This document shows, in pieces, positions 1 to 64,000 of a stretch of DNA of 64,000 nucleotides. Origin of the DNA: Pelomonas sp. Root1237 (GTDB taxonomy: Bacteria > Pseudomonadota > Gammaproteobacteria > Burkholderiales > Burkholderiaceae_C). The notes below the pieces were generated by a model. That model saw only the letters and a program-made list of their open reading frames with translations. It was not told where the DNA came from and searched no databases. A program made the translations under genes and the position numbers. The stretch is from NCBI RefSeq assembly GCF_001425055.1, contig NZ_LMDK01000019.1, forward strand, positions 372,001-436,000, given 5' to 3'. Positions within the stretch are counted from its first letter, which is position 1, and every line of letters starts with the position of its first letter.

Positions 1-1075
1 TCTCCAGCGCCCGCCAGTCGTCGGCCTGGGCATGCAGAGCCTGGATCAGAGGCACGGTGTGGCGCTGGTCCAGCCAGTGCATGAAGCTCTGCACGCCGGT
101 CTCGACGATGGCCTCGGCCTGGGCCACGGCGGCCTGGCGTTTCTCGCCGGCGGTCTGCACCTGGGCGGCGAGCTCGTCGACCGTATAGAGATAGACGTCG
201 TCCAGCTGGGCGACCTCGGGCTCGATGTCGCGCGGCACGGCCAGGTCGACCATGAACATCGGGCGGTGCTTGCGTTTCTTCAGCGCCCGCTCGACGGCGC
301 CCAGGCCGATCAGCGGCAGGCTGGAGGCCGTGCAGGAGACGACGATGTCGAACTCGTGCAGGCGCTCAGGCAGGTCGGCCAGGCGCATGGCCTCGGCGCC
401 GAAATGGGTGGCGAGCTTCTCGCCGCGTTCCAGCGTGCGATTGGCCACGGCCATCTGGCGCGGCGTCTTGGCCGCGAAGTGAGTCGCGGTCAGCTCGATC
501 ATCTCGCCGGCGCCGACGAAGAGGACCCGTGTCTTGGCCAGGTCCTCAAAGAGCTGGCCGGCCAGCCGCACGGCAGCAGCGGCCATGCTGATGGAGTGGG
601 CGCCGATCTCGGTGGAGCTGCGCACCTCCTTGGCCACCGAGAAGCTGCGCTGGAAGAGCTGGTGCAGCGTCGTGCCCAGGGCGCCGGCGTTCTCGGCTTC
701 ACGCACGGCCTGCTTCATCTGGCCCAGGATCTGTGGCTCGCCCAGCACCATGGAGTCCAGGCCAGCCGCGACGCGGAAAGCATGGCGAGCGGCATCGCTT
801 CCCTGCATCACATAGGCATGCTCGCGCAAGGCGCCGGCCTGCACGCCGCCGGCATCGGCCAGCCAGGCGATGGCGGGTTGCACCAGGGCTGACGGTGCGG
901 CCACATAGACCTCGGTGCGGTTGCAGGTCGACAGGATGGCCGCCTCGGGCGTGCCGGACAGCTTCTGGCGCAGGCCGGTCAGTGAAGGGGCGAGCTGCTC
1001 GAGCGTGAATGCAAACCGCCCGCGCAGATCGAGCGGGGCGGTGTTGTGGTTCAGGCCGAGAGCAAAGACGGACAT
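1..1075 (-). CDS. hemA: Glutamyl-tRNA reductase, C-terminus cut by window edge
   Basis: HemA reduces glutamyl-tRNA(Glu) to glutamate-1-semialdehyde with NADPH, the first committed step of C5 tetrapyrrole (haem) synthesis in the cytoplasm. The minus-strand reading begins [20 protein letters not shown] at 1075 and contains the catalytic cysteine in [10 protein letters not shown] (Cys51). It is followed by [20 protein letters not shown] and an NADPH-binding segment around [14 protein letters not shown] (about residue 190). The stop codon lies beyond base 1, so about 358 codons of a usual 420-430 are present. Nothing is transcribed from the same strand immediately upstream; the next gene (1131) is divergent, with 55 bp between. 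Identification is secure from the N-terminal motifs. Confidence 0.97.
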
Positions 1076-1130
1076 GGGCGTGAATTGTAGGATTCGCGGC
1101 TTTTCCGCATCTGACATCGGTCAAGCCCGA

Positions 1131-1406
1131 ATGAGCCCACTTGACGCCTTTTGGCACATCGCGAATCTCTTTGCCCCAGCCTGGGGGCTGGCGGCGCTAC
1201 TGGCGTTGGCGATCAAGGGCCTGTGGCGGCGGGTGGCGAAGCCTCTGGGCTGGCAAAGGTTGTGGGCCTGGGGAGCGGCGGGCGGCACGGCGGCCACCAT
1301 CGCCACATTGATCCTGCTGGGCCGCGATGGCCGCATGGCGGGTTACGCCTTGCTGGTGCTTGGCGTCGCCCTGCCGCAGTGGTATTTGCTGAGCTTCAAG
1401 CGCTGA
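1131..1406 (+). CDS. Small predicted membrane protein, unknown function
   Basis: This encodes a 91-residue protein starting [19 protein letters not shown]. It has three hydrophobic stretches (about residues 10-28, 45-60 and 68-85) separated by basic residues ([15 protein letters not shown]), which suggests a small inner-membrane protein. The ATG at 1131 was chosen because upstream in-frame sequence overlaps the hemA start region and reads as antisense. The gene is divergent from hemA, and its 3' end overlaps the convergent miaB by 11 bp. I do not recognise a named family, and no catalytic motif is visible. Confidence 0.7.
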
Positions 1407-2751
1407 GCACGTCCTCGGTCGTGACGACCTCGCCGCGCAGCGAATGCGCGAAGGCCGTCGTGATGCGCACATCGACCAGCTGGTTCATCAGCCGCGGCGA
1501 GCCGGGGAAGTTGACGATGCGGTTGCACTCGGTGCGGCCCATCAGCTCCGAGACGTCCTTGCGCGCATTGCCGGTGACAAGCACCTTCTCGACCTTGCCC
1601 ACCATGCCTTGCGAGATGGTGATGGCATGCGCCTCGATGGCCGCTTGCAGCTCCTGCAGGCGCTTGACCTTGACCTCGTAGGGTGTCGTGTCCTCCAGCG
1701 CCGCGGCCGGCGTGCCGGGGCGGGGGCTGAAGATGAAGCTGAACGAGGCGTCGAAGCCGACGTCGTGCACCAGCTTCATCAGCTTGGCGTGGTCTTCGTC
1801 CGTCTCGCCGGGGAAGCCGACGATGAAGTCGCTGGCCAGGCGCAGGTCCGGGCGGATGGCGCGCAGCTTGCGCACGATGCTCTTGAACTCCAGCGCCGTG
1901 TAGCCGCGCTTCATCGCCATCAGGATGCGGTCGCTGCCATGCTGGACGGGCAGGTGCAGGTGGTTCACGAGTTGCGGGATCTTGCCGTAGGCCTCGATGA
2001 GGCGGGGGCTGAACTCGTTAGGGTGGCTGGTCGTGAAGCGCAGGCGGCGGATGCCGGGGATCTCGGCGGCGTATTCCAGCAGCAGGGCCAGGTCGGCGAA
2101 CTCAGGCGTATCGCCCATCTTGCCGCGGTAGGCGTTGACGTTCTGCCCCAGCAGGTTGATCTCCATGACGCCCTGGTCAGCCAGGCCGGCGATCTCGGTC
2201 AGCACGTCGTCAAACGGGCGCGAGACCTCCTCGCCGCGGGTGTAGGGCACCACGCAGTAGCTGCAGTACTTGGAGCAGCCTTCCATGATGGAGACGAAGG
2301 CCGAGGCACCCTCGACCTTGGCCGGCGGCAGGTGGTCGAACTTCTCGATCTCGGGGAAGGAGATGTCCACCTGCGGGCGGCGCTGTTCGCGGCGGGCATC
2401 CAGCATGGCGGGCAGGCGGTGCAGGGTCTGCGGGCCGAACACGATGTCCACGTAGGGTGCACGCTCGATGATGGCCGCGCCTTCCTGCGAGGCGACGCAG
2501 CCGCCGACGCCGATCATGACGCCCTTGGCCTTCAGGTGCTTCACGCGGCCGAGGTCGCTGAAGACCTTCTCCTGCGCTTTTTCACGCACCGAGCAGGTGT
2601 TGAAGAGGATGAGGTCGGCCTGCTCGACATCGGTCGTCGGTTCGTAGCCTTGGGCGGCGCCCAGCACGTCGGCCATCTTGTCCGAGTCGTACTCGTTCAT
2701 CTGGCAGCCGAAGGTCTTGATGAAGACCTTTTTTGTCACGACCTCGCTCAT
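1396..2751 (-). CDS. miaB: tRNA-2-methylthio-N6-dimethylallyladenosine synthase MiaB
   Basis: MiaB is a radical-SAM methylthiotransferase that converts i6A37 to ms2i6A37 in tRNAs reading UNN codons. The 451-residue product has the three-part family layout. The N-terminal UPF0004 domain carries cysteines in [22 protein letters not shown] and GVGGCVAS. The radical-SAM domain has the CxxxCxxC motif in [18 protein letters not shown] near residue 160. The C-terminal TRAM-like segment runs from about residue 380. Length is normal for MiaB. Its ATG overlaps the stop of the small periplasmic-protein gene (ATGA at 2748-2751), so the two are probably translationally coupled. Confidence 0.97.
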
Positions 2752-3125
2752 GGCTTGCTCCAGGTCTGGTTGCCCGGGTTGAACTGCCAGGTTGCCGACT
2801 CGGCCGGCGTCGTCGGCCAGGGTTTGTTGGCGATCTCGGCCGGGTTCAGCAGCCAGACGTCCATGATCAAGCCGCTGTTCTCGACCGTGTAGTGCACGAT
2901 GAACTTCTGGCCGGTGATGGCGCCTGGCTGCACCAGCAGATTGGTGTCGCCTTTGATGCGGCTGCCGGGTGCGAGGCGCGCGTACTTGCCGTTCAACAGC
3001 ACGTCAGGGTGCTGGGTGACGACGAGTTCGCCACGCAGGGTCTGAGGCGTGAAGAAGCGGTGCGTCTGGGCCTGGGCGGCCAGACAGCTGACGGCCAGCG
3101 CCAGCGGGAGTGCACAGCGGTACAT
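2748..3125 (-). CDS. Small secreted/periplasmic protein upstream of miaB
   Basis: This is a 125-residue protein starting [20 protein letters not shown], a clear Sec signal peptide with likely cleavage after AQA. The mature part contains [20 protein letters not shown] and a C-terminal region rich in Trp and Pro, and looks like a compact beta-rich domain. The open frame extends 5' to 3407, but the signal peptide fixes the ATG at 3125. The stop codon overlaps the miaB start in ATGA, so it is the first gene of a two-gene unit. I do not recognise a described function; the position beside miaB may be conserved in relatives, which I cannot test here. Confidence 0.75.
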
Positions 3126-3436
3126 GGTATGTGTCCAGTGGCTGCGGTGGAAATGAAAACGACCCGGGAGTGTCCCGAGCCGTCGGGCTCGGCATGACGA
3201 GCCAAGCGCCCGCCATTGTAGCGACGGGACCGGTTGAGCTTGGTGGCGGCTCATGCGCGGCAGTCCCCGGCATGGAAAGGATTCGGCAAATTTTTCAAGC
3301 TGGCCGCGTCGGCATCCCTTCGGTGCAAAGACGGGCAGGAAATCCTTGCCGCTGCCTGAGGCGGGAACGGCCTTTGCCAATTGAAATGTTGGCAGCCGCC
3401 TGTCCACCGCGCCCAGAGCGCATACACGGCTTGAAC
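3126..3436. promoter_or_regulatory. Divergent intergenic region with a GC-rich hairpin
   Basis: About 311 bp separate the divergent starts of the small periplasmic protein (minus) and the Crp/Fnr regulator (plus), so both promoters must lie here. The one structure I see is a 7-bp stem, CCGAGCC (3175-3181) facing GGCTCGG (3186-3192), in what would be the leader of the minus-strand gene. I see no convincing -35/-10 pair or Fnr/Crp half-site pair. Confidence 0.4.
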
Positions 3437-4258
3437 ATGAAAGATTTACCCACCCTCCATGCCGCCGATGAGAGCTCGACCGCGGGAGTTCACGCCCGAG
3501 CCTGGCTGCAGGACGACGTGGAGGAAGGTATCCGGCGCGGAGCGGCGTACGCGGGCGACTGGCGATACAACCGACTGTTGGCAGCGTTGCTGCCGGAGCA
3601 CCGCCAGAGGTGGCTGGCGCAAGCGGAATGGGTCTACCTGCGCCCCGGCCAGATGCTTCACGAAGCGTCTGCCTTCATCCAGTGGGTGTACTTTCCGATC
3701 ACCGCGCTGGCGTCGCTCTCGGTGCCGGATCGCGCGGGCGCCTGCGCCGAAGTGGCGACCGTTGGCCGCGAAGGTGTCGTGGGTCTGCCGCTGATCGATG
3801 GCAACTACACGCGCAGCCGCGCCGTGGTGCACATGCCGGGCAAGGCGCTGCGCCTGCGTGCCTCTGCCGTGGCCGAGGAGTTCGCGCGCCACGCCACGGT
3901 ACGCCGGCTGCTGCTGGCCTATTCGCAGGCCCTGGTCGCCGAGATCATGCAGACCGCCTTATGCAGCCGGCATCATGGCCTGGAGCAGCAGCTCGCGCGC
4001 CTCATCCTGCTGCGGATGGACCGCCAGCAGTCCGATGAGCTGACCATGACCCAGGAGTCCATGGCCGGCATGCTGGGTGTGCGGCGCGAGAGCGTCACGC
4101 TGGCCGCGGCTCGGCTGCAGCAGGGGGGCTATATCCGCTATGCACGGGGCCATATCACGGTACTGAATCGCAGCGGACTAGAGACGCGCACCTGCGACTG
4201 CTATCACACCATCCACCGCGAGTTTGAGCGCTTGCTGCGGCCCCGCCCGGTCTACTGA
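3437..4258 (+). CDS. Crp/Fnr-family transcriptional regulator
   Basis: This encodes a 273-residue regulator with an N-terminal cyclic-nucleotide-binding-like beta-roll (roughly residues 55-160, including EVATVGREGVVGLPLI) and a C-terminal winged helix-turn-helix. The recognition region reads MTQESMAGMLGVRRESVTLA at about residues 205-225. The N-terminal cysteine cluster of true Fnr is absent, so it should not bind an Fe-S cluster. The residues that contact cAMP in Crp are also not evident, so its effector is unknown. ATG 3437 was chosen because residues encoded upstream do not resemble the family. It stands alone between a divergent and a convergent gene. Confidence 0.88.
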   Translation: MKDLPTLHAADESSTAGVHARAWLQDDVEEGIRRGAAYAGDWRYNRLLAALLPEHRQRWLAQAEWVYLRPGQMLHEASAFIQWVYFPITALASLSVPDRAGACAEVATVGREGVVGLPLIDGNYTRSRAVVHMPGKALRLRASAVAEEFARHATVRRLLLAYSQALVAEIMQTALCSRHHGLEQQLARLILLRMDRQQSDELTMTQESMAGMLGVRRESVTLAAARLQQGGYIRYARGHITVLNRSGLETRTCDCYHTIHREFERLLRPRPVY

Positions 4259-4280
4259 CGCCGGGGCCGGCCCCGGCGTC
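4257..4280. terminator. Perfect 24-nt palindrome between convergent genes
   Basis: A perfect self-complementary sequence (arm GACGCCGGGGCC) starts inside the stop codon of the Crp/Fnr gene and ends 8 bp before the stop of the PEP-CTERM gene. Such a strong GC hairpin between convergent genes could end transcription from both sides. It lacks a T-run, so it is not a textbook Rho-independent terminator. Confidence 0.5.
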
Positions 4281-4287
4281 CCTTGCG

Positions 4288-4953
4288 TCAGCCCTGCTTG
4301 CGCTGGCGACGGTAGCCGAGGAAGCCTGCGGCAGCCAGACCGCCCAACAGCATGGCGGTGCTGCTCGGCTCGGGCACCGGCGCAAAGTTCAGCGATCCGC
4401 CGCCCTGGCGAATGCGGAAGCCGCCCGCGAACGGCTCGACCTGTGACGGCGTGTTGGAGAAGGCCGTCAGCGCGACCGAATAGAAGGGATCGGGTGAGAA
4501 GAACGTCGGCTGGTTCAGCGCCACCGTCAGCATGGCGTTGGCCGAGGGGCTGAAGGTGCCGCCGCCAGTCGGCACCGTCAGCACGCTGCCCGAGATCAAG
4601 GTGCCGCTGGCCAGTGCCATTTCACCGCTGGCTGTTTCGGTGGGCGTGTTGCCGCTGAAGCCGAAGGTCGCTGTGCCGTTGTAGCCGTACAGCGTGTAGG
4701 TCAAGGTCGTGAAGTTGCCGAAATTGAACGTCGTGGTCGGATCGTTCGTCGTCGTCGTGCCGGTACCGGTGAAGGCGAGATACAGCCCGTAGTCGGTGTT
4801 CAGGCCGGTGGGTGTGAGGGCGTTGCCGCCGAGCTGGAAGCCGGTGACGGGCAGATAGCCGGTCTCGGTGAAGTTGCCCAGTGCGTCGATGGTGACGGTG
4901 GAATAGTCCGAGATCAGTACAGCAGTCGCATGGAGCGGCGTCTGCGCGCGCAC
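4288..4953 (-). pseudogene. PEP-CTERM protein (PepA-like), 5' truncated
   Basis: The 221-codon frame ends in a PEP-CTERM sorting signal: the VPEPSS motif, a hydrophobic helix (TAMLLGGLAAAGFLGY) and a basic tail RRQRKQG. Such proteins are exported and handled by an exosortase. The body (FTETGYLPVTGF, LNTDYGLYLAFTGTG, GGFRIRQGGGSLNFAP) resembles the flocculation-associated PEP-CTERM proteins. An N-terminal signal peptide is required for this class but is missing. The frame opens at a GTG (4953) immediately preceded by an in-frame TGA, and the sequence upstream is unrelated debris. I infer that the 5' end was lost when accessory DNA arrived between here and the tRNA at 8057. Confidence 0.7.
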
Positions 4954-5214
4954 TCACACATGTCCCCCCAACACCACCCCCAATACCTTGAGCCAACGAC
5001 TCAACGACTTCGGGCATGAAGGAAAACCCCCGCCAGCGCGCTTGCATCTCGGCTGTTAGCTCCTCTAGCGAAGGAACCAAGCCGTTCCGCGGCCATGCTT
5101 GAGGCATTGATCTGGTCCCACGCGCCAAGCAGGAGCGGACCTCCTTCGTTGGCCGTCGGGGCCATGCTGCACTGTCTGCAACGACGGCGGCACTTGAGCC
5201 TCAACCGCCAAGCG
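4954..5214. other. Junction region of unidentified debris
   Basis: About 260 bp lie between the broken PEP-CTERM gene and the methyltransferase. Short minus-strand frames (for example 5001-5204, containing GAWDQINASSMAAERLGSFA) have no start signal, no recognisable domain and no continuation. I read it as remnant DNA at an accessory-DNA boundary. Confidence 0.4.
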
Positions 5215-6027
5215 TCACGCTTTTTCGAGAAGGTAGGCGACGGATGCGGGGGCCAGTTTCTCCACGAACGTCGTTCGGTGATAAGGCGTCCGCCATGACA
5301 ACAAGTTGCATACCAATTGGTCGAGTTTCACAGTGAAATAATTGTTGTAAGCATCAACACCAATTTTTGTTGCAATTATTGGGATGGGCCGGAAATCATA
5401 AAAAGACCGGCGCGCGACCTTGAAACCAGCCTCGTCAATTATCTTATCAAATATGTCGATTGGAATTCCCCGCTCGTTAGCAGTGAGGCCGGCCCTCGGC
5501 TTCCTCCAGTCGCCCATTGAAACAATTGGCTCTCGAATACAGAAAGAGCCGCCGACAGATAGGCATCGGTAAATCTCCTTCATTACGTGCGAAACATTGG
5601 GCACGTGGTGCATTACTCCGAAGCACGTAATTAAGTCGAAACGGTTGCTCTCAAAGGGAAAATCCCCAGATACGTTCGGCTTTACATAGGTTGTAGGTGT
5701 TTGGCCAATCGTCGAGTCCATAGCGAACGCGTCGGATGGCTCAAGAATCATTATGCTTTGCAAGCGGTCAGCTATCGGAATCAATTCGTCGCCGTAGGCA
5801 CTACCAATGCCGAGCGCTTCTTTGAATCTCTTCCCTCTGAGAAATTTGTAGAACAGCTCATTATTTAATGCATGATACTCATAACGATAGTTCGATTTGT
5901 CCTTTGCGCCAAGATTTGCATACCCATCTTCCTCGCTTTTGAACCAATCCATTATCTGCGGAGGCGTCAAATCATCTCCGTAGAGCCTTTTGCCAGAAAT
6001 ATATAGCTCAAATTTTCCGTCATTCAT
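5215..6027 (-). CDS. Class I SAM-dependent methyltransferase, low GC
   Basis: This 270-residue protein has the Rossmann-fold methyltransferase pattern. Motif I reads EALGIGSAYGDELIPIA (about residues 75-90), with an acidic residue after the next strand (IMILEPSDAF). A motif IV/post-motif segment reads FDLITCFGVMHHVPNVSHVM and is followed by CLSVGGSFCIREP. The substrate is not deducible; small-molecule or polysaccharide methylation are both possible. ATG 6027 is preferred over the ATG at 6048 because AGGAGA (6034-6039) lies 6 bp upstream of it. Its base composition is much more AT-rich than any neighbour, and the locus is flanked by a broken gene and IS debris, both signs of horizontal transfer. 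Confidence 0.8.
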   Translation of the reverse strand: MNDGKFELYISGKRLYGDDLTPPQIMDWFKSEEDGYANLGAKDKSNYRYEYHALNNELFYKFLRGKRFKEALGIGSAYGDELIPIADRLQSIMILEPSDAFAMDSTIGQTPTTYVKPNVSGDFPFESNRFDLITCFGVMHHVPNVSHVMKEIYRCLSVGGSFCIREPIVSMGDWRKPRAGLTANERGIPIDIFDKIIDEAGFKVARRSFYDFRPIPIIATKIGVDAYNNYFTVKLDQLVCNLLSWRTPYHRTTFVEKLAPASVAYLLEKA

Positions 6028-6048
6028 CAAGCTTCTCCTAACTGCCAT

Positions 6049-6259
6049 AGCGAAGAATTACCATTGGCATATTGACATCGACATGATTTCAGCCAAGAGT
6101 TCGCCTCACACTTATCAAAAGACGCCTCGCGGGTGAATTGAAGCACCTCTAGCACACCGACATTGCTGCCGCCATGGCTTACAACTAACTAGCTCTTTGC
6201 TCGCCGCGATCAGTGGTATTGATGCTCCCCACATCATTCACTACGACATCTGAATGCGC
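6049..6259. other. Non-coding AT-richer spacer
   Basis: The 211 bp upstream of the methyltransferase must hold its promoter if the gene is expressed. I see no open frame with a start signal and no clear hairpin or repeat. Confidence 0.4.
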
Positions 6260-6633
6260 CTAACCGGAATTGTGCTCAGGCATATTCGTCCATCCGTCGT
6301 TTCCAAGGTTGCCCTCTGACGACCCAGTGCCAGGATTTCCGGCCATAGTGCAGCGCCATGCCTTAGGCAGTCCTACCGCCGAAGCCAGCTGGATAACACG
6401 GTCACCGACCGCCCAAAGTCCAGAACCGGTCGGAGCTGCGGTGCCGTACTGACTGATTACCCCGCCTGTTCCCGGATCGTGTTCCACTACTCAGCCCAAC
6501 TCATTCGTTTCGTCAGCGACTGTCCCAAGATTTCCCGAGGCAGCCCTGTGAAGGCGATCGACTGGAGATTACGACGGATCGGCCTGCGTTTCTCCATGAG
6601 CGTTATTAGTTACATAGCCGCTGCGCATCGACC
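6260..6633 (-). pseudogene. Decayed C-terminal fragment of a phage tail-spike-like protein
   Basis: One minus-strand frame runs from the left end of the IS element down to a stop at 6260, interrupted by in-frame stops at 6569-6571 and 6491-6493. The last 76 codons include GSGLWAVGDRVIQLASAVGL and AWRCTMAGNPGTGSSEGNLG. These match, from memory, the C-terminal module (WAVGDR ... VGQPKxWxCTVAGTPG...SEGNL) common in phage tail fibres/spikes and some exported polysaccharide-binding proteins. No start codon or upstream domain survives, so this is a relic. The IS3 element abuts its 5' side and may have caused or followed the truncation. Confidence 0.55.
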
Positions 6634-7786
<1,153 letters not shown>

Positions 7787-7923
7787 ATACGCCGCCCCGA
7801 CGACGTACGTACGGGGAAGTGGGGCCGTCCCGTACGTGCGGGCAGAGGCGCGCTCCGTAGGCGCCTTGGGGGTAAGAAGCGCGTAAGAAGCGCTATAGGC
7901 CGCCACTGAAGCTTAGAAAGCAG
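7787..7923. other. Non-coding spacer with a tandem 11-bp repeat
   Basis: Between the IS right end and the tRNA terminator no gene is visible. GTAAGAAGCGC occurs twice in direct tandem (7872-7882 and 7883-7893), and a short GC palindrome lies near 7830-7845. Purpose unknown; this may be the scar of the accessory DNA on the tRNA side. Confidence 0.4.
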
Positions 7924-7947
7924 AAAAGCCACCGCTAGGGTGGCTTT
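7924..7947 (-). terminator. Rho-independent terminator of tRNA-Met
   Basis: Read on the minus strand, AAAGCCACC and GGTGGCTTTT form a 9-bp stem with a 5-nt loop, ending in a short T-run, about 34 bp downstream of the tRNA 3' end. Confidence 0.75.
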
Positions 7948-7980
7948 CGTGTCTAAGTGCTTTCGCGCTTGGACTATTTT

Positions 7981-8057
7981 TGGTGGCGCTTCAGGGACTC
8001 GAACCCCGGACCTGTGGATTATGATTCCATCGCTCTAACCAACTGAGCTAAAGCGCC
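7981..8057 (-). tRNA. tRNA-Met (anticodon CAT)
   Basis: The minus-strand sequence folds as a complete cloverleaf. The acceptor stem is GGCGCTT/AAGCGCC, and the D arm is GCTCAGTTGGTTAGAGC. The anticodon loop ATCATAA has CAT at the anticodon, the T arm is CGGGGTTCGAGTCCCTG, and CCA is encoded at 7981-7983. The D-loop and acceptor fit elongator tRNA-Met better than initiator. A tRNA-Ile2 (lysidine-modified CAT) cannot be fully excluded by eye but is less likely. The accessory patch (about 4950-7920) lies at its 3' side, a common integration position. Confidence 0.92.
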
Positions 8058-8111
8058 TGAGCCGGCTATTCTAAGCGAAGTTTTTGGAGGCTGGCAAGCT
8101 GTCGCGAAAGA

Positions 8112-9767
8112 TCACAGCGTGGGCTCGCGCAGGTAGGCTTGCAGCGGCTTGCCCGGCAGGCGCTTCAGGCCCTCGACGACCCGGGTGGCGTTGAACACGG
8201 CGCCGGCGTCATTGGTGTGGGTGCGGGCGTCGGCGAAATAGGCGTCGACGCGCTCGGCACCGATGACGCGATAGGCCTCGGTCACCAGCATCGTCAGGTC
8301 GATGAACTGGGCGCCGTTCTCGCGCGCCACCTGCTCGCCCCAGGCGGTGTAGCTCTCGAAGTCGCGCGGCTGGCCCGTCTGCCAGCGGTCCTTGTGCGGG
8401 ATGGGCGACAGCACGACGACATGGGCTCCCTTGGCCTTCGCATCGTTGATGTAGCGGGCCAGGTACCAGCCGAAGCTCTGCACCATCTCCTTGCTGCCGT
8501 CAGGCCGCGTGTCCTCGACCGCCTCCGGGCCGATGCCGGGCACCGAGCCGCGGTTCTTGCCAGCCGGGTCGCCGATGCGGGCGCCGTCGTTGTGGCCGAA
8601 CTGGATCAGCAGCGTGTCGCCGGCTTTCAGCTGGTCCAGCACCGAGGCCCAGCGCCCTTCGGTGAAGAAGGTGCGGCTGCTGCGGCCGCCGATGGCGTTG
8701 TTGACGATGTTGATGCGCTGGGTGTCGAAGAAGGGTGCGAGTCGCTCACCCCAGCCATAGGCGCCGTTCTGGCCGCCGCTGCGCACGGTGGAGTCGCCAA
8801 TCAGCACGAGGCTGGGCAGCTTGGGATCGCGAGGTGCTTCGACCTTGACCTTGCGGGCGTCGACGACGGGCCGGTCGTCCGAGCCGTCGGGCGCGAAGCG
8901 GCGGGTGTAGACGGCGTCCGGCAGCACCTTGTTCTGGATCAGCCCGGCGATGACGAGCTGCGCGTTGACCGCCGCGCCGAGCCAGTTGGTGTGTACGGTC
9001 TCCTGCGGCGTGTCGGCAGGGAAGAGCTTCTCGACCGTGGCCTTGCCGAGCGCCTCATAGCGCAACGCGCCCCATTCGTTGAGGTCGATGAAGGCCACGC
9101 TCTCCTGCCTGGCCACCTCGGCGGCCCAAGCCGCGAAATTACCGCCGGCGCGCGTCACCTTCACACCATCAGCCTCCCAGCGCTTGCGGATCACGGGCGA
9201 GCAGACGACGGGTGTGGCGCCGGCCGCGCGGATCTCGGCGATGTAGCCACGCAGGTAGGCGCCGTAGGTGTAGACCGTCTCCGGCTTGCCAGTCAGCTGG
9301 TTGTCGATGTCTTCCTTCTCCGACCCCGTGCCGCGCAACACGCCGCGGGCGCGGCTGTTGTCGTTGACGGGGCTGGCGTCGTTGTGGCCGAACTGCATGA
9401 CGACCCAGTCGCCTCGCTTGATGAAGGGCTTGGTGCGGTCCCAATGGCCGCTGCTGCGGTAGGTGCGGCTGGAGAGGCCGCCCACGGCGCGGTTGACGAC
9501 GTTGATCTTGTTCGTGTCGAAGTAGGCGGCGATCGGGTTGCCCCAGCCCCACTGACCTTCGGCTCCCTTGCCCTGGCCGTCGTCCTGGCCATTGCGCACC
9601 GTCGAGTCGCCGATGAGGATCAGCGACGGCAGTTCGGGCTTGGCTGGCTCGGGCAGCTTGACCTGGGCGCGGGCGGGGTCGGTGCTGGCGGTGAAGGTCT
9701 GGGCCTGTGTCAGGGGCAAGGCGAACAGTGAGAGCAAGGCGATGAGCGTGCGGATCATGGCGCGCAT
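8112..9767 (-). CDS. Tandem-domain rhamnogalacturonan acetylesterase (CE12-like)
   Basis: This 551-residue exported protein carries two SGNH-hydrolase domains in series. Each begins with a block-I serine motif (LPSLILIGDSTVRNGQ near residue 45; LPSLVLIGDSTVRSGG near residue 320). Each also has the GN-type block (QFGHNDASP; QFGHNDGAR) and a C-terminal Asp/His block (NWLGA; DARTHTNDAGA). CE12 enzymes remove O-acetyl groups from RG-I galacturonate. A Sec signal peptide (MIRTLIALLSLFALPLTQAQ) follows the start; ATG 9767 or 9758 are both possible and neither has a strong ribosome site. It is divergent from the PL22-like gene by about 110 bp. In the first domain the block-V His is not obvious (HTNWLGAAV), so its activity is less certain than the second. 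Confidence 0.85.
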   Translation of the reverse strand: MRAMIRTLIALLSLFALPLTQAQTFTASTDPARAQVKLPEPAKPELPSLILIGDSTVRNGQDDGQGKGAEGQWGWGNPIAAYFDTNKINVVNRAVGGLSSRTYRSSGHWDRTKPFIKRGDWVVMQFGHNDASPVNDNSRARGVLRGTGSEKEDIDNQLTGKPETVYTYGAYLRGYIAEIRAAGATPVVCSPVIRKRWEADGVKVTRAGGNFAAWAAEVARQESVAFIDLNEWGALRYEALGKATVEKLFPADTPQETVHTNWLGAAVNAQLVIAGLIQNKVLPDAVYTRRFAPDGSDDRPVVDARKVKVEAPRDPKLPSLVLIGDSTVRSGGQNGAYGWGERLAPFFDTQRINIVNNAIGGRSSRTFFTEGRWASVLDQLKAGDTLLIQFGHNDGARIGDPAGKNRGSVPGIGPEAVEDTRPDGSKEMVQSFGWYLARYINDAKAKGAHVVVLSPIPHKDRWQTGQPRDFESYTAWGEQVARENGAQFIDLTMLVTEAYRVIGAERVDAYFADARTHTNDAGAVFNATRVVEGLKRLPGKPLQAYLREPTL

Positions 9768-9878
9768 GCTAGGAGCAGGCCGGGCCAGGACGGCGCAAGT
9801 TCTTGAGCGATTGAGGCCCAGCAACATCGCGCAACAGAGCGAGTCCTAGAGTCGCGCCACTTCTACCGGGCACCCATC

Positions 9879-11231
9879 ATGTCGCTTCGCAAGACCTCCC
9901 TGCTGCTGTGCCTGCTGTTGGCCACGGCGTCCACCTGGGCACAGATCGGCCAGCGCTTCCCGTCCGAGAAGCGCGTCGTTCCTGACCCCGTCACCGGCAC
10001 GCCGCTGACCTTCCTGACCACGCTGCCGCGCGGCGACTCGAAGATCTACCCTAGCCATCCGCAGTGGACGGCCGACGGCCAGTGGCTGGTGTTCCGCTCG
10101 GCGCGCGTGAAGGGCGAGGCCATCGCCGTCAACGAGGCCAGTGGCGAGATGGTGCAGGTGACCGAAGGCGGCTATGACGGCATGCTCAACCTTGCGCAGT
10201 CGGGCGGCAACAAGCTCTATTTCCTGCGGCCCGACAGGAAGGGCGCCCCCAGGGCCATGCAGGCCATCGAGGTGGACCTGGACCGCGTCTTCGCCGACAG
10301 CCGCGCCGGCATGATCAAGCCGGCCAGCAGCTACCAGCGCGTCATCGGCACGCTGCCGCCCGAACTGGAAGCCGTGGGCGACAACGCGCTCGACGCGGAC
10401 GGTCAGTGGTTCTACTTCCGCATCCAGGGCAAGGCCTACGCCGGCGCGCGGCTGCCCGCTGGTACCAAGATCGAGCCACCTTTCGGCCCGCGCGGCATGG
10501 GTGCCGGGCCGCATGCCATCGGCAAGATCAATGTGCAGACGGGCGAGATCCGCCACGTCGTCTCGGTGCCCTTCCAGATCGGCCACATCCAGAGCAACAG
10601 CTGGAACCCGGGCGAGCTGGTGTTCAGCTGGGAGACGGGCGGCAAGTCACCGCAGCGGACCTGGACGGTCAAGGGCGACGGCACCGGCCTGCGGCCGCTC
10701 TATCCCGAAGCACCGTATGAATGGGTCACGCACGAGGCCTTCATCGGCAAGGACGAGGTGGCGCTGGCCATCATGGGCCACCGCGCTATTCCCGGCGTCG
10801 TTGATCCGAACCGGCCGGCCGCCACCGACGTGGGCGGCGCCAACCCCGGTCAGGACGCCGCCTGGGGCGATGCCGGCACGCGCGAGAAGCCGACGGGCCT
10901 GGCCATCGTCAACCTGCGCACGCGGGAGATGACGATTGCGGGCCAGACACCCTCGGGCAGCGGCCTGTGGCATGTCCACGGCTCGTCAGACGGGCGCTTT
11001 GCGGTTGGCGACGACTTCAGCCGCAGCCTCTACCTGATCGACCGCAAGACGCGCGAAATGATCCTGCTGACCACCGGCCACAAGACCACGGCGCGCGACC
11101 ACCCGCACCCGACCTTCAGCCCGGACGGCAAGAAGATCCAGATCCAGTCCGCCATGCTCGCCGCCGACGGACGCGAGATGAATATCTGCATCGTGCCGGT
11201 ACCCCAGGCTTGGCTTGAGCGCAAGCCGTGA
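9879..11231 (+). CDS. Oligogalacturonate lyase-like protein (PL22)
   Basis: The 450-residue product starts MSLRKTSLLLCLLLATAST, a signal peptide ending at TWAQ, so the protein is exported to the periplasm. PL22 enzymes are mostly cytoplasmic, which makes this location notable. PL22 lyases are seven-bladed beta-propellers that cleave unsaturated or saturated digalacturonate to 5-keto-4-deoxyuronate. The repeats here are propeller-like (HPQWTADGQWLVFRS; ISPxG-like turns; FSPDGKKIQIQ). Histidine-rich sites typical of the metal-binding centre are present: QIGHIQSNSW (about residue 233), LWHVHGSSDG (about 367) and ARDHPHPTFS (about 408). It stands upstream of the TonB receptor with its own terminator-like hairpin downstream. 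Confidence 0.8.
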   Translation: MSLRKTSLLLCLLLATASTWAQIGQRFPSEKRVVPDPVTGTPLTFLTTLPRGDSKIYPSHPQWTADGQWLVFRSARVKGEAIAVNEASGEMVQVTEGGYDGMLNLAQSGGNKLYFLRPDRKGAPRAMQAIEVDLDRVFADSRAGMIKPASSYQRVIGTLPPELEAVGDNALDADGQWFYFRIQGKAYAGARLPAGTKIEPPFGPRGMGAGPHAIGKINVQTGEIRHVVSVPFQIGHIQSNSWNPGELVFSWETGGKSPQRTWTVKGDGTGLRPLYPEAPYEWVTHEAFIGKDEVALAIMGHRAIPGVVDPNRPAATDVGGANPGQDAAWGDAGTREKPTGLAIVNLRTREMTIAGQTPSGSGLWHVHGSSDGRFAVGDDFSRSLYLIDRKTREMILLTTGHKTTARDHPHPTFSPDGKKIQIQSAMLAADGREMNICIVPVPQAWLERKP

Positions 11232-11607
11232 GCTTGTACGCTGACGGTTCGACGCCAATATTCAAATATTGATATTCGATTCGTTCGAATGAAACCGCCG
11301 CGGGCGGGTTTGTTGATATTGAAAATCAGGCGCCATATTGCCTAACGCTCAAATTGCCGGCACGCGGCTGGCGCATGGCCGCATCACTGGCCATTGGGCC
11401 GTTGCGCGCTCAGCCGCTGGGCCGGGTTAATCAGGAATTTGAGAGAATCTGCGCCTTTCAAGGGTTTTTGCGGAGTCAAAGCAATCACGGTCGTGATTCT
11501 TTGCCGGCGTGTGAACACAGCGCAAAACCGGCCCCTAGACTGTCTTCGGGGCAATAAAGAGAGCCTTTTCGAGCTCTCCCCGGTTGATATTTTCGGAGAC
11601 AGACAAA
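11232..11607 (+). promoter_or_regulatory. Promoter/leader region of the TonB-receptor operon
   Basis: This 376-bp gap holds a terminator-like hairpin for the preceding gene (AAACCGCC 11292-11299 against GGCGGGTTT 11303-11311) and an AT-rich block with repeated AATATT/ATATT (11253-11280). It also has AACGCTCAA at 11344-11352, the reverse complement of the motif found near the PL4 and rhamnose promoters. Near its 3' end is TCGGGGCAATAAAG (about 11547-11560), also found in the leader of the gene at 23122. The ribosome site GGAGAC (11595-11600) belongs to the receptor gene. No open frame with a start signal is present. Confidence 0.5.
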
Positions 11608-14600
11608 ATGCTGAAGAAGATTCACGGTGGTTCGCCGGTTTCGCGTTGGACGCCGCTGGCCCTGGCTATCTCGGCGGCCCTGGCCGGCCAGGCGCACGCC
11701 CAGCAGCCCGCCGCGCCGGCAGATGCCGCTTCGGCACCTGCGGCGGCCGACAAGGCCAAGGCCCAGCAGCTCGACACGGTCACCGTCACCGGCATCCGCC
11801 GCTCCATCCAGAGCGCCATCGACCGCAAGCGCAACGCCTCCACCGTCAGCGACAGCATCGTGGCGGAAGACATCGACCAGTTCCCGGACAAGAACGTCGG
11901 CGAGGCGTTGTCGCGCATCACCGGCGTGCAGCTGTCGCGCCAGTTCGGCGAAGGCTCGCAGGTGTCCATCCGCGGTGTCGAGCCCGACCTGAACCGCGTC
12001 GAGATCAACGGCATGTCGGTGCTCGGTACCAACGGCGGCGCGGGCCGCGGGGCCGAGTTGCGCGAGCTGGCGTCGGAGCTGATTTCCTCCATCGACGTCA
12101 TCAAGGGCTCCACGGCCGACCTGACCGAAGGCGGCATCGGCGGCACCGTGCGCATCACGACGCGCAAGCCGCTCGACTTCACCAAGCGCACCATCGCTGG
12201 TACGTTGGCGGCCGAGCAGGGCAGTCTGCGCGGCGGCATGCAGCCGCGCGGCACGCTGCTGCTGGCCGACAAATTCCTGGACGGCAAGCTCGGCCTCATG
12301 GCCAACCTGGTCTACGACAAGATCTACACGCGCGGTGACTTCTCCCGCAACACCTCCTGGGCCTTCCTGCGCGACTGGGACTTCTCGGCCGACAAGACCA
12401 TCACCAGCCTGAACGCCAATGCGGCGGCTGTCACCACGTCGGCCGGCTGCAGCAGCCTGGCTGCCGCTGACCAGGCGCCTTGCCGCAGCCAGTGGTTCGA
12501 CTACTCGCCGCGCATCTCGCGCTACGGCATCTGGACCCGCGACCACAAGCGCAGCTCCGCCGAGGTGACGGCGCAATACCAGTTCACCAGGGAGCTGGAC
12601 GCCTACGTGAGCTACCAGGCCAACACGCAGGCCCAGCGGCTCAACGACATGAACTACGGCACCGACTTCTCGGCGGTGACGCGGCTGGCTTCGCCGGGCA
12701 ATGCGCCGGTCTACCGCGCCGACGCCACGGTGCAGACTGCCGGCACCTGCGTCGCGGCGCCCACCACCACCACGCCGGCCGGCATGGTGGTGGAGAACCA
12801 CCACGTCACGCAGTTCACCGTGGGCAACTGCCTGAACGTGGCGGGCCAGGGCGGCCAGGGCGCGTTCAGCACGTCGGCGCGCGACTTCGCGCTGGACATC
12901 GAGTCCAAGTACACCACCGCCGGCTTCAAGTTCAAGAACAACAGCTGGCGCGTCGAAGGGCTGCTGGGCGACTCCAAGTCGGACTACAAGAGCGAGAGCA
13001 ACAACATCGTGCTGACGCAGAACGCGCCGGGCCTGGTCGTCAAGCTCGACGGCAGCCACCTGCCGCAGTTCACGTTCCCGACGGCCTACAGCCCGGACAA
13101 CGCGTCGTCCTATGTGCAGGCGCAGCTGCAGTACCGGCCGTCGGCCACGAAGAACGCCGAGCGCCAGGGCAAGCTGGACTTCCAGTACAACTTCGACCAC
13201 AACCTCTTCCAGAGCCTGTGGTTCGGCGGCCAGGCGCGCGAGTCCAGTTCGCGCCAGTACAACGGTGGCGGCTACCTGGTGCAGAACAACGGCAGCCTGA
13301 CCGCCACCGACGAGGCGGTGGACATCAATGCCCGCACGGCCAACGTCAACCAGACCTTCATCTGGGACCCGCTCTACACCGGCACGGCGCAACGCCCCAA
13401 CGACGCGCAGACCTACATCAACAGCGGCTACAAGACGGCGTACGTGACCGGCGCGCGCATGCAGGAGATCGTCAACGCGATCCGCACCAAGTCGCCCGGC
13501 ACCTTCATGGGCGGCTATGGCGACGTCTCCGGCGTACCCGCCAACTGGACGGCGCCGAACTATGCCGCCACGGTGGCCTCGGGCATCTTCGACACCAGCG
13601 ACTTCAGCCACAAATACCTGTACTCGACGCCTGGCAACGACGGCAAGACCTACCCGCAGATCCCGGCCTTCGACATCACCGAGAAGGTCAAGGCGGGTTA
13701 CGTGCGGCTGGACTGGGGCACCGAGATCCTCGGCCTGCCGCTGGATGGCAATGTCGGTGTGCGCTACACCCGCACCGACGTGACCTCGACCGGCCTGCAG
13801 ACGGACCGTACCTGCAACCCGGCCACGGTGTCGACCTGCTCGCCGCTCGTGAACACGAACAAGGTGGTGTCCATCAGCAACAGCTACAGCGACGTGCTGC
13901 CCAGCCTGAACGCCACGTTGCAGCTGATCAACGGCAAGCTGCTGGTCCGCGGTGGTGCGGCCAAGGTGATGGCCCGTCCGGCGATCAATCTGCTGGCGCC
14001 CAACGTCACCTGCACGACCGGCAGCGGCGACCCGGCGCGCGGCGGTGACGGCACCGACGACTGCACGGCCGGCAACCCGGAACTCAAGCCCTACCGCGCC
14101 ACCAAGTACGACCTGAGCGTGGAGTACTACCCCAGCCGCGACACGCAGGTCAGCCTGGCCACCTTCCGCACCGAGATCGGCACCTATGTGCGTACCGGCG
14201 TCTACCGGCCGAGCGTGAACTTCTACGGCGACGGTCGGCTGTTCGACGTGACCCAGGCCGTCAACGGCGAGGGTGCCAAGACGCAGGGCATCGAGCTGGC
14301 GGGCCGCACGGCCTTGTCCTTCCTGCCGGGCTGGCTGGGCAACTTCGGCGTGGATGCCAACTACACGCGCATGGCGTTCAGCTACGCCAAGGGCAACGAA
14401 CTCATCAGCCCGCTGGACAACTCGGTTCTGCCTTACCCAGGCATGTCGAAGAATTCCTACAACCTGGGCCTGTGGTACGACGACGGCAACTTCAACGCGC
14501 GCCTGGCCTACGCTTATCGCGACAAGTACTACACCGGCGGCAACGACGTGTCGGGCAATCCCAACTTCAGCGACAAGACCGGCTACCTGGACGCCAAGAT

Positions 14601-14754
14601 CCAGTGGAAGGCGACGAAGAACTTCACGCTGGCTCTGGAAGCCAAGAACCTGACCAACCAGGCCGAGCTGACCTATGCCGGCGACCTGGGCCGGCCCAAC
14701 GAGCTGGCCTGGTCGGGCCGCCGCTACTACGTCACACTGGGCTACAAGCTCTGA
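11608..14754 (+). CDS. TonB-dependent receptor for RG-I oligosaccharides (predicted)
   Basis: This is a 1048-residue outer-membrane receptor. After a signal peptide (PLALAISAALAGQAHAQ) comes a TonB-box-like segment (LDTVTVTGIRRSIQSAID) and a plug domain (DIDQFPDKNVGEALSRITGV; VSIRGVEPDLNRVEINGM; ADLTEGGIGGTVRI). A beta-barrel of about 850 residues follows, ending in an aromatic-rich strand (GRRYYVTLGYKL). The plug motifs fit the large 'Caulobacter-type' TonB receptor class used for plant sugars. It heads a plus-strand series of pectin enzymes, so RG-I oligosaccharide uptake is inferred from context. ATG 11608 is set by GGAGAC 7 bp upstream. A strong intrinsic terminator follows the stop. Confidence 0.93.
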   Translation: MLKKIHGGSPVSRWTPLALAISAALAGQAHAQQPAAPADAASAPAAADKAKAQQLDTVTVTGIRRSIQSAIDRKRNASTVSDSIVAEDIDQFPDKNVGEALSRITGVQLSRQFGEGSQVSIRGVEPDLNRVEINGMSVLGTNGGAGRGAELRELASELISSIDVIKGSTADLTEGGIGGTVRITTRKPLDFTKRTIAGTLAAEQGSLRGGMQPRGTLLLADKFLDGKLGLMANLVYDKIYTRGDFSRNTSWAFLRDWDFSADKTITSLNANAAAVTTSAGCSSLAAADQAPCRSQWFDYSPRISRYGIWTRDHKRSSAEVTAQYQFTRELDAYVSYQANTQAQRLNDMNYGTDFSAVTRLASPGNAPVYRADATVQTAGTCVAAPTTTTPAGMVVENHHVTQFTVGNCLNVAGQGGQGAFSTSARDFALDIESKYTTAGFKFKNNSWRVEGLLGDSKSDYKSESNNIVLTQNAPGLVVKLDGSHLPQFTFPTAYSPDNASSYVQAQLQYRPSATKNAERQGKLDFQYNFDHNLFQSLWFGGQARESSSRQYNGGGYLVQNNGSLTATDEAVDINARTANVNQTFIWDPLYTGTAQRPNDAQTYINSGYKTAYVTGARMQEIVNAIRTKSPGTFMGGYGDVSGVPANWTAPNYAATVASGIFDTSDFSHKYLYSTPGNDGKTYPQIPAFDITEKVKAGYVRLDWGTEILGLPLDGNVGVRYTRTDVTSTGLQTDRTCNPATVSTCSPLVNTNKVVSISNSYSDVLPSLNATLQLINGKLLVRGGAAKVMARPAINLLAPNVTCTTGSGDPARGGDGTDDCTAGNPELKPYRATKYDLSVEYYPSRDTQVSLATFRTEIGTYVRTGVYRPSVNFYGDGRLFDVTQAVNGEGAKTQGIELAGRTALSFLPGWLGNFGVDANYTRMAFSYAKGNELISPLDNSVLPYPGMSKNSYNLGLWYDDGNFNARLAYAYRDKYYTGGNDVSGNPNFSDKTGYLDAKIQWKATKNFTLALEAKNLTNQAELTYAGDLGRPNELAWSGRRYYVTLGYKL

Positions 14755-14807
14755 CCTGAATTGGACTCCCGGGCCGGCATGGCCTCTGTGTTGCGCTGAT
14801 CGCGCAC

Positions 14808-14839
14808 CGGCCCCCGCCTCCGCTGGGGCCGCTTTTTTT
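14808..14839 (+). terminator. Intrinsic terminator after the TonB receptor
   Basis: CGGCCCC (14808-14814) pairs with GGGGCCG (14825-14831) around a 10-nt loop and is followed by C and seven Ts. It should cut transcription between the receptor and the PL11 gene, so downstream enzyme genes either depend on read-through (lower expression than the receptor) or have a promoter I cannot see. Confidence 0.88.
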
Positions 14840-14849
14840 GACCGCCACC

Positions 14850-16682
14850 ATGAGTCTTCTGCGCCATCTCCTCGTCTGCTGCCTGTTGTTGGCCAGCGTT
14901 GCGCAAGCCCAGCCCAGGCAGATGGAGAGGCTTGATCGCGGCGTCGTTGCGTTGACGACTTCGTCCGGCGTGTTCGTCAGCTGGCGCCTGTTGGGCACGG
15001 AGCCAGCCGGGGTGCGTTTCAATGTCTACCGCGATGGCAAGCGCATCAACCACGAGCCGCAGGCGCTGACCAACCTGGTGGACGCGCAAGGCCGCAGCGA
15101 CAGCCTCTACACCGTGCGCGCCGTTGTGGGCGGCCAGGAGCAGCCCGCGTCCACCGCCACCGCGCCGTGGAGCCAGCCCTATCTGCGTGTGCCGCTGCAA
15201 AAGCCCGAAGGCGGCGTGACGCCCGACGGCGTGGCCTACCGCTACGAGGCCAACGACGGCGCGGCGGCCGACCTGGATGGCGATGGCCAATACGAGCTGA
15301 TCGTGAAGTGGCAGCCCACCAACGCCCACGACAACTCGCACAAGGGCCATACCGGCCACACGCTGCTGGACGCCTACAAGCTCGACGGCACGCGGCTGTG
15401 GCGCATCGACCTCGGTCAGAACATCCGTGCCGGCGCCCACTACACCAGCTTCCTCGCCTACGACTTCGATGGTGACGGCAAGGCCGAGCTCATGATGAAG
15501 ACGGCCGATGGCGCGGTGGATGGTGCGGGCAAGGTGATTGGCGACGCCAAGGCCGATTACCGCAACGAGGCGGGCTATGTGCTGGCCGGCCCCGAGTTCC
15601 TGACCGTGTTCAACGGCTTGACCGGCGCTGCCATGGCCACTGCGGACTACACACCGCCACGCGGTGACGTGGCCGCCTGGGGCGATGCCTACGGCAATCG
15701 CGTCGACCGCTTCCTGGCCGGCGTGGCCTACCTGGATGGCCAGCGCCCCAGCGCGGTGTTTTCGCGCGGCTACTACACCCGCGCCGTGCTGGCCGCCTGG
15801 GACTGGCGCGATGGCAAGCTGACCCAGCGGTGGGTGTTCGACAGCGACGCGGATGCTGCGAGCAAGCCCGCTGCGGGCCAGGGCGCGCATTGGTTCTCGG
15901 TGGCCGACGTCAACGGCGACGGCCTGGATGACATCATCTACGGCGCTGCCACCATCTCTGGCACCGGCAAGCTGCTTTACAGCACCAGCCTGTGCCACGG
16001 CGACGCGCTGCACGTCAGCGCCTTCGACCCGGCGCGCGAGGGCCAGCAAGTTTTCATGGTTCACGAGACTCCGCGCTGCTACGGCGAGCACGGCCTGGAG
16101 ATGCACGACGCGGCCACGGGCAAGCTGCTGTGGAGCATGTCCGGCAAGAACACCGACGTCGGCCGCGGCGTCTGCTTCGACATCGACCCAGCCTATCCCG
16201 GCGCCGAATGCTGGGGCTCCGTCGGCGGCCTGATGAGCGCGGGCGGCAAGCTCATCAGCGAGCAGCACCCCAACCGCTACAACTTCGCCGTCTGGTGGGA
16301 TGGCGACCTGCTGCGCGAGTCGCTGGACCACGTCGCCATCGACAAGTGGAACCCTGCCAGCGTCAAGTTCGAGAACGTGCTGAACGGCAAGAAGTTTGGT
16401 GCGGCGTCCAACAACGGCACCAAGGGCAACCCGGTGTTGTCGGCCGACTTGTTCGGCGACTGGCGCGAGGAAGTCGTCTGGCGCAACGAGGACAGCACGG
16501 CCCTGCTGGTCTTCTCGACGGCCGTGCCGACTGAGCACCGCCTCGTCACGCTGATGCACGACCCGCAATACCGCGTGCAGGTGGCCGCGCAGAACGCCGG
16601 CTACAACCAGCCGCCGCACACCAGCTTCCACCTCGGCCACGGGATGAAGCCGCCGCGCTACCTGCCCATCACCACGCCATGA
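14850..16682 (+). CDS. Rhamnogalacturonan lyase, PL11
   Basis: PL11 enzymes cleave the alpha-1,4 bond between rhamnose and galacturonate in the RG-I backbone by beta-elimination, using bound calcium. The 610-residue protein starts MSLLRHLLVCCLLLASVAQA (Sec signal). A fibronectin-like N-terminal part (FVSWRLLGTEPAGVRFNVYR) precedes an eight-bladed propeller. The family's calcium loops are visible: AADLDGDGQYELIVKW, YDFDGDGKAELMMKTADG, VADVNGDGLDDIIYGA and LFGDWREEVVW. Length matches YesW/YesX-type lyases; endo versus exo action cannot be told by eye. ATG 14850 follows the terminator of the receptor gene by 10 bp. The stop overlaps the next start (ATGA at 16679). Confidence 0.95.
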   Translation: MSLLRHLLVCCLLLASVAQAQPRQMERLDRGVVALTTSSGVFVSWRLLGTEPAGVRFNVYRDGKRINHEPQALTNLVDAQGRSDSLYTVRAVVGGQEQPASTATAPWSQPYLRVPLQKPEGGVTPDGVAYRYEANDGAAADLDGDGQYELIVKWQPTNAHDNSHKGHTGHTLLDAYKLDGTRLWRIDLGQNIRAGAHYTSFLAYDFDGDGKAELMMKTADGAVDGAGKVIGDAKADYRNEAGYVLAGPEFLTVFNGLTGAAMATADYTPPRGDVAAWGDAYGNRVDRFLAGVAYLDGQRPSAVFSRGYYTRAVLAAWDWRDGKLTQRWVFDSDADAASKPAAGQGAHWFSVADVNGDGLDDIIYGAATISGTGKLLYSTSLCHGDALHVSAFDPAREGQQVFMVHETPRCYGEHGLEMHDAATGKLLWSMSGKNTDVGRGVCFDIDPAYPGAECWGSVGGLMSAGGKLISEQHPNRYNFAVWWDGDLLRESLDHVAIDKWNPASVKFENVLNGKKFGAASNNGTKGNPVLSADLFGDWREEVVWRNEDSTALLVFSTAVPTEHRLVTLMHDPQYRVQVAAQNAGYNQPPHTSFHLGHGMKPPRYLPITTP

Positions 16683-17665
16683 GGCTGGTCGCGCTGTTGC
16701 TTGTTGCGCTGGCCGGCTGCGTCAGCATGGAACCTGCGCCGCGGCCGCTCTACCGCGACCCGGTGCTGGACGGCGCGGCCGACGTGTCGCTCGTCTTCAA
16801 CCGCGGCCTGAAGCGCTGGGAGATGTTCTACACCAACCGCCGCGCGACGCTGCGGCTGGACGACCCCAAGGACGTGACCTGGGTGCACGCCACGCCCATC
16901 GGCATCGCGACGACGGACGACGGCAACCGCTGGCGCGCGTCGGGCGAGGCGAAGTTCCCTGCCGAGTGCACCGGCGCCACGCTGTGGGCGCCCGAGATCC
17001 AGGACTTCGACGACGTGTACCACCTGTGGCTCACCATCGTGCCCGGCGTGCACAAGAGCTGGACGGGCGAGCGGCGCATCGAGCACCTCACCAGCACGGA
17101 CCTGCGCAACTGGACCTGCGCCGGCAAGGCGGAGCTGGGCTCGCCCAAGGTCATCGACGCATCCGTCATCCGCGCGCCGCAGGGCGGCTGGCGCATGTGG
17201 TTCAAGGACGAGCAGGCCGGCAGCAAGCTCACGGTGGCTGACAGCCCCGACATGAAGACGTGGACCGTGCGCGGCCCGGTCAGCCCGCTGCCCGGTGAAG
17301 GGCCGACGGTGTTCCAGTTCGCCGGCAAATGGTGGCTGGTTGCCGACCTGTGGAAGGGGCTGCTGGTGCTGCGCTCCGACGACGCCGAGCACTGGCAGGA
17401 GCAGCCCACGCGACTGCTGGCCGGCATCGGCGAGCACCCCACCGACCGCGCCAAGGGTCAGCACCCGGGCGTCACCGTTGTCGACGGCCGGGCTTACCTC
17501 TTCTACTTCACGCACCAGAGCGGCGAGCCTGAAGCGAAGGCCGACGACCGCTGGCACCAGCGCACCGTCATCCAGGTCGCGGAGATGAAGCTGCAGGACG
17601 GCTGGCTGACCGTGGACCGCAACGCGCCACCGCCGGACCTGCGTTCCGCATTCAAGGCGCGGTGA
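16679..17665 (+). CDS. GH43-like lipoprotein
   Basis: This 328-residue protein begins MRLVALLLVALAGCVSM, a lipoprotein signal with lipobox LAGC (Cys14), so it is probably anchored in the outer membrane. The body is a five-bladed-propeller type glycosidase fold (WEMFYTNRRATLRL; ATLWAPEIQDFDDVYHLWLT; DASVIRAPQGGWRMWFKDE; GEGPTVFQFAGKWWLV). Candidate catalytic acids sit in RDPVLDG (Asp27 region), DASVIRAP and GEGPTVF, the GH43/GH117-like pattern. Exact family and substrate are uncertain; removal of arabinose or galactose side chains is likely from context. It overlaps PL11 by 4 bp, so both are cotranslated. Confidence 0.72.
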   Translation: MRLVALLLVALAGCVSMEPAPRPLYRDPVLDGAADVSLVFNRGLKRWEMFYTNRRATLRLDDPKDVTWVHATPIGIATTDDGNRWRASGEAKFPAECTGATLWAPEIQDFDDVYHLWLTIVPGVHKSWTGERRIEHLTSTDLRNWTCAGKAELGSPKVIDASVIRAPQGGWRMWFKDEQAGSKLTVADSPDMKTWTVRGPVSPLPGEGPTVFQFAGKWWLVADLWKGLLVLRSDDAEHWQEQPTRLLAGIGEHPTDRAKGQHPGVTVVDGRAYLFYFTHQSGEPEAKADDRWHQRTVIQVAEMKLQDGWLTVDRNAPPPDLRSAFKAR

Positions 17666-17675
17666 AAGGCCATTC

Positions 17676-17752
17676 ATGAACACAGCCACCGAGGCACAGA
17701 GGCACGGAGGCAGACGCACTTTCTCTGTGCCTCTGTGGCTCTGTGGCTGTGT
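17676..17752 (+). repeat. Palindromic dispersed repeat, copy 1, encoding a signal peptide
   Basis: The left arm (17680-17710) and right arm (17722-17752) are imperfect inverted repeats, ACACAGCCACCGAGGCACAG... against its complement ...CTCTGTGGCTGTGT, with about 11 nt between. ATG sits directly at the left edge. Read in frame the left arm gives NTATEAQRHGG and the right arm SVPLWLCGCV. A second copy lies at 42815-42906 on the other strand. The unit looks like a small mobile or REP-type hairpin element. Confidence 0.85.
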
Positions 17753-20153
17753 CCTGTTCTTTGCGGGAACTGTCCATGCGGCGCTGGACGTCTCGACTCA
17801 TGCCACGCCTACCAGCCTGCCGCTGGATGGCGCCGTCATCGTTGGCAGCGCGAACGCTGATCCGCTGGAAGCATTCGTTGCGCAAGACCTGGCGGAAGAC
17901 TTCAAGCGCCTCGGCTTGCGGACTGGCAACAAGGGCGCCGTGCAGATCTGGGTCGGCACGGCCGGCCGGCATGCGCAGATTGACGCCGCCGGCCTCGACC
18001 TCAGCAAGCTCAAGAGTTGCTGGGAATGTTTCCAGATTGCGCTGCTGCGCGACCCCGCGCCCGGCGTGAAGCAGGCACTCGTCATCGCCGGCGCCGACCG
18101 CCGCGGCACCGCCTACGGCGTCTACACGCTGAGCCAGGCGCTGGGCGTGTCGCCCTGGCATTGGTGGGCGGACGTCGCGCCGCTCAAGCGCGGGCCATTG
18201 CATGTCAGCCTGACTGAGCCACTGCACGACGGTCCCGCCGTGAAATACCGCGGCCTCTTCATCAACGACGAGGACTGGGGCCTCTTCCCCTGGGCCTCTC
18301 GCACCTTCGAGCCCGAGGCCCGCACGATTGGCCCGCGCACCTACGAGCAGGTCTTCCGCCTGCTGCTGCGCCTGAAGGCCAACACGCTGTGGCCGGCCAT
18401 GCACCAAGTCTCGGGCGCCTTCAACGCCGATCCGCGCAATGCCGAGCTCGCGCAGCGCTATGGCATCGTCATGGGCTCATCCCACGCGGAGCCGATGCTG
18501 CGCAACAACGTCGCCGAGTGGAAGGCGCCGGCCGAGCAGTACAACTACGCAACCCATCCCGAACAGGTGCGCGACTACTGGGCCGAGCGGCTGAAGACGA
18601 ATGGCCGCTTCGACAACCTCTACACGCTGGGCATGCGCGGCATCCACGACTCTGGCATGCAGGGCGGCGGCACGGTGGCCGAGAAGCAGGCGCTGCTGAA
18701 CCGCTTGCTGGCCGACCAACGAGAGCTGCTGGCAAAGCGCGTAGGCGACCCGGTGACGCTGCCCCAGGTCTTCGTGCCCTACAAGGAAGTGCTGCCTTTG
18801 CTGCCCGGGCTGGCCCTGCCCGACGACGTGACGCTGGTCTGGCCCGACGACAACTTCGGTTACCTCCGCCAGTTCCCCGACGCGGAGCAGACCAAGCGCT
18901 CAGGCGGCTCGGGCGTGTACTACCACCTGAGTTATCTCGGCGCGCCGCTGTCCTATCTGTGGCTGTCCACCACGCCGCCCGCACTCGTCGCCGAAGAAAT
19001 GGGCCGCGCCTTCGATGCCGGCGCGCAGCGGCTGTGGATCGCCAACGCCGGCGACATCAAGCCGCACGAGGTCAACCTCAGCCACTGGTTCGACCTGGCC
19101 TGGAACCCGGCCGCCGTGCGGGCGCAGGGCCAGCAGGCCTACCTTCGTGAGCTGGCGCAGCGGCTCTTCGGCGTTGCTGGCATCGCCGCCGAGATCGCCG
19201 CGATTTGGGACGGCTACTACCGCCTCAACTTCGAGCGCCGCCCCGAGCATCTGCAATATCACCTGCCCGGTGAACGCGTGAAGCGCAGTGGCCTGGCGCC
19301 GGCCGTCATCGACGAGCGCCTGGATCGCTTCGCCCAGCTGCTTGCCCGCCTGGACGCCGTGCGCCCTCGGATCGCCGCCGCGCAGCGCGACGGTTTCTTC
19401 CAACTGGTCGAATACCCGCTGCGCGCTTCGGCCCTGGCCAACGAGCGCTTCTTCGCGTTGGAGCGCTACGCGGCGACGATGGAGCGCGATCCCGCTGGTG
19501 CCCGCCGCTTCGCCGCCCAGGCCGTGCGCGCCGATCAGCGCCTCAAGGCCTTGACCGCGCGCTGCAACGGCGGCCGCTGGGCCGGCATCCTGGCCGAGGA
19601 ACCGGCCGATGGCCTTTGGACCAGCTACCGCCAGCAGGCGCCGTTGCTACCGGCCGCCGGATTGGGTGGCAGCACGGCCGATGCGCTGAGCGACATCGCG
19701 AAAGCCGCTGCCGACCTCGCACCCGTGGCCACGGCCGCTGCAGCGCCACCCGCGCTGCGTGTGACCGCCTCGCAGGGCTGGCGCCTCATCCCCGGCCTCG
19801 GTCGCGGCGACGGCGTGCTCGCCGCACAGCAGCCCGGCTCGACCTTGGCGCTGCAAGCCCAGGCACCCGCCGGCGCCAGCTGCCTGCGCGTCTACGTGCT
19901 CCCCACCTACCCGTTGACCGCAGGCGAGCCCTGGCAGGCTGATGTGGTCGTCGACGGCCAGACCCACCCATTGCGCTGGCCGCGCGGCGTGCAGGACGCC
20001 GCCTGGGGTCAGGGCGTGCTGGCCAATCGACTGAGCGCATCCCTGAGCCTGCCAGAGCGCGCCGCCGGAACGCTGCGGCTGCAACTGGCGGCCGGCCAGC
20101 GCGACCTGATGTTCGATGGTGCCGAACTGCTGCCCGGTGCCTGCCGCTCCTGA
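17676..20153 (+). CDS. Alpha-glucuronidase-like protein, GH115
   Basis: GH115 enzymes release (4-O-methyl) glucuronic acid from xylan or, in some members, from arabinogalactan. The 825-residue sequence has the typical N-terminal module (VIAGADRRGTAYGVYTLSQ), the GLFINDEDWGLFPWASRTFE segment, LKANTLWPAMHQVSGAFN, and the central acidic motifs (LVWPDDNFGYLRQFPDAEQ; YHLSYLGAPLSYLWLSTTPP; LWIANAGDIKPHEV). In an RG-I locus, glucuronate on arabinogalactan side chains is the likelier target (inference). The N-terminus is unusual: the start codon and signal peptide (n-region MNTATEAQRHGGRR, hydrophobic SVPLWLCGCVLFF, cleavage after TVHA) are encoded by a palindromic repeat that also occurs at 42815-42902. 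Confidence 0.88.
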   Translation: MNTATEAQRHGGRRTFSVPLWLCGCVLFFAGTVHAALDVSTHATPTSLPLDGAVIVGSANADPLEAFVAQDLAEDFKRLGLRTGNKGAVQIWVGTAGRHAQIDAAGLDLSKLKSCWECFQIALLRDPAPGVKQALVIAGADRRGTAYGVYTLSQALGVSPWHWWADVAPLKRGPLHVSLTEPLHDGPAVKYRGLFINDEDWGLFPWASRTFEPEARTIGPRTYEQVFRLLLRLKANTLWPAMHQVSGAFNADPRNAELAQRYGIVMGSSHAEPMLRNNVAEWKAPAEQYNYATHPEQVRDYWAERLKTNGRFDNLYTLGMRGIHDSGMQGGGTVAEKQALLNRLLADQRELLAKRVGDPVTLPQVFVPYKEVLPLLPGLALPDDVTLVWPDDNFGYLRQFPDAEQTKRSGGSGVYYHLSYLGAPLSYLWLSTTPPALVAEEMGRAFDAGAQRLWIANAGDIKPHEVNLSHWFDLAWNPAAVRAQGQQAYLRELAQRLFGVAGIAAEIAAIWDGYYRLNFERRPEHLQYHLPGERVKRSGLAPAVIDERLDRFAQLLARLDAVRPRIAAAQRDGFFQLVEYPLRASALANERFFALERYAATMERDPAGARRFAAQAVRADQRLKALTARCNGGRWAGILAEEPADGLWTSYRQQAPLLPAAGLGGSTADALSDIAKAAADLAPVATAAAAPPALRVTASQGWRLIPGLGRGDGVLAAQQPGSTLALQAQAPAGASCLRVYVLPTYPLTAGEPWQADVVVDGQTHPLRWPRGVQDAAWGQGVLANRLSASLSLPERAAGTLRLQLAAGQRDLMFDGAELLPGACRS

Positions 20154-20195
20154 CCGCGAGTCAGAATTCCCAACCTTGTTGACCCCACCCTCCCC

Positions 20196-20690
20196 ATGAG
20201 AGCACGCATCCCAGTCACGCTGATCCCTTGTCTGCTGGCCCTCGCAGGCGCCGCTCATGCGCAGACGACTTGCGTCGCAGATTTCTCGGCGTTCGGCCAG
20301 GGGCGGTTTGCCGTCGAGATCAAGGCGAGACCGGACGGACGATTTGATGCGGTGGTCAACGGCAGCACGACGAACGCGGCCACCTCGCCCGTGGACGAAG
20401 TCGTCCGCCCCGGCTTGAACCTCGCTGCCGATCCCCATGGCAAGGAGTTCGCGCAGTTCAATGCCGCCGAACGCTCGCTGGTGCACCTGCAGGGTCTTCG
20501 CGAATCCCCGAAGACGCGTGACTTCGTCAACCTGCCGTTCTCGCCCGCCGACGTGCGGCGGCTCAGGACGTTCGACCTCATCGGCAAGACGGACAAGTTC
20601 GGCGGCCAGGTTCTGATGGAGGCCTTCGACGAGCAGGGTGCCTCGCTCGGCAAGGTGCTCCGCCGCGTGCTCGTCGCAACGTGCCGGTAA
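20196..20690 (+). CDS. Exported protein of unknown function within the RG-I locus
   Basis: This 164-residue protein starts MRARIPVTLIPCLLALAGAA with signal cleavage predicted after AHA. The mature chain has Cys near each end (TTCVADFS and VATCR), which could form a disulphide. A central region reads KTRDFVNLPFSPADVRRLRT. I recognise no family. It lies 42 bp after the GH115 stop and 20 bp before the GH43 start, so it is very probably cotranscribed with them. A carbohydrate-binding or enzyme-accessory role is a guess from context only. Confidence 0.7.
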   Translation: MRARIPVTLIPCLLALAGAAHAQTTCVADFSAFGQGRFAVEIKARPDGRFDAVVNGSTTNAATSPVDEVVRPGLNLAADPHGKEFAQFNAAERSLVHLQGLRESPKTRDFVNLPFSPADVRRLRTFDLIGKTDKFGGQVLMEAFDEQGASLGKVLRRVLVATCR

Positions 20691-20709
20691 CCGCTTCTGA
20701 GGTGACCTC

Positions 20710-21681
20710 GTGAAACTTGCTTCGCTCGCCCTTGCCGCCCTGCTCGCCGCCTCGGCCTGCCAAGCCCAGAACCCGCTGGCCCTCGGCAAGGACCTGCGCA
20801 CCGCCGACCCCTCCGGCCATGTCTGGCCCGACGGCCGCCTGTGGCTCTACACCTCGCACGACGAGGAATGCCAGGCCGACTTCCACATGAAGGACTGGAC
20901 CGCCTTCTCGTCCACCGACCTCGTCAACTGGACGAACCACGGCGCGGTGCTGTCGGTCAAGGACCTGAAGTGGGCTGACGACTACGCCTGGGCGCCCGAC
21001 GCGGCCTACAAGAACGGCAAGTACTACCTCGTCTTCCCCGCCGGCACCGGCGTCAAGGACCGCCAGAACCCGAAGAACAGCACCAAGTGGATGGGCATCG
21101 GCATCGCCGAGAGCGACTCACCCGCCGGCCCCTTCAAGGACATGATCGGCGCGCCGTTGTGGCGCAAGCCCTACGCCAATGACCCGGTGCTGTTCGTCGA
21201 CGACGACGGCCGCGCCTACCTCTACAGCCGCACATCAGGCGTCAACTACCTGGTGGCGGAGATGGCTGACGACATGCGCAGCATCAAGGGCGAACTGCAG
21301 AAGATGGACATGGGCGGCTACGAGCCGCCGATGGAAGGCCCGTGGGTGTTCAAGCGCAACGGCCTGTACTACTTCACCATGCCCGAGCACAACCGCATCC
21401 TGACCTACTACACGGGCACCTCGCCCAAAGGCCCGTGGACCTACCGCGGCGTCATCATGGACGCCGAGGGCGGCAACAACCACCACTCCATCGTCCAGTA
21501 CAAAGGCCAGTGGCTGCTGTTCTATCACCGCTGGCTGGACGTCTCCGGTGCGGTCTGTGCAAAGAAGCAGCGGCACGTGGCGGCGGAGTACCTGCACTTC
21601 AATGACGACGGCACGATCCGCAAGGTGGAGCGCACGGAGCAAGGCGTGGGCGACTTCCCGCAGCGCGCCGCGAAGCGCTGA
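20710..21681 (+). CDS. Exported glycoside hydrolase, GH43
   Basis: This is a 323-residue protein with a signal peptide (MKLASLALAALLAASACQAQ). It shows the GH43 triad. The general base is in TADPSGHVWPDGRLWLYTS. The pKa-modulating Asp is in YANDPVLFVDDDGRAYLYS. The acid Glu is in PPMEGPWVFKRNGLYYFTM. GH43 enzymes act on arabinosyl, xylosyl or galactosyl linkages; arabinan or galactan side chains of RG-I are expected here. The start is GTG at 20710, supported by GAGG (20699-20702) 7 bp upstream. It is followed 9 bp later by the TPR gene. Confidence 0.9.
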   Translation: MKLASLALAALLAASACQAQNPLALGKDLRTADPSGHVWPDGRLWLYTSHDEECQADFHMKDWTAFSSTDLVNWTNHGAVLSVKDLKWADDYAWAPDAAYKNGKYYLVFPAGTGVKDRQNPKNSTKWMGIGIAESDSPAGPFKDMIGAPLWRKPYANDPVLFVDDDGRAYLYSRTSGVNYLVAEMADDMRSIKGELQKMDMGGYEPPMEGPWVFKRNGLYYFTMPEHNRILTYYTGTSPKGPWTYRGVIMDAEGGNNHHSIVQYKGQWLLFYHRWLDVSGAVCAKKQRHVAAEYLHFNDDGTIRKVERTEQGVGDFPQRAAKR

Positions 21682-21690
21682 GGGGGAGCG

Positions 21691-22203
21691 ATGAACACTG
21701 ATGAATCGATTAACGCGCTGGCGCGGCAGGCCCGCGCGCATTGGGAGGCCGGGCGCCTCGACGCGGCCGAGGCCTGCTTTGTCCGAGCCATCGCCGCAGC
21801 CGGCGGGCAGGCGGGTGTCGCCGACCTGCACGGCCAGCTGGCGGCCGTGATGGACGGTGCCGGCCGTCTGGCCGATGCCGTCGCCCAATCCGAACTGGCG
21901 CTGGCGGCAGAACTGGCGCTGGGGCAGGGGGACTCGCAGCCCAGCGTGAAGGTGGCGCGCTACTTTTTGGCGGACCGGCTGCTGCGCCTGGCGGAGACCG
22001 GGCGGGCGCTGAAGGTGCTGGCGCCGTCGCTGGCCGCCCTGCCCGATGACTGGCTGCTGAACACCGCGCAGGCCGAGGCGCTGCTGGCCGTCGGCCGCGC
22101 CGACGAGGCCAAGGCCGCGGCCCGGCGTGCGCTGGCGAATGCCGGCTCGGACGCCAAGCGTGCCCAGTTGGCCGAACGCCTGCAGGCGGTACTGCGGGAT
22201 TGA
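21691..22203 (+). CDS. TPR-repeat protein, cytoplasmic
   Basis: The 170-residue, alanine-rich helical protein has tetratricopeptide-like units (ARAHWEAGRLDAAEACFVRA at about residues 12-31; VMDGAGRLADAVAQSELALA; AEALLAVGRADEAKAAARRA). No signal peptide or membrane segment is visible. It is the last gene of the plus-strand run, preceded by GGGGGAGCG just before its ATG. TPR proteins mediate protein contacts; the partner here is unknown. Its stop lies 52 bp from the convergent stop at 22256. Confidence 0.75.
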   Translation: MNTDESINALARQARAHWEAGRLDAAEACFVRAIAAAGGQAGVADLHGQLAAVMDGAGRLADAVAQSELALAAELALGQGDSQPSVKVARYFLADRLLRLAETGRALKVLAPSLAALPDDWLLNTAQAEALLAVGRADEAKAAARRALANAGSDAKRAQLAERLQAVLRD

Positions 22204-22255
22204 TGGCCCGCTCGCTGCCGCCGCTGCAGACGGGTCATCCAGAGCAGCAGTACCT

Positions 22256-23122
22256 TTAGCCAGCGGCTCGTCCGGTGTCTCTTGTGCCTCGCTCGGCCAG
22301 GGTGCGCCACACCGTCATGGTGCGAGCCGTGCGGCTTGGCGGCTTGGGGACTCGCCCGGGCGTCAGCAGGTCCATGGCCTGGATGGCGCGAACCAGGAAG
22401 GGCAGGGCGAAGAGCAGCGGCATGGCCAGTAGGCGGAGCGCCTGGGGCGTACCCGCCTGGAACTGGTGCAACTGGTGGACGGAGAACGGCAGCGTGAGCG
22501 CGTGCTGCGCGAGTTGCATCGTGACCGACTTGTGCCAATCGGCGTCGACGCCACTCATGGCACAGCGCTGGCGGCGGCTCAGATGAAAGTCCGGCGGGTC
22601 GCTGCGCCGCAGTCGCAGGCGCAATTCCGCTTGTGGCACAGCCGGCAGCGAAGCCATGTATTCGTGCGCTTCCAGCGCCAGCTGGAGCCGCGCCGCGTCG
22701 GCCAGGATGCCGGTGATGGCCGGGTCCGTCGAAGCGATGCCGCCCAGGATCTTCAGGCGGCGCGTGGCGTCATGCAGTTCCCAGAGCCGGATGCGGAAGC
22801 TGCGTTCCGAGTCCGGCACTTGATGACCCGCGATGTACTCAAAGGCGTCATGGGCCTCGATGACGCAGCGCGCCAGGGCGCTCATGGACGGCAGATCCCA
22901 CAGATCGAGAGGCGGCTGCTGGGTGGGGTCAGGCGCCAGCCGGCGCAAGGCGATGCCGTGGGACAGCAGCTTGGCGAAGATCTGTTCGCCATAGCTGACA
23001 TGCACAGCCGAGAGGGGCTGGCCGGTCAGGGCCGCGGAAACCGCCTTGCCATGTTCGAGCACGGCGTCGAACTCGCGCAGCTTGGAACGGTAGTCAGCCC
23101 AGGTATTGATCTCTTGCAGCAT
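22256..23122 (-). CDS. Hypothetical helical protein
   Basis: A 288-residue protein starting MLQEINTWADYRSKLREFDA. It is helical and charged for the first 190 residues (SALARCVIEAHDAFEYIAGH; RIRLWELHDATRRLKILGG). Towards the C-terminus there is one hydrophobic stretch (ALRLLAMPLLFALPFLVRAI, about residues 225-245), then a basic tail. It resembles the DUF5677-type 'HEPN-like' helical proteins in general character, but I cannot support a family call. ATG 23122 follows the leader motif TCGGGGCAATAAAG shared with the TonB-receptor leader. It lies downstream of, and on the same strand as, the pectin-enzyme run. Confidence 0.6.
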   Translation of the reverse strand: MLQEINTWADYRSKLREFDAVLEHGKAVSAALTGQPLSAVHVSYGEQIFAKLLSHGIALRRLAPDPTQQPPLDLWDLPSMSALARCVIEAHDAFEYIAGHQVPDSERSFRIRLWELHDATRRLKILGGIASTDPAITGILADAARLQLALEAHEYMASLPAVPQAELRLRLRRSDPPDFHLSRRQRCAMSGVDADWHKSVTMQLAQHALTLPFSVHQLHQFQAGTPQALRLLAMPLLFALPFLVRAIQAMDLLTPGRVPKPPSRTARTMTVWRTLAERGTRDTGRAAG

Positions 23123-23154
23123 GCTTGCTTTATTGCCCCGACAAGCGCGCAAGG

Positions 23155-23934
23155 TTAGGCGAAGTTTGGGTTGCCCAGTTTCTCGCCCATCCAGCGGGCT
23201 GCCAGCGCTGGCCATTGATCCTGCGTGCCGGCCAGTTCCCGCAGCGCGAAGCCGTGTTCGGCCTGCGGGAAGACATGGGCCTCGACGTCGAGCCGGTGTT
23301 GCTGGGCCGCGGCGATCAGGTTGAGTGCATGGGCGACGGGCACGACGGGGTCGTGCAGCGCATAGGCCAGGAACACCGGGCAGCGCGGCAGGCCGTGGGG
23401 CTGGCTGGCAATGCCGATGGGCCAGGCGTCGTAGAAGGCCTGCTTCTCGGGCGGCGGAAAGTCGGGTTTTCCGGCAGGAAACTTGTGATCACGGTGGTTG
23501 GCATTGAGAGGCGCGTAGGCGATGACGGCGCCCGCCGATTCCCGCTGGCAGGCCATGACGCCGGCCAGATGGCCGCCGGAGGAGAGGCCCACGTGCAGCA
23601 GCGGCAGCGGCGGCAGCGTGGCGAGGTGATCCAGCGCGAGCAGACCGTCCTGCAGCGCGATGTCGAAGGGCTGGCCGTCCTGACCGGGCAGGCGATGCAC
23701 CAGCACATGGGCGTCCAGCCCCAGCGTGTTCAGCCATTGCGCGATCTCGACACCTTCCTTGTCGTGCATCAGCTGCAGGTAGCCGCCGCCGGCATAGACG
23801 AGGGCACGGCCGCGCGCCGGTGAGGGCGACGGATAGGCGTGCAGCTCGGCCCGCGTCGGGCGGCGGCAGATGCGGTCGGGCGATTCGCCGTCAAAGACAT
23901 TCGGCGCGCCGGCTGACAGAGCAATGAGGTTCAT
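23155..23934 (-). CDS. Alpha/beta-hydrolase, probable carbohydrate acetylesterase
   Basis: This 259-residue protein has the BD-FAE/acetylesterase style of alpha/beta hydrolase. It has an oxyanion-type loop YAGGGYLQL (about residue 48), the nucleophile elbow HVGLSSGGHLAG (Ser near residue 120), the acid in ALHDPVVPVAHAL and the histidine in QAEHGFALREL. No signal peptide is visible, so it should act in the cytoplasm, perhaps on imported acetylated oligosaccharides. Its ATG overlaps the stop of the GH43 gene (ATGA, 23931-23934). Confidence 0.82.
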   Translation of the reverse strand: MNLIALSAGAPNVFDGESPDRICRRPTRAELHAYPSPSPARGRALVYAGGGYLQLMHDKEGVEIAQWLNTLGLDAHVLVHRLPGQDGQPFDIALQDGLLALDHLATLPPLPLLHVGLSSGGHLAGVMACQRESAGAVIAYAPLNANHRDHKFPAGKPDFPPPEKQAFYDAWPIGIASQPHGLPRCPVFLAYALHDPVVPVAHALNLIAAAQQHRLDVEAHVFPQAEHGFALRELAGTQDQWPALAARWMGEKLGNPNFA

Positions 23935-24947
23935 CGTTTCTCGGGCAGCGGCAGGCCGAAGTCCGGCATGCCGTCGGCCGTGAACGCCAGCGGCTGTACG
24001 CGGGTGGCGCGACCGGTGTCCTTCAGCGGGTCGCCGACGATGTCGCGGTAGTTGCGGGCATGGAAGACGTTCAGCACGCTGCCATCCGGCTCGGTGACGA
24101 AGCTGTTGTGGCCGGGGCCGTAAATGCCGTTCTCCGGGCTGCTGGTGAACACCGGGCCGGGCGACTTGCGCCAGTTCTTCGCGTCCAACAGGTCGGCGTT
24201 CTCGTCGGCCCACAGCAGGCCCAGGCAGTACTCGGCGCCGGTGCCGGCGGCCGAGTAGGTCATGAAGACGCGGCCGCCGTGGATGAGCGCAGCCGGCGCC
24301 TCGTTGACGAAGTGGCGCACCTTCTCCCAGGCGTAGTCGGGCTGGCTCAGCCGCACCTGCGGGCCTTGCAGTTCGGTCGGGCTCTTCATGCTTGAGATGA
24401 AGATGTCGGTGCTGTGGTTCTTCTTCGCCGGGTCGGTCTGGGCCCAGGCCATGTAGCGCCGGCCGCGATGCTCGAAGACGGTCGCGTCCAGCGTGAACGT
24501 CTCCCACTGCGTCCTGATCTGCCCGCGCTCGGTCCAGTCGCCCTGCATGGGGTCGGGCGACGCGTTCTCGAGCACCCACAGGCGGATCTTCCACGGCTCC
24601 TTCGCTTCACCGGCGCTGAAGTAGATGAACCAGCGGTTGTCGATGAAGTGCAGCTCGGGCGCCCAGACGTGGTGGCTCATCGGGCCTTGCTCGTGCCGGC
24701 GCCAGATCACTTTCGGATCGGCAGTGGCGAGGCCAGCGATGCTGCGCGCGCGGCGCAGCTCCAGCCGGTCGTATTCGGGCACCGTGGCCATCAGGTAGAC
24801 CCAATCGCCGCGGCGCAGGATCTGCGGGTCGGCGCGCTGGGGGACCAACGGGTTGGGCCAGGATGTGGGCTGGGCGCCGGCGGGCAGGGCCGTGGCGAGC
24901 AGTGCAGTGGTCAGCAGCTGGCGGCGGGTGAGGTTTGCAGCAGACAT
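23931..24947 (-). CDS. GH43 glycosidase with a Tat-type signal
   Basis: This 338-residue protein starts MSAANLTRRQLLTTALLATA, a twin-arginine signal (TRRQLL), so it is probably exported folded through Tat. The GH43 acids are visible. The base is in QRADPQILRRGDWVYLMAT (about residue 40). The second Asp is in FTLDATVFEHRGRRYMAWA. The Glu is in NEAPAALIHGGRVFMTYSA. The aromatic-rich segment VWAPELHFIDNRWFIYF is characteristic. The likely role is alpha-L-arabinofuranosidase or similar on side chains. It lies 3 bp downstream of the GH2 stop and overlaps the esterase gene. Confidence 0.88.
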   Translation of the reverse strand: MSAANLTRRQLLTTALLATALPAGAQPTSWPNPLVPQRADPQILRRGDWVYLMATVPEYDRLELRRARSIAGLATADPKVIWRRHEQGPMSHHVWAPELHFIDNRWFIYFSAGEAKEPWKIRLWVLENASPDPMQGDWTERGQIRTQWETFTLDATVFEHRGRRYMAWAQTDPAKKNHSTDIFISSMKSPTELQGPQVRLSQPDYAWEKVRHFVNEAPAALIHGGRVFMTYSAAGTGAEYCLGLLWADENADLLDAKNWRKSPGPVFTSSPENGIYGPGHNSFVTEPDGSVLNVFHARNYRDIVGDPLKDTGRATRVQPLAFTADGMPDFGLPLPEKR

Positions 24948-24950
24948 GGT

Positions 24951-27890
24951 TCAGGGCAGGCGGTAGAACTCGGCCTCGACGATGGACAGCACGCCGCGGC
25001 CGAGGCGGCTGGCGCCGGTGTCGACGATTTTCTGGTTGGCGACTTCGGTGTTCGCCGTTTCCGTGCCGCCTTCGGCCTCACCGGCCAGCTCGATGCCGAC
25101 CGTCTGGCCGCGCTGGGGCTTGAGCGGCAGCGTCACATAGCCCAGGCTGCGCTCGGTCAGGCCGCGCCAGACCTCAGTGCCGTCGACACTGACGCGCAGC
25201 GGGTAGCGCCGCTCGCGCCAGCCGCCGAGCTTGAGCGTGATCTCGTTCAGCGTGGCCGGCTCGGCCAGCTTGAAGCGGATGGTGCCCTTGCCGGCTTCGC
25301 TGATCCAAGCGGTTGATTCGTCATCGTCAATGGCCTGGGCCGGCATGCCGCTGTCGGCCTCGACAGACGCGATGGCAACGGCCAGGCGGCTTGCCGTGAA
25401 GGAAGGTGTGGCCGGCGTTGTTCCCCGTGTGGATTGCGGCGCCAGGCCGTCCGCAGGGAAGCGGGTGCTCAAGCCGCCGATGACAGGCACGGGCTGCGAA
25501 CGCAGTTCCAGCGTGGCCGGAGCCAGGCCGGGCGCCTCGGCGCGCAGCCGGATGACGCCCGCGTCGGTCGTGCTGCGCACCAGCACGCGGTTGACGCCGC
25601 CTTCCACCGGCAGCTCGCGCGCCAGCACGAAGTTGCCCGGCCCCTGCGCAATGCCGCCGCGCCATTCGGCTGGGCCGTCCAGCGTGAACCTCACCGTGTC
25701 CAGCGCGATGGGGTTGCGTCTGCCGGCAGCGTCCACCACTTCGACCTGCACCAGCGCCAGGTCGGCGCCATCGGCCTGCAGGCCTTGCGGGTGCGTCCGA
25801 GCCGCCAGCTTCAGCGCGGCGGGCGCGCCGGCGGTGACGCGCACGTCCTCGCAGACGGTGTTGCCGTCCTTGTCCAAGCCCACGGCACGCAGTTCGCCGG
25901 GTTCGAAGCGCACGCTGTCGAAGCGGAAGACAAAGGGTTCGGCGGCCTCGGCCGTGCCGATGACCTTGCCGTTCAGCGTCAGCTGCACGCGCTGCGCGCT
26001 GGAGATGACGGTGACCGTCTTGACCGTGCCCGGCGCGTAGTTCCAATGGCCCAACAGATGGACGCGCGGCTTCTCCACATCCACCCAGCCGTCCCACATC
26101 ACCTGGTGAGTGAAGAAGCCCTCCTTCGGAATGCGCATCGCATCCACCTCGCCGCTGCGGCGGTAGTTCTCAGCGCCGCGGTGGTGGCTGTTGCTGTCGC
26201 TGAAGATGATGTTGACGCCGCCCGACGACACGCGCGTGCCGGTGCCCGGGCGCTCGCGCCAGAAGTCCACCCAGCGGCGCACGTCTTCCAGTGCGTGGGA
26301 ATCCTGGTTGCGGTTGTAGGCCGCAGCGCTCTGGCCCTTGTGCTCGGGCCCGTCGCCGTCGCGGTGGAAGGGCGGCGAGAGCTCGTCCCAGAACTTGCGG
26401 GCGCCCTCGTCGCGCGAGTACTCCATGGCCCACATCGGCCGCCGCGCGCTCTTGTTGACGTAGAGCATCTCGCCGCCGTACTCGGCCACGTCCTGCAGGG
26501 CTTGGGACAGCATCTCGCGGCTGCCTGAAGCGCGGCCGCCGTGCGGGTCGAAGCGGTCGCGCAGCGCGGCCATCTCGCGCATGTGCTCGGCGCTGACGCC
26601 GCGGTTGCCCGACTCGTACATGAGGATGCTGGGGCTGTTGCGGAAGTAGACGATGGCGTCGCGCATGGCCTCCATGCGCTGCTCCCAGCGCCGGCCGGTC
26701 ACGTCGGCCTCGGAGTCGCCCGCGGGCATGGCCTGCATCAGGCCTACGCGGTCCAGCGATTCGACGTCCTGCTTCCACGGCGCGGTGTGCATCCAGCGCA
26801 CGAAGTTGGCATTGCTGGCCAGCATCTGGCCGTTGCTGTAGTCGCTGAGCCAGGGTGGTACCGACAGGCCGATGGCCGGCCACTCGTTGCTCGTGCGCTG
26901 GGCATAGCCCTTGAGCTGGATGACACGGCCGTTGAGCCTGACCATGCCTTGCGTGAACTCGGTCTGGCGAAAGCCCGTGCGCGTGACGACACGGTCAACG
27001 GGCTTGCCATCGGTGCTAAGCGTCGTCTCCACGTCGTAGAGGGCGCCGTGGCCCCAGCTCCAGAACTGCAGGCCGGTCACGAGCGCCTTGGCGCTGACGG
27101 TGGCGGTGGCGCCGGCGGGAATGGTTTGGGTGGGCGCCCTGAACGTCGCGATGACGCGGCCGCCCGGCTCGCGCAGCGTCACCTCATAACCAAAGCGGCG
27201 CGGCCGGCCGTGCTCGTTGCGCACCTGGGCTTCGGCCGTGATGGTCGCGCGGCCGGCCTTCTGGTCGAAATCCTTGGCATAGATGTAGACGCCGGTCGTG
27301 CCGAGGTTGGAGAGCAGTGGCAGCGTCTGGTAGAGCCTGTCGGTGAGGTGCAGCCGCAGGTTCTTGGGCAGGCCACCGTAGTTGGCGTTGAAGTTGCGGT
27401 CAGCCCACTGATAGCGCTGGTTGGTCGCCTGCTCGCGGTAGTCCCAGCGGTTGTCGGTGCGCACTGCGATGAGGTTGTTGCCGGGTTTCACGGCCTGGCT
27501 CAGGTCGAAGCCGAAGGCGGTGACGCCGTTCTCATGCAGGCCGATGCGCTGGCCGTTGACCCAGACCTCGGCGGCCTGGCGGGCGCCTTCGAACTCGATG
27601 AAGACCTTGCGGGTGGCGACGTCGGCGGGCAGCGTGAAGCGCTTGCGGTACCAGGCGATGCCGGTGCTGTGGTCGACGATGTCCTTGGCGAAGGCGTCGT
27701 CTTCATTCCAGGCGCGGGGCAGGGTGACGGGCTTCCAGCTGGCGTCGTCGAATGTCGTGCTTTCGGCGCCCGGCGCGTCGCCGACATGCAGGCGCCAGCC
27801 GGGGTTGAAGTTGTAGGTTTCGCGGGCGGATTGGGCCGACAGTGCCGCCGCTGCCAAGGCGAGGGCGAGGGCGGCCAGCCATCGCTTCAT
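24951..27890 (-). CDS. GH2-family protein with C-terminal discoidin-like domain; atypical acid/base motif
   Basis: This 979-residue exported protein (signal MKRWLAALALALAAAALSAQ) has the GH2 order. A jelly-roll sugar-binding domain spans residues 25-200 (IAWYRKRFTLPADVATRKVF; AEVWVNGQRIGLHENGVTAF), followed by an Ig-like domain and a TIM barrel from about residue 320. A C-terminal F5/8-type region is near residues 830-979 (AIDDDESTAWISEAGKGTIR). The usual GH2 acid/base dipeptide Asn-Glu is not found; the aligned strand reads SILMYESGNRGVS (about residue 425). A candidate nucleophile Glu is in RPMWAMEYSRDEG. Substrate is uncertain; a galactosidase- or uronidase-type activity on side chains is likely. 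It overlaps the upstream GH2 gene by 4 bp. Confidence 0.85.
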   Translation of the reverse strand: MKRWLAALALALAAAALSAQSARETYNFNPGWRLHVGDAPGAESTTFDDASWKPVTLPRAWNEDDAFAKDIVDHSTGIAWYRKRFTLPADVATRKVFIEFEGARQAAEVWVNGQRIGLHENGVTAFGFDLSQAVKPGNNLIAVRTDNRWDYREQATNQRYQWADRNFNANYGGLPKNLRLHLTDRLYQTLPLLSNLGTTGVYIYAKDFDQKAGRATITAEAQVRNEHGRPRRFGYEVTLREPGGRVIATFRAPTQTIPAGATATVSAKALVTGLQFWSWGHGALYDVETTLSTDGKPVDRVVTRTGFRQTEFTQGMVRLNGRVIQLKGYAQRTSNEWPAIGLSVPPWLSDYSNGQMLASNANFVRWMHTAPWKQDVESLDRVGLMQAMPAGDSEADVTGRRWEQRMEAMRDAIVYFRNSPSILMYESGNRGVSAEHMREMAALRDRFDPHGGRASGSREMLSQALQDVAEYGGEMLYVNKSARRPMWAMEYSRDEGARKFWDELSPPFHRDGDGPEHKGQSAAAYNRNQDSHALEDVRRWVDFWRERPGTGTRVSSGGVNIIFSDSNSHHRGAENYRRSGEVDAMRIPKEGFFTHQVMWDGWVDVEKPRVHLLGHWNYAPGTVKTVTVISSAQRVQLTLNGKVIGTAEAAEPFVFRFDSVRFEPGELRAVGLDKDGNTVCEDVRVTAGAPAALKLAARTHPQGLQADGADLALVQVEVVDAAGRRNPIALDTVRFTLDGPAEWRGGIAQGPGNFVLARELPVEGGVNRVLVRSTTDAGVIRLRAEAPGLAPATLELRSQPVPVIGGLSTRFPADGLAPQSTRGTTPATPSFTASRLAVAIASVEADSGMPAQAIDDDESTAWISEAGKGTIRFKLAEPATLNEITLKLGGWRERRYPLRVSVDGTEVWRGLTERSLGYVTLPLKPQRGQTVGIELAGEAEGGTETANTEVANQKIVDTGASRLGRGVLSIVEAEFYRLP

Positions 27891-29719
27891 TTCGCCTGCG
27901 CCTTGTAATGCTCGGCCAGCACGTCGAACGCCAGCTTGCGTTGCCCGGTCTCGGAGATCAGGCCCTTGCGGTTCCAGCCGTTCTGGTAGACCGGGTGCTC
28001 GCGGCGCGGCGAGCGGAAGTCCTTCAGCACCCAGGGCGACAGGCCGCGCAGCGTCGGCACGTTCGCCGCCATGGCCAGCGTGGCGCGGTAGTAGTCGGCC
28101 TGATAGTCCTCGGAGAACTTCGGTCTCAGGGCCGGGTCACGAAAGCCCGCGAAGGCGTCGGCGCCAAACTCCGAGAACAGCAGGGGCTTGTCCTTGGGCA
28201 CGTCCCAGCGCAGGCGGCGCACGGTGTCCAGCGTGTCGTCGCCATACCAGCCGGCATAGGTGTTGACGGCGATGACGTCGAGTTGCGACAGCAGCGGGTC
28301 GGCGATATGGATGGTGTCACCTTTTCGCTCGACGAGAAGGGCCGCGCTGACAAGGCGGCTGGCGTCCAGAGCGCGCACGGTTTCGGCCAGGGCGGTGTGA
28401 AAGCGCGTGCGGTTCTCGGCCACCGGCGTCTCGTTGCCGACGCTCCACAGGATGAGGGCGGCGCGGTTGCGGTCGCGGTAGATGGTCTCGGCCTGCATGC
28501 GGCGGCCCTTGTCGAGCACGGCGGGCGTGTCCCAGTCGATGCTCCAGTAGACGGGGATCTCGCTCCAGACCAGCAGGCCCAGTTCGTCGGCCACGCGCAG
28601 CATGGTCTCGTTGTGCGGGTAGTGGGACAGGCGCACATAGTTGCCATGCAGGCCGTTCTTCACCTCGCCGAGCAGGCGGCGCGCGGCGGCCTCGTCGATG
28701 CGGCGCGCCGGGTTGGGGCCGATCTCTTCCTCATGGATGGAGATGCCGCGCAGCGTGATGGGCTGGCCGTTCAAAAGGATGTCGCTGCCGCGCACGGCGA
28801 TGGTCCGAAAGCCCATGCGGTCGCGCACGTGGTCACCGCCGGCCTCGAACTCGACGTCGTAAAGCGTCGGCGACTCGGGCGACCAGCGCTTGAGCCCCGC
28901 TGGCGCGGCAGTGTCGAAGCGGGCTTCGCCGTTCGCGTCGGTGCGGGTCGCCAGCGTGAGGTTCAACGCGGCGATGCGCAGGCTCACGGCCTGATTGGCC
29001 GGCTGCGGGCCGTTGAGCTGCAGGCTGCCGACGATGCGGCCGGCCTCGGTCAGGCGCAGCGTGGCGTCGTCGATGAAGGTGGCGGGCGTCTGGAACAGCT
29101 TGACCGGCCGCGTGATGCCGCCGTACAGATCCCAGTCGGTGATCTCGGCCGGAATGGTCTGGGCGTCATGCTTGGAATCGACGCCGACGACGAGGCGGTT
29201 GCCGGTCTCGCGCAGGGCCTGCGTGACCTCGACGACAAAGGGTGTGAAGCCGCCTTCATGCTTGCCGACTTCCTGGCCGTTCAGGAAGATGGTAGTTCGG
29301 TAGTTGACGGCCTCGAAGCGCAGGAAGCTGCGCCGGCCCGGTTTGGTGGGCGCATCGAAGCGGCGCTGGAACCACATCAGCCCGTCGAAGTAGCGCAACT
29401 CGGGAACCGCCGAGTTCCAGGCGCCGGGGATCTCCATCGCCGGCGCGCGGTCGAGGTCGTATTCGAAGAAGCCCGCGCCGCCCTTGGCCTCGGCCGCGGC
29501 CACGTCAACGTCACGAAAGCGCTGCATGCGCGGCTTGGCGGGCCAGCCGTTGATGTCGGTGAAGCCCGTGCGGTAGAGGTCCTTGGAATAGGTCCAGCGG
29601 CCCGACAGATCCTGGTCGGCGGCGCGGGCCGTCAGCAGCAGGGATGGGCGCAGCGAGTCGGCGGCGAGCGTCGGTAGGGCGAGGGCCCAGGCCAGGGCGA
29701 GGGTGATCCAGGTGCGCAT
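27887..29719 (-). CDS. GH2 beta-glucuronidase/galactosidase family enzyme
   Basis: A 610-residue exported protein (signal MRTWITLALAWALALPTLAA) with canonical GH2 features. The sugar-binding domain has FDGLMWFQRRFDAPTKPGRR and TTIFLNGQEVGKHEGGFTPF. The barrel has GISIHEEEIGPNPARRID and RLSHYPHNETMLRVADELGL. The acid/base Glu is in LILWSVGNETPVAENRT (about residue 427) and the nucleophile Glu in LLFSEFGADAFAG (about 516). Length and motifs fit beta-glucuronidase-like members. In this locus it may remove terminal glucuronate or galactose from side chains. It lies 12 bp downstream of rhaM and is coupled to the next GH2. Confidence 0.9.
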   Translation of the reverse strand: MRTWITLALAWALALPTLAADSLRPSLLLTARAADQDLSGRWTYSKDLYRTGFTDINGWPAKPRMQRFRDVDVAAAEAKGGAGFFEYDLDRAPAMEIPGAWNSAVPELRYFDGLMWFQRRFDAPTKPGRRSFLRFEAVNYRTTIFLNGQEVGKHEGGFTPFVVEVTQALRETGNRLVVGVDSKHDAQTIPAEITDWDLYGGITRPVKLFQTPATFIDDATLRLTEAGRIVGSLQLNGPQPANQAVSLRIAALNLTLATRTDANGEARFDTAAPAGLKRWSPESPTLYDVEFEAGGDHVRDRMGFRTIAVRGSDILLNGQPITLRGISIHEEEIGPNPARRIDEAAARRLLGEVKNGLHGNYVRLSHYPHNETMLRVADELGLLVWSEIPVYWSIDWDTPAVLDKGRRMQAETIYRDRNRAALILWSVGNETPVAENRTRFHTALAETVRALDASRLVSAALLVERKGDTIHIADPLLSQLDVIAVNTYAGWYGDDTLDTVRRLRWDVPKDKPLLFSEFGADAFAGFRDPALRPKFSEDYQADYYRATLAMAANVPTLRGLSPWVLKDFRSPRREHPVYQNGWNRKGLISETGQRKLAFDVLAEHYKAQAK

Positions 29720-29731
29720 GACGACCCGCCT

Positions 29732-30052
29732 TCAATTGAAGTGGAAGAGGGGCTGCAATGGCCACTGGCGCGGCTTGCTGTCGGCCTCGACCTCCATCAG
29801 GTCGGCCATGTAGTCCCACCAGCGGCGCATGACGGGCTGCTGGGGCAGGGCGTCGAAGGCGGTGCCTGGCTTGCGCTTGAGCACGGCGAAGAGGGACAGC
29901 GTGGCTTCGTCGAGAAAGATCCAGTAGTCGTGGATCCCGGCCTCGCGCAGGGCCGCGGCCAGATCGGGCCAGAGCTCGTCGTGGCGGCGCTTGTACTCCG
30001 GCACGACGCCGGGCTTGAGCTGCATCTTGAAAGCCAGGGTCTCGTCGCTCAT
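29732..30052 (-). CDS. rhaM: L-rhamnose mutarotase
   Basis: RhaM interconverts alpha- and beta-L-rhamnopyranose so that the isomerase receives its preferred anomer. The 106-residue protein has the family signature: FKMQLKPGVVPEYKRRHDEL with the conserved His24, then GIHDYWIFLDEATLSLFAVL, and the tryptophan pair in MRRWWDYMADLME. Length is exactly that of the family. A clear ribosome site (AAGGAG) precedes ATG 30052. It lies between GH28 and GH2 genes in one minus-strand run with rhaI and rhaD. Confidence 0.96.
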   Translation of the reverse strand: MSDETLAFKMQLKPGVVPEYKRRHDELWPDLAAALREAGIHDYWIFLDEATLSLFAVLKRKPGTAFDALPQQPVMRRWWDYMADLMEVEADSKPRQWPLQPLFHFN

Positions 30053-30066
30053 CGCTTGTCTCCTTC

Positions 30067-31434
30067 TTATTGAACGTCCTGCTCCGCCATCGGCAGGGCC
30101 GACACGTCGCGGCGGCGCAGGGCGGGATCATGTCTCCAGCAGGCGCTGCTCAGGCCGGTGAGTTCGATACCCGCTCCGACGGCGATGGGCTCGCCCAGCG
30201 ACATGCGACTGTCCGCAAAGCGCCAGTCCACGGCGTCCAGCACATGGCCGCCGCGTTGCGCCTCGATGTCCAGCCCCGTGAAGTGGAAGCCCCGCAGCGG
30301 CGTCTCGGCATAGGCGTCGACCTCGAAGGCGACTGCCGCGCCGCGCGCCTTGAGGCGCTCGATGCGCACACCGTCCACCCGGACGCGACCCCGTTCAGCG
30401 GGCACCGGCGTGGCGAGGTTGAGCCAGTGAGCGGGTGCGCCGGCACGTTCGGCGGCAGGGATGTCGGCGCAGCTGAAGGCGGGGTTCCAGTTCATCGTCA
30501 CGCGCACGGCGGTGGGCACGTCGTGCAGAACGAGGTCGCTGATCGTCACGCCCTCGATGAAACCCCCACGGCTGGGTGCGGACTTGAACAGCAGGCCCAC
30601 GGGCACCGGCGCGTGGACCTCGATGCGCCGCGCCGTGATGCGCCGAAAACCGCCCGAGGTCTCGCTGCCGAAGGTCAAGCCCGCGGCACCCTCGCGGACG
30701 ATGCAGTCGCTGATGCTGATGTCTTCGCAGGGCCGCGCGACGCGCAGGCCGTCGGCGTCGCGGCCGGCTTTCAGCACCAGGGCGTCATCGTTGACGGCGA
30801 TGTCGGCGCGGCGGATCTGCACGCGGCGCGAGGAGTCGATGTCGATGCCGTCGGTCGATGGGCCGCGCGCGTCACCGTCGTTGTTGCGAATGGTGATGGC
30901 GTCGACGGTCACGTCCTCCGAGTAGCAGAGGTGCAGCGTCCAGAAGCCGGAGCGACGCAGCAGCAGGCCGTCGCCAATGTGGATGCGGGCGGACTCGAAG
31001 ACCTGGATCAAGCGGGGGCGCTGCGCGTCGTAGTCCGACGCCCAGCGCAGGCCGCGCGGCTCGTAGAGCGCGCGCAAGGCCCAGTAGCTGTCCCAGAAGA
31101 CCTGGCCATTGCCGTCGATGCAGCCTTCGCCGACGAGGCCGACGTCATGCTCGCCGTAGATGTTGACCAGCGCTGCCGGCCAGCGCATCTCGATGCCTGA
31201 AACGCGAGTGGCCAGCAGTGGGTAGTCGGCCAGGTTGCGCGAGCCCAGCAGCGTGGCGCCGCGATCCAGCCGCAGCGTCATGCCGCTTTTCAGGAAGAGC
31301 GAACCCGTCAGGTAGGTGCCGGGCGGGATTCGCAGCGTCGTGCGCTGCAGCGCCGCGGCATCAATGGCGGCCTGCAGCGCCCGCGTGTCGAGCGTGAGGC
31401 CGTCACCGCGCGCGCCAAAGGCCTCGGCATCCAC
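30067..31434 (-). CDS. GH28 polygalacturonase/rhamnogalacturonan hydrolase-like
   Basis: The 455-residue right-handed beta-helix protein starts VDAEAFGARGDGLTLDTRAL, which is the usual first strand of GH28. Catalytic acids are in GPSTDGIDIDSS and DIAVNDDALVLKAG. The GSETSGG motif replaces the His-containing GHG of endo-polygalacturonases, and ITARRIEV covers the RIK position. This variant is seen in exo-acting or rhamnogalacturonan-type GH28. The start is set at GTG 31434, immediately after the rhaI stop (31436), because residues upstream read as rhaI antisense frame. No signal peptide follows, so the enzyme appears cytoplasmic and would act on imported oligosaccharides. Confidence 0.85.
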   Translation of the reverse strand: MDAEAFGARGDGLTLDTRALQAAIDAAALQRTTLRIPPGTYLTGSLFLKSGMTLRLDRGATLLGSRNLADYPLLATRVSGIEMRWPAALVNIYGEHDVGLVGEGCIDGNGQVFWDSYWALRALYEPRGLRWASDYDAQRPRLIQVFESARIHIGDGLLLRRSGFWTLHLCYSEDVTVDAITIRNNDGDARGPSTDGIDIDSSRRVQIRRADIAVNDDALVLKAGRDADGLRVARPCEDISISDCIVREGAAGLTFGSETSGGFRRITARRIEVHAPVPVGLLFKSAPSRGGFIEGVTISDLVLHDVPTAVRVTMNWNPAFSCADIPAAERAGAPAHWLNLATPVPAERGRVRVDGVRIERLKARGAAVAFEVDAYAETPLRGFHFTGLDIEAQRGGHVLDAVDWRFADSRMSLGEPIAVGAGIELTGLSSACWRHDPALRRRDVSALPMAEQDVQ

Positions 31435-31435
31435 C

Positions 31436-32731
31436 TCAGACGATGCCGCTGCCCGAAGCACCCGCCTTGGGCGGGCGCTTGACCGCAGCCTTCTCGCGGT
31501 AGCCGCTTGCGCGGTAAGCCGCGACCGGGTCGATCGCGCCGCCGGCACGCAGGCGGGCCATGGCGAGGATGGGGCTGACGTCGGTGCGGAAGGCCTTCTT
31601 CAGCGCCTGGGCGGATTGCAGTGCGTCGTTGGCTTCCTGGAAGTTCGCCAGCGCCTTGCGGTCCACCAGCGCGGCCTGCACGAAGGCGCGCTGCACTTCG
31701 ACGGCGCTGCTCATCAGGCTTTCGATGGGGTCGGTGACGTTGTGCGACTGGTCCAGCATGTAGGCGGGCCTGAAGCTGGCGTCACGCAGCGTGGCGTCGG
31801 CCAGTTCGTTGAAGACGAGGAAGAGTTGGAAGGGGTCGATGGAACCCGAGTCCAGGTCGTCGTCGCCGTACTTGCTGTCGTTGAAGTGGAAGCCGCCCAG
31901 CTTGCCGAACTGCGCCAGGCGCGCCACGATCATCTCGATGTTGGTGTTGGGCGCGTGGTGGCCCAAGTCCACCAGGCACTTGGCCTTGTCGCCCAGCGTT
32001 TGCGCGGCGGCGAAGCTGGTGCCCCAGTCGGCGATGACGGTGCAGTAGAACGCTGGCTCGAACAGCTTGTGCTCGATGTACATCAGCCAGTCGTCCGGCA
32101 GCGCGGCGTAGATGCCCTTGGCGCTGTCCAGGTAGCGCTCCAGCGAGCCGCGCAGGTTGTGCTGGCCGGGGAAGTTGGCGCCGTCGCCGACCCACACTGT
32201 CAGGCCCTTGGAGCCCAGCGTCTTGCCCAGCTCGATGCAGTCGATGTTGTGCGCCACGGCCTGCTCGCGGGCGGCCTGGCTTTGTGCAGTCAGGCTGCCG
32301 TACTTGTAGCTGTGGGCCTGGCCGGGCTGGTCCTGGAAGGTGTTGGAGTTGACGGCGTCAAAGCTCAGGCCCAGGCTGTCGGCCTGCTGGCGCAGGGCCT
32401 TGGGGTCGCTCGGCCTGTCCCAGGGGAAGTGCAGCGACACGGTGGGCGTGGCGCGCGTCAGCTGGTGGATGACGGCGCAGTCCTCCAGCTTCTCGGTCAC
32501 GTCACGCGGCTCGCCCTTGCCGGGGAAGCGCGCGAAGCGCGTGCCACCGGTGCCCACGCCCCAGCTGGGCAAGGCGACAGCGAAGGTCTGGGCGGTGGCG
32601 GTCAAAGCCTCGATGTCGACGCCGCGGCGGGACAGCATGCCGCCCAGCGCGTCGTAGTCGGCCTGCAGCGTGGTGCGCTGGCTGGCGTTGTGCTGCTCGA
32701 CCTGGGCCGTGTCGATGATGTTGGTTGTCAT
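31436..32731 (-). CDS. rhaI: L-rhamnose isomerase, Pseudomonas/Rhizobium type
   Basis: RhaI converts L-rhamnose to L-rhamnulose in a metal-dependent TIM barrel. The 431-residue protein shows VSLHFPWDRPSDPKALRQQA, AVNSNTFQDQPGQAHSYKYG, the metal-site segments TVWVGDGANFPGQHNLRGSL, KCLVDLGHHAPNTNIEMIVA and GFHFNDSKYGDDDLDSGSID. These match the RhaI class rather than E. coli RhaA. It lies 21 bp downstream of rhaD and abuts the GH28 start. A C-terminal basic/glycine tail (VKRPPKAGASGSGIV) is probably disordered. Confidence 0.95.
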   Translation of the reverse strand: MTTNIIDTAQVEQHNASQRTTLQADYDALGGMLSRRGVDIEALTATAQTFAVALPSWGVGTGGTRFARFPGKGEPRDVTEKLEDCAVIHQLTRATPTVSLHFPWDRPSDPKALRQQADSLGLSFDAVNSNTFQDQPGQAHSYKYGSLTAQSQAAREQAVAHNIDCIELGKTLGSKGLTVWVGDGANFPGQHNLRGSLERYLDSAKGIYAALPDDWLMYIEHKLFEPAFYCTVIADWGTSFAAAQTLGDKAKCLVDLGHHAPNTNIEMIVARLAQFGKLGGFHFNDSKYGDDDLDSGSIDPFQLFLVFNELADATLRDASFRPAYMLDQSHNVTDPIESLMSSAVEVQRAFVQAALVDRKALANFQEANDALQSAQALKKAFRTDVSPILAMARLRAGGAIDPVAAYRASGYREKAAVKRPPKAGASGSGIV

Positions 32732-32752
32732 GGTTGTCTCCTGGCCGCCGTG

Positions 32753-34873
32753 TTAACGAGTAAATGCGGCGGCGTTGCCCGCGTCAACGTTGAGGACGTT
32801 ACCCGTGCTCTTGCCCGACTTGTCGCTGGCCATGAAGTACACCGCCTCTGCGATGTCCTCGGGCAGCACGCTGAGCTTGAGCATGCTGCGCTGGCGGTAG
32901 AACTCTTCGATGTTGTCGGTCTCGATCTTGTTGGACGCGGCGCGCTCTTCCTTCCACTTGCCGTCCCAGATGCGCGAGCCGCGGATGACGGCGTCGGGGT
33001 TGACGACGTTGACGCGCACGCCGATGGGCGCGCCTTCCAGCGCCACGCAGCGGGCCAGGTGGATCTCGGCCGCCTTGGCCGTGCAATAGGCCGAGGCGCC
33101 GGCGGACGCGACGAGGCCGTTCTTGCTGGCCACGAACACCATGCTGCCGCCGATCTTCTGCTGCTTCATCAGGCGGAAGGCACCGCGGCTGACCAGGAAG
33201 TAGCCGGTGACGAGGATGTTCTGGTTGCGGTTCCAGATCTCCAGCGTGGTGTCTTCCAGCGGCGCGGCAGAGGCGATGCCGGCGTTGGAAACGAGGATGT
33301 CCAGGCCGCCAAAGCGCAGCGCCGTGGCTGACAGCAGCGCTTCCACTTCGGACTCGGACGTGATGTCACCGCGCACGGCGGCCACGTTGTCCTTGCCGCC
33401 AGCCTTCAGCAGGTTCTGGCGGGCTTCTTCCAGCGCCTCGGCGTCGATGTCGGTCAGCATCACGCAGGCGCCTTCCTGCAGCAGCTGGCGTGCCACCGCC
33501 TGGCCGATGCCGCCGGCGCCGCCGGTCACCAGGGCCACGCGGCCGGCCAGGCTCTTGGGCTTGGGCATGCGCTGCAGCTTGGCTTCTTCAAGCAGCCAGT
33601 ACTCGATATCAAAGGCTTCCTGCTCGGGCAGGCCGACGTATTTGTCGACGCCGTTCGCACCGCGCATCACGTTGATGGCGTTGATGTAGAACTCGCCGGC
33701 GATGCGGGCGGTGGCCTTGTCCTTGGCGAAGGACAACATGCCCACGCCGGGGATCAGGTAGATGATGGGGTTGGCATCGCGCACGGCCGGGCTGTTGGCG
33801 CGCTTGCAGCGCTCGTAATAGGCCACGTAGTCGGCGCGGTAGTCGTCCAGCGCCTTGTCCAGGCCGGCCAGCAGCGCGTCGACGTCAGGCCTGGCCGGGT
33901 CGAAGTCCAGCACCAGCGGGCGGATCTTGGTGCGCAGGAAGTGGTCGGGGCAGGACGTGCCCAGGGCGGCCAGCGCGGCCAGGTCCTTGCTGCCGACGAA
34001 CTCCAGCACCGCGGCGCTGTCGTTGAAGTCGCCCAGCTTGCGTTCGCTGGCGCTGATGCGGCCGCGCAGCGCGGGCATCAGCTTGGCGGCGAGGGCTGCG
34101 CGCTCTTCGGCGGGCAGGGTGATGGTCTTGACGCCGCCGAACACCGGCTGCTTGATGTTCTCGGCCAGCCACTGCTCGGCCAGGCGGATCATCTCCAGCG
34201 TGATCTCGTAGCAGCTCTTGGCCGTGTCGCCCCAGGTGAACAGGCCGTGGCCTTCCAGGATGATGCCCTTCAGGTTCGGCTGCGACGTGGCCAGGGCTTC
34301 GAGCTTGAGGCCCAGGTCGTAGCCGGGGCGCTGCCAGGGCAGCCAGCCCAGCTGGCCGCCGAAGATCACTTCGGTCAGGCGGCGGCTGTCGGCACAGGCG
34401 GCGATGGCGATGATGGCGTCAGGGTGCATGTGGTCGACATGCGCCTTCGGGATATAGGCGTGCAAAGGCGTATCGATACTCGCCGCTCGCGGATTCAGAT
34501 TGAAGGTGCAGTGCGGCAGGTAATCCACCATCTCGTCTTCATGTTCCAGGCCGCGATAACGTTGCTTAAGCGCCTGCAGCTTGTCCATATAGAGCGTGGA
34601 GAAACCATCCAGCTTGATGGACCCCAAATCGCCGCCCGAGCCCTTGACCCACAGTACCTCGACATCCGCGCCGGTCAGGTGGTCGCGCATCAGAACCTTG
34701 GCCGAGGTATTGCCGCCGCCGAAATTCGTCACGCGCAAATCGGAGCCCAACAGATTGGAGCGGTAGAGCAGCAGTTCGGGTTCGCTCAACTTGGCTGCCA
34801 CGGCATCGTCCCACTTGGAGACGATGGGAGCCGTATCTGAGAATTTGGCGGGAGTTTGGGAATTTGCAGTCAT
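32753..34873 (-). CDS. rhaD: Bifunctional rhamnulose-1-phosphate aldolase/alcohol dehydrogenase
   Basis: The 706-residue protein fuses an N-terminal class II aldolase domain to a C-terminal short-chain dehydrogenase. The aldolase part has RVTNFGGGNTSAKV, VDHMHPDAIIAIAACAD with zinc-type histidines, and GIILEGHGLFTWGD. The dehydrogenase part, from about residue 440, has the GRVALVTGGAGGIGQAVARQ nucleotide-binding loop, DILVSNAGIA and SAYCTAKAAEIHLA with Tyr-x-x-x-Lys. It cleaves rhamnulose-1-phosphate to DHAP and L-lactaldehyde and processes the latter with NAD(H). ATG 34873 is preferred; an ATG at 34903 is possible. It is first in the minus-strand rhamnose operon, divergent from the DeoR gene. 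Confidence 0.95.
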   Translation of the reverse strand: MTANSQTPAKFSDTAPIVSKWDDAVAAKLSEPELLLYRSNLLGSDLRVTNFGGGNTSAKVLMRDHLTGADVEVLWVKGSGGDLGSIKLDGFSTLYMDKLQALKQRYRGLEHEDEMVDYLPHCTFNLNPRAASIDTPLHAYIPKAHVDHMHPDAIIAIAACADSRRLTEVIFGGQLGWLPWQRPGYDLGLKLEALATSQPNLKGIILEGHGLFTWGDTAKSCYEITLEMIRLAEQWLAENIKQPVFGGVKTITLPAEERAALAAKLMPALRGRISASERKLGDFNDSAAVLEFVGSKDLAALAALGTSCPDHFLRTKIRPLVLDFDPARPDVDALLAGLDKALDDYRADYVAYYERCKRANSPAVRDANPIIYLIPGVGMLSFAKDKATARIAGEFYINAINVMRGANGVDKYVGLPEQEAFDIEYWLLEEAKLQRMPKPKSLAGRVALVTGGAGGIGQAVARQLLQEGACVMLTDIDAEALEEARQNLLKAGGKDNVAAVRGDITSESEVEALLSATALRFGGLDILVSNAGIASAAPLEDTTLEIWNRNQNILVTGYFLVSRGAFRLMKQQKIGGSMVFVASKNGLVASAGASAYCTAKAAEIHLARCVALEGAPIGVRVNVVNPDAVIRGSRIWDGKWKEERAASNKIETDNIEEFYRQRSMLKLSVLPEDIAEAVYFMASDKSGKSTGNVLNVDAGNAAAFTR

Positions 34874-35325
34874 CAGCTTGCCTGTATTCAGTCCGTCATT
34901 CATCTCCGTGAGCGCAGCCTGCGACCCGGAGCCCGCCATTCGCGGGATTAGCGGAGCGCAGTGTGGGCCGAAACAGCGCGCCATGGTCGGCGCCGGTGCA
35001 GGAAATCAAAAGGATGAGCGAATGCATCGGCCGCGGCACCTCCGCTCACGAAACGCTCATGGCCGTGAGCGTTTGCTGATTGACCTTGTCACGCAGCTGA
35101 CGTAATCTGCACTTGGAACAGCGTTTCACCCAGGCTTTGATTGCTTCTGAGCGTGAGTGGATTGGGCTGTTGCTGCCGGCGCCTACGCTCACCGGCTGCG
35201 ATCAAGGAGCCGGCCTCAGCCGGGCCGCCAAGCCAAGCGACGCCTGCCCTTCAGAGGCTGGGTGCCATAAATACGAGACAACGGTCGCCACCGATTCTCC
35301 GGGGCGCCCGATAAAGGTGATCCAC
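34874..35325. promoter_or_regulatory. Divergent promoter region rhaD / deoR-type regulator, candidate operator
   Basis: This 452-bp region separates the rhamnose operon from its probable repressor gene. It contains a perfect 9-bp inverted repeat, AAACGCTCA (35051-35059) and TGAGCGTTT (35066-35074), with a 6-bp spacer. CGCTCACG (35043-35050) and CGTGAGCG (35064-35071) form an overlapping alternative pair. TGAGCGTTT recurs at 40257-40265 upstream of PL4, and the related AACGCTCAA lies at 11344-11352 upstream of the TonB receptor. I propose these as operators of the adjacent DeoR regulator. No clear -35/-10 elements are assigned. Confidence 0.55.
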
Positions 35326-36207
35326 ATGATCAATCACAAGCGTCACAAGCGTCTGCTCAAACTGCTGGACGAACGCGAGCACGCCAGCGTTCAGCAATTG
35401 ATGGACTGGTTGTCGGCCTCGGCCGCGACGGTGCGGCGGGATATTTCCTGGCTGGCCGCAAAAAACCAGTTGACCCGCACTCGAGGCGGCGCGCAAAGGT
35501 TGGAGCAGAAGAAAAAGTCATACACGCTGTCCAGCGAGACTTTTCAAAACAATGCCCAGCAACATACCGCCGCCAAGCGCGCCATCGCGCGTTATGCCAC
35601 CTCGATGTGCAATAACGGCGAAACCATCATCATCAATGGCGGTACCACCACCTTCATGATGGCGGAGTTTCTCGTCGAGAAGCAGCTGAAGATTCTTACC
35701 AACTCCTTCCTGATGGCCGAGCGCCTGCTCGTCACCAGCGACAACGAGATCATCCTGCCCGGCGGCAAGGTTTACCGCGAGCAGAACGTCATCCTCAGCC
35801 CGTTCGAGAACGACGTGGCCCAGCACCACTACGCGGCCAAGATGTTCATGGGCGTCTACGGGCTGTCCATCCTGGGCCTGATGGAGGCCGACCCGCTGCT
35901 GATCCAGGCGGAGAAGCGCCTCATCAGCCAGGCGGAGGAGCTGATCGTGCTGGTGGACAGCTCCAAGTTCCAGCGCAAGGCGGGCCTGGTGCTGTGCGGC
36001 TTGAACCGCGTGTCCACCGTCATTACCGACACCGGCGCGTCCGACAGTGCCGTGCAACTGCTGGAGCACTACGGCGTGCGCGTCATCACCGTGGAGCCTG
36101 AAGCCGTGGACCCTCGCGTGGTGGAGGCTTCGGCGCTGAGCTCGCATGACTATGCGGCCGTGCTGGAGTCGGGCTCCTACCACCGGCATGCGGGGCTGGT
36201 GTCTTGA
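35326..36207 (+). CDS. DeoR-family transcriptional regulator of the rhamnose/RG-I locus
   Basis: The 293-residue regulator has an N-terminal DeoR helix-turn-helix (LLKLLDEREHASVQQLMDWL; SAATVRRDISWLAAKNQLTR) and a C-terminal sugar-phosphate-sensing domain (IINGGTTTFMMAEFLVEKQL; LTNSFLMAERLLV; ILPGGKVYREQNVI; LVDSSKFQRKAGL). DeoR proteins usually repress catabolic operons until a phosphorylated intermediate binds; rhamnulose-1-phosphate would fit (inference). ATG 35326 is set by AGGTGA 6-7 bp upstream. The stop overlaps the kinase start, so the repressor and kinase are coupled. Confidence 0.93.
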   Translation: MINHKRHKRLLKLLDEREHASVQQLMDWLSASAATVRRDISWLAAKNQLTRTRGGAQRLEQKKKSYTLSSETFQNNAQQHTAAKRAIARYATSMCNNGETIIINGGTTTFMMAEFLVEKQLKILTNSFLMAERLLVTSDNEIILPGGKVYREQNVILSPFENDVAQHHYAAKMFMGVYGLSILGLMEADPLLIQAEKRLISQAEELIVLVDSSKFQRKAGLVLCGLNRVSTVITDTGASDSAVQLLEHYGVRVITVEPEAVDPRVVEASALSSHDYAAVLESGSYHRHAGLVS

Positions 36208-37598
36208 GCCCTGGGGCCGGCGATCTCGTTTCAGGCACCGTCGTCCTCGACATCGGCAAGACCAACGCCAAGCTGACCCTCATCGACGCGGCTGGCAAGA
36301 CGCTGGCCGAAGCGCGCACGCCCAATACCGTGCGGCGAGACGAGCCCTATCCGCACCACGACACCGAGAGGCTGTGGGGCTGGATGCTGGGCCAACTGCG
36401 CGAGCTTTCCACGCTGGCGCGCATCCGCGCCATCGTGCCCGTCACCCACGGCGCGACGGCGGCGTTGATCGATGGCGCCGGCCTGGTGCTGCCGGTGCCT
36501 GACTATGAGCATGTGCCGGGCGACGCCGTCGATGCCGCTCGCTATGACACGCTGCGGCCGCCGTTCGACGAGAGCGGTTCGCCGCGGCTGCCGGCCGGCC
36601 TCAACCTCGGCCGCCAGCTGGACTGGCTGCAGGCGCGCTTTCCCGAGGAGTTCGCTCGCACGCGACATGTGCTGATGTACCCGCAGTACTGGGCCTGGCG
36701 GCTGTGCGGGGTGGCTGCGAGCGAGGTCACTTCCTTGGGTTGCCATACCGACCTGTGGCGTCCCCGGGTGGGCCGCTGGTCCAGCCTGGTCGAGCGCCTG
36801 GGCTGGGAGAAGCTGTTCCCGCCGCGCCGCGATGCCTGGTCGCGCTTGGGCAAGCTGCGGCCCGAGCTGGCCGCGGACACCGGCCTGCCCGGCGACTGCG
36901 AGATCGTCTGCGGCATCCACGACAGCAATGCCTCGCTGCTGCGCCATCTGCTGACCCTGCAGCAGAGCGGCCCCTGCACGGTGCTGTCCACCGGCACCTG
37001 GGTCATCGCGGCGGCCCTGGGCTCGGCAACCAGGCCTCTCGTCGAGGCCCACGACATGCTGGCCAACTGCGATGTCTTTGGCGACGCAGTGCCCTGTATC
37101 CGTTTCATGGGTGGGCGCGAATTCGGTGCCATTGCCGGTGCGCAACCGGCCAGTTTCGGTCTGGACGAACTGCAGCGACTCATTGCACAGCGCACCCTGG
37201 CCTTGCCCTGCTTTGCCGAAACCGGCGGGCCGTTCGCGGGCCAGCCCGGCCGTGTCACCGGCCCAGCACCCCAGACGCCCGCCGAACAGGCCGCGCTGGC
37301 CACGCTCTACGTCGTGCTGATGGCCGACCATTGCCTGGCCGCCCTGGGCACCACCGGCCGTGTCGTCGTCGAAGGCGCATTCACGGCCAACCGCTGGTTC
37401 GGCCCGCTGCTGGCCGGCCTGGCCGAAGGCCGCGACGTGACCGTGTCGGACGACAGCAGTGGCACGACCTGCGGCGCCTGGCTGCTGGACGCCTGGGGCA
37501 GCGCGCCCGAGGCGGCAGCCGCGCCGGTGGCCGCATTGAACCTGCCGGGATGGCGTGCTTACCGCGAGGCCTGGCGTACCGAGGCCGGCACAACCTGA
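36204..37598 (+). CDS. Rhamnulokinase (FGGY family)
   Basis: This 464-residue sugar kinase of the FGGY fold has the N-terminal phosphate-1 loop VVLDIGKTNAKLTLID, VPVTHGATAALID, GLNLGRQLDWLQARFPEEFA, a conserved GIHDSNASLLRH, and VLSTGTWVIAAALG (phosphate-2/adenosine region). Position between the DeoR regulator and the end of the unit, divergent from rhaI/rhaD, identifies L-rhamnulose as the substrate. The start codon appears to be TTG at 36204, overlapping the deoR-type stop (TTGA). No ATG or GTG lies before the conserved first strand. A strong hairpin terminator follows. Confidence 0.9.
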   Translation: MSPGAGDLVSGTVVLDIGKTNAKLTLIDAAGKTLAEARTPNTVRRDEPYPHHDTERLWGWMLGQLRELSTLARIRAIVPVTHGATAALIDGAGLVLPVPDYEHVPGDAVDAARYDTLRPPFDESGSPRLPAGLNLGRQLDWLQARFPEEFARTRHVLMYPQYWAWRLCGVAASEVTSLGCHTDLWRPRVGRWSSLVERLGWEKLFPPRRDAWSRLGKLRPELAADTGLPGDCEIVCGIHDSNASLLRHLLTLQQSGPCTVLSTGTWVIAAALGSATRPLVEAHDMLANCDVFGDAVPCIRFMGGREFGAIAGAQPASFGLDELQRLIAQRTLALPCFAETGGPFAGQPGRVTGPAPQTPAEQAALATLYVVLMADHCLAALGTTGRVVVEGAFTANRWFGPLLAGLAEGRDVTVSDDSSGTTCGAWLLDAWGSAPEAAAAPVAALNLPGWRAYREAWRTEAGTT

Positions 37599-37614
37599 TC
37601 AACCCATGTTGAGA

Positions 37615-37646
37615 AAAGGGCCGGCCTCTCGCGAGGCCGGCCCTTT
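37615..37646. terminator. Bidirectional hairpin terminator
   Basis: AAAGGGCCGGCCTC (37615-37628) and its exact complement (37633-37646) form a 14-bp stem with a 4-nt loop. The A-run on one side and T-run on the other let it work for both the kinase gene (plus) and the PEP-CTERM gene (minus). Confidence 0.88.
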
Positions 37647-37664
37647 GACGTTGGGCTCGTTCGA

Positions 37665-38333
37665 TCAGCTGCTGCGGCGGCGACGAAGCGCGGCCAGGCC
37701 CAGGCAGGTCAGCGCCAGGGAGCCAGGCTCGGGGATGGTGAAGGCACGCACGCTGTCGATGGCCGGCACGCTGTAGCCGCTCGTGTCGGTCGCGCTGTCG
37801 AAGGCATAGACCCGCACTTCGTCAAAGCCGACGGCGTCACTCAGCCCGAGTACGCCGCCAATGCCCGCCGCGCCCAGGGACACGCGACCGGTGCCGGTCT
37901 GCACGCCGTCCAGCCAGGTCTGCCACATCAGGTAGATGCTGGCGTAGCCCGAATCGACGGCGAACTCGATGCCGTTGAGGTCGCGTGCAGTGCTGCGGAT
38001 GGACAGATAGGCGTTCATGCCTGCGGTGGCGAAGTAGTTGCCCGCGAAGGATTGGCTGTAGGTCTCCCCGGCGCCCAGGTCCACGCAGTTGCCACCGGCA
38101 TAGCCGCAGCCGCCGTTGTCGTTGGCAAAGCCCGTGTGGCTGAACAGCAGGCCGCCTTCTGACCAGGGACTGTCCAGGTTGATGTTGGCCTCGAAGTCGG
38201 CAGCGGAGGTCAGGTGCGCTGCGCTCGGCGTGGCGCTGCCGGCGCCAGTGGTCTGCACGACGGCAGCGCTGACGTGGGCTGCCAGCAAGGCAGAGGCGAG
38301 GAGGGCGATGGTTTTCATGGGAAGAGCGTTCAT
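37665..38333 (-). CDS. PEP-CTERM sorted surface protein coupled to PL4
   Basis: The 222-residue protein has an N-terminal signal (MKTIALLASALLAAHVSAAV). The body includes GGCGYAGGNCVDLGAGETYS and SIRSTARDLNGIEFAVDSGY. The C-terminal sorting signal is a PEP motif in FTIPEPGSLALT, a short helix and the basic tail RRRRSS. Exosortase-dependent anchoring at the cell surface is expected. ATG 38333 overlaps the PL4 stop (ATGA); ATG 38318 is an alternative. Coupling to an RG-I lyase suggests it helps hold or bind the polymer at the surface, which is an inference. Confidence 0.85.
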   Translation of the reverse strand: MNALPMKTIALLASALLAAHVSAAVVQTTGAGSATPSAAHLTSAADFEANINLDSPWSEGGLLFSHTGFANDNGGCGYAGGNCVDLGAGETYSQSFAGNYFATAGMNAYLSIRSTARDLNGIEFAVDSGYASIYLMWQTWLDGVQTGTGRVSLGAAGIGGVLGLSDAVGFDEVRVYAFDSATDTSGYSVPAIDSVRAFTIPEPGSLALTCLGLAALRRRRSS

Positions 38334-40156
38334 TGCGCGGCAATCAGATCGATGGCATCGAAGGACAGCGCCGGGCTCAGGAAGGCGGCACCGGCGGTGC
38401 CGCTGACGGTGTTGATGGTCAGCACGTTGGTGCCGACGACCAGCTGCGCGGCGGGGATGTCGAAGCTGTAGGTGCGGTTGAAGCCGCGGTAGGTGCCCAC
38501 GGTCAGGTTGCGCGACACCTTGGGCGGTGCGGCGGGAATGGCCGACGTCCAGCTGTTGACCGTGACCTGTGGGCGGGCGCCGGCGAAGTCGGCCGTGGTG
38601 CCGAGGCGCAGCCGCAGCGGCGCGGTGTTCTGGCCGCGCTTGAGCGTGAAGCGCACCTGCAGGCCGTTGTTGACATCCTTCCATTGATAGGCGGGCCATT
38701 GCGTTGCGGCATTGGATTGGCCGATGACGAAGGGACTGATATTCCACGACGCCATGCGCACGTCGGACGGGTGCATGAAGGTCAGCTTGTCGCCGTTGAT
38801 GAACTCCTGCGGCGTGCCGTCCCAGTGGCCGATGCGCCACAGCGCCGGCGTGGCCTCGGGGTCGGCCGTGATGGCCACCGGGTTCAGCGCGTACGTGGCA
38901 TTGGCGGTCACCGTCACCCAGCCGGTCTGCACGGCCAGCTCGCCCTTGTAGACCGTCATCGTGTAGACGCCGGGCAGCATGCCCGTGGCCGTGAAGTGGC
39001 CGTCGACGGGGTCGGCGTCGGCCCAGTACTGTGCCTGCGCGTTGGCGAAGCCCACCGTGTAGGGCAGGCCGGCGATGCGGCCCGTGAGGCCGGCGCCGCT
39101 GACCGAGCCTCGGCTCACCGGAGGCACGTAGCCCACCAGGCCCACGTTGCCGTACCAGCTGGTGTCGGGGCGGGCCGTGGGGGCCGTGCCGTCGTTGAAG
39201 ATCATCGTGTAGGTGTTCAGTACACCCATGCGGAAGGCTTCCGTCTGGGCCTCGCCGTAGTTGACGATGTAGGTCAGCTCGTTGGTCGTGTCGGTGATCT
39301 GCTGCAGCAGGCTGCGGTAGAAGGGGCCGCCGGAGCCGCCTTCGTTGTTGTCGCGCCAGAACCAGATGCCCACGCCAGGGCCGGAGCCGCCGACGAACTC
39401 CCAGTCCTTCAGCCGGCGGTTGGCGTAGTGCTTGGAGCGGGACTGGCCGTATCGCGCATCGGTGGCCGGGAAGCCGAACACGTCGCTGGCCTCGATGGCG
39501 CCGCTGGTGCCGCGCAGGTCCTCGGCCCAGAAGCTCTCGCCGTTGTAGGTGCGCAGGCCACCGGCCGCGTTGGCCGGGCCGCCGTTGGGCAGCCTGGCGA
39601 TGGGGATGCGGGCGATGAAGCGCACCAGGCCGTGTACGTCCGGCTCTTCGGTGAAGTGCGTGCCCATGTGGATGTTGGACTCGCCCTTCTTCACCAGGTA
39701 GTAGTGCGTCAGCACGCCACCCTTGGTGCTGGTGCTGGTGAGGGTGACGCGGATGTAGTCGCTCGCGTTGACCACGCCGCCATTGCTGCTGGAAGCCGGC
39801 GTCACGGTGCCGTTGGCGCTGACGGCCTCCACCTTCAGGCCCACGGCGCTTACGCCGTTGTAGAGCCAGTCGGCCCCGGAGTTGAGCTGCGTGCCGCGGG
39901 CGGGGTCGGCGTACTCCACGCCCTTGTAGACCATGCTGGACAAGTCGCCGATGGCCGTGGTGCTGCTGCTGTCCCAGCCACGCACCTTGAACACCAGGCC
40001 GCCATCGGTGTCGATGACGTACTGCGGTCGCGCCGCGTTGTTGTTGTCGTGGACGGTGGTGATGCTGAAGGCGGCCATCGCGGCCGGTGCCGCCGCGGCG
40101 AGCAGGCCTGCGGCCAGCCAGCGCACCCAGGGCGGGCGCGTGCTTGTGGTGTTCAT
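38330..40156 (-). CDS. Rhamnogalacturonan lyase, PL4
   Basis: PL4 endolyases cut the Rha-GalA bond in the RG-I backbone by beta-elimination. The 608-residue protein starts MNTTSTRPPWVRWLAAGLLA with signal cleavage near AMA. The catalytic domain is a beta-sandwich with YVIDTDGGLVFKVRGWDSSS, THYYLVKKGESNIHMGTHFT, SKHYANRRLKDWEFVGGSGP and GVGIWFWRDNNEGGSGGPFY. A fibronectin-like insert follows (GHFTATGMLPGVYTMTVYKG). The C-terminal carbohydrate-binding jelly roll has LWRIGHWDGTPQEFINGDKL and SFDAIDLIA. The three-domain order is the family's. AGGAGA lies 5 bp before ATG 40156. A TGAGCGTTT motif about 100 bp upstream matches the candidate DeoR operator. Confidence 0.95.
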   Translation of the reverse strand: MNTTSTRPPWVRWLAAGLLAAAAPAAMAAFSITTVHDNNNAARPQYVIDTDGGLVFKVRGWDSSSTTAIGDLSSMVYKGVEYADPARGTQLNSGADWLYNGVSAVGLKVEAVSANGTVTPASSSNGGVVNASDYIRVTLTSTSTKGGVLTHYYLVKKGESNIHMGTHFTEEPDVHGLVRFIARIPIARLPNGGPANAAGGLRTYNGESFWAEDLRGTSGAIEASDVFGFPATDARYGQSRSKHYANRRLKDWEFVGGSGPGVGIWFWRDNNEGGSGGPFYRSLLQQITDTTNELTYIVNYGEAQTEAFRMGVLNTYTMIFNDGTAPTARPDTSWYGNVGLVGYVPPVSRGSVSGAGLTGRIAGLPYTVGFANAQAQYWADADPVDGHFTATGMLPGVYTMTVYKGELAVQTGWVTVTANATYALNPVAITADPEATPALWRIGHWDGTPQEFINGDKLTFMHPSDVRMASWNISPFVIGQSNAATQWPAYQWKDVNNGLQVRFTLKRGQNTAPLRLRLGTTADFAGARPQVTVNSWTSAIPAAPPKVSRNLTVGTYRGFNRTYSFDIPAAQLVVGTNVLTINTVSGTAGAAFLSPALSFDAIDLIAAQ

Positions 40157-40369
40157 GGAGTCTCCTGGTTTCGTGTCGTTGTTCACGGTCTGTGGACTTG
40201 GCCGCAAACCGGAGCGGAATGTAGGCAGCGCCTGACTCCGCGTGTACTCAACCCGTTGAGCGTTTGAACAGCGCCGCTCTCGCGTCTTCGAAGCTTCGCT
40301 CAGAGGAGCGCTACCACTGCGTTTGCGATAACCGTTGCGACATCGCGCACGGTGTCAAAGCGCGTCAAC
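40157..40369 (-). promoter_or_regulatory. PL4 promoter region
   Basis: The 213-bp region holds TGAGCGTTT at 40257-40265 inside a small palindrome (CTCAACCCGTTGAG, 40247-40260). This is the same nonamer as in the rhamnose divergent promoter. No confident -35/-10 pair is seen. It also contains the 3' flank of the serine-hydrolase gene, with no obvious terminator. Confidence 0.5.
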
Positions 40370-41623
40370 TCACTTCATCAGCGCCTGGTAGGTCAGCGTG
40401 CGCACGCGCAGATGCAGCGTCGAATTTCCCGCGGGCCGCAGCTGCGTCATGAAGAGGATGACGAGGCGCTCCTTCGGGTCCACCGTGTACTGCGGGAAAT
40501 AGGCGCTGCCCCAGCCGAAAGCGCCTTCGCTGCCCAGTTCCTTGAAGCCGCCGCGTTTCACGTTGACCCAGAAGCCCAGCCCGAAGCCATCGGCATCGCC
40601 GCCGGATTTGGAACCGAGATGGTCGGCCGTCATCAGCGCCACGGTGTGGGGCGCGAGGATGCGCACGCCATCCAGCTCGCCCTTGTTCAGCAGCATCTGC
40701 AGGAAGCGCGTGTAGTCGCCCGCGGTGCTCAGCATGCCGGCGCCGCCGGACAGCAGCTTGCGCGGGCCGTTGACGAAGTCGCTCTTCGCAGACGTTTCCA
40801 TCAGCTTGAGCTGACCGCCTTCCAGCCCGTAGACATTGGCGAGGCGTTCGACCTTGTCAGCGGGCAGGAAGAAGCTCGTGTCCGGCATGCGCAGCGGGTC
40901 GGTGATGCGCTCCTTGATGAAGCGGTCCAGCGGCTGGCCGGAAACGACCTCGACGAGGCGGCCCAACACGTCGGTGGCGTAGCCGTAGATGAATTGCTCA
41001 CCCGGTTGGCTCTGCAGCGGCAGCGCGGCGAAGCGGGCGGTCCACTGTGCCAACGTCTCGTCGTTGCCGACGAGGTACCAGTCCTTCATGCCAGCAGCGC
41101 TGTAGGCGGCCTGGGTCGGGCCGCCGCCGTAGCTCATGCCGGCCGTGTGCGTCAGCAGGTCGTGGATGGTCAACGGGCGGCGCGGCTTCTCGGTGCCGCC
41201 TTGGGCCAAGGCGACCTGCATGTGGGCGAAGGCCGGCAGATAGCGCGCCACCGGGTCCTTCAGCAGGAAGCGGCCTTCCTCGTAAAGGATCATCGCCGCC
41301 ACCGTCGTCAGCGCCTTGGTCATGGAGGCGATGCGGAAGATCGTGTCCGTGCGCATCGGCCTGGCGTTCTCGATGTCGCGCTGGCCATAGGCCTTGAAGA
41401 CGACCGGCTTGCCATCGCGCAGCACGGCCATCACGCCGCCGGCGAGCTGCTGTTTGCCGATCTGCTCCTCGATGGCTGCGTCGAGCCGCTGCAGGCGTTC
41501 CGGCGAGAAGCCCTGTACGTTGACCGCGGCGGCCTTGGGCGGTGCGGCCGAGGTCGCCGGGGCGTGGATCAGCGCGGCGCAGGCCAGCGCCAGGGCGGCA
41601 AGGGGGGTTCTCATTCGGCTCAA
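40370..41623 (-). CDS. Serine hydrolase of the beta-lactamase class C/esterase family
   Basis: This 417-residue exported protein (signal ending at APATSAAP) has the serine beta-lactamase-like fold. The nucleophile motif SMTK is in FRIASMTKALTTVA (about residue 97). A Tyr motif is in QFIYGYATDVLGRLVEVVSG (about 210). A GWG segment near the C-terminus is in GAFGWGSAYFPQY. Members of this group are often esterases or peptidases rather than lactamases. Inside a pectin locus a role as carbohydrate or feruloyl-type esterase is plausible but unproven. ATG 41623 overlaps the CE12 stop; ATG 41614 is an alternative. Confidence 0.85.
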   Translation of the reverse strand: MSRMRTPLAALALACAALIHAPATSAAPPKAAAVNVQGFSPERLQRLDAAIEEQIGKQQLAGGVMAVLRDGKPVVFKAYGQRDIENARPMRTDTIFRIASMTKALTTVAAMILYEEGRFLLKDPVARYLPAFAHMQVALAQGGTEKPRRPLTIHDLLTHTAGMSYGGGPTQAAYSAAGMKDWYLVGNDETLAQWTARFAALPLQSQPGEQFIYGYATDVLGRLVEVVSGQPLDRFIKERITDPLRMPDTSFFLPADKVERLANVYGLEGGQLKLMETSAKSDFVNGPRKLLSGGAGMLSTAGDYTRFLQMLLNKGELDGVRILAPHTVALMTADHLGSKSGGDADGFGLGFWVNVKRGGFKELGSEGAFGWGSAYFPQYTVDPKERLVILFMTQLRPAGNSTLHLRVRTLTYQALMK

Positions 41624-42918
41624 TCGCCCAGGGGGCGTTGCTGGGTGAAGCCCGGGCTCGCTGCAACGTGGAACTGCTCCGGCGGCAGCGGCCTGGCGGG
41701 GTCAATGGCGCCAAGATCATCGCGCAGCTGTGCGGCCACCGGCACACGGGCTTCCCGCAAACCCAGGGCCACCAAACGCGCCAACTGCATGGCGCCGTAG
41801 TTGTTGTGGTGGGTGTTGTCGAGCTTGCCGTTGTTCATCGGATGGGCGGCCTGGGAGCGCTCGGGGCCGAGGGCCGCGTAGAACTGCTGGCTCATCGCGT
41901 TGAGATCGATGAAGGCCAGCTTCATGTCCTGCGCGACCGCGCGCGCCGCGTCGGCGTACTCGGTCAGGCTGGGCCTGAGCTTTCCCTCGGGGTCGAAGTT
42001 GCGCCTCTCCATCGACGACACGACGACCGGCACGCCGCCTCGCGCCAGGATGCGCTCGGCATGGGTGCACAGCTCGGCCTTGTAGGTCTGGGCGTTGCCG
42101 CTGCCGTCCTTCTGTTGTTTCTGGTCGTTGTGGCCGAATTGCAGCAGCACGGTGTCGCCCGGTTGCATGACGGACAGGATCTTGTCGATGCGCCGGCGTG
42201 CCAGCGAGTCGCGGAAGGTTTCGCCCGACTGCGCATGGTTGGCCACGGCCACGGTGGGCTTGAACAGGGCCGTCAGCATCTGGCCCCAGCTGCTGTAGGG
42301 CTCGCGGGACTGATCGGCCACCGTGGAGTCGCCCAGCAGGAAGACGGTGGGCACCCTGACGGGCTCGATGACGAGACTGCGCAGCGCCGGCTGGCTGCCG
42401 TTGATCTCCAGCGTCAGGCGCTGGTCCCAGGCCCAGATCTCATCCTTGCTTTCGCGCGGTTCCTTGAGCTTGACGACGCCTGCTTCCACACCCGGCACGG
42501 CGGCGATGCGGGCGGTGCGCACGTTGACGATGAAGCTGCGCGTTTCAGTTGCACCGGCAGCCACCCCCACGCTGTCCAGCATCAGCCGACGCAGCTCGGC
42601 TTTGATGGTCGTGTTGCTGGCGGCGGCGGCGCCGAGCGTCGCGGTGACGCGGTAGTTGCCTTCCGCGGGCACGTCCACCGTGAAGAAGCTCGGCTGGCCG
42701 GCGGCATTGAGCGCGGCGCCGGGCTCGAAGCCGGCGCCGCGGTCACGGCTGTAGGTGGGCGCGGGCGTCGTGGTGAAGTCGAAGCTGAGCGGTTCGGCCG
42801 CGCGTGGCTGGGAAACACAGCCACTGAGGCACAGAGACACAGAGAAGAGCATGGAGAGAAAGGGCAGATTTCCTCTGTGCCTCTGTGTCTCTGTGGCTGT
42901 GTTCATCGATGTGGTCAT
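41620..42918 (-). CDS. Rhamnogalacturonan acetylesterase, CE12, repeat-derived lipoprotein signal
   Basis: The 432-residue protein has an N-terminal beta-rich domain (residues 40-180; SFDFTTTPAPTYSRDRGAGF). Then comes an SGNH esterase domain: VFLLGDSTVADQSREPYSSW, VANHAQSGETFRDSL, LLQFGHNDQKQQKDGSG, and the Asp/His block KLDNTHHNNYGAMQLA. CE12 enzymes deacetylate RG-I galacturonate. The N-terminus MTTSMNTATETQRHRGNLPF then FSVSLCLSGCVSQ carries a lipobox LSGC, so it is probably a lipoprotein. This segment is encoded by the palindromic repeat also found at the GH115 gene. It lies 1 bp after the PL26 stop. Confidence 0.9.
   Translation of the reverse strand: MTTSMNTATETQRHRGNLPFLSMLFSVSLCLSGCVSQPRAAEPLSFDFTTTPAPTYSRDRGAGFEPGAALNAAGQPSFFTVDVPAEGNYRVTATLGAAAASNTTIKAELRRLMLDSVGVAAGATETRSFIVNVRTARIAAVPGVEAGVVKLKEPRESKDEIWAWDQRLTLEINGSQPALRSLVIEPVRVPTVFLLGDSTVADQSREPYSSWGQMLTALFKPTVAVANHAQSGETFRDSLARRRIDKILSVMQPGDTVLLQFGHNDQKQQKDGSGNAQTYKAELCTHAERILARGGVPVVVSSMERRNFDPEGKLRPSLTEYADAARAVAQDMKLAFIDLNAMSQQFYAALGPERSQAAHPMNNGKLDNTHHNNYGAMQLARLVALGLREARVPVAAQLRDDLGAIDPARPLPPEQFHVAASPGFTQQRPLGD
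42815..42906 (-). repeat. Palindromic dispersed repeat, copy 2, encoding a lipoprotein signal
   Basis: Arms at 42815-42844 and 42873-42902 are imperfect inverted repeats of about 30 nt, with the same core as copy 1 (ACACAGCCAC...; ...GTGGCTGTGT) and a 28-nt spacer. ATG (42906) sits at the outer edge as in copy 1. Read in frame on the minus strand it encodes NTATETQRHRG, then SVSLCLSGCV. The spacer length and sequence differ from copy 1, so the arms are the conserved part. Confidence 0.85.
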
Positions 42919-42919
42919 G

Positions 42920-45646
42920 TCAGTCAGTGAGCTGGTCGCCGATCAGGGCCAGGTTCTGGATGGCGGCCAGTCCCCACTGCGCGGTGTCATTGGTGCTGAT
43001 CCAGGGCGCTTCGTCCACCGGGTTCAGCGCCAGCGGGCCGGCGATGCGCGTGGTCTTCAGCGTCTTGTGGCCGCGCGGATCGTCGGCCAGGAACTCGCGC
43101 CAGGCGCGCTGGGCCAGGGCCTTGTCCTGCTTGCTCTTGGCCGCGTAGGCGCTCAGACGCGAATGGCCCACGCTCAGCACCGTGCCGCCGCCGTGCGGCG
43201 CGCCCAGCGCCTTGACCTGCTGGTCGCGCGGCGCGTTGTAGAGCTCGCAATACTGCAGCCAGGCCTGCTTGAACTCGGGCTCATCGATCAGCTCCACCAG
43301 TTCGGCCATCATCTCCACAGCACCAAAGACGGCGCTCAGGTGGCTGGCGCTGAGCTTGTCGCCGCTGACGTTGTGAAAGGCGCCTTCGTTCGGCCCCGTG
43401 GGCTCGTAGCCACCGCTGCCGGTGAAGAAGCCGTGGGGCATGGCGGCGATGCCCTGCATGCCGCGCAGCAGCTTGTTGCGCCAGCGCACATCGCCGGTGC
43501 GCTCCCACTCGGTCAGCACGTTGGCGACGACCGAGCCCCAGTCCGTGCCGAAGCCGATGCGCGCCGGCCAGGGGCCCTTGTCCACGCGGCCGGCGATCTT
43601 GCGCACGGGGTCGACCTCATCCATCTTGGTGTCGGCGCTGAGCACCTCGCGCATGACGTCGCCGATGCGCTCGTCGGCCGTCAGGTAGTAGTAGAAGCGG
43701 CGGTAGGCCGCCGTGGAGATGCGCGCCTGCTTGGCGCTGCAGCCCCAGTGCTGCACGTTGTGGCGCGTGCCCAGGCCCTGGAAGCGGCCGGCGTGATAGA
43801 TGTCGACCTCGCTGGTGTGGCGCACCATGGCCTCGGCGAAGCGGAAGATGTCGGCGCGGCCACTGCGTAGATAGGCATACCAGAGCCAGAGGTCGGGTGA
43901 CAGCTCCGAGTTGTCCCAGGCGAAGCCGCCGACGTCGTAGCGCCATTCGTGGCGATCACTGTCGTAGGTGTGGCGGATGTCGCCGTAGTCCCAGAAACCG
44001 TACCAATGGCGCTGCTCGACCTCCTTCTTGTAGAAGTCGAACAGGAAGTCCAGCTTGTCCTCGATCTTCTGGCGCGCCGGCGTGCTGCGGTCGGGCAGGC
44101 TCCACAGCTTGCCGAACACGCCGGCCGCCAGATAACGCTGCGGTGATGCGGCGAGCTGCGGCGGTGCCTGCACTGCGGCGGCCATCTGCACCAGGCGTTC
44201 GCGCGTGGGCGTGGCGGCCAGCGCCCACAGCGTGATCTCGCTGCTGCGCGCGATGCCCACCGGCGTGCCGAAGCCCTTCTCGTAGTCCTCGTAGGTCATC
44301 TCCAGGCCCTCGAGCTCCTGCTCGTGGGTCTCCTGCCCCAGGCCATCGTGATAGAAGCGCAGGTCCATGGCCGGCGCCTCGGGCGAGTGCATCCACAGCG
44401 TCACTTGCGCGGCGTCGGTGTGGGCATTGCGGATGTCCAGTTGCGTCGGGTGGCGCTGCCAGAAGTCGCGCAGGCCAAAGGCCACGCCGCCGGTGGCGCC
44501 GCCGATATAGCCGCTGCCTGGCGCCCGCTTGCCGAAGGCGGCGGGAATCCAGCCATGGCCGGCCTTGGTGCGCTTCTTGATCTGGAAGCCATCGGCACTG
44601 AGCTGGCTCAAGGAGTAGTCGCCCCAGGCGGGGATGCGATGTTGCAGCTGGCGCACCTGCGTGCCCCATTGCGCTACCGGCGGCGTGGCGCGGCCGGCCA
44701 GCTGGGCCTCACGCACGACAGCACCCGGGTCGCGGCGCAGCCCGGTCAGGTTGCGCACGCCCTCGGCCCACAGGCCACCGGATTCGCCGGCAAAGCGCAC
44801 ATGACGGTCGTAGAGGGCGTCGCGCAGCGGCACGTCGAAGCGCAGGCCGATACCGCGCAGGAAGTCCTTCTGATCGTCGCCATCGAAGACGAAGGTGTGC
44901 ATGACGCGCAGCGATTCGGCGCCGGCGTAGAAATAGAAGCGCACCGAGAAGGGCAGCCATTCGCGGCCGGCGGCGCTGCGGTGTTGGCCGTCGACCTTGA
45001 TGACGGCGCGCACCGGGCCGGTCTGCTCGACGGTCAGTTTTGCGATGCGGCTCTGGAAGGCGGTCTGCGTGACGGCGCCCTGCTCGGCATCGGGCTTGTC
45101 GTCGGTCTGGGCGATGAGGGTGCAGGAACCCAGCACCTCGCGGCCGTCGCGCTCGATGCCCTGGATGAGCTTGGCGCCCTGGCGTGGCAGCCTGCAGCGG
45201 ATGACGCCGTTGTCGACCTCGATGAAGTCAGCCTCCTCGCGCACCTTCACGGTGGCACCTGCGGCGGCAGCACCCTTGCCCGGGCGGATGCTGGGCTGGG
45301 CACCGGCATCGACGCCGGCTGGCAGCGCATGCGCCGTCCACTTCAGCGAGCCATCGGGCCACCAGGCCAGCGGCCAGGTCTGCAAGGCCAGTGGCTTGCC
45401 CTGCGCGTCCAGCGCGTGGAAGGCCTGATCCTTCCTGTGCTGGCCGCGCGGCCAGGGCAGACCCAACGTGGCGCCGAGCGCCAGCGCGGGGGCGGTGCCA
45501 TCCAGCCAGCGCAAGCCGAGCAGGTCGTCCGACGTGGCGACGGTCGGTGCGGGCGCCGATGCAGCACCGGCGGTGGTGGCCAAGCCGGTCAGACCCAGAG
45601 GCAGGGACGCGGTCTTGAAGAAGTTGCGGCGGCTGAAGTCGGTCAT
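42920..45646 (-). CDS. Exo-rhamnogalacturonan lyase-like protein, PL26, Tat exported
   Basis: This 908-residue protein starts MTDFSRRNFFKTASLPLGLT, a strong twin-arginine signal. Its body matches the PcRGLX-type lyase layout. An N-terminal beta domain has TWPLAWWPDGSLKWTAHALP and DFIEVDNGVIRCRLPRQGAK. A middle domain has YAGAESLRVMHTFVFDGDDQ. A C-terminal alpha/alpha barrel has DYGDIRHTYDSDRHEWRYDV, AWDNSELSPDLWLWYAYLRS, HVQHWGCSAKQARIS-like and GDKLSASHLSAVFG. PL26 releases unsaturated GalA-Rha disaccharide units from RG-I ends. ATG 45646 overlaps the transporter stop. The family assignment is by recognition and could be confirmed by profile search. Confidence 0.85.
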   Translation of the reverse strand: MTDFSRRNFFKTASLPLGLTGLATTAGAASAPAPTVATSDDLLGLRWLDGTAPALALGATLGLPWPRGQHRKDQAFHALDAQGKPLALQTWPLAWWPDGSLKWTAHALPAGVDAGAQPSIRPGKGAAAAGATVKVREEADFIEVDNGVIRCRLPRQGAKLIQGIERDGREVLGSCTLIAQTDDKPDAEQGAVTQTAFQSRIAKLTVEQTGPVRAVIKVDGQHRSAAGREWLPFSVRFYFYAGAESLRVMHTFVFDGDDQKDFLRGIGLRFDVPLRDALYDRHVRFAGESGGLWAEGVRNLTGLRRDPGAVVREAQLAGRATPPVAQWGTQVRQLQHRIPAWGDYSLSQLSADGFQIKKRTKAGHGWIPAAFGKRAPGSGYIGGATGGVAFGLRDFWQRHPTQLDIRNAHTDAAQVTLWMHSPEAPAMDLRFYHDGLGQETHEQELEGLEMTYEDYEKGFGTPVGIARSSEITLWALAATPTRERLVQMAAAVQAPPQLAASPQRYLAAGVFGKLWSLPDRSTPARQKIEDKLDFLFDFYKKEVEQRHWYGFWDYGDIRHTYDSDRHEWRYDVGGFAWDNSELSPDLWLWYAYLRSGRADIFRFAEAMVRHTSEVDIYHAGRFQGLGTRHNVQHWGCSAKQARISTAAYRRFYYYLTADERIGDVMREVLSADTKMDEVDPVRKIAGRVDKGPWPARIGFGTDWGSVVANVLTEWERTGDVRWRNKLLRGMQGIAAMPHGFFTGSGGYEPTGPNEGAFHNVSGDKLSASHLSAVFGAVEMMAELVELIDEPEFKQAWLQYCELYNAPRDQQVKALGAPHGGGTVLSVGHSRLSAYAAKSKQDKALAQRAWREFLADDPRGHKTLKTTRIAGPLALNPVDEAPWISTNDTAQWGLAAIQNLALIGDQLTD

Positions 45647-47295
45647 GGGCGGGCTTGCAGAGGTTGCAGCGAGGAGTCGGCGGCGTGGCCGCTGCCGCGG
45701 CCCCACAGGCGGTCGTAAGGCCAGCCGGTCAGGTCTTCGACGATGCGGCGGCTGTCATCGGTCTCGGCTTCGGTCGCACCGCTGCGCAGGCGCTCGACCT
45801 CGTTGACGAGGACGGCATGCGTGCTGGCATTGAGGCGGAAGGTCCAGGAGGCGATCAGGCCGAACAGCATCATCAAGAGGGGCCCGCCCACCATCAGCCC
45901 GGTGATGGTCTGGATGGCCTCGGGGCTTTGCACGATGACCTCGCCGGGGCGGCTCTTGGGCGAGATGTAGCCGCCCAGGTCGATGATCCAGCCGCTGGCG
46001 ATGATGGCCGCGCTCTGGGCCATCTTGCGCACCAACGTCATCACGCCGGCAAAGATGCCCTCGCGGCGTTGGCCGGTGACGGCCTCGTCGATGTCGGGCA
46101 GGTAGTTGTAGACCGACCAGGGCACGAAGTTCAGCGTGCCGCGGCCCAGGCCCGCGAGGACGATGGGCGCGAAGATCCAGAACACCAGGCTGAAGCTGCC
46201 GCTTGCCGGGTTCAGCGCGGTGAAGAGGTTGGTGCCCAGCGCCTTGAAGCCGGCGTCGAAGCCCTCGGGTCGCACCAGGAAGAAGCCCAGGTACAGCAAC
46301 AGCGCTGCGCCGAACAGGGAGATCGCCAGGCGGTAGGCCAGCACGGGCCCGGTGCGGATGACGATCTGGATGGCCACCATCACCGAGATGAGCTGGGCCA
46401 CGTACATGACCGTCATCAGCTGCGAGATGACAAGGGTGGCGCCCATCAGCACCGTGGCCACGAAGATGGGGAAGGCAGTGTTGAAGATGTCCTGTGACAG
46501 ATAGCCGCCCAGGTAGATGGACAGGTGCTGGCGGAAGGCGCGGATCTTCAGCGTCGAGAACAGGTCGCCGAACATCTTGAGCGGCAGGGCCAGTGCGGCC
46601 TTCAGCGTCACGCCGCCATAGGTCTGCGACATGACCGCCTGCGCGCGCGTGCCGTAGGGGCGCTCCCACGTCGTCAACACGACGATCGTCACGACGACCG
46701 AGAAGATGCAGCCAAAGATGGCCGCCATCCAGAAGAAGGTGTCGGGCGAGTCCTTGCCGCCGAACTGGCTGATGAGCAGCGTGGGCAGGTAGGAGGCCAG
46801 GATGGCCGAGCTTTGCGCGACGATCATGCGGGCGCCGGCGAACTTGGCCTTGCGCTTGTAGTCCTTGGTCATCTCGGCCGCCAGCGTTTCCCAGGGGATG
46901 AGAAACATCGTGTACAGCAGCTCGAAGAAGATGAAGGCGAACAGGTAGTAGTAGAAGGTGTGGCCGGCGCGGAAGATCAGCGCGAAGCTGGGCAGCAGCG
47001 GGATGGTGATCAGCAGGAAGAGCTTGCGCCGGCCAATCTTGCGGCCCACCCAGGTGTGGCGCAGGTTGTCGGAGACGTAGCCGATGAGGGGGCAGGTGAT
47101 GGCTTCGAGCAGTCTCGGGAGGCCGAGGATCAGTCCCGCGTCGACGGCGCTGAGGCCGCAGAAGGTGGTGAAGAAATAGAACAGCCAGCCGGTGATGACG
47201 GCCTGGGCGCCGGCGCCCAGCATGTCGCCGCTGCCCCAGCCCCAGTAGTTGATCCAGGTGGGCTCTTTGGCGGCGGGGTGAAGGTTCTTCTGCAT
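45643..47295 (-). CDS. GPH-family sugar:cation symporter (MFS)
   Basis: A 550-residue inner-membrane transporter with about twelve hydrophobic helices (INYWGWGSGDMLGAGAQAVI; RKLFLLITIPLLPSFALIFR; YLFAFIFFELLYTMFLIPWE; VVTIVVLTTWE). The GPH/melibiose-type signature region RDNLRHTWVGRKIGRRK-like appears as SDNLRHTWVGRKIGRRKLF. It lies between the PL26 and GH105 genes, so it most likely carries the unsaturated rhamnogalacturonan disaccharide or short oligomers into the cytoplasm with a cation (inference). The last 50 residues form a hydrophilic tail. It is 3 bp downstream of GH105 and overlaps PL26 by 4 bp. Confidence 0.9.
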   Translation of the reverse strand: MQKNLHPAAKEPTWINYWGWGSGDMLGAGAQAVITGWLFYFFTTFCGLSAVDAGLILGLPRLLEAITCPLIGYVSDNLRHTWVGRKIGRRKLFLLITIPLLPSFALIFRAGHTFYYYLFAFIFFELLYTMFLIPWETLAAEMTKDYKRKAKFAGARMIVAQSSAILASYLPTLLISQFGGKDSPDTFFWMAAIFGCIFSVVVTIVVLTTWERPYGTRAQAVMSQTYGGVTLKAALALPLKMFGDLFSTLKIRAFRQHLSIYLGGYLSQDIFNTAFPIFVATVLMGATLVISQLMTVMYVAQLISVMVAIQIVIRTGPVLAYRLAISLFGAALLLYLGFFLVRPEGFDAGFKALGTNLFTALNPASGSFSLVFWIFAPIVLAGLGRGTLNFVPWSVYNYLPDIDEAVTGQRREGIFAGVMTLVRKMAQSAAIIASGWIIDLGGYISPKSRPGEVIVQSPEAIQTITGLMVGGPLLMMLFGLIASWTFRLNASTHAVLVNEVERLRSGATEAETDDSRRIVEDLTGWPYDRLWGRGSGHAADSSLQPLQARP

Positions 47296-47298
47296 GGC

Positions 47299-48462
47299 TT
47301 AGATGAAACGGACGAGCAGCTCACCCATGGCCAGCAACGCCATCGCCTGGCCGAAGGGCATGGACGTCAGCGGGATGTCCTTGTATTCCTGCAGCGTGTT
47401 GAACACCGGCGTGCCGAAGCTGACCTGGGTCAACTCGCCCGCGTCGTTGATCTTGCTGCGCACCGCCAGCGCGGCCTTCAGGCCGACGGCTTCGAACTCC
47501 TTGGGCAGATAGCCCTTGCGCACCGCCTTCAGGATGCCGTAGGCAAAGCCGGCCGAAGCGGCGGCTTCGTCGTAGGAGGTCGGGTCGTCCAGCAGCGTGG
47601 GCCACAGGCCGGACTCGGACTGGCATTGGGTGAGCGCCTTCACCTGCGCCTCCAACGTCGACACGAGGAAGTCCCGGAACGCATCACCCTCGGGCAGGTT
47701 CAAAAGCTCGATGAACTCCGGAATGACGATGGTCACCCACGAATTGCCCCGCGCCCAAAGTGCATTCGCGAAGTTGTGTCGCCCCTCAAACGTCCAGCCG
47801 TGGAACCACAGCCCCGTCTTGCGGTCGGCCAGGTATTTGATGTGGATGAGGAACTGGCGCTTGGCCTCCTCGACGTAGTGCGGCCGGTTCAGCAGCAGGC
47901 CGAACTTGGCCAGCGGCAGCACCGACATCATCAGCGTGTCGTCCCACAGCTGCTGGTGGTTCACGCTGTTGTAGACGATGTGCTGGAAGCCGCCTTCTTC
48001 GGTGCGCGGCAGCTCGTTGTAGACCCACTCGGCCCAGCGATCGATGTAGGGCAGGAAGCGACGCTCGCCGGTGCGGTCGAACAGGTAGGCCAGCGTCAGG
48101 AAGGGCGCCACCGTGTTGATATTGCGGCTGGGCATGCCCTCCGCAAAGCGGGCCTCGAACCAGCTCGTCATGATGCTCCAGGCCTTGGGGTCGCCGGTCA
48201 GCTCCCAGACCTTGTAGACGCCATACAGGCCCACGCCGTGGGTCCACTCGAAGCCGTTCCAGCCCTTGGTGTCCAACACGCGGCCGTCGTCCAGGCGCAG
48301 CAGGAACTTGCCGTCCTTGTCCTCGATGTTGACCAGGTTGTGGATCAGGCGATCGATGGCGCCGCGAATGTCGTCGCGGTCCGCGCCGAGGCCGGCCGTG
48401 TGATGAGCCAGCAGCGGGTGGATGCGCGAGGAATCGACGGGCTTGAGGACTTGATTGGGCAT
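47299..48462 (-). CDS. Unsaturated rhamnogalacturonyl hydrolase, GH105
   Basis: GH105 hydrolyses the unsaturated galacturonyl residue left at the non-reducing end by RG lyases, freeing rhamnose. The 387-residue alpha/alpha-barrel protein has GFEWTHGVGLYGVYKVWELT, GGFQHIVYNSVNHQQLWDDT with the catalytic Asp of the DD pair, HGWTFEGRHNFANALWARGN, and SASAGFAYGILKAVRKGYLP-like sequence. No signal peptide is present, so it acts in the cytoplasm, consistent with the adjacent importer. ATG 48462 is chosen; the in-frame TTG at 48486 would overlap the upstream stop. Confidence 0.94.
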   Translation of the reverse strand: MPNQVLKPVDSSRIHPLLAHHTAGLGADRDDIRGAIDRLIHNLVNIEDKDGKFLLRLDDGRVLDTKGWNGFEWTHGVGLYGVYKVWELTGDPKAWSIMTSWFEARFAEGMPSRNINTVAPFLTLAYLFDRTGERRFLPYIDRWAEWVYNELPRTEEGGFQHIVYNSVNHQQLWDDTLMMSVLPLAKFGLLLNRPHYVEEAKRQFLIHIKYLADRKTGLWFHGWTFEGRHNFANALWARGNSWVTIVIPEFIELLNLPEGDAFRDFLVSTLEAQVKALTQCQSESGLWPTLLDDPTSYDEAAASAGFAYGILKAVRKGYLPKEFEAVGLKAALAVRSKINDAGELTQVSFGTPVFNTLQEYKDIPLTSMPFGQAMALLAMGELLVRFI

Positions 48463-48482
48463 GGTCTTGTCTCGATGTGTAT

Positions 48483-51400
48483 TCAACGCTGCAGGTTGCG
48501 CGGTTGGGGCACCGGCTCCAACGGTACGCCGCCGCGGGCGACGGCCAGCGGCACCAGACGCACGGCCTCCAGTGCGTTGGCCGCCTGGCCGTCGGTGGTG
48601 ACGGCCAATGTCAACGTGTTCTCGCCGTTCGGGTTCAGGATGCCGGGCGGCAACACGAAGACGCGCTGCGGGCCGATGTGGGCGATGAACTGGCCCATAT
48701 TCCAGCCGTTGACGAAGATCAGCGCGCGGTTCTCGACCTCGGAACGTGGCTTGGTCGTGTCGCCAAAGGCCAGCCCGAGCTGCACATCGTGGCCGGCCGG
48801 CAGGTCCAGCTTGAAGTTGGTGCGCAGCCAGTAGCTGCCCGGCGCTGGCGGTGCGGCGCTCACGGTCGTGGCCTCCCAGCCGGGCTGGGGCTTGGTCGGG
48901 TCAACGGGCAGATGCCAGCCCATGCGCTCGCCGTGCAGGCCACCGCTGTTCATCGGACCGCGCACGAGGTCGGCAATGTCCTCGCCGCCCTTGTTGCCCT
49001 GGATCTTCCAGGCGATGGGAACGCCGAAGCGCTGACCACCTTTGTGCGCGAGGGACGCCGAGATCAGGCCGCGCGCCTCCTTGTGCACGTCGTCGGCGAA
49101 CAGGTCCCAGTTGTGCGAGTTGTTGCGCACGACGACGGCCAGCACATGCTCGCCTGCGGGCAGGTCCTTGAGCAACTGCTTGAAGGTGTCGGTCGTCTCG
49201 GGGAAGGGGCGGCCGGTGTCGTGCTCCTGCTGGCCGATGAACTTGCCGTCCAGCCAGACCTGGATCATGCCGGCGCCACCGCCGCCGAAGAAGAGTTCCA
49301 GCTGCAGCGGCTTGGTGTCGCTCGTTGCGAAGCGGCCGCGGTACCAGACGTCGCCGTGGTGGAAGCCGTAGTCGCTCATGGCCAGCACCGGCTGGCCTTT
49401 GTCGGGCGCGGTGTAGACATTGGCGGCCGAGGCGCCCGCGTCGGCCTTGCGCCAGGCGCTGTCGTCGAAGCCGGGAGTGGCTTCGAGGGAGTCGAAGCGG
49501 CGCGTCCATGCTTGCTGCGTCAGGTCAGGCAGCTTGATCGCATCCGGGCCAGGCAGGGCGGTGCGGGCGGCGAGGCTGAAGTCTTGTGCCGAAGTGGCGA
49601 TGGGTTGGCCATTGAAGCTCAAGCCGGTGATGTCATCGGGCACCCAGGCGCGCAGCGCGCTGGGCGCGGTCGTGTCGCCGCTCAACTTCAATGTCTTGCC
49701 GTCTACGGTCGCCGTGCGGACGAGGGCCGGGCTGCGCACCAGCACCGCTTGCAGGCGCCAGAACTCCTGGCCCGTCTTTTCGTCAGCGATCAGCAGCAGC
49801 AAGGGGGCACGCCCGGCGCCGCTGATCAGCACTTCGATGAGGCCGGTGTGCTGGTAGTTCAGCCGCAGGTCGCCGCGCTTGGCATCCCAGTTCACCTGGG
49901 CCTGGCCGCGCAGCAGCTTCACGGTCGGCCTGGCGGCATAGCGCAGCACGGTCTCGCCGTCGTCGCCGTTGCGGCCGTAGAACAGCGCCACATCACGGGC
50001 GCCTTGCTGCAACTGCGCCTGCAGCTCGCTCGTGCTGTAAACCAGGTGCTGGCGTTCCAGTGCGTAGCTGGCCAGCAGCATCTTGGCGTCCTGGCCGGTC
50101 AGCGTCAGCTTGCCGGCCTGCGGCACCTGGTAGCTGCCGTCACGCGTTTGCAGCTTGAAGCTGAACGCCTCAGTTCCTGTCAGCGCGTTGTGCTGAGCCA
50201 GCAGCACATGGCTGCCCAGCGCCTGATTGACGTTGTGATAAAGCCTGACCTTGGCATTGCCCGAATCAAGAGGCTCGCCCTTGTCCATCTGCGCCAGCAC
50301 GGGCGTGGCCGCCTGCACGAAGCCGCCCATCTGCTTGAGCACCAGCGCCTTGTCGCGCATGACGCGGGCCTCGCTGATGGGCGAGCCGTAGTCGTAGCTG
50401 GTGTAGACGATGGGCCCCGGCTGCCAGCCCCAGCTGGTGCCACCATAGGCCATGTAGATGGAATGGATGGTCAGCGCGTTGATGAGGCTGCTACCGTAGA
50501 ACACGCGCTGGTAGCCCGGTCCCTGGCGCTGGGCCGTGCATTCGTAAGTGCCGTTGCTGCCCCAGTAGTCGAACCAGCCTGCGCCGATCTCGGCGACGAA
50601 GCCCGGCGTGTTGGGGGAGGCCAGCGAGCCGACCTTGGGGAAGTTCTTGCCGTAGATGCCCCAGTCCGGCGCCGGTGCCGGCGTGCCGGGTTGGGCGTCC
50701 ACACCGCAGACGCCGCCGGGATAGCCGTCAAAAGCGTAGAGGTCGGTCGGGCCGGGGTTGGCGAACGGCGCGGTCGAGTTCTTGGGCGTCCAGTCCGGCA
50801 GCCGTGAGGCGGCGTTGTGGAACAGCGGCACGGTGATGCCGTCGGCGCGCGCCTTGTCCGCCAGGTGCTGCATGTGGCGGATGTTCTTGGGGTTCACCGC
50901 GAACAGCTCGTTTTCCAACTGATAGGCGATGACGGTGCCGCCGCCGTTGGTGATCTGGTGGCGGGCCAGGATGGCGTTGATCTGCGTCATCCATTCATCC
51001 GCTGCGGCCTGGTACTCGGCCGCGTCGGTGCGGGCCTCGGCGCGCTGGCGCAGCAGCCAACCCGGGAAGCCGCCGGCCGTCAGCTCGGCGTTCACATAAG
51101 GCCCCATGCGGGCGATGACGTAGAGGCCTTCCTCCTCCGCCATCTGAATGGCGCGCTCGATGTTGCGCACGCCGGTGAAGTCGTAGTGGCCCGGCTTGGC
51201 CGAGTGGTAGCCCCAGCTGAAGTAGAGCGACACGGCGTTGAGGCCCGACGCCTTCATCTTCTGCAGTACGTCGCGCCACAGGCTGGGCGAGGGCAGGCGG
51301 AAGGGGTGGAACTCGCCGGCGAAGATCATCTCCCGCTTGCCGTCGATGATCAGCGAATGGCGGTCCCAGGCGATGGATTTGGGCTTGGCCTTGGGCGCCG

Positions 51401-52364
51401 TCGCGCGCTCCAGCTGCGCGGTTTCTTCCGAGATGACGGTGAAGTGGCGCACCGTGCCCGACACGCCGCCCAGTTCCTTCTTGGGCGTCCAGGTCTGCAG
51501 GCCGTCGAAGCTGTCGGAATACCAGTACCGCTTGGTCGTGTAGTCGTCGAAGTAGATGCGCCAGCCACCCTTGATGGGTACCAGCGCCTGGCCTTCCGAC
51601 GGGCCGCCCCAGCCGGCCCAGTCGCCGGTTTTCTGAATCGTCCACGGGCCGTCCAGCGACGGGGCCGTGGCCAGTTCGATGAACTTGGTCGTCTCGTTCT
51701 TCGTGAAGGCGACGTAGCGGCCTTCATGCTGGATGACGAAGGTGTCGATGTAGTTCTTCTCCAACCCCTGCATGGGCACCGGGTCGGAGAACTTCGTGAA
51801 GCCGGCGTCCAGCGCCTTCACGAAATAGGCGGCGAACGGCCCCTGGGTGCAGCCCTTGGACAGGCTCACGACGAGCTTGAAGCTGCCGTCGCTGTCGCGG
51901 AACCATTCAGGCGCCCAGACGTTGGACACACCCGGCAGCTTCACGGGCACGTCGGCCACATGCGTCCAGCTTTTCATGTCCGCCGACTTGGCGATGCCGA
52001 AGGTCGAGCCGTTCCAGTTGGTTGTGTAGGCGATGTAGTACAGCCCGTCCGCCGCGCGGATGATGGACGGGTCGCGCAGCAGCTCCCTGGCCGGCGTGTA
52101 GACCTCCGAGCCCAGCGAGGTGAAGTTGACGCCGTCGTTGGAACTGAACAGGCTCAGCGTGTTTTGCGACGTGGCCATGAAGGCCGACATCAGATAGGTT
52201 CGCTCGCTTTTTGCCACCGGGGACGTCGCTTGCGCCGGCGTGCTGACGGCGGTGGGCGCCTGCTGGCCCGGGAGATCCTGCGCCTGGATCGCCCCGCACA
52301 GCAACAGCGCGGCCCACCAGCTGGCGGAGCGGGGCGACGGAGCAAACGGCAAGGCAGCGTGCAT
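48483..52364 (-). CDS. GH43-GH35 fusion enzyme
   Basis: This 1293-residue exported protein (signal SASWWAALLLCGAIQAQ) joins two catalytic modules. Residues about 55-330 form a GH43-like propeller with acids in ELLRDPSIIRAADGLYYIAY, KNYIDTFVIQHEGRYVAFT and GGPSEGQALVPIKGGWRIYF. From about residue 335 a GH35 beta-galactosidase follows: SLIIDGKREMIFAGEFHPFR, acid/base Glu in VIAYQLENELFAVNP (about 484), nucleophile Glu in GFVAEIGAGWFDYWGS (about 591), and beta-sandwich domains to the end. GH35 removes terminal beta-galactose; GH43 members remove arabinose or galactose, so the pair suits arabinogalactan/galactan side chains. It heads the minus-strand operon down to 40370. Confidence 0.88.
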   Translation of the reverse strand: MHAALPFAPSPRSASWWAALLLCGAIQAQDLPGQQAPTAVSTPAQATSPVAKSERTYLMSAFMATSQNTLSLFSSNDGVNFTSLGSEVYTPARELLRDPSIIRAADGLYYIAYTTNWNGSTFGIAKSADMKSWTHVADVPVKLPGVSNVWAPEWFRDSDGSFKLVVSLSKGCTQGPFAAYFVKALDAGFTKFSDPVPMQGLEKNYIDTFVIQHEGRYVAFTKNETTKFIELATAPSLDGPWTIQKTGDWAGWGGPSEGQALVPIKGGWRIYFDDYTTKRYWYSDSFDGLQTWTPKKELGGVSGTVRHFTVISEETAQLERATAPKAKPKSIAWDRHSLIIDGKREMIFAGEFHPFRLPSPSLWRDVLQKMKASGLNAVSLYFSWGYHSAKPGHYDFTGVRNIERAIQMAEEEGLYVIARMGPYVNAELTAGGFPGWLLRQRAEARTDAAEYQAAADEWMTQINAILARHQITNGGGTVIAYQLENELFAVNPKNIRHMQHLADKARADGITVPLFHNAASRLPDWTPKNSTAPFANPGPTDLYAFDGYPGGVCGVDAQPGTPAPAPDWGIYGKNFPKVGSLASPNTPGFVAEIGAGWFDYWGSNGTYECTAQRQGPGYQRVFYGSSLINALTIHSIYMAYGGTSWGWQPGPIVYTSYDYGSPISEARVMRDKALVLKQMGGFVQAATPVLAQMDKGEPLDSGNAKVRLYHNVNQALGSHVLLAQHNALTGTEAFSFKLQTRDGSYQVPQAGKLTLTGQDAKMLLASYALERQHLVYSTSELQAQLQQGARDVALFYGRNGDDGETVLRYAARPTVKLLRGQAQVNWDAKRGDLRLNYQHTGLIEVLISGAGRAPLLLLIADEKTGQEFWRLQAVLVRSPALVRTATVDGKTLKLSGDTTAPSALRAWVPDDITGLSFNGQPIATSAQDFSLAARTALPGPDAIKLPDLTQQAWTRRFDSLEATPGFDDSAWRKADAGASAANVYTAPDKGQPVLAMSDYGFHHGDVWYRGRFATSDTKPLQLELFFGGGGAGMIQVWLDGKFIGQQEHDTGRPFPETTDTFKQLLKDLPAGEHVLAVVVRNNSHNWDLFADDVHKEARGLISASLAHKGGQRFGVPIAWKIQGNKGGEDIADLVRGPMNSGGLHGERMGWHLPVDPTKPQPGWEATTVSAAPPAPGSYWLRTNFKLDLPAGHDVQLGLAFGDTTKPRSEVENRALIFVNGWNMGQFIAHIGPQRVFVLPPGILNPNGENTLTLAVTTDGQAANALEAVRLVPLAVARGGVPLEPVPQPRNLQR

Positions 52365-52475
52365 AGCGGACCGGGAGTGCGGGGAGCCTGATTCAGTGTC
52401 ACCCGGTTCGCCGCCGCCAAAAAATCAAGCGCGTGCGAGAAAGGGGCCTTCGCCTGGGCCGGCGAGAATGCCCCC

Positions 52476-53600
52476 ATGTTCAGTTTCTTCAAGAAGACGG
52501 CGCCGGCGCCGGTGCCCGACGAGGCGCCCACCCTGCTGCCCGAGGGCTGGGTCACCAAGCCCGCCAGCCCGCCACCTCCGCCCGCCGCTCCCGAGCCAGT
52601 TGCACCACCGGTCGCTGCGCCCCAAGCACCCGTTCCCGCCGCGCCGGCTCCCGCGCTGCCCGTCGCCCTGCCGCCGAGGGCGCTCGAACCCGCCGCTGCG
52701 CCGCGCCAGAGCTGGATGGAGCGGCTGCGCGCCGGCCTGCGCAAGACCGGCGGCAGCATTGCCGGCGTCTTCACCGGCACCCAGATCGACGACCAGCTCT
52801 ATGAGGAGCTGGAAGAGGCGCTGTTGATGGCCGACGCCGGCGTCAAGGCCACCCAATTCCTGCTCGATGACCTGAAGCGTCGCGTGAAGGACGCCCGGGC
52901 CAGCGACCCGCAGGCCGTGCGTGGTCTGCTGATCGACGCGCTCACCGAGTTGCTGTCGCCGCTGGAAAGGGGCCTGGAAGTCGGCCGCCACACGCCCACC
53001 GTCATGATGGTCGTCGGCGTCAATGGCGCCGGCAAGACGACCAGCATCGGCAAGCTGACCCGCCATCTTGCCGAAGCCGACCAGAAGGTGCTGCTGGCGG
53101 CTGCCGACACCTTCCGCGCCGCGGCGCGCGAGCAGTTGGGTGTGTGGGCTGACCGCGCCAAGGTCGAGATCGTCAGCCAGGAGGGCGGCGACCCCGCGGC
53201 CGTGTCCTTCGACGCCGTCAATGCCGGCCGCGCGCGTGGTGCCGATGTCGTCATCGCCGACACCGCCGGCCGCCTGCCGACGCAGCTCCACCTGATGGAA
53301 GAGCTGAAGAAGATCAAGCGCGTCATCAACAAGGCCCAGGAAGGTGCGCCTCATGAGGTGCTGCTGGTGGTGGACGGCAACACCGGCCAGAACGCGCTGA
53401 ACCAGGTCAAGGCCTTTGACGAAACGCTGGGCCTGACCGGGCTCATCGTCACCAAGCTCGACGGCACCGCCAAGGGTGGCGTGCTGGCGGCAATAGCGCG
53501 CGAGCGGCCCGTGCCGGTCTATTTCATCGGCGTGGGCGAGAAGCTGGAAGACCTGGAAACCTTCAGCGCGCGCGAGTTCGCACGGGCGCTGCTGGAGTAA
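52476..53600 (+). CDS. ftsY: Signal recognition particle receptor FtsY
   Basis: FtsY docks ribosome-SRP complexes at the SecYEG translocon. The 374-residue protein has an acidic/proline-alanine-rich N-terminal A region (residues 10-75), a helical N domain (YEELEEALLMADAGVKATQF) and the SRP GTPase G domain. G motifs are GVNGAGKTTSIGKLTRHLAE (G1, about residue 181), ADTFRAAAREQL, DTAGRLPTQLHLMEELKKI and TKLDGTAKGGVLAA. It is divergent from the GH43-GH35 gene by 111 bp. Its 3' end overlaps the LysR gene by 38 bp. Confidence 0.97.
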   Translation: MFSFFKKTAPAPVPDEAPTLLPEGWVTKPASPPPPPAAPEPVAPPVAAPQAPVPAAPAPALPVALPPRALEPAAAPRQSWMERLRAGLRKTGGSIAGVFTGTQIDDQLYEELEEALLMADAGVKATQFLLDDLKRRVKDARASDPQAVRGLLIDALTELLSPLERGLEVGRHTPTVMMVVGVNGAGKTTSIGKLTRHLAEADQKVLLAAADTFRAAAREQLGVWADRAKVEIVSQEGGDPAAVSFDAVNAGRARGADVVIADTAGRLPTQLHLMEELKKIKRVINKAQEGAPHEVLLVVDGNTGQNALNQVKAFDETLGLTGLIVTKLDGTAKGGVLAAIARERPVPVYFIGVGEKLEDLETFSAREFARALLE

Positions 53601-54474
53601 GCCGCCCGAACTCCGTGCGGACCCAGGCTTCGAACGCGTCGACCGCCGGCGCGCCGACGCGAGCGGCACCGCGCAGCAGTCGGTAGCCGTAGGCCGAAGG
53701 CAGCGGCGCGCAGCGGGCCCGCACGAGGCGGCCTTGCGCCATGTCCTCGGCCGCGAGCGCGAACGGCACAAGGCCCACGCCCAGCCCGGCCACCGCAGCC
53801 TGCACCAGCAGCCCGCCATGGCTGTAGCTGCGTGAGAAATCGAGATGCCGCCGCGCGGCCAGCCCCTCGCGCGACAGCAGGCGCTGCCAGGCCTGCAGCC
53901 CCCCTTCCTCGTGCAGCAGCGGCTGGCGCAGCAGCTCGGCCAGTGGCGCGGGCTTGGGCGTGAGGGCAGGGCTGTAGACGACGACCTGCTGCTCGGCATA
54001 CAGCGGCGGCTCTCCCATCTTGTCGAGAGCCTGGTAGCGCAGCGCGATGTCGCAGCCCCCACCGTCGAGGTCGGCGAGTTGGTCGCTGGCCTGCACGCGC
54101 ACGTCGACCGCCGGATGGGTCGCGGTGAACGCATGCAGCCGCGGAACCAGGAACTTCATCGTCAGCGAATGCGTGCTGGATACACGCACGGTGTGCGGGT
54201 CCTGCGTCTCGCGCAGCGCCAGCACCTGCTCGCGCAGTTCGCCCACCATGCGCGTGACGCTCGCGGCCAGCGCGCGCCCGGCCGGCGTGATGGCGACATG
54301 GCGCGGGTGGCGCACGAACAGGGCCAGGCCCAGGGACTGCTCCAGCAGCTTGATCTGCTGGCTCAACGCTGCCGGCGTCTTGTGCAGCTCGGCTGCCGCC
54401 GCGCGAAAGCCATCGTGGCGGGCGGCCGCTTCGAAGTCGAGCAGGCCGGACAGGCTGGCAAAAGGCTTGGGCAT
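53563..54474 (-). CDS. LysR-family transcriptional regulator
   Basis: The 303-residue protein has an N-terminal winged helix-turn-helix of the GcvA-like LysR subgroup (LLDFEAAARHDGFRAAAAEL; KTPAALSQQIKLLEQSLGLA; RHPRHVAITPAGRALAASV). The effector-binding domain follows (VRVSSTHSLTMKFLVPRLHA; CDIALRYQALDKMGEPPLYA). ATG 54474 was chosen because the HTH begins just after it. It is divergent from the epimerase-like gene at 54576, which it may control. Convergent 38-bp overlap with ftsY at the 3' end. Effector unknown. Confidence 0.92.
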   Translation of the reverse strand: MPKPFASLSGLLDFEAAARHDGFRAAAAELHKTPAALSQQIKLLEQSLGLALFVRHPRHVAITPAGRALAASVTRMVGELREQVLALRETQDPHTVRVSSTHSLTMKFLVPRLHAFTATHPAVDVRVQASDQLADLDGGGCDIALRYQALDKMGEPPLYAEQQVVVYSPALTPKPAPLAELLRQPLLHEEGGLQAWQRLLSREGLAARRHLDFSRSYSHGGLLVQAAVAGLGVGLVPFALAAEDMAQGRLVRARCAPLPSAYGYRLLRGAARVGAPAVDAFEAWVRTEFGRLTPAAPVRTRAR

Positions 54475-54575
54475 GGCGCGAGGGCAAGTTTTCCTGATCC
54501 TCAGGATAGCCAAATCTCGGTTTCGCTTCTCGCCCCGCAAGGGAAGACTGCTGGCCATCACTCCACGGACGAGTC

Positions 54576-55478
54576 ATGAGTCAAAAAATCCTGGTCATCG
54601 GCGGAACCCGATTTTTCGGCATTCCTCTTGTTGAGGCACTGCTCGCTGCTGGCAACCGCGTGACGATCGCGACGCGAGGCCGCACGCCCGATCCCTTCGG
54701 CGTGCGCGTGCGCCGCGTCGCGGTGGACCGTGGCGACGCGACGGCGATGCAGGCTGCATTCAGCGATGCGCGCTTTGACGTCGTCTACGACCAGATGTGC
54801 TACGGCCCGGATGAAGCCGCACTCGCCGCACGCCTGTTCACCGGCAAGGTCGGCCGCTACCTGATGACGTCGACGCTCGAGGTCTATGACGCGCGGCATG
54901 GCCAGCTGGCGCGCGCCTATCGAGAGGAGGATCTCGACCTGGCGCGGTCCGTGGACAGGCCGCCGACGGCCTATGGCGACGGCAAGCGTCGCGCCGAGGT
55001 CCAGCTGCTGGGGGCTCGGGAGCTGCCGGTCGCGACGCTTCGGCTGGCCCACGTGCTGGGCGGCGCGGAGGATTTCACCGGCCGGCTGCGCGGCTATGTC
55101 GAGCGGGTCCTCCGTGGCGAACCGCTGCTGCATGCGGCGGTGCCGGGCGCGACCTCCTTCATCGATGTGCCTGGCGTGGTGGCGCTGTTGGTCTGGGCTG
55201 GCCGCCAGGACTTTCTCGGCCCGCTCAACGTCGCGAGCCGCGGCACGCTGACGGCGCCACAACTGCATGCGCGTATCGCGACAAGATTGGGGCGCGAGGC
55301 GCTGATGACGCCGAAAGCTGGTGCCGGTGCGAGCCCTTTCGACTACGCCGCGCTTCACGCGCTGGACACCGGTCGCGCGACGGCGCTGGGCTGGCTGTTT
55401 GATCCCCTGGACGACTGGCTGGATGCCCTCATCGACACGCACGCAGCAGCGCTGGCTGGTGAAGGGGTGGGCGCATGA
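54576..55478 (+). CDS. NAD-dependent epimerase/dehydratase-like protein
   Basis: A 300-residue Rossmann protein of the extended SDR type. The dinucleotide loop is ILVIGGTRFFGIPLVEALLA. A Thr-Ser region (YLMTSTLEVYDARHG) stands where the catalytic Ser is expected. The YxxxK-like segment is TAYGDGKRRAEVQ with Tyr and Lys, followed by FIDVPGVVALLVWAG. Sugar-nucleotide or isoflavone-reductase-like substrates are possible; none is indicated. It overlaps the LysE gene (ATGA) and is divergent from the LysR gene. Confidence 0.82.
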   Translation: MSQKILVIGGTRFFGIPLVEALLAAGNRVTIATRGRTPDPFGVRVRRVAVDRGDATAMQAAFSDARFDVVYDQMCYGPDEAALAARLFTGKVGRYLMTSTLEVYDARHGQLARAYREEDLDLARSVDRPPTAYGDGKRRAEVQLLGARELPVATLRLAHVLGGAEDFTGRLRGYVERVLRGEPLLHAAVPGATSFIDVPGVVALLVWAGRQDFLGPLNVASRGTLTAPQLHARIATRLGREALMTPKAGAGASPFDYAALHALDTGRATALGWLFDPLDDWLDALIDTHAAALAGEGVGA

Positions 55479-56086
55479 ACGGCGTCCAACACCTTGGCGC
55501 CTTCCTGCTGGCCGCCTTGCTCGTCATCGTCGTGCCGGGGCCGGCGACGCTCTATGTGCTGGGCCAGGTGCGCACGGCGGTGCCTCGCGCCATGCTGGCC
55601 GTTGGCGGCCTGGTGGCCGGCGATCTGTTGCTGATCACGGCGGCTGGCCTGGGGCTGGCCAGCCTCCTGCGGCAGTGGCCGGCGGTGTCGGTGGCATTGC
55701 GGATGGTCGGCGCGCTGTATGTCGCATGGCTTGGGCTGACCATGCTGCGCAGCGCTGCGGCGCCTGCCACCATGGAGGAGAAATCCGGCGGGAAGGTCAG
55801 CGGCGCTTTCGGGCCGGCCCTGCTACTGACCCTGCTCAACCCCAAGCCCATCCTGTTCTTCGGCGCCTTCTTTCCGCTCTTCCTGACGGTTGACAACACC
55901 GACTGGCTGGGCGGCTTCATGCGCCTGGGCCTGCTGTTCGAGCTGATCAACATCGGCTGGTTCGCGCTGTTGATCGCAGGTGCGGCCCTGCTGCGCCGTC
56001 GTGCCCGCATGCCCGCCGGGCCCTGGCTGAACCGCCTCGGCGGTCTGGGCTTGCTGGGCTGCGCGGCCCTGGTGATGTTCGGCTAG
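55475..56086 (+). CDS. LysE-family amino-acid/metabolite exporter
   Basis: This 203-residue inner-membrane protein has about six hydrophobic helices and the LysE/RhtB signature near the N-terminus (LLVIVVPGPATLYVLGQVRT), then AVGGLVAGDLLLITAAGLGL and PALLLTLLNPKPILFFGAFF with the conserved NPK motif. Exporters of this family remove amino acids or homoserine lactones. It is translationally coupled to the epimerase-like gene. The 3' end overlaps the convergent DUF2726-like gene by 4 bp. Confidence 0.92.
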   Translation: MNGVQHLGAFLLAALLVIVVPGPATLYVLGQVRTAVPRAMLAVGGLVAGDLLLITAAGLGLASLLRQWPAVSVALRMVGALYVAWLGLTMLRSAAAPATMEEKSGGKVSGAFGPALLLTLLNPKPILFFGAFFPLFLTVDNTDWLGGFMRLGLLFELINIGWFALLIAGAALLRRRARMPAGPWLNRLGGLGLLGCAALVMFG

Positions 56087-56613
56087 TGCGCGTGCGGCGT
56101 ATCGGCGTAGTAGCCGGATGCGCGCGGCTTGGGGAACAGCGTGTCACGCAGTCGGTCGCTGGATTCGTTCTGCCATTCCCGGTTCCACGGTGTGACCGCC
56201 AGCTCGGTGGCGCCCAGCACGCGCAACAGGCGATCCCGTTTTCTGGAATGGCGAGGCTCGTCGGCGACGGGCAGCAGAACGACGGAGCGCGCATAGCCGT
56301 GTTCGTCGCAAAGCGCGAAGTCGACGGTCAGCAAACCCGTGCGCGACAGCCACTCGCGGTAGGAGTATTGCTTCGGCACCCGCACCAGCTTGTGCAGCGG
56401 CACATGGGCCAGCAGGAAGCCCTTGGGGTGTTCCAGTGCCAGGGCTTGTGCGATGCACTTGTGGGCATGGCGCTCCGCGCTCACCAGCACCCGCGCAGCG
56501 GTGGGCGGCCACTGCATCACGGTATCGCTGGCGTCCTTGCGAGGCGCTCTGCCTTGCCCGGTGAGGTTGCTCAGCCAGGCGCTGACGGCGTGGGGAAGGT
56601 GGAGATTCAGCAT
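56083..56613 (-). CDS. DUF2726-like protein
   Basis: The 176-residue protein has a basic N-terminus (MLNLHLPHAVSAWLSNLTGQ) and the DUF2726-type core. LVSAERHAHKCIAQALA comes first, then FLLAHVPLHKLVRVP, TGLLTVDFALCDEHGYARSV and VLLPVADEPRHSRKRDRLLR, a PD-(D/E)xK-nuclease-like order (Asp in VDFALCD). Function is unknown. ATG 56613 was chosen because upstream codons are not family-like. It is monocistronic, between convergent lysE and ffh on the same strand. Confidence 0.7.
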   Translation of the reverse strand: MLNLHLPHAVSAWLSNLTGQGRAPRKDASDTVMQWPPTAARVLVSAERHAHKCIAQALALEHPKGFLLAHVPLHKLVRVPKQYSYREWLSRTGLLTVDFALCDEHGYARSVVLLPVADEPRHSRKRDRLLRVLGATELAVTPWNREWQNESSDRLRDTLFPKPRASGYYADTPHAH

Positions 56614-56760
56614 GCGCGCGACGCTAGCGGTCGCGCCGGTTCTTGACCATGCTCCGTTGTCCCTCGACCTTGGGACCAAGTGTGTGGACTTGTGTCCCCG
56701 CTGACCGGAGGCTGTCGGCGGGCGGATTGGCCGAACGCTCGAGCGCGCACGCCTGCGGGT

Positions 56761-58140
56761 TTACATCCCCGGCAAGCCCTTCATACCGCCCATGCGCTTC
56801 ATCATCTTCATCAGGCCGCCGCCCTTCATCTTCTTCATCATCTGCTGCATCTGGTCGAACTGATTCAGCAGGCGATTGACGTCCTGGATCTGCACGCCGG
56901 CGCCGGTGGCGATGCGGCGCTTGCGGCTGGCCTTGCTCTTGCCATCCATCAAGAGGGCCGGGTGTGAGCGCTCCTTGGCGCTCATGGAACGCAGGATGCC
57001 TTCCATGCGCTTCATGTCGCGCTCGGCGCGGTCCATGTCGGCCTGGCCGGGCTGCTTGTTGCCCATCATGTTCTGCGGCAATTTGTCCATCAGGCCGCCC
57101 AGGCCGCCCATCTTCTTCATCTGCGCGATCTGCTGCAGGAAGTCATTCAGGTCGAAGCCGCTGCCGCTCTTGAGCTTGTCGGCCATCGCCTGGGCGCTGG
57201 CCATGTCGACGTTGGCCGTGACCTGCTCGACGAGGGCCACGATGTCGCCCATGCCCAGCACGCGGCCGGCGTGGCGGTCGGCGTCGAAGACTTCCAGCCC
57301 GTCGATCTTCTCGGACACGCCGGCGAACTTGATCGGCGCGCCGGTGATCTGGCGCACCGACAGCGCCGCACCACCGCGAGAGTCGCCGTCGAGCTTGGTC
57401 AGCACGACGCCGGTCAGCGGCAGAGCGTCCTTGAAGGCCTTGGCGGTGTTGATCGCATCCTGGCCCTGCATGGCGTCGACGACGAACAGCGTCTCGACCG
57501 GGTTCAGCACCGCGTGCAGCTCCTTGATCTCGGCCATCAGCGCTTCATCGATGGCCAGGCGGCCGGCGGTGTCCACCAGCAGCACGTCGATGTAGTGGCG
57601 CTTGGCGTAGTCCAGCGCGGCCAGCGCGATGTCACGAGGCTTTTGCTCGGGCGTGGACTCGAACCATTCGGCGCCGGCCTGTCTGGTCACCGTCTTCAAC
57701 TGCTCGATGGCTGCCGGGCGGTAGACGTCGGCGGAGACCGTCAGCACCTTCTTCTTGCGCTTCTCGATCAGGTGCTTGGCGAGCTTGGCCGTCGTCGTCG
57801 TCTTGCCGGCGCCCTGCAGGCCGGCCATCAGGATGACGGCGGGCGGCTGGGCGGCGAGGTTGATGTCGGCCACGCCTTCGCCCATGGTCGCGGCGAGTTC
57901 CTTGTGCACGACCGAGACCAGCACCTGGCCGGGGTTCAGCGAACCGACGACCTCCTGGCCCAGAGCCTTCTCCTTCACGCGGGCAATGAAGTCGCGCACC
58001 ACCGGCAGGGCCACGTCGGCCTCCAGCAGGGCCATGCGCACCTCGCGGAGCATGTCCTGCACGTTGCTCTCGGTGATGCGGGCCTGCCCGCGCATCGTCT
58101 TGACGAGGCGACTCAGGCGGTCGGTGAGGTTGGATGCCAT
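56761..58140 (-). CDS. ffh: Signal recognition particle protein Ffh
   Basis: Ffh binds 4.5S RNA and hydrophobic signal sequences and delivers nascent chains to FtsY. The 459-residue protein has the N domain (MASNLTDRLSRLVKTMRGQA; VQDMLREVRMALLEADVALP). The G domain has GLQGAGKTTTTAKLAKHLIE (G1, about residue 106), DTAGRLAIDEALMAEI, TKLDGDSRGGAALSV and GVSEKIDGLEVFD. The methionine-rich M domain ends in GGLMKMMKRMGGMKGLPGM. ATG 58140 starts the canonical N domain. Upstream lies a large inverted-repeat structure. Confidence 0.98.
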   Translation of the reverse strand: MASNLTDRLSRLVKTMRGQARITESNVQDMLREVRMALLEADVALPVVRDFIARVKEKALGQEVVGSLNPGQVLVSVVHKELAATMGEGVADINLAAQPPAVILMAGLQGAGKTTTTAKLAKHLIEKRKKKVLTVSADVYRPAAIEQLKTVTRQAGAEWFESTPEQKPRDIALAALDYAKRHYIDVLLVDTAGRLAIDEALMAEIKELHAVLNPVETLFVVDAMQGQDAINTAKAFKDALPLTGVVLTKLDGDSRGGAALSVRQITGAPIKFAGVSEKIDGLEVFDADRHAGRVLGMGDIVALVEQVTANVDMASAQAMADKLKSGSGFDLNDFLQQIAQMKKMGGLGGLMDKLPQNMMGNKQPGQADMDRAERDMKRMEGILRSMSAKERSHPALLMDGKSKASRKRRIATGAGVQIQDVNRLLNQFDQMQQMMKKMKGGGLMKMMKRMGGMKGLPGM

Positions 58141-58156
58141 GGTGGGGAGGTGGGCT

Positions 58157-58423
58157 AGGAGGCTGTCGGGCTTTGGGCGGGGTGCACGTTGGATCTGCAA
58201 GGGGGCTGAGGCTAGGCGCGACGACGCTGCGGGCTCGTGCCCGCGAGGAGGAGCAACAACGCATCAGCCCCCTTGCAGACCCAACCCGAAGGGCCGAGGC
58301 GATTTGCGGGGCCATGCGTCGTTGCCGACTCGTTGCTGGGCCCCACCCAACGCCTCGTCGACGCCTAGCCTGGCCTCGCAACTCGCCTCGGCGCGCACCC
58401 CGCCCAAAGCCCGACAGCCTCCT
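58157..58423. repeat. Long intergenic inverted repeat with nested palindromes
   Basis: A 29-bp perfect inverted repeat (58157-58185 and 58395-58423; core GGCTGTCGGGCTTTGGGC) encloses 209 bp. Inside are further pairs: CTGCAAGGGGGCTGA (about 58195) against TCAGCCCCCTTGCAG (about 58263), and GGCTAGGCG (about 58211) against CGCCTAGCC (about 58366). The region is the divergent gap between ffh and the YpjD-like gene, and must also carry their promoters. It has no open frame with a start signal. It could be a MITE-like insert or a structured RNA/attenuator. Confidence 0.8.
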
Positions 58424-58464
58424 GGACCGCCAGAACGGCGGCAGGCCAAAAGTACACTGCAGCC

Positions 58465-59349
58465 ATGAGTTTATCGCCCGCCCTTCTTGCCGATGCTGGA
58501 GACGCCGCAGCCGGCGCCCAAAGCCTCGGCCCCGGGCCGGCATTGGCCGTCGCCAGCGCGCTGGCGCTGCTGGGATATGTCTGGGTTGGCCTGCTGCGCG
58601 CGCGCGCCGGCGACGATGCCTCCGTGCGGCGGCCGCTGCGGTCCGTGCCGCCCATGGCCCTGGCCTGGACGGCCCAGTTCGCCGCCCTCTATATAGATAT
58701 CAGTGGCTACGGCCTGGCCGAGCCGGGAGCGCGCTTCGGTTTCGCACCGGCGCTGTCGATGACGACCTGGCTGGTGCTGACGGTCTATCTGGTTGAAAGC
58801 CGCTTTCTGCCCCTGCACAGCGTGCGGCGCGTGCTGGCCTGGCTGGCGGCGGCGGCCGTGCTGCTGGCTTGGGGCTTCCCCGGCGAGAGCCGGCCGCTGG
58901 CCGCGTCGCCCTGGGCGCCGTTGCACTGGGTGCTGGGCCTGGCGTCCTACGGCCTGTTTGGCGTGGCGGTGCTGCATGCGGCGCTGATGAACCGCGCCGA
59001 GGCGCAGCTGCGCCGCAAGCAGTCGACACCCGCCGGGCTGCCGCTGCTGCGGCTTGAGCGCCTGACCTTCCAGTTCGTGGCCGCCGGCGTCGGCGTGCTG
59101 TCCCTGGCCATCCTGCTGGGATGGTGGTTCACACCGCATTGGCGCTGGGACCACAAGAACCTGCTGGCCGTGCTGGGCTGGCTGGTGCTGACCGGCCTGC
59201 TGGTCGGGCGGCGCATCTACGGCTGGCGCGGCCGGCGTGCGACGCGCTGGCTCTACGCCGGCGCGGCCTTGCTGCTGTTGTCCTATGCCGGCTCGCGCTT
59301 CGTGCTGGAGGTCATCCTGCAGCGCGGTGTCAACGGAGGCGGCGCATGA
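58465..59349 (+). CDS. Cytochrome c assembly (CcsA/YpjD-like) membrane protein
   Basis: A 294-residue inner-membrane protein with about eight hydrophobic helices. The motif WDHKNLLAVLGWL (about residue 230) matches the conserved WDxK region of the CcsA/CcmC-HemX family. A histidine in PLHWVLGLASYGLFGVAV is a candidate haem ligand. Length and gene position (next to ffh and before a PP0621-type gene) are those of YpjD-like proteins in betaproteobacteria. Role in haem handling is inferred from the family; direct cytochrome c maturation is not shown. Confidence 0.85.
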   Translation: MSLSPALLADAGDAAAGAQSLGPGPALAVASALALLGYVWVGLLRARAGDDASVRRPLRSVPPMALAWTAQFAALYIDISGYGLAEPGARFGFAPALSMTTWLVLTVYLVESRFLPLHSVRRVLAWLAAAAVLLAWGFPGESRPLAASPWAPLHWVLGLASYGLFGVAVLHAALMNRAEAQLRRKQSTPAGLPLLRLERLTFQFVAAGVGVLSLAILLGWWFTPHWRWDHKNLLAVLGWLVLTGLLVGRRIYGWRGRRATRWLYAGAALLLLSYAGSRFVLEVILQRGVNGGGA

Positions 59350-59588
59350 AATACCTGCTGCTGCTGGCCCTGCTGGCGGGCCTGTTCTTTGTGCTGGGCA
59401 TCAAGCGCGGCCGGCCGCGCGAACCCGAGGCGCGCAAGCCCCAGCCGCCGGCGCCGCCGCAAGCCATGCTGCGCTGCGCCGAATGCGGCATGCATCTGCC
59501 CGTCGATGAGGCGCTGCCGGGCAAGGGTGGCGTGTTCTGCAGCTCGGCGCATCGCACCAGCTTCGAGGCCCGCGAGGGGCAGGCCTGA
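59346..59588 (+). CDS. PP0621-family small protein
   Basis: The 80-residue protein has one N-terminal membrane helix (MKYLLLLALLAGLFFVLGIK), a proline-rich linker and a zinc-ribbon-like tail with MLRCAECGMHLPVDEA and GVFCSSAHRTSFEA (C-x2-C...C-x-x-x-H). The ATG overlaps the YpjD-like stop (ATGA), and the pilS GTG follows 2 bp after its stop, so the three genes form one unit with pilSR. Function unknown. Confidence 0.9.
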   Translation: MKYLLLLALLAGLFFVLGIKRGRPREPEARKPQPPAPPQAMLRCAECGMHLPVDEALPGKGGVFCSSAHRTSFEAREGQA

Positions 59589-59590
59589 CG

Positions 59591-61273
59591 GTGGCCGGCG
59601 CCGGCAGCTGGTTCGTCGAGCAGCCGCCGGCGGAGCCGCCGGCCGAGGCCAGCGCTTCGTTCGAGCGTCTTTACCGCGCCTTCCTGTCGGCGCGTGCAGC
59701 CCTGGGCCTGGCCCTGGTGATGGCCCAACTGATCTCGGTCGTTCTCGGCACGACGCCGGCGCGCTCGACGCTGGCACTGAGCCTGTCCTATGCCGTGGCG
59801 GCCCTGGCCCTGTGGCTGGCGCCGCAGCTGCGGCGGGGCGCCTCGGCGCGCAGCCTGGCGCGCATCAGCAGCCCCCATTGGTGGAGCGCCATCGGCGTGG
59901 ACTTGATCCTGTTCGGCGTGCTGCATGCGCTGGACCCGAGTGGGGTGAACTACGGCGCCCTCTTCGTCATGCCGGTGCTGATGGCGGCCGTGCTGAGCCC
60001 GCGCATGCTGGCGCTGGCTACAGCGGCGATGGCAACGCTGGGCCTGCTCGGTGCGGCCGCCTGGTCGCTGCTGGCCGGCCTGGACGTGGGCCTGAAGACG
60101 ACGCAGGCCGGCTTGGTGGGCAGCGGCCTGTTCGCCGTGAGCCTACTCGCCGGTGAGCTCAGCGCGCGGCTCGCTCGCGAGGAGAAGGCCGCACGGGGCA
60201 GCCTGGCGCTCGCCCGCCAGCAGGAGCTGCTGAACCGCCTGGTCATCGATGAGATGCAGGAGGGCGTGCTCGTCGTCGATCGGCGTGGCCGCATCCGCGC
60301 GATGAACCCGGCGGCGCGCAGCCTGTTGGGCGCCGCCAGCGGAGAGTTGAGCTGGCAGTTGCGCGGGCGGGCCGACTGGCAGCCCCTGGTGCTCGCGTTG
60401 GAGCGAGCCTATGGTGGCAGCGCCGGCGAGGGGGGAGCGGAAGTCGACGTGGCGCTGGCGCTGGACAGCGGCGCCGCGCGCAGCCTGCGCCTGCGCCTGC
60501 GCTTCACACGCCAGCGCGAGGGCAGCGAGGAGCTGTGCGTGCTGTTCGTCGAGGACAACCGCGAGCTGCTGGCGCGTACCCGCCAGGAGAAACTGGCCGC
60601 CATGGGCCGGGTGTCGGCCGGCATCGCTCACGAGATTCGCAACCCGCTGGCGGCCATCGCCCAGGCCAATGCCTTGCTGGCCGAGGACGTCGCCGGCGGG
60701 CGCGCCGAGCAGCTGACCAGGATGGTCGCCTCCAATGTGCAAAGGCTCAAGCGCCTGGTCGACGACGTCAGCGAGCTGGCGCCCGGCATGCAGCCCGACA
60801 CGCAGCCGCTGGACGTCAGCGCGCTGGTGCAGGAGACCTGCGAGGACTGGGTGCAGGTCAACGGCGTCGAGCCGGGTGCCCAGAGCCGCTTCCGGCTGCA
60901 CATCGGCGCGCCAGGCCTGACGGGCCTGTTCGATGCCGAGCATCTGCGCCGCATCCTCGTCAACCTGCTGGACAACGCGCACCGCCATGCCGAGCCCGGC
61001 GCGGGCGCGATCCAGGCGACGCTGGACCGCCACGGCGATGCGCTGGACCTCGTCGTGCGCAGCGCGGGCGCGCCGGTGCCGCATGAGATCGAGCGCCATC
61101 TGTTCGAGCCTTTCTTCTCGACACGCAGCCGCGGTTCGGGCCTGGGCCTCTACATTTGCCGTGAACTGTGTGAGCGTCACGGCGCCCGCATCGACTATCG
61201 CCGCGCCACTGACGCGGCGGCCAACGAGTTCTGCGTTCGACTGCGCACGCCCTCATCTGCATCCTCTGCATGA
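59591..61273 (+). CDS. pilS: Sensor histidine kinase PilS
   Basis: PilS controls the sigma54-dependent transcription of type IV pilin via PilR. The 560-residue protein has an N-terminal segment with six helices (AALGLALVMAQLISVVLGTT; ALSLSYAVAALALWLAPQLR; SAIGVDLILFGVLHALDPSG; TLGLLGAAAWSLLAGLDVG). A PAS domain follows (LVIDEMQEGVLVVDRRGRIR). The kinase core has H-box VSAGIAHEIRNPLAAI (His about 346), N-box VNLLDNAHRHAEPG and GLGLYICRELCERHG. Start GTG 59591. It overlaps pilR (ATGA). Confidence 0.93.
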   Translation: MAGAGSWFVEQPPAEPPAEASASFERLYRAFLSARAALGLALVMAQLISVVLGTTPARSTLALSLSYAVAALALWLAPQLRRGASARSLARISSPHWWSAIGVDLILFGVLHALDPSGVNYGALFVMPVLMAAVLSPRMLALATAAMATLGLLGAAAWSLLAGLDVGLKTTQAGLVGSGLFAVSLLAGELSARLAREEKAARGSLALARQQELLNRLVIDEMQEGVLVVDRRGRIRAMNPAARSLLGAASGELSWQLRGRADWQPLVLALERAYGGSAGEGGAEVDVALALDSGAARSLRLRLRFTRQREGSEELCVLFVEDNRELLARTRQEKLAAMGRVSAGIAHEIRNPLAAIAQANALLAEDVAGGRAEQLTRMVASNVQRLKRLVDDVSELAPGMQPDTQPLDVSALVQETCEDWVQVNGVEPGAQSRFRLHIGAPGLTGLFDAEHLRRILVNLLDNAHRHAEPGAGAIQATLDRHGDALDLVVRSAGAPVPHEIERHLFEPFFSTRSRGSGLGLYICRELCERHGARIDYRRATDAAANEFCVRLRTPSSASSA

Positions 61274-62718
61274 CTACTGCCACGCTCCCGCGCCTGCTGG
61301 TCGTCGACGACGAGCCCGATCTGCGCACGCTCTACGAGCTGACGCTGCTGCGTGAAGGCTATGAGATCGACAGTGCGGGCACGGTGGCAGAGGCGCTGGC
61401 GCATCTGCAGGCCCAGACCTACAGCGCCGTCATCACCGACATGAAGCTGCCCGACGGCTCGGGCCTGGCGTTGCTGCGCTGGCTGGAGCAGGCCGGCCGA
61501 CCCGAGAAGGCCATCGTCATCACGGCGTTCGGCTCGGCCGAGAACGCGGTGGAAGCCTTGAAGGCCGGCGCCTACGACTACCTGACCAAGCCGGTGGACC
61601 TGCGCCAGTTCCGCCTCGTCGTCGGTTCGGCACTGGGCCGCGTGGCGCCCGATCCCAGCCCGGCGGCGCAAGAAAAAAGCGCGGCAATGCCGGCGTCGGC
61701 GCTGCGCCTGGTGGGTGAATCACCGGCCATCCGCGCGGTTCGCTCGCTGATCGACAAGGTGGCGCGCAGCATGGCGCCGGTGCTGGTGCAGGGTGAATCC
61801 GGGACCGGCAAGGAGCTGGTGGCGCGGGCCATCCACGACCACGGCGTGCGCGCCGGGCAGGGCTTCATCGCCGTCAACTGCGGCGCCATTCCCGAGAACC
61901 TGCTGGAGGCCGAGTTCTTCGGCTACCGCAAGGGCGCGTTCACCGGTGCCAACGAGGACCGCGAGGGCTTCTTCCAGGCGGCGGATGGCGGCACGCTCTT
62001 CCTGGACGAGATCGGCGACCTGCCCCTGGCGATGCAAAGCAAGCTGCTGCGCGTCATTCAGGAGCGTTCGGTGCGGCCGGTCGGCGCCACCGCCGAGACG
62101 CCGATCAATGTGCGCATCCTCAGCGCGACGCACAAGGATCTGTCCGCCGAGGTGGCGGCGGGGCGCTTCCGCCAGGACTTGTTCTACCGCCTCAACGTCA
62201 TCCAGATCCGCGTGCCGCCGCTGCGCGAGCGCCTGGAGGACCTGGGCCTGATCAGCACCCGGGTGCTGACCCGCATCGCCCAGGACGCTGGCGTGTCACC
62301 AGCGCCGCGACTGACGGTGGGTGCGCTGCAGACGCTGTCGCGCTATGCCTTTCCCGGCAATGTGCGCGAGCTCGAGAACCTGCTGCACCGCGCGCTGGCG
62401 CTGGCGGGCGGTGAGTGGATCGACGCCGACGATCTTGGCCTGCCCGACACGCTGCTGGACGAGGACCGCAGCGAGTCGCAGTTCGCCGCGCTGGACACCC
62501 CCCTTGGGGCGGCACCAGTGGCCGAGGGCGTGTCCCTGCCCGAGGAATTGCCGTCGGACCTGGCGCGCTATCTCGACGAGGTCGAGCGCGCCATTCTGCT
62601 GCGAGCGCTGGAGCTGCACCGCTTCAACCGCACGGCCGCGGCAGCCAGCCTCGGGCTGTCGCTGCGCCAGATCCGCTACCGCATGGCGCGGCTTGCGATC
62701 TCGGCTGGTGACAGCTGA
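61270..62718 (+). CDS. pilR: Sigma54-dependent response regulator PilR
   Basis: The 482-residue NtrC-family activator has a receiver domain ([20 protein letters not shown]; phospho-Asp in [13 protein letters not shown] near residue 57). The AAA+ domain has Walker [16 protein letters not shown], the sigma54-contacting GAFTGAN near residue 222, Walker [15 protein letters not shown] and the arginine-finger region. The C-terminal Fis-type HTH has [20 protein letters not shown]. With PilS it activates pilA elsewhere. Its start overlaps pilS. Confidence 0.95.
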
Positions 62719-62922
62719 AAGAAAAACCTTCTCGGGATTTGCCCTGCTTGAATCTGCGGCGAGGCTATAGAGCGCTTGCTCGGACGCAGCGCTGGCGCGG
62801 CCTTGCGGCCCGCTTCGGCCCGCCAGCCCAGTGTTGATGCGGGTTGCCGGTTGCAAGCCCCGATCTGATCGGCCAAAGGCGCGCGCAGGGCATTTGTCCA
62901 GAGAAATCGCGGCCAGGGTTTG

Positions 62923-62938
62923 ACACTAGCGGTAGTGC
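62923..62938. promoter_or_regulatory. NrdR box 1
   Basis: ACACTAGCGGTAGTGC is a palindrome matching the NrdR consensus ACACwATATwTAGTGT in its outer half-sites (ACACTA/TAGTGC). NrdR represses ribonucleotide reductase genes when dATP is high. Confidence 0.75.
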
Positions 62939-62953
62939 TTGAGGACGGCGGGG

Positions 62954-62969
62954 GCCATAGATATAGTGT
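62954..62969. promoter_or_regulatory. NrdR box 2
   Basis: GCCATAGATATAGTGT matches the NrdR box in its right half (ATATAGTGT) and has a weaker left half. Its centre is 31 bp from box 1, about three DNA turns, the spacing found in other nrd promoters, which supports both sites. The nrdA start lies 231 bp downstream. Confidence 0.8.
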
Positions 62970-63200
62970 TCCTTCGTGATATCCTGCTGAGCCAGTCGAC
63001 CCCATGACCATCCCCTCGGATTCGCTGTTTGCAGTGGCTTGGCCACGGCAGCAAAGCGCCCGGGGACCAAGCCGAAACGCCGGCCTGGCAATGGAGCGGC
63101 AGGGACGAAATACCCCACTGAAGCACCGCACGATGCGCTGGCCCGACCTTCGGGTTGATGCCGCGCATTTGCCCGTCATTTCTCGATAAAGGATCCCCTC

Positions 63201-64000
63201 ATGCTGCATGAAGCCGCCACGGGCCAGGCCACCTCCGCCTCGCTGTCGTCGCAGTCCCCGGTCGCGTTTGGATCCGACGCCACCGCCCCCAGCGCCCCTG
63301 CGTTGTCCGGCTATCAGGCCTACCAGATCATTCGCCGCAATGGCGCCGTGGTCTCGTTCGAGCCGAGCAAGATCGCCGTTGCGCTGATGAAGGCTTTCCT
63401 GGCCGTGCATGGCACCAGCGGCGCAGCCTCGGCCAGCGTGCGTGAGACGGTGGAGCAGCTGACCCAGAACGTCGTGCGCGCCCTGCTGCGCTCGCGTCCG
63501 AGTGGCGGTACCTTCCATATTGAAGATGTGCAGGACCAGGTCGAGCTGGGCCTGATGCGCAGCAGCAACCATGAAGTCGCTCGCGCCTACGTGCTGTATC
63601 GCGAGCGCCGCACGCAGGAGCGCGCCGCGCAGGGCGAGGCCACGCGCGCCGCCGAGCCGGTGGTGATGGTGGTGGACCGCGGCGAGCGCCGCCCGCTGGA
63701 CCTGGGTGCGCTGAAGTCGCTGATCGCGTCGGCCTGCGAGAACCTCGGCGCTGACGTCAAGCCTGATCCCGTGCTGGCCGAGACCCAGCGCAATCTGTAC
63801 GACGGCGTCGCCATCGACGAGGTCTACAAGGCCGCCATCCTGGCCGCGCGCACGCTGATCGAGAAGGACCCGGGCTACAGCCGCGCCACCGCGCGCCTGC
63901 TGCTGCACACGATCCGCCGCGAGATCCTCGGTGGCGAGGTGCTGCAGGGTGAGATGACCCAGCGCTACGCCGAGTACTTCCCCGGCTATATCAAGAAGGG
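63201..64000 (+). CDS. nrdA: Ribonucleotide reductase class Ia alpha subunit, 3' end beyond window
   Basis: The 266 visible codons start MLHEAATGQATSASLSSQSP. The ATP-cone allosteric domain spans residues about 33-125 (YQIIRRNGAVVSFEPSKIAV, ALLRSRPSGGTFHIEDVQDQ, HEVARAYVLYRERRTQERA). Then comes the start of the catalytic barrel (AIDEVYKAAILAARTLIEKD; YSRATARLLLHTIRREILG). The ATP cone and the NrdR boxes upstream fit a dATP-inhibited NrdA. The rest of the gene and probably nrdB lie outside the window. ATG 63201 is supported by AAAGGA 7 bp upstream. Confidence 0.95.
   Translation, partial: MLHEAATGQATSASLSSQSPVAFGSDATAPSAPALSGYQAYQIIRRNGAVVSFEPSKIAVALMKAFLAVHGTSGAASASVRETVEQLTQNVVRALLRSRPSGGTFHIEDVQDQVELGLMRSSNHEVARAYVLYRERRTQERAAQGEATRAAEPVVMVVDRGERRPLDLGALKSLIASACENLGADVKPDPVLAETQRNLYDGVAIDEVYKAAILAARTLIEKDPGYSRATARLLLHTIRREILGGEVLQGEMTQRYAEYFPGYIKK

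Follow-up and report, generated by a model that had tools for sequence, protein, structure and literature searches.

A REP-like palindromic element of Roseateles/Pelomonas has probably overwritten the front of pre-existing signal peptides, including that of a GH115 enzyme

The window analysed here is a stretch of 64,000 nt of Pelomonas sp. Root1237 (NZ_LMDK01000019.1, positions 372,001-436,000), taken from a genome of 6.43 Mb that we refer to as G000. It holds two copies of a palindromic element, both situated amid genes for polysaccharide enzymes (14742-45706; GH43-like, GH115, GDSL and PcRGLX) that probably constitute one or more utilisation operons. The features at the two loci are as follows.

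16679-17665, + strand: GH43-like upstream co-directional gene (E 1.4e-5, below the Pfam cut-off), ending in TGA at 17663-17665
17676-20153, + strand: GH115 gene of 825 aa (PF15979, E 1.5e-118)
17676-17678, + strand: ATG of the GH115 gene, at the edge of the element, with the upstream TGA 10 nt before it
17680-17709, + strand: left arm, encoding the polar n-region NTATEAQRHGG
17710-17722, + strand: loop of the element
17723-17752, + strand: right arm, encoding the hydrophobic core SVPLWLCGCV
17753-17780, + strand: signal-peptide end LFFAGTVHA, similar to the c-region found in orthologues that lack the element (e.g. LALAGAAHA)
41620-42918, - strand: GDSL-1 gene (PF13472; GDSL lipase), with a putative signal peptide and lipobox encoded by the second copy
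42814-42903, - strand: second copy, lying in frame within the GDSL gene
42920-45706, - strand: PcRGLX gene, the upstream neighbour, with its TGA one base before the ATG at 42918

The preliminary description of this DNA had proposed that a palindromic repeat supplies the first codons of the GH115 gene, with the ATG at its edge, a polar stretch from the left arm and a hydrophobic core from the right arm, and the arms and their translation bear this out. The arms are 30 nt each, 90% complementary and spaced 13 nt. For the RNA of 17676-17756 a folding energy of -57.3 kcal/mol was computed (z -8.76), which none of 200 shuffles equalled. Residues 2-26, which make up most of the putative signal peptide, are encoded by the element, and the N-terminus as derived from the sequence reads MNTATEAQRHGGRRTFSVPLWLCGCVLFFAGTVHA, followed by ALDV. 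Relatives of the enzyme in the PDB align only from about residue 90 and are therefore uninformative on the signal peptide. For the second copy, the arms (42814-42844 and 42873-42903) are 31 nt long, 90% complementary and 28 nt apart, and the minus-strand RNA of 42812-42918 folds at -53.2 kcal/mol (z -7.16; 0 of 200 shuffles as good). The same description had this copy start an unrelated enzyme at 42906; a copy is indeed present in the GDSL gene, but the gene lies on the minus strand and its likely start is 42918. The ATG at 42906 stands at the edge of the copy, and we assigned the start to 42918 because that in-frame ATG directly follows the PcRGLX stop (TGA-C-ATG); the N-terminus is then likely MTTSMNTATETQRHRGNLPFLSMLFSVSLCLSGCVSQ, with the putative lipobox LSGC.

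The element, whose host genus is Roseateles/Pelomonas, is mostly 58-122 bp in size and built from 8-nt CACAGAGR units, and G000 contains 19 copies. In a collection of 84,980 species genomes, from which the genome of the window itself was possibly left out, there were 17 stretches with the exact variant that has ATG at its edge. They belong to five organisms, namely Roseateles caseinilyticus P7, R. puraquae, Pelomonas sp. Root1217 and two bins from metagenomes that bear the labels Methylotenera sp. and Burkholderiales bacterium. An arm pattern allowing at most 3 mismatches was matched in 13 of 20 genomes of the genus, with 0 to 342 arm hits per genome and no match at all in the other 7; control patterns gave 0 matches in nearly all genomes. 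At the level of the family (150 genomes, drawn evenly), strict paired copies were confined to G000 and to G013, a member of another genus. The latter carries three strict copies of a related element (L050, L052 and L054), two of which are identical over the matched stretch and lie 2.5 kb apart. We also found a second subtype, with arms AATGCAACC / AAGGCAACC, at loci of G151, G155 and G156; its arm includes an ATG (MQPQRH frame), and it is the type fused to the solute-binding protein of G156. The only match in the window above the Rfam gathering score was a tRNA gene (7984-8057, - strand), and a search of the literature text available for four 15-base strings of the element, or for TETQRHRE or TEAQRHRE, returned no publication.

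We examined 142 distinct copies from five genomes, namely 19 in G000, 65 in G158 (60 of at least 71 places; 342 arm hits in all), 43 in G151 (44 places from 100 of the 110 hits listed), 11 in G156 (12 places) and 4 in G164 (4 of 5 places, its GH115 copy being known from L087). With gene borders approximated by a codon-usage score trained on the window, 120 of the 142 copies lie between co-directional genes, 5 between convergent and 0 between divergent genes, the other 17 being unclassed. The spacer control for these figures comes from the 64-kb window only and from rough gene calls (4601 nt of tandem spacer, including one uncalled stretch of 3158 nt, against 1533 nt divergent and 147 nt convergent). 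No copy had the same coding frame on both sides (0/142), and by this test none lies inside a gene. Among 146 gene ends that face an element, the upstream stop codon is 5-20 nt away from it in 95 and more than 40 nt away in 14; the mode is 10 nt (21 ends).

Copies fused in frame to the 5' end of a gene follow the same placement rule: in the 19 fusions measured, the stop precedes the element by about 11-18 nt, or by 26 nt for FecR. In the fusions to an ABC solute-binding protein the next start overlaps the stop (ATGA), and the start follows the stop by 1-2 nt in both GDSL families, by 8-10 nt in GH115 and by 22 nt in FecR. Our inference is that the element reaches these sites through its placement near stop codons and not through any affinity for signal peptides, and that signal peptides tolerate it; the placement itself may reflect either insertion preference or survival after selection.

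The same placement also speaks for an element that acts mainly at the RNA level, as stop-proximal REPs do in E. coli (by stalling of ribosomes or inter-cistron mRNA processing), the copies in signal peptides then being side effects. The copies fold strongly, and the accessible text of PMC12306157, reporting Liang 2015, attributes a lowering of translation to E. coli REPs with less than 16 nt between them and a stop codon. In 7 of 20 genomes of the genus, however, the arms went unmatched even with 3 mismatches allowed, so the element is dispensable, and we consider a mainly regulatory role rather doubtful.

The overwriting of existing signal peptides, which we favour, draws on the coding properties of the arms. 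The consensus of the left arm (AACACAGCCACAGAGRCACAGAG...) is without T and that of the right arm without A, and since a stop codon needs both T and A, neither arm can hold one in any frame. In all three frames the left arm is polar (NTATEAQRHR, TQPQRHRDTE and HSHRGTETQ) and the right arm hydrophobic (LCVSVPLWLC, SVSLCLCGCV and LCLCASVAV), so that a simple property of the sequence yields a polar and then a hydrophobic stretch whatever the frame. When the best window of each right-arm frame is taken, the lowest hydropathy is 2.11; a value as high was obtained for 0.37% of 20,000 shuffled versions of the arm and for 0 of 20,000 random arms with 67% GC. The first left-arm frame is used by GH115, GDSL-1, FecR, GDSL-2 and a cytochrome c, and the second by the solute-binding protein. 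A bacterial Sec signal peptide has a basic n-region, a hydrophobic core and small residues before the cleavage site; the element-derived segments, assessed by hydropathy and by AXA-type ends read by eye, are putative cases of it. In the 20 element cores, the best 9-residue mean hydropathy ranges from 2.08 to 3.16 with an average of 2.46; this counts against the favoured explanation, as 36 native signal-peptide cores are stronger on average (2.75) and the element cores overlap the top of 598 mature-protein segments (95th percentile 2.43, 99th 2.57).

Should the annotated starts be wrong and translation instead begin at a GTG or ATG within the loop or the right arm, coding would be confined to the second half of the element. 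Candidate codons exist (GTG at 17727 inside the right arm in GH115, ATG at 42852 in the loop in GDSL-1), a crude codon-score gene caller picked both, the left arm encodes nothing hydrophobic, and from GTG 17727 the right arm would still give GH115 its hydrophobic core. Against this, the start, the left-arm frame and the length of the solute-binding protein are kept over five species, AAAGG stands 6 nt 5' of the GH115 ATG and no such motif precedes the GTG, and the GDSL-1 and solute-binding starts are coupled to the upstream stop. Internal starts thus appear unlikely to us, and a GH115 start beyond the whole repeat, which would have undone the original proposal, was not found either: no in-frame start codon occurs within 60 nt 3' of the element. 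Intergenic copies are likewise open in all frames, which may produce false N-terminal extensions in annotation.

In accordance with the expectation that in-frame 5' copies should exist elsewhere, and not solely non-coding ones, a search of the genome and its relatives detected the element inside the putative signal peptides of six protein families in one genus, 20 proteins in all. It is present in 2 of 9 orthologues of GH115, 7 of 19 of the ABC solute-binding protein (PF01547), 4 of 13 of GDSL-1, 2 of 7 of FecR (PF04773) and 4 of 13 of GDSL-2 (PF13472 and PF18559); the sixth family is represented by one cytochrome c (PF00034) in G151. Before counting, we dropped the GH115 rows L089-L106 (37-42% identity) and the fragments L107-L109, GDSL-1 L288 (33%), FecR L296-L298 (35-36%) and GDSL-2 L413-L419 (51-53%) plus two rows without loci. 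The GH115 orthologues in 8 other members of the genus share 77-87% identity; seven have their own short signal peptide (e.g. MRALLLGLWIGLAGAAQA, followed by GLNV), and that of G164 has a diverged element, MNTATEARRQREKSIGLSAVALCLFGLLLAFAGVAHA. The residues encoded by the element in G000 are not common to the element-free GH115 proteins. Over five families there are 42 element-free orthologues (GH115 7, solute-binding protein 12, GDSL-1 9, FecR 5 and GDSL-2 9), and all 42 have a signal peptide of their own as judged by eye, a few starting at GTG or being ambiguous by eye (e.g. the solute-binding protein of G165). In the aligned junctions, the native start lies on one side of the element and the last residues before the cleavage site on the other.

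These orthologues bear on the original suggestion, in which the palindrome serves as a ready-made export signal and makes exported proteins out of cytoplasmic ones. Its arms do encode an n-region and an h-region in every frame and it stands in frame at the start in six families, but the 42 element-free orthologues already have signal peptides and most copies are intergenic, so we judge it highly improbable. Existing signals seem to have been overwritten, and no cytoplasmic protein is seen becoming exported. As c-type cytochromes mature outside the cytoplasm, the cytochrome c also speaks against such a conversion. The element is not a general export device, since only 9 of the 142 copies are signal-peptide fusions (4 of 19 in G000, 3 of 43 in G151, 1 of 11 in G156 and 1 of 4 in G164). 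None was recognised among the 65 pattern-found copies of G158, whose degenerate signal-peptide copies (solute-binding protein and GDSL-1) lie outside that set. A chance inverted repeat beside an ATG, for which we found no supporting point, is refuted by the folding (z -8.8 and -7.2), by the 19 copies in the genome with many more in relatives and by control patterns that gave 0 in nearly all genomes.

The explanation that we prefer, with a probability of roughly 0.7 for the whole of it, is that the repeat at the GH115 start is one copy of a REP-like palindromic element of Roseateles/Pelomonas that overwrote the front of pre-existing signal peptides, GH115 being one such case; the positions, frames and orthologue states on which it builds are taken from the sequence. 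Copies separate co-directional genes, usually with 5-20 nt between them and the preceding stop codon; if this stop touches or overlaps the following start, the element would occupy the opening codons of the downstream gene and form part of its N-terminus. The genes in which insertions survive would be those that already specify a signal peptide, because the stop-free arms, polar or basic and then hydrophobic in every frame, could provide a usable n-region and h-region ahead of the native c-region; continued export and survival through the tolerance of signal peptides are presumed here. Stop-near placement would also explain why the N-terminus of the next gene of an operon is hit, and it makes the turnover of signal peptides by repeats directly testable. 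One point against is that the hairpin of -57 kcal/mol begins 4 nt after the AUG of GH115 and could hinder initiation. Per 120 nt, the folding energies of the 19 N-termini with a fusion range from -41 to -73 kcal/mol, and element-free start regions of the same GC-rich genes average -51.5 kcal/mol; the fusions are thus not set apart by total folding energy, but by one long stem beside the AUG.

In a tree of five mature genes, G000 and G151 are grouped with a support of 100, several deep nodes being weak (41-68). The carriers of the element in the solute-binding protein are G000 (not its sister G151), G156, G158 and the clade of G154, G161, G166 and G167 (support 100 for the four). Their junctions differ between G000, G156, and G158 with the four-genome clade, and the element of G156 is fairly intact and of the other subtype (arms AATGCAACC/AAGCCAACC), which we read as at least three putative insertion events. 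For the other families the distribution suggests two events in GH115 (G000 and G164), one each in FecR, GDSL-2 and cytochrome c and at least one in GDSL-1, so that the total would be about nine, with gene transfer as a possible alternative. The signal-peptide part of the solute-binding protein has one length (46 codons) and one frame in five species, with a dN/dS of 0.41; the corresponding value is 0.53 for GDSL-1 (three species) and 0.94 for GDSL-2 (four species), and the mature parts of the same genes have values of 0.10-0.19. The GDSL-2 value, which gives no sign of constraint beyond an open frame, again counts against the favoured explanation.

In the GDSL-1 family, the four carriers of the element have the candidate lipoboxes LSGC, LGGC, LSGC and LCGC, and such a motif is also found in two orthologues without the left arm (LGGC in G030 and LSGC in G157). 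Of the remaining seven orthologues, five have no lipobox match, and the matches in G150 (LIAC) and G163 (LAAC) lie very near the N-terminus. Likeness to the right arm scores 18 for G030 and 15 for G157 (P 0.002 and 0.019 under random codon choice) and at most 11 for the other 40 native signal peptides, so the signal peptides of these two, first counted as native among the 42, are probable right-arm relics. The base that distinguishes LCGC from LSGC and LGGC is seldom A or G rather than T (7 of 276 arms), and three of the seven are GDSL-1 copies; the FecR copy of G000 also has LSGC. Tentatively, and with some hesitation, the element might in GDSL-1 be seen as an evolvable signal-peptide cassette, by which an ancestral signal of the signal-peptidase-I type was replaced by an element-encoded lipobox signal, with LCGC refined to LSGC or LGGC, and a soluble enzyme became a lipoprotein.

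With respect to mobility, genes of the Y1_Tnp (RAYT) type were considered as mobiliser and rejected: they occur in all 20 genomes of the genus, element-free ones included, and no core match was found near them at 30 of at least 40 loci (flanks of up to 1.5 kb). No target-site duplication was detected, the mean longest shared flank word being 3.44, compared to 3.29 for shuffled pairs (maximum of 20 shuffles 3.54), nor was a flank consensus around the element. The GTAG/CGTC tag is absent, and the edges of 84 copies are AACACAGCC ends. An ATG is found at 14 of these 168 edges, by an estimate from counts about three times the expectation from base make-up. As an insertion target the ATG was nevertheless discarded, since only 3 of 26 loci with the ATG pattern (L200-L225) were recognised as real fusions (L202, L205 and L212). 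The base outside the AACACAG end is T in 0 of 168 edges in G000 and G158, and in 1 of 132 with slightly different edges.

A predicted repeat within a signal peptide is already known, namely the RU-2/YPAL repeat of Yersinia in YPO1552 (Delihas 2007, PMC2759123), which in the accessible text is a 168-bp element with one long frame and one main predicted case. The Roseateles element differs from it as an unrelated palindrome of 8-nt units that is found in six families of one genus, uses two reading frames and follows a stop-near placement rule. The Roseateles case adds the recurrence in six families of one genus, with element-free controls; the portions consulted of the literature on exaptation, Roseateles/Pelomonas repeats, the lipobox and RPE yielded no closer precedent. 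The RPEs of Rickettsia (PMC2229807, PMC10969869), the classic example of palindromes in frame, are, according to the text available, likewise palindromic and kept in frame in protein genes, comparable to the 20 in-frame proteins of six families across species described here. They are, however, found in many kinds of genes, whereas the in-frame Roseateles copies recognised are at the N-termini of exported-type proteins only, and insertion at interior sites of unrelated genes, typical of RPEs, was seen in none of the 142 copies by the same-frame test. REPs, as far as covered by the available parts of PMC3733652 and PMC12306157, also follow coding regions, in places where the adjoining genes are unidirectional or convergent; they often lie no more than about 15 nt from a stop codon, and some are at the N-termini of ORFs; the 120 tandem, 5 convergent and 0 divergent positions agree with this. 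Unlike REPs, the Roseateles element has no GTAG/CGTC tag, is longer (arms of about 30 nt) and has no tyrosine transposase gene nearby (30 loci). MITE-like traits are its shortness, the terminal inverted repeats (arms of 30 and 31 nt, 90% complementary) and a copy number that differs among related species, from zero to over a hundred; unlike in MITEs, no target-site duplication was detected and no cognate transposase identified, Y1_Tnp being the only candidate examined. The PARCEL repeats (PMC2996958) are also palindromic DNA coding in exported or membrane proteins, but in the text accessible they are tandem 25-residue domains and no signal peptide.

Some intergenic copies occupy corresponding positions in several species. 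The element was found upstream of folD in three of them (L039 in G000, L141 in G158 and L376 in G151), with differing loops or subtypes, and elements at the miaA (L043 and L168) and tssF (L037 and L196) junctions are likewise common to G000 and G158. Either these insertions are old and their sequence has drifted, or the same junctions were hit repeatedly.
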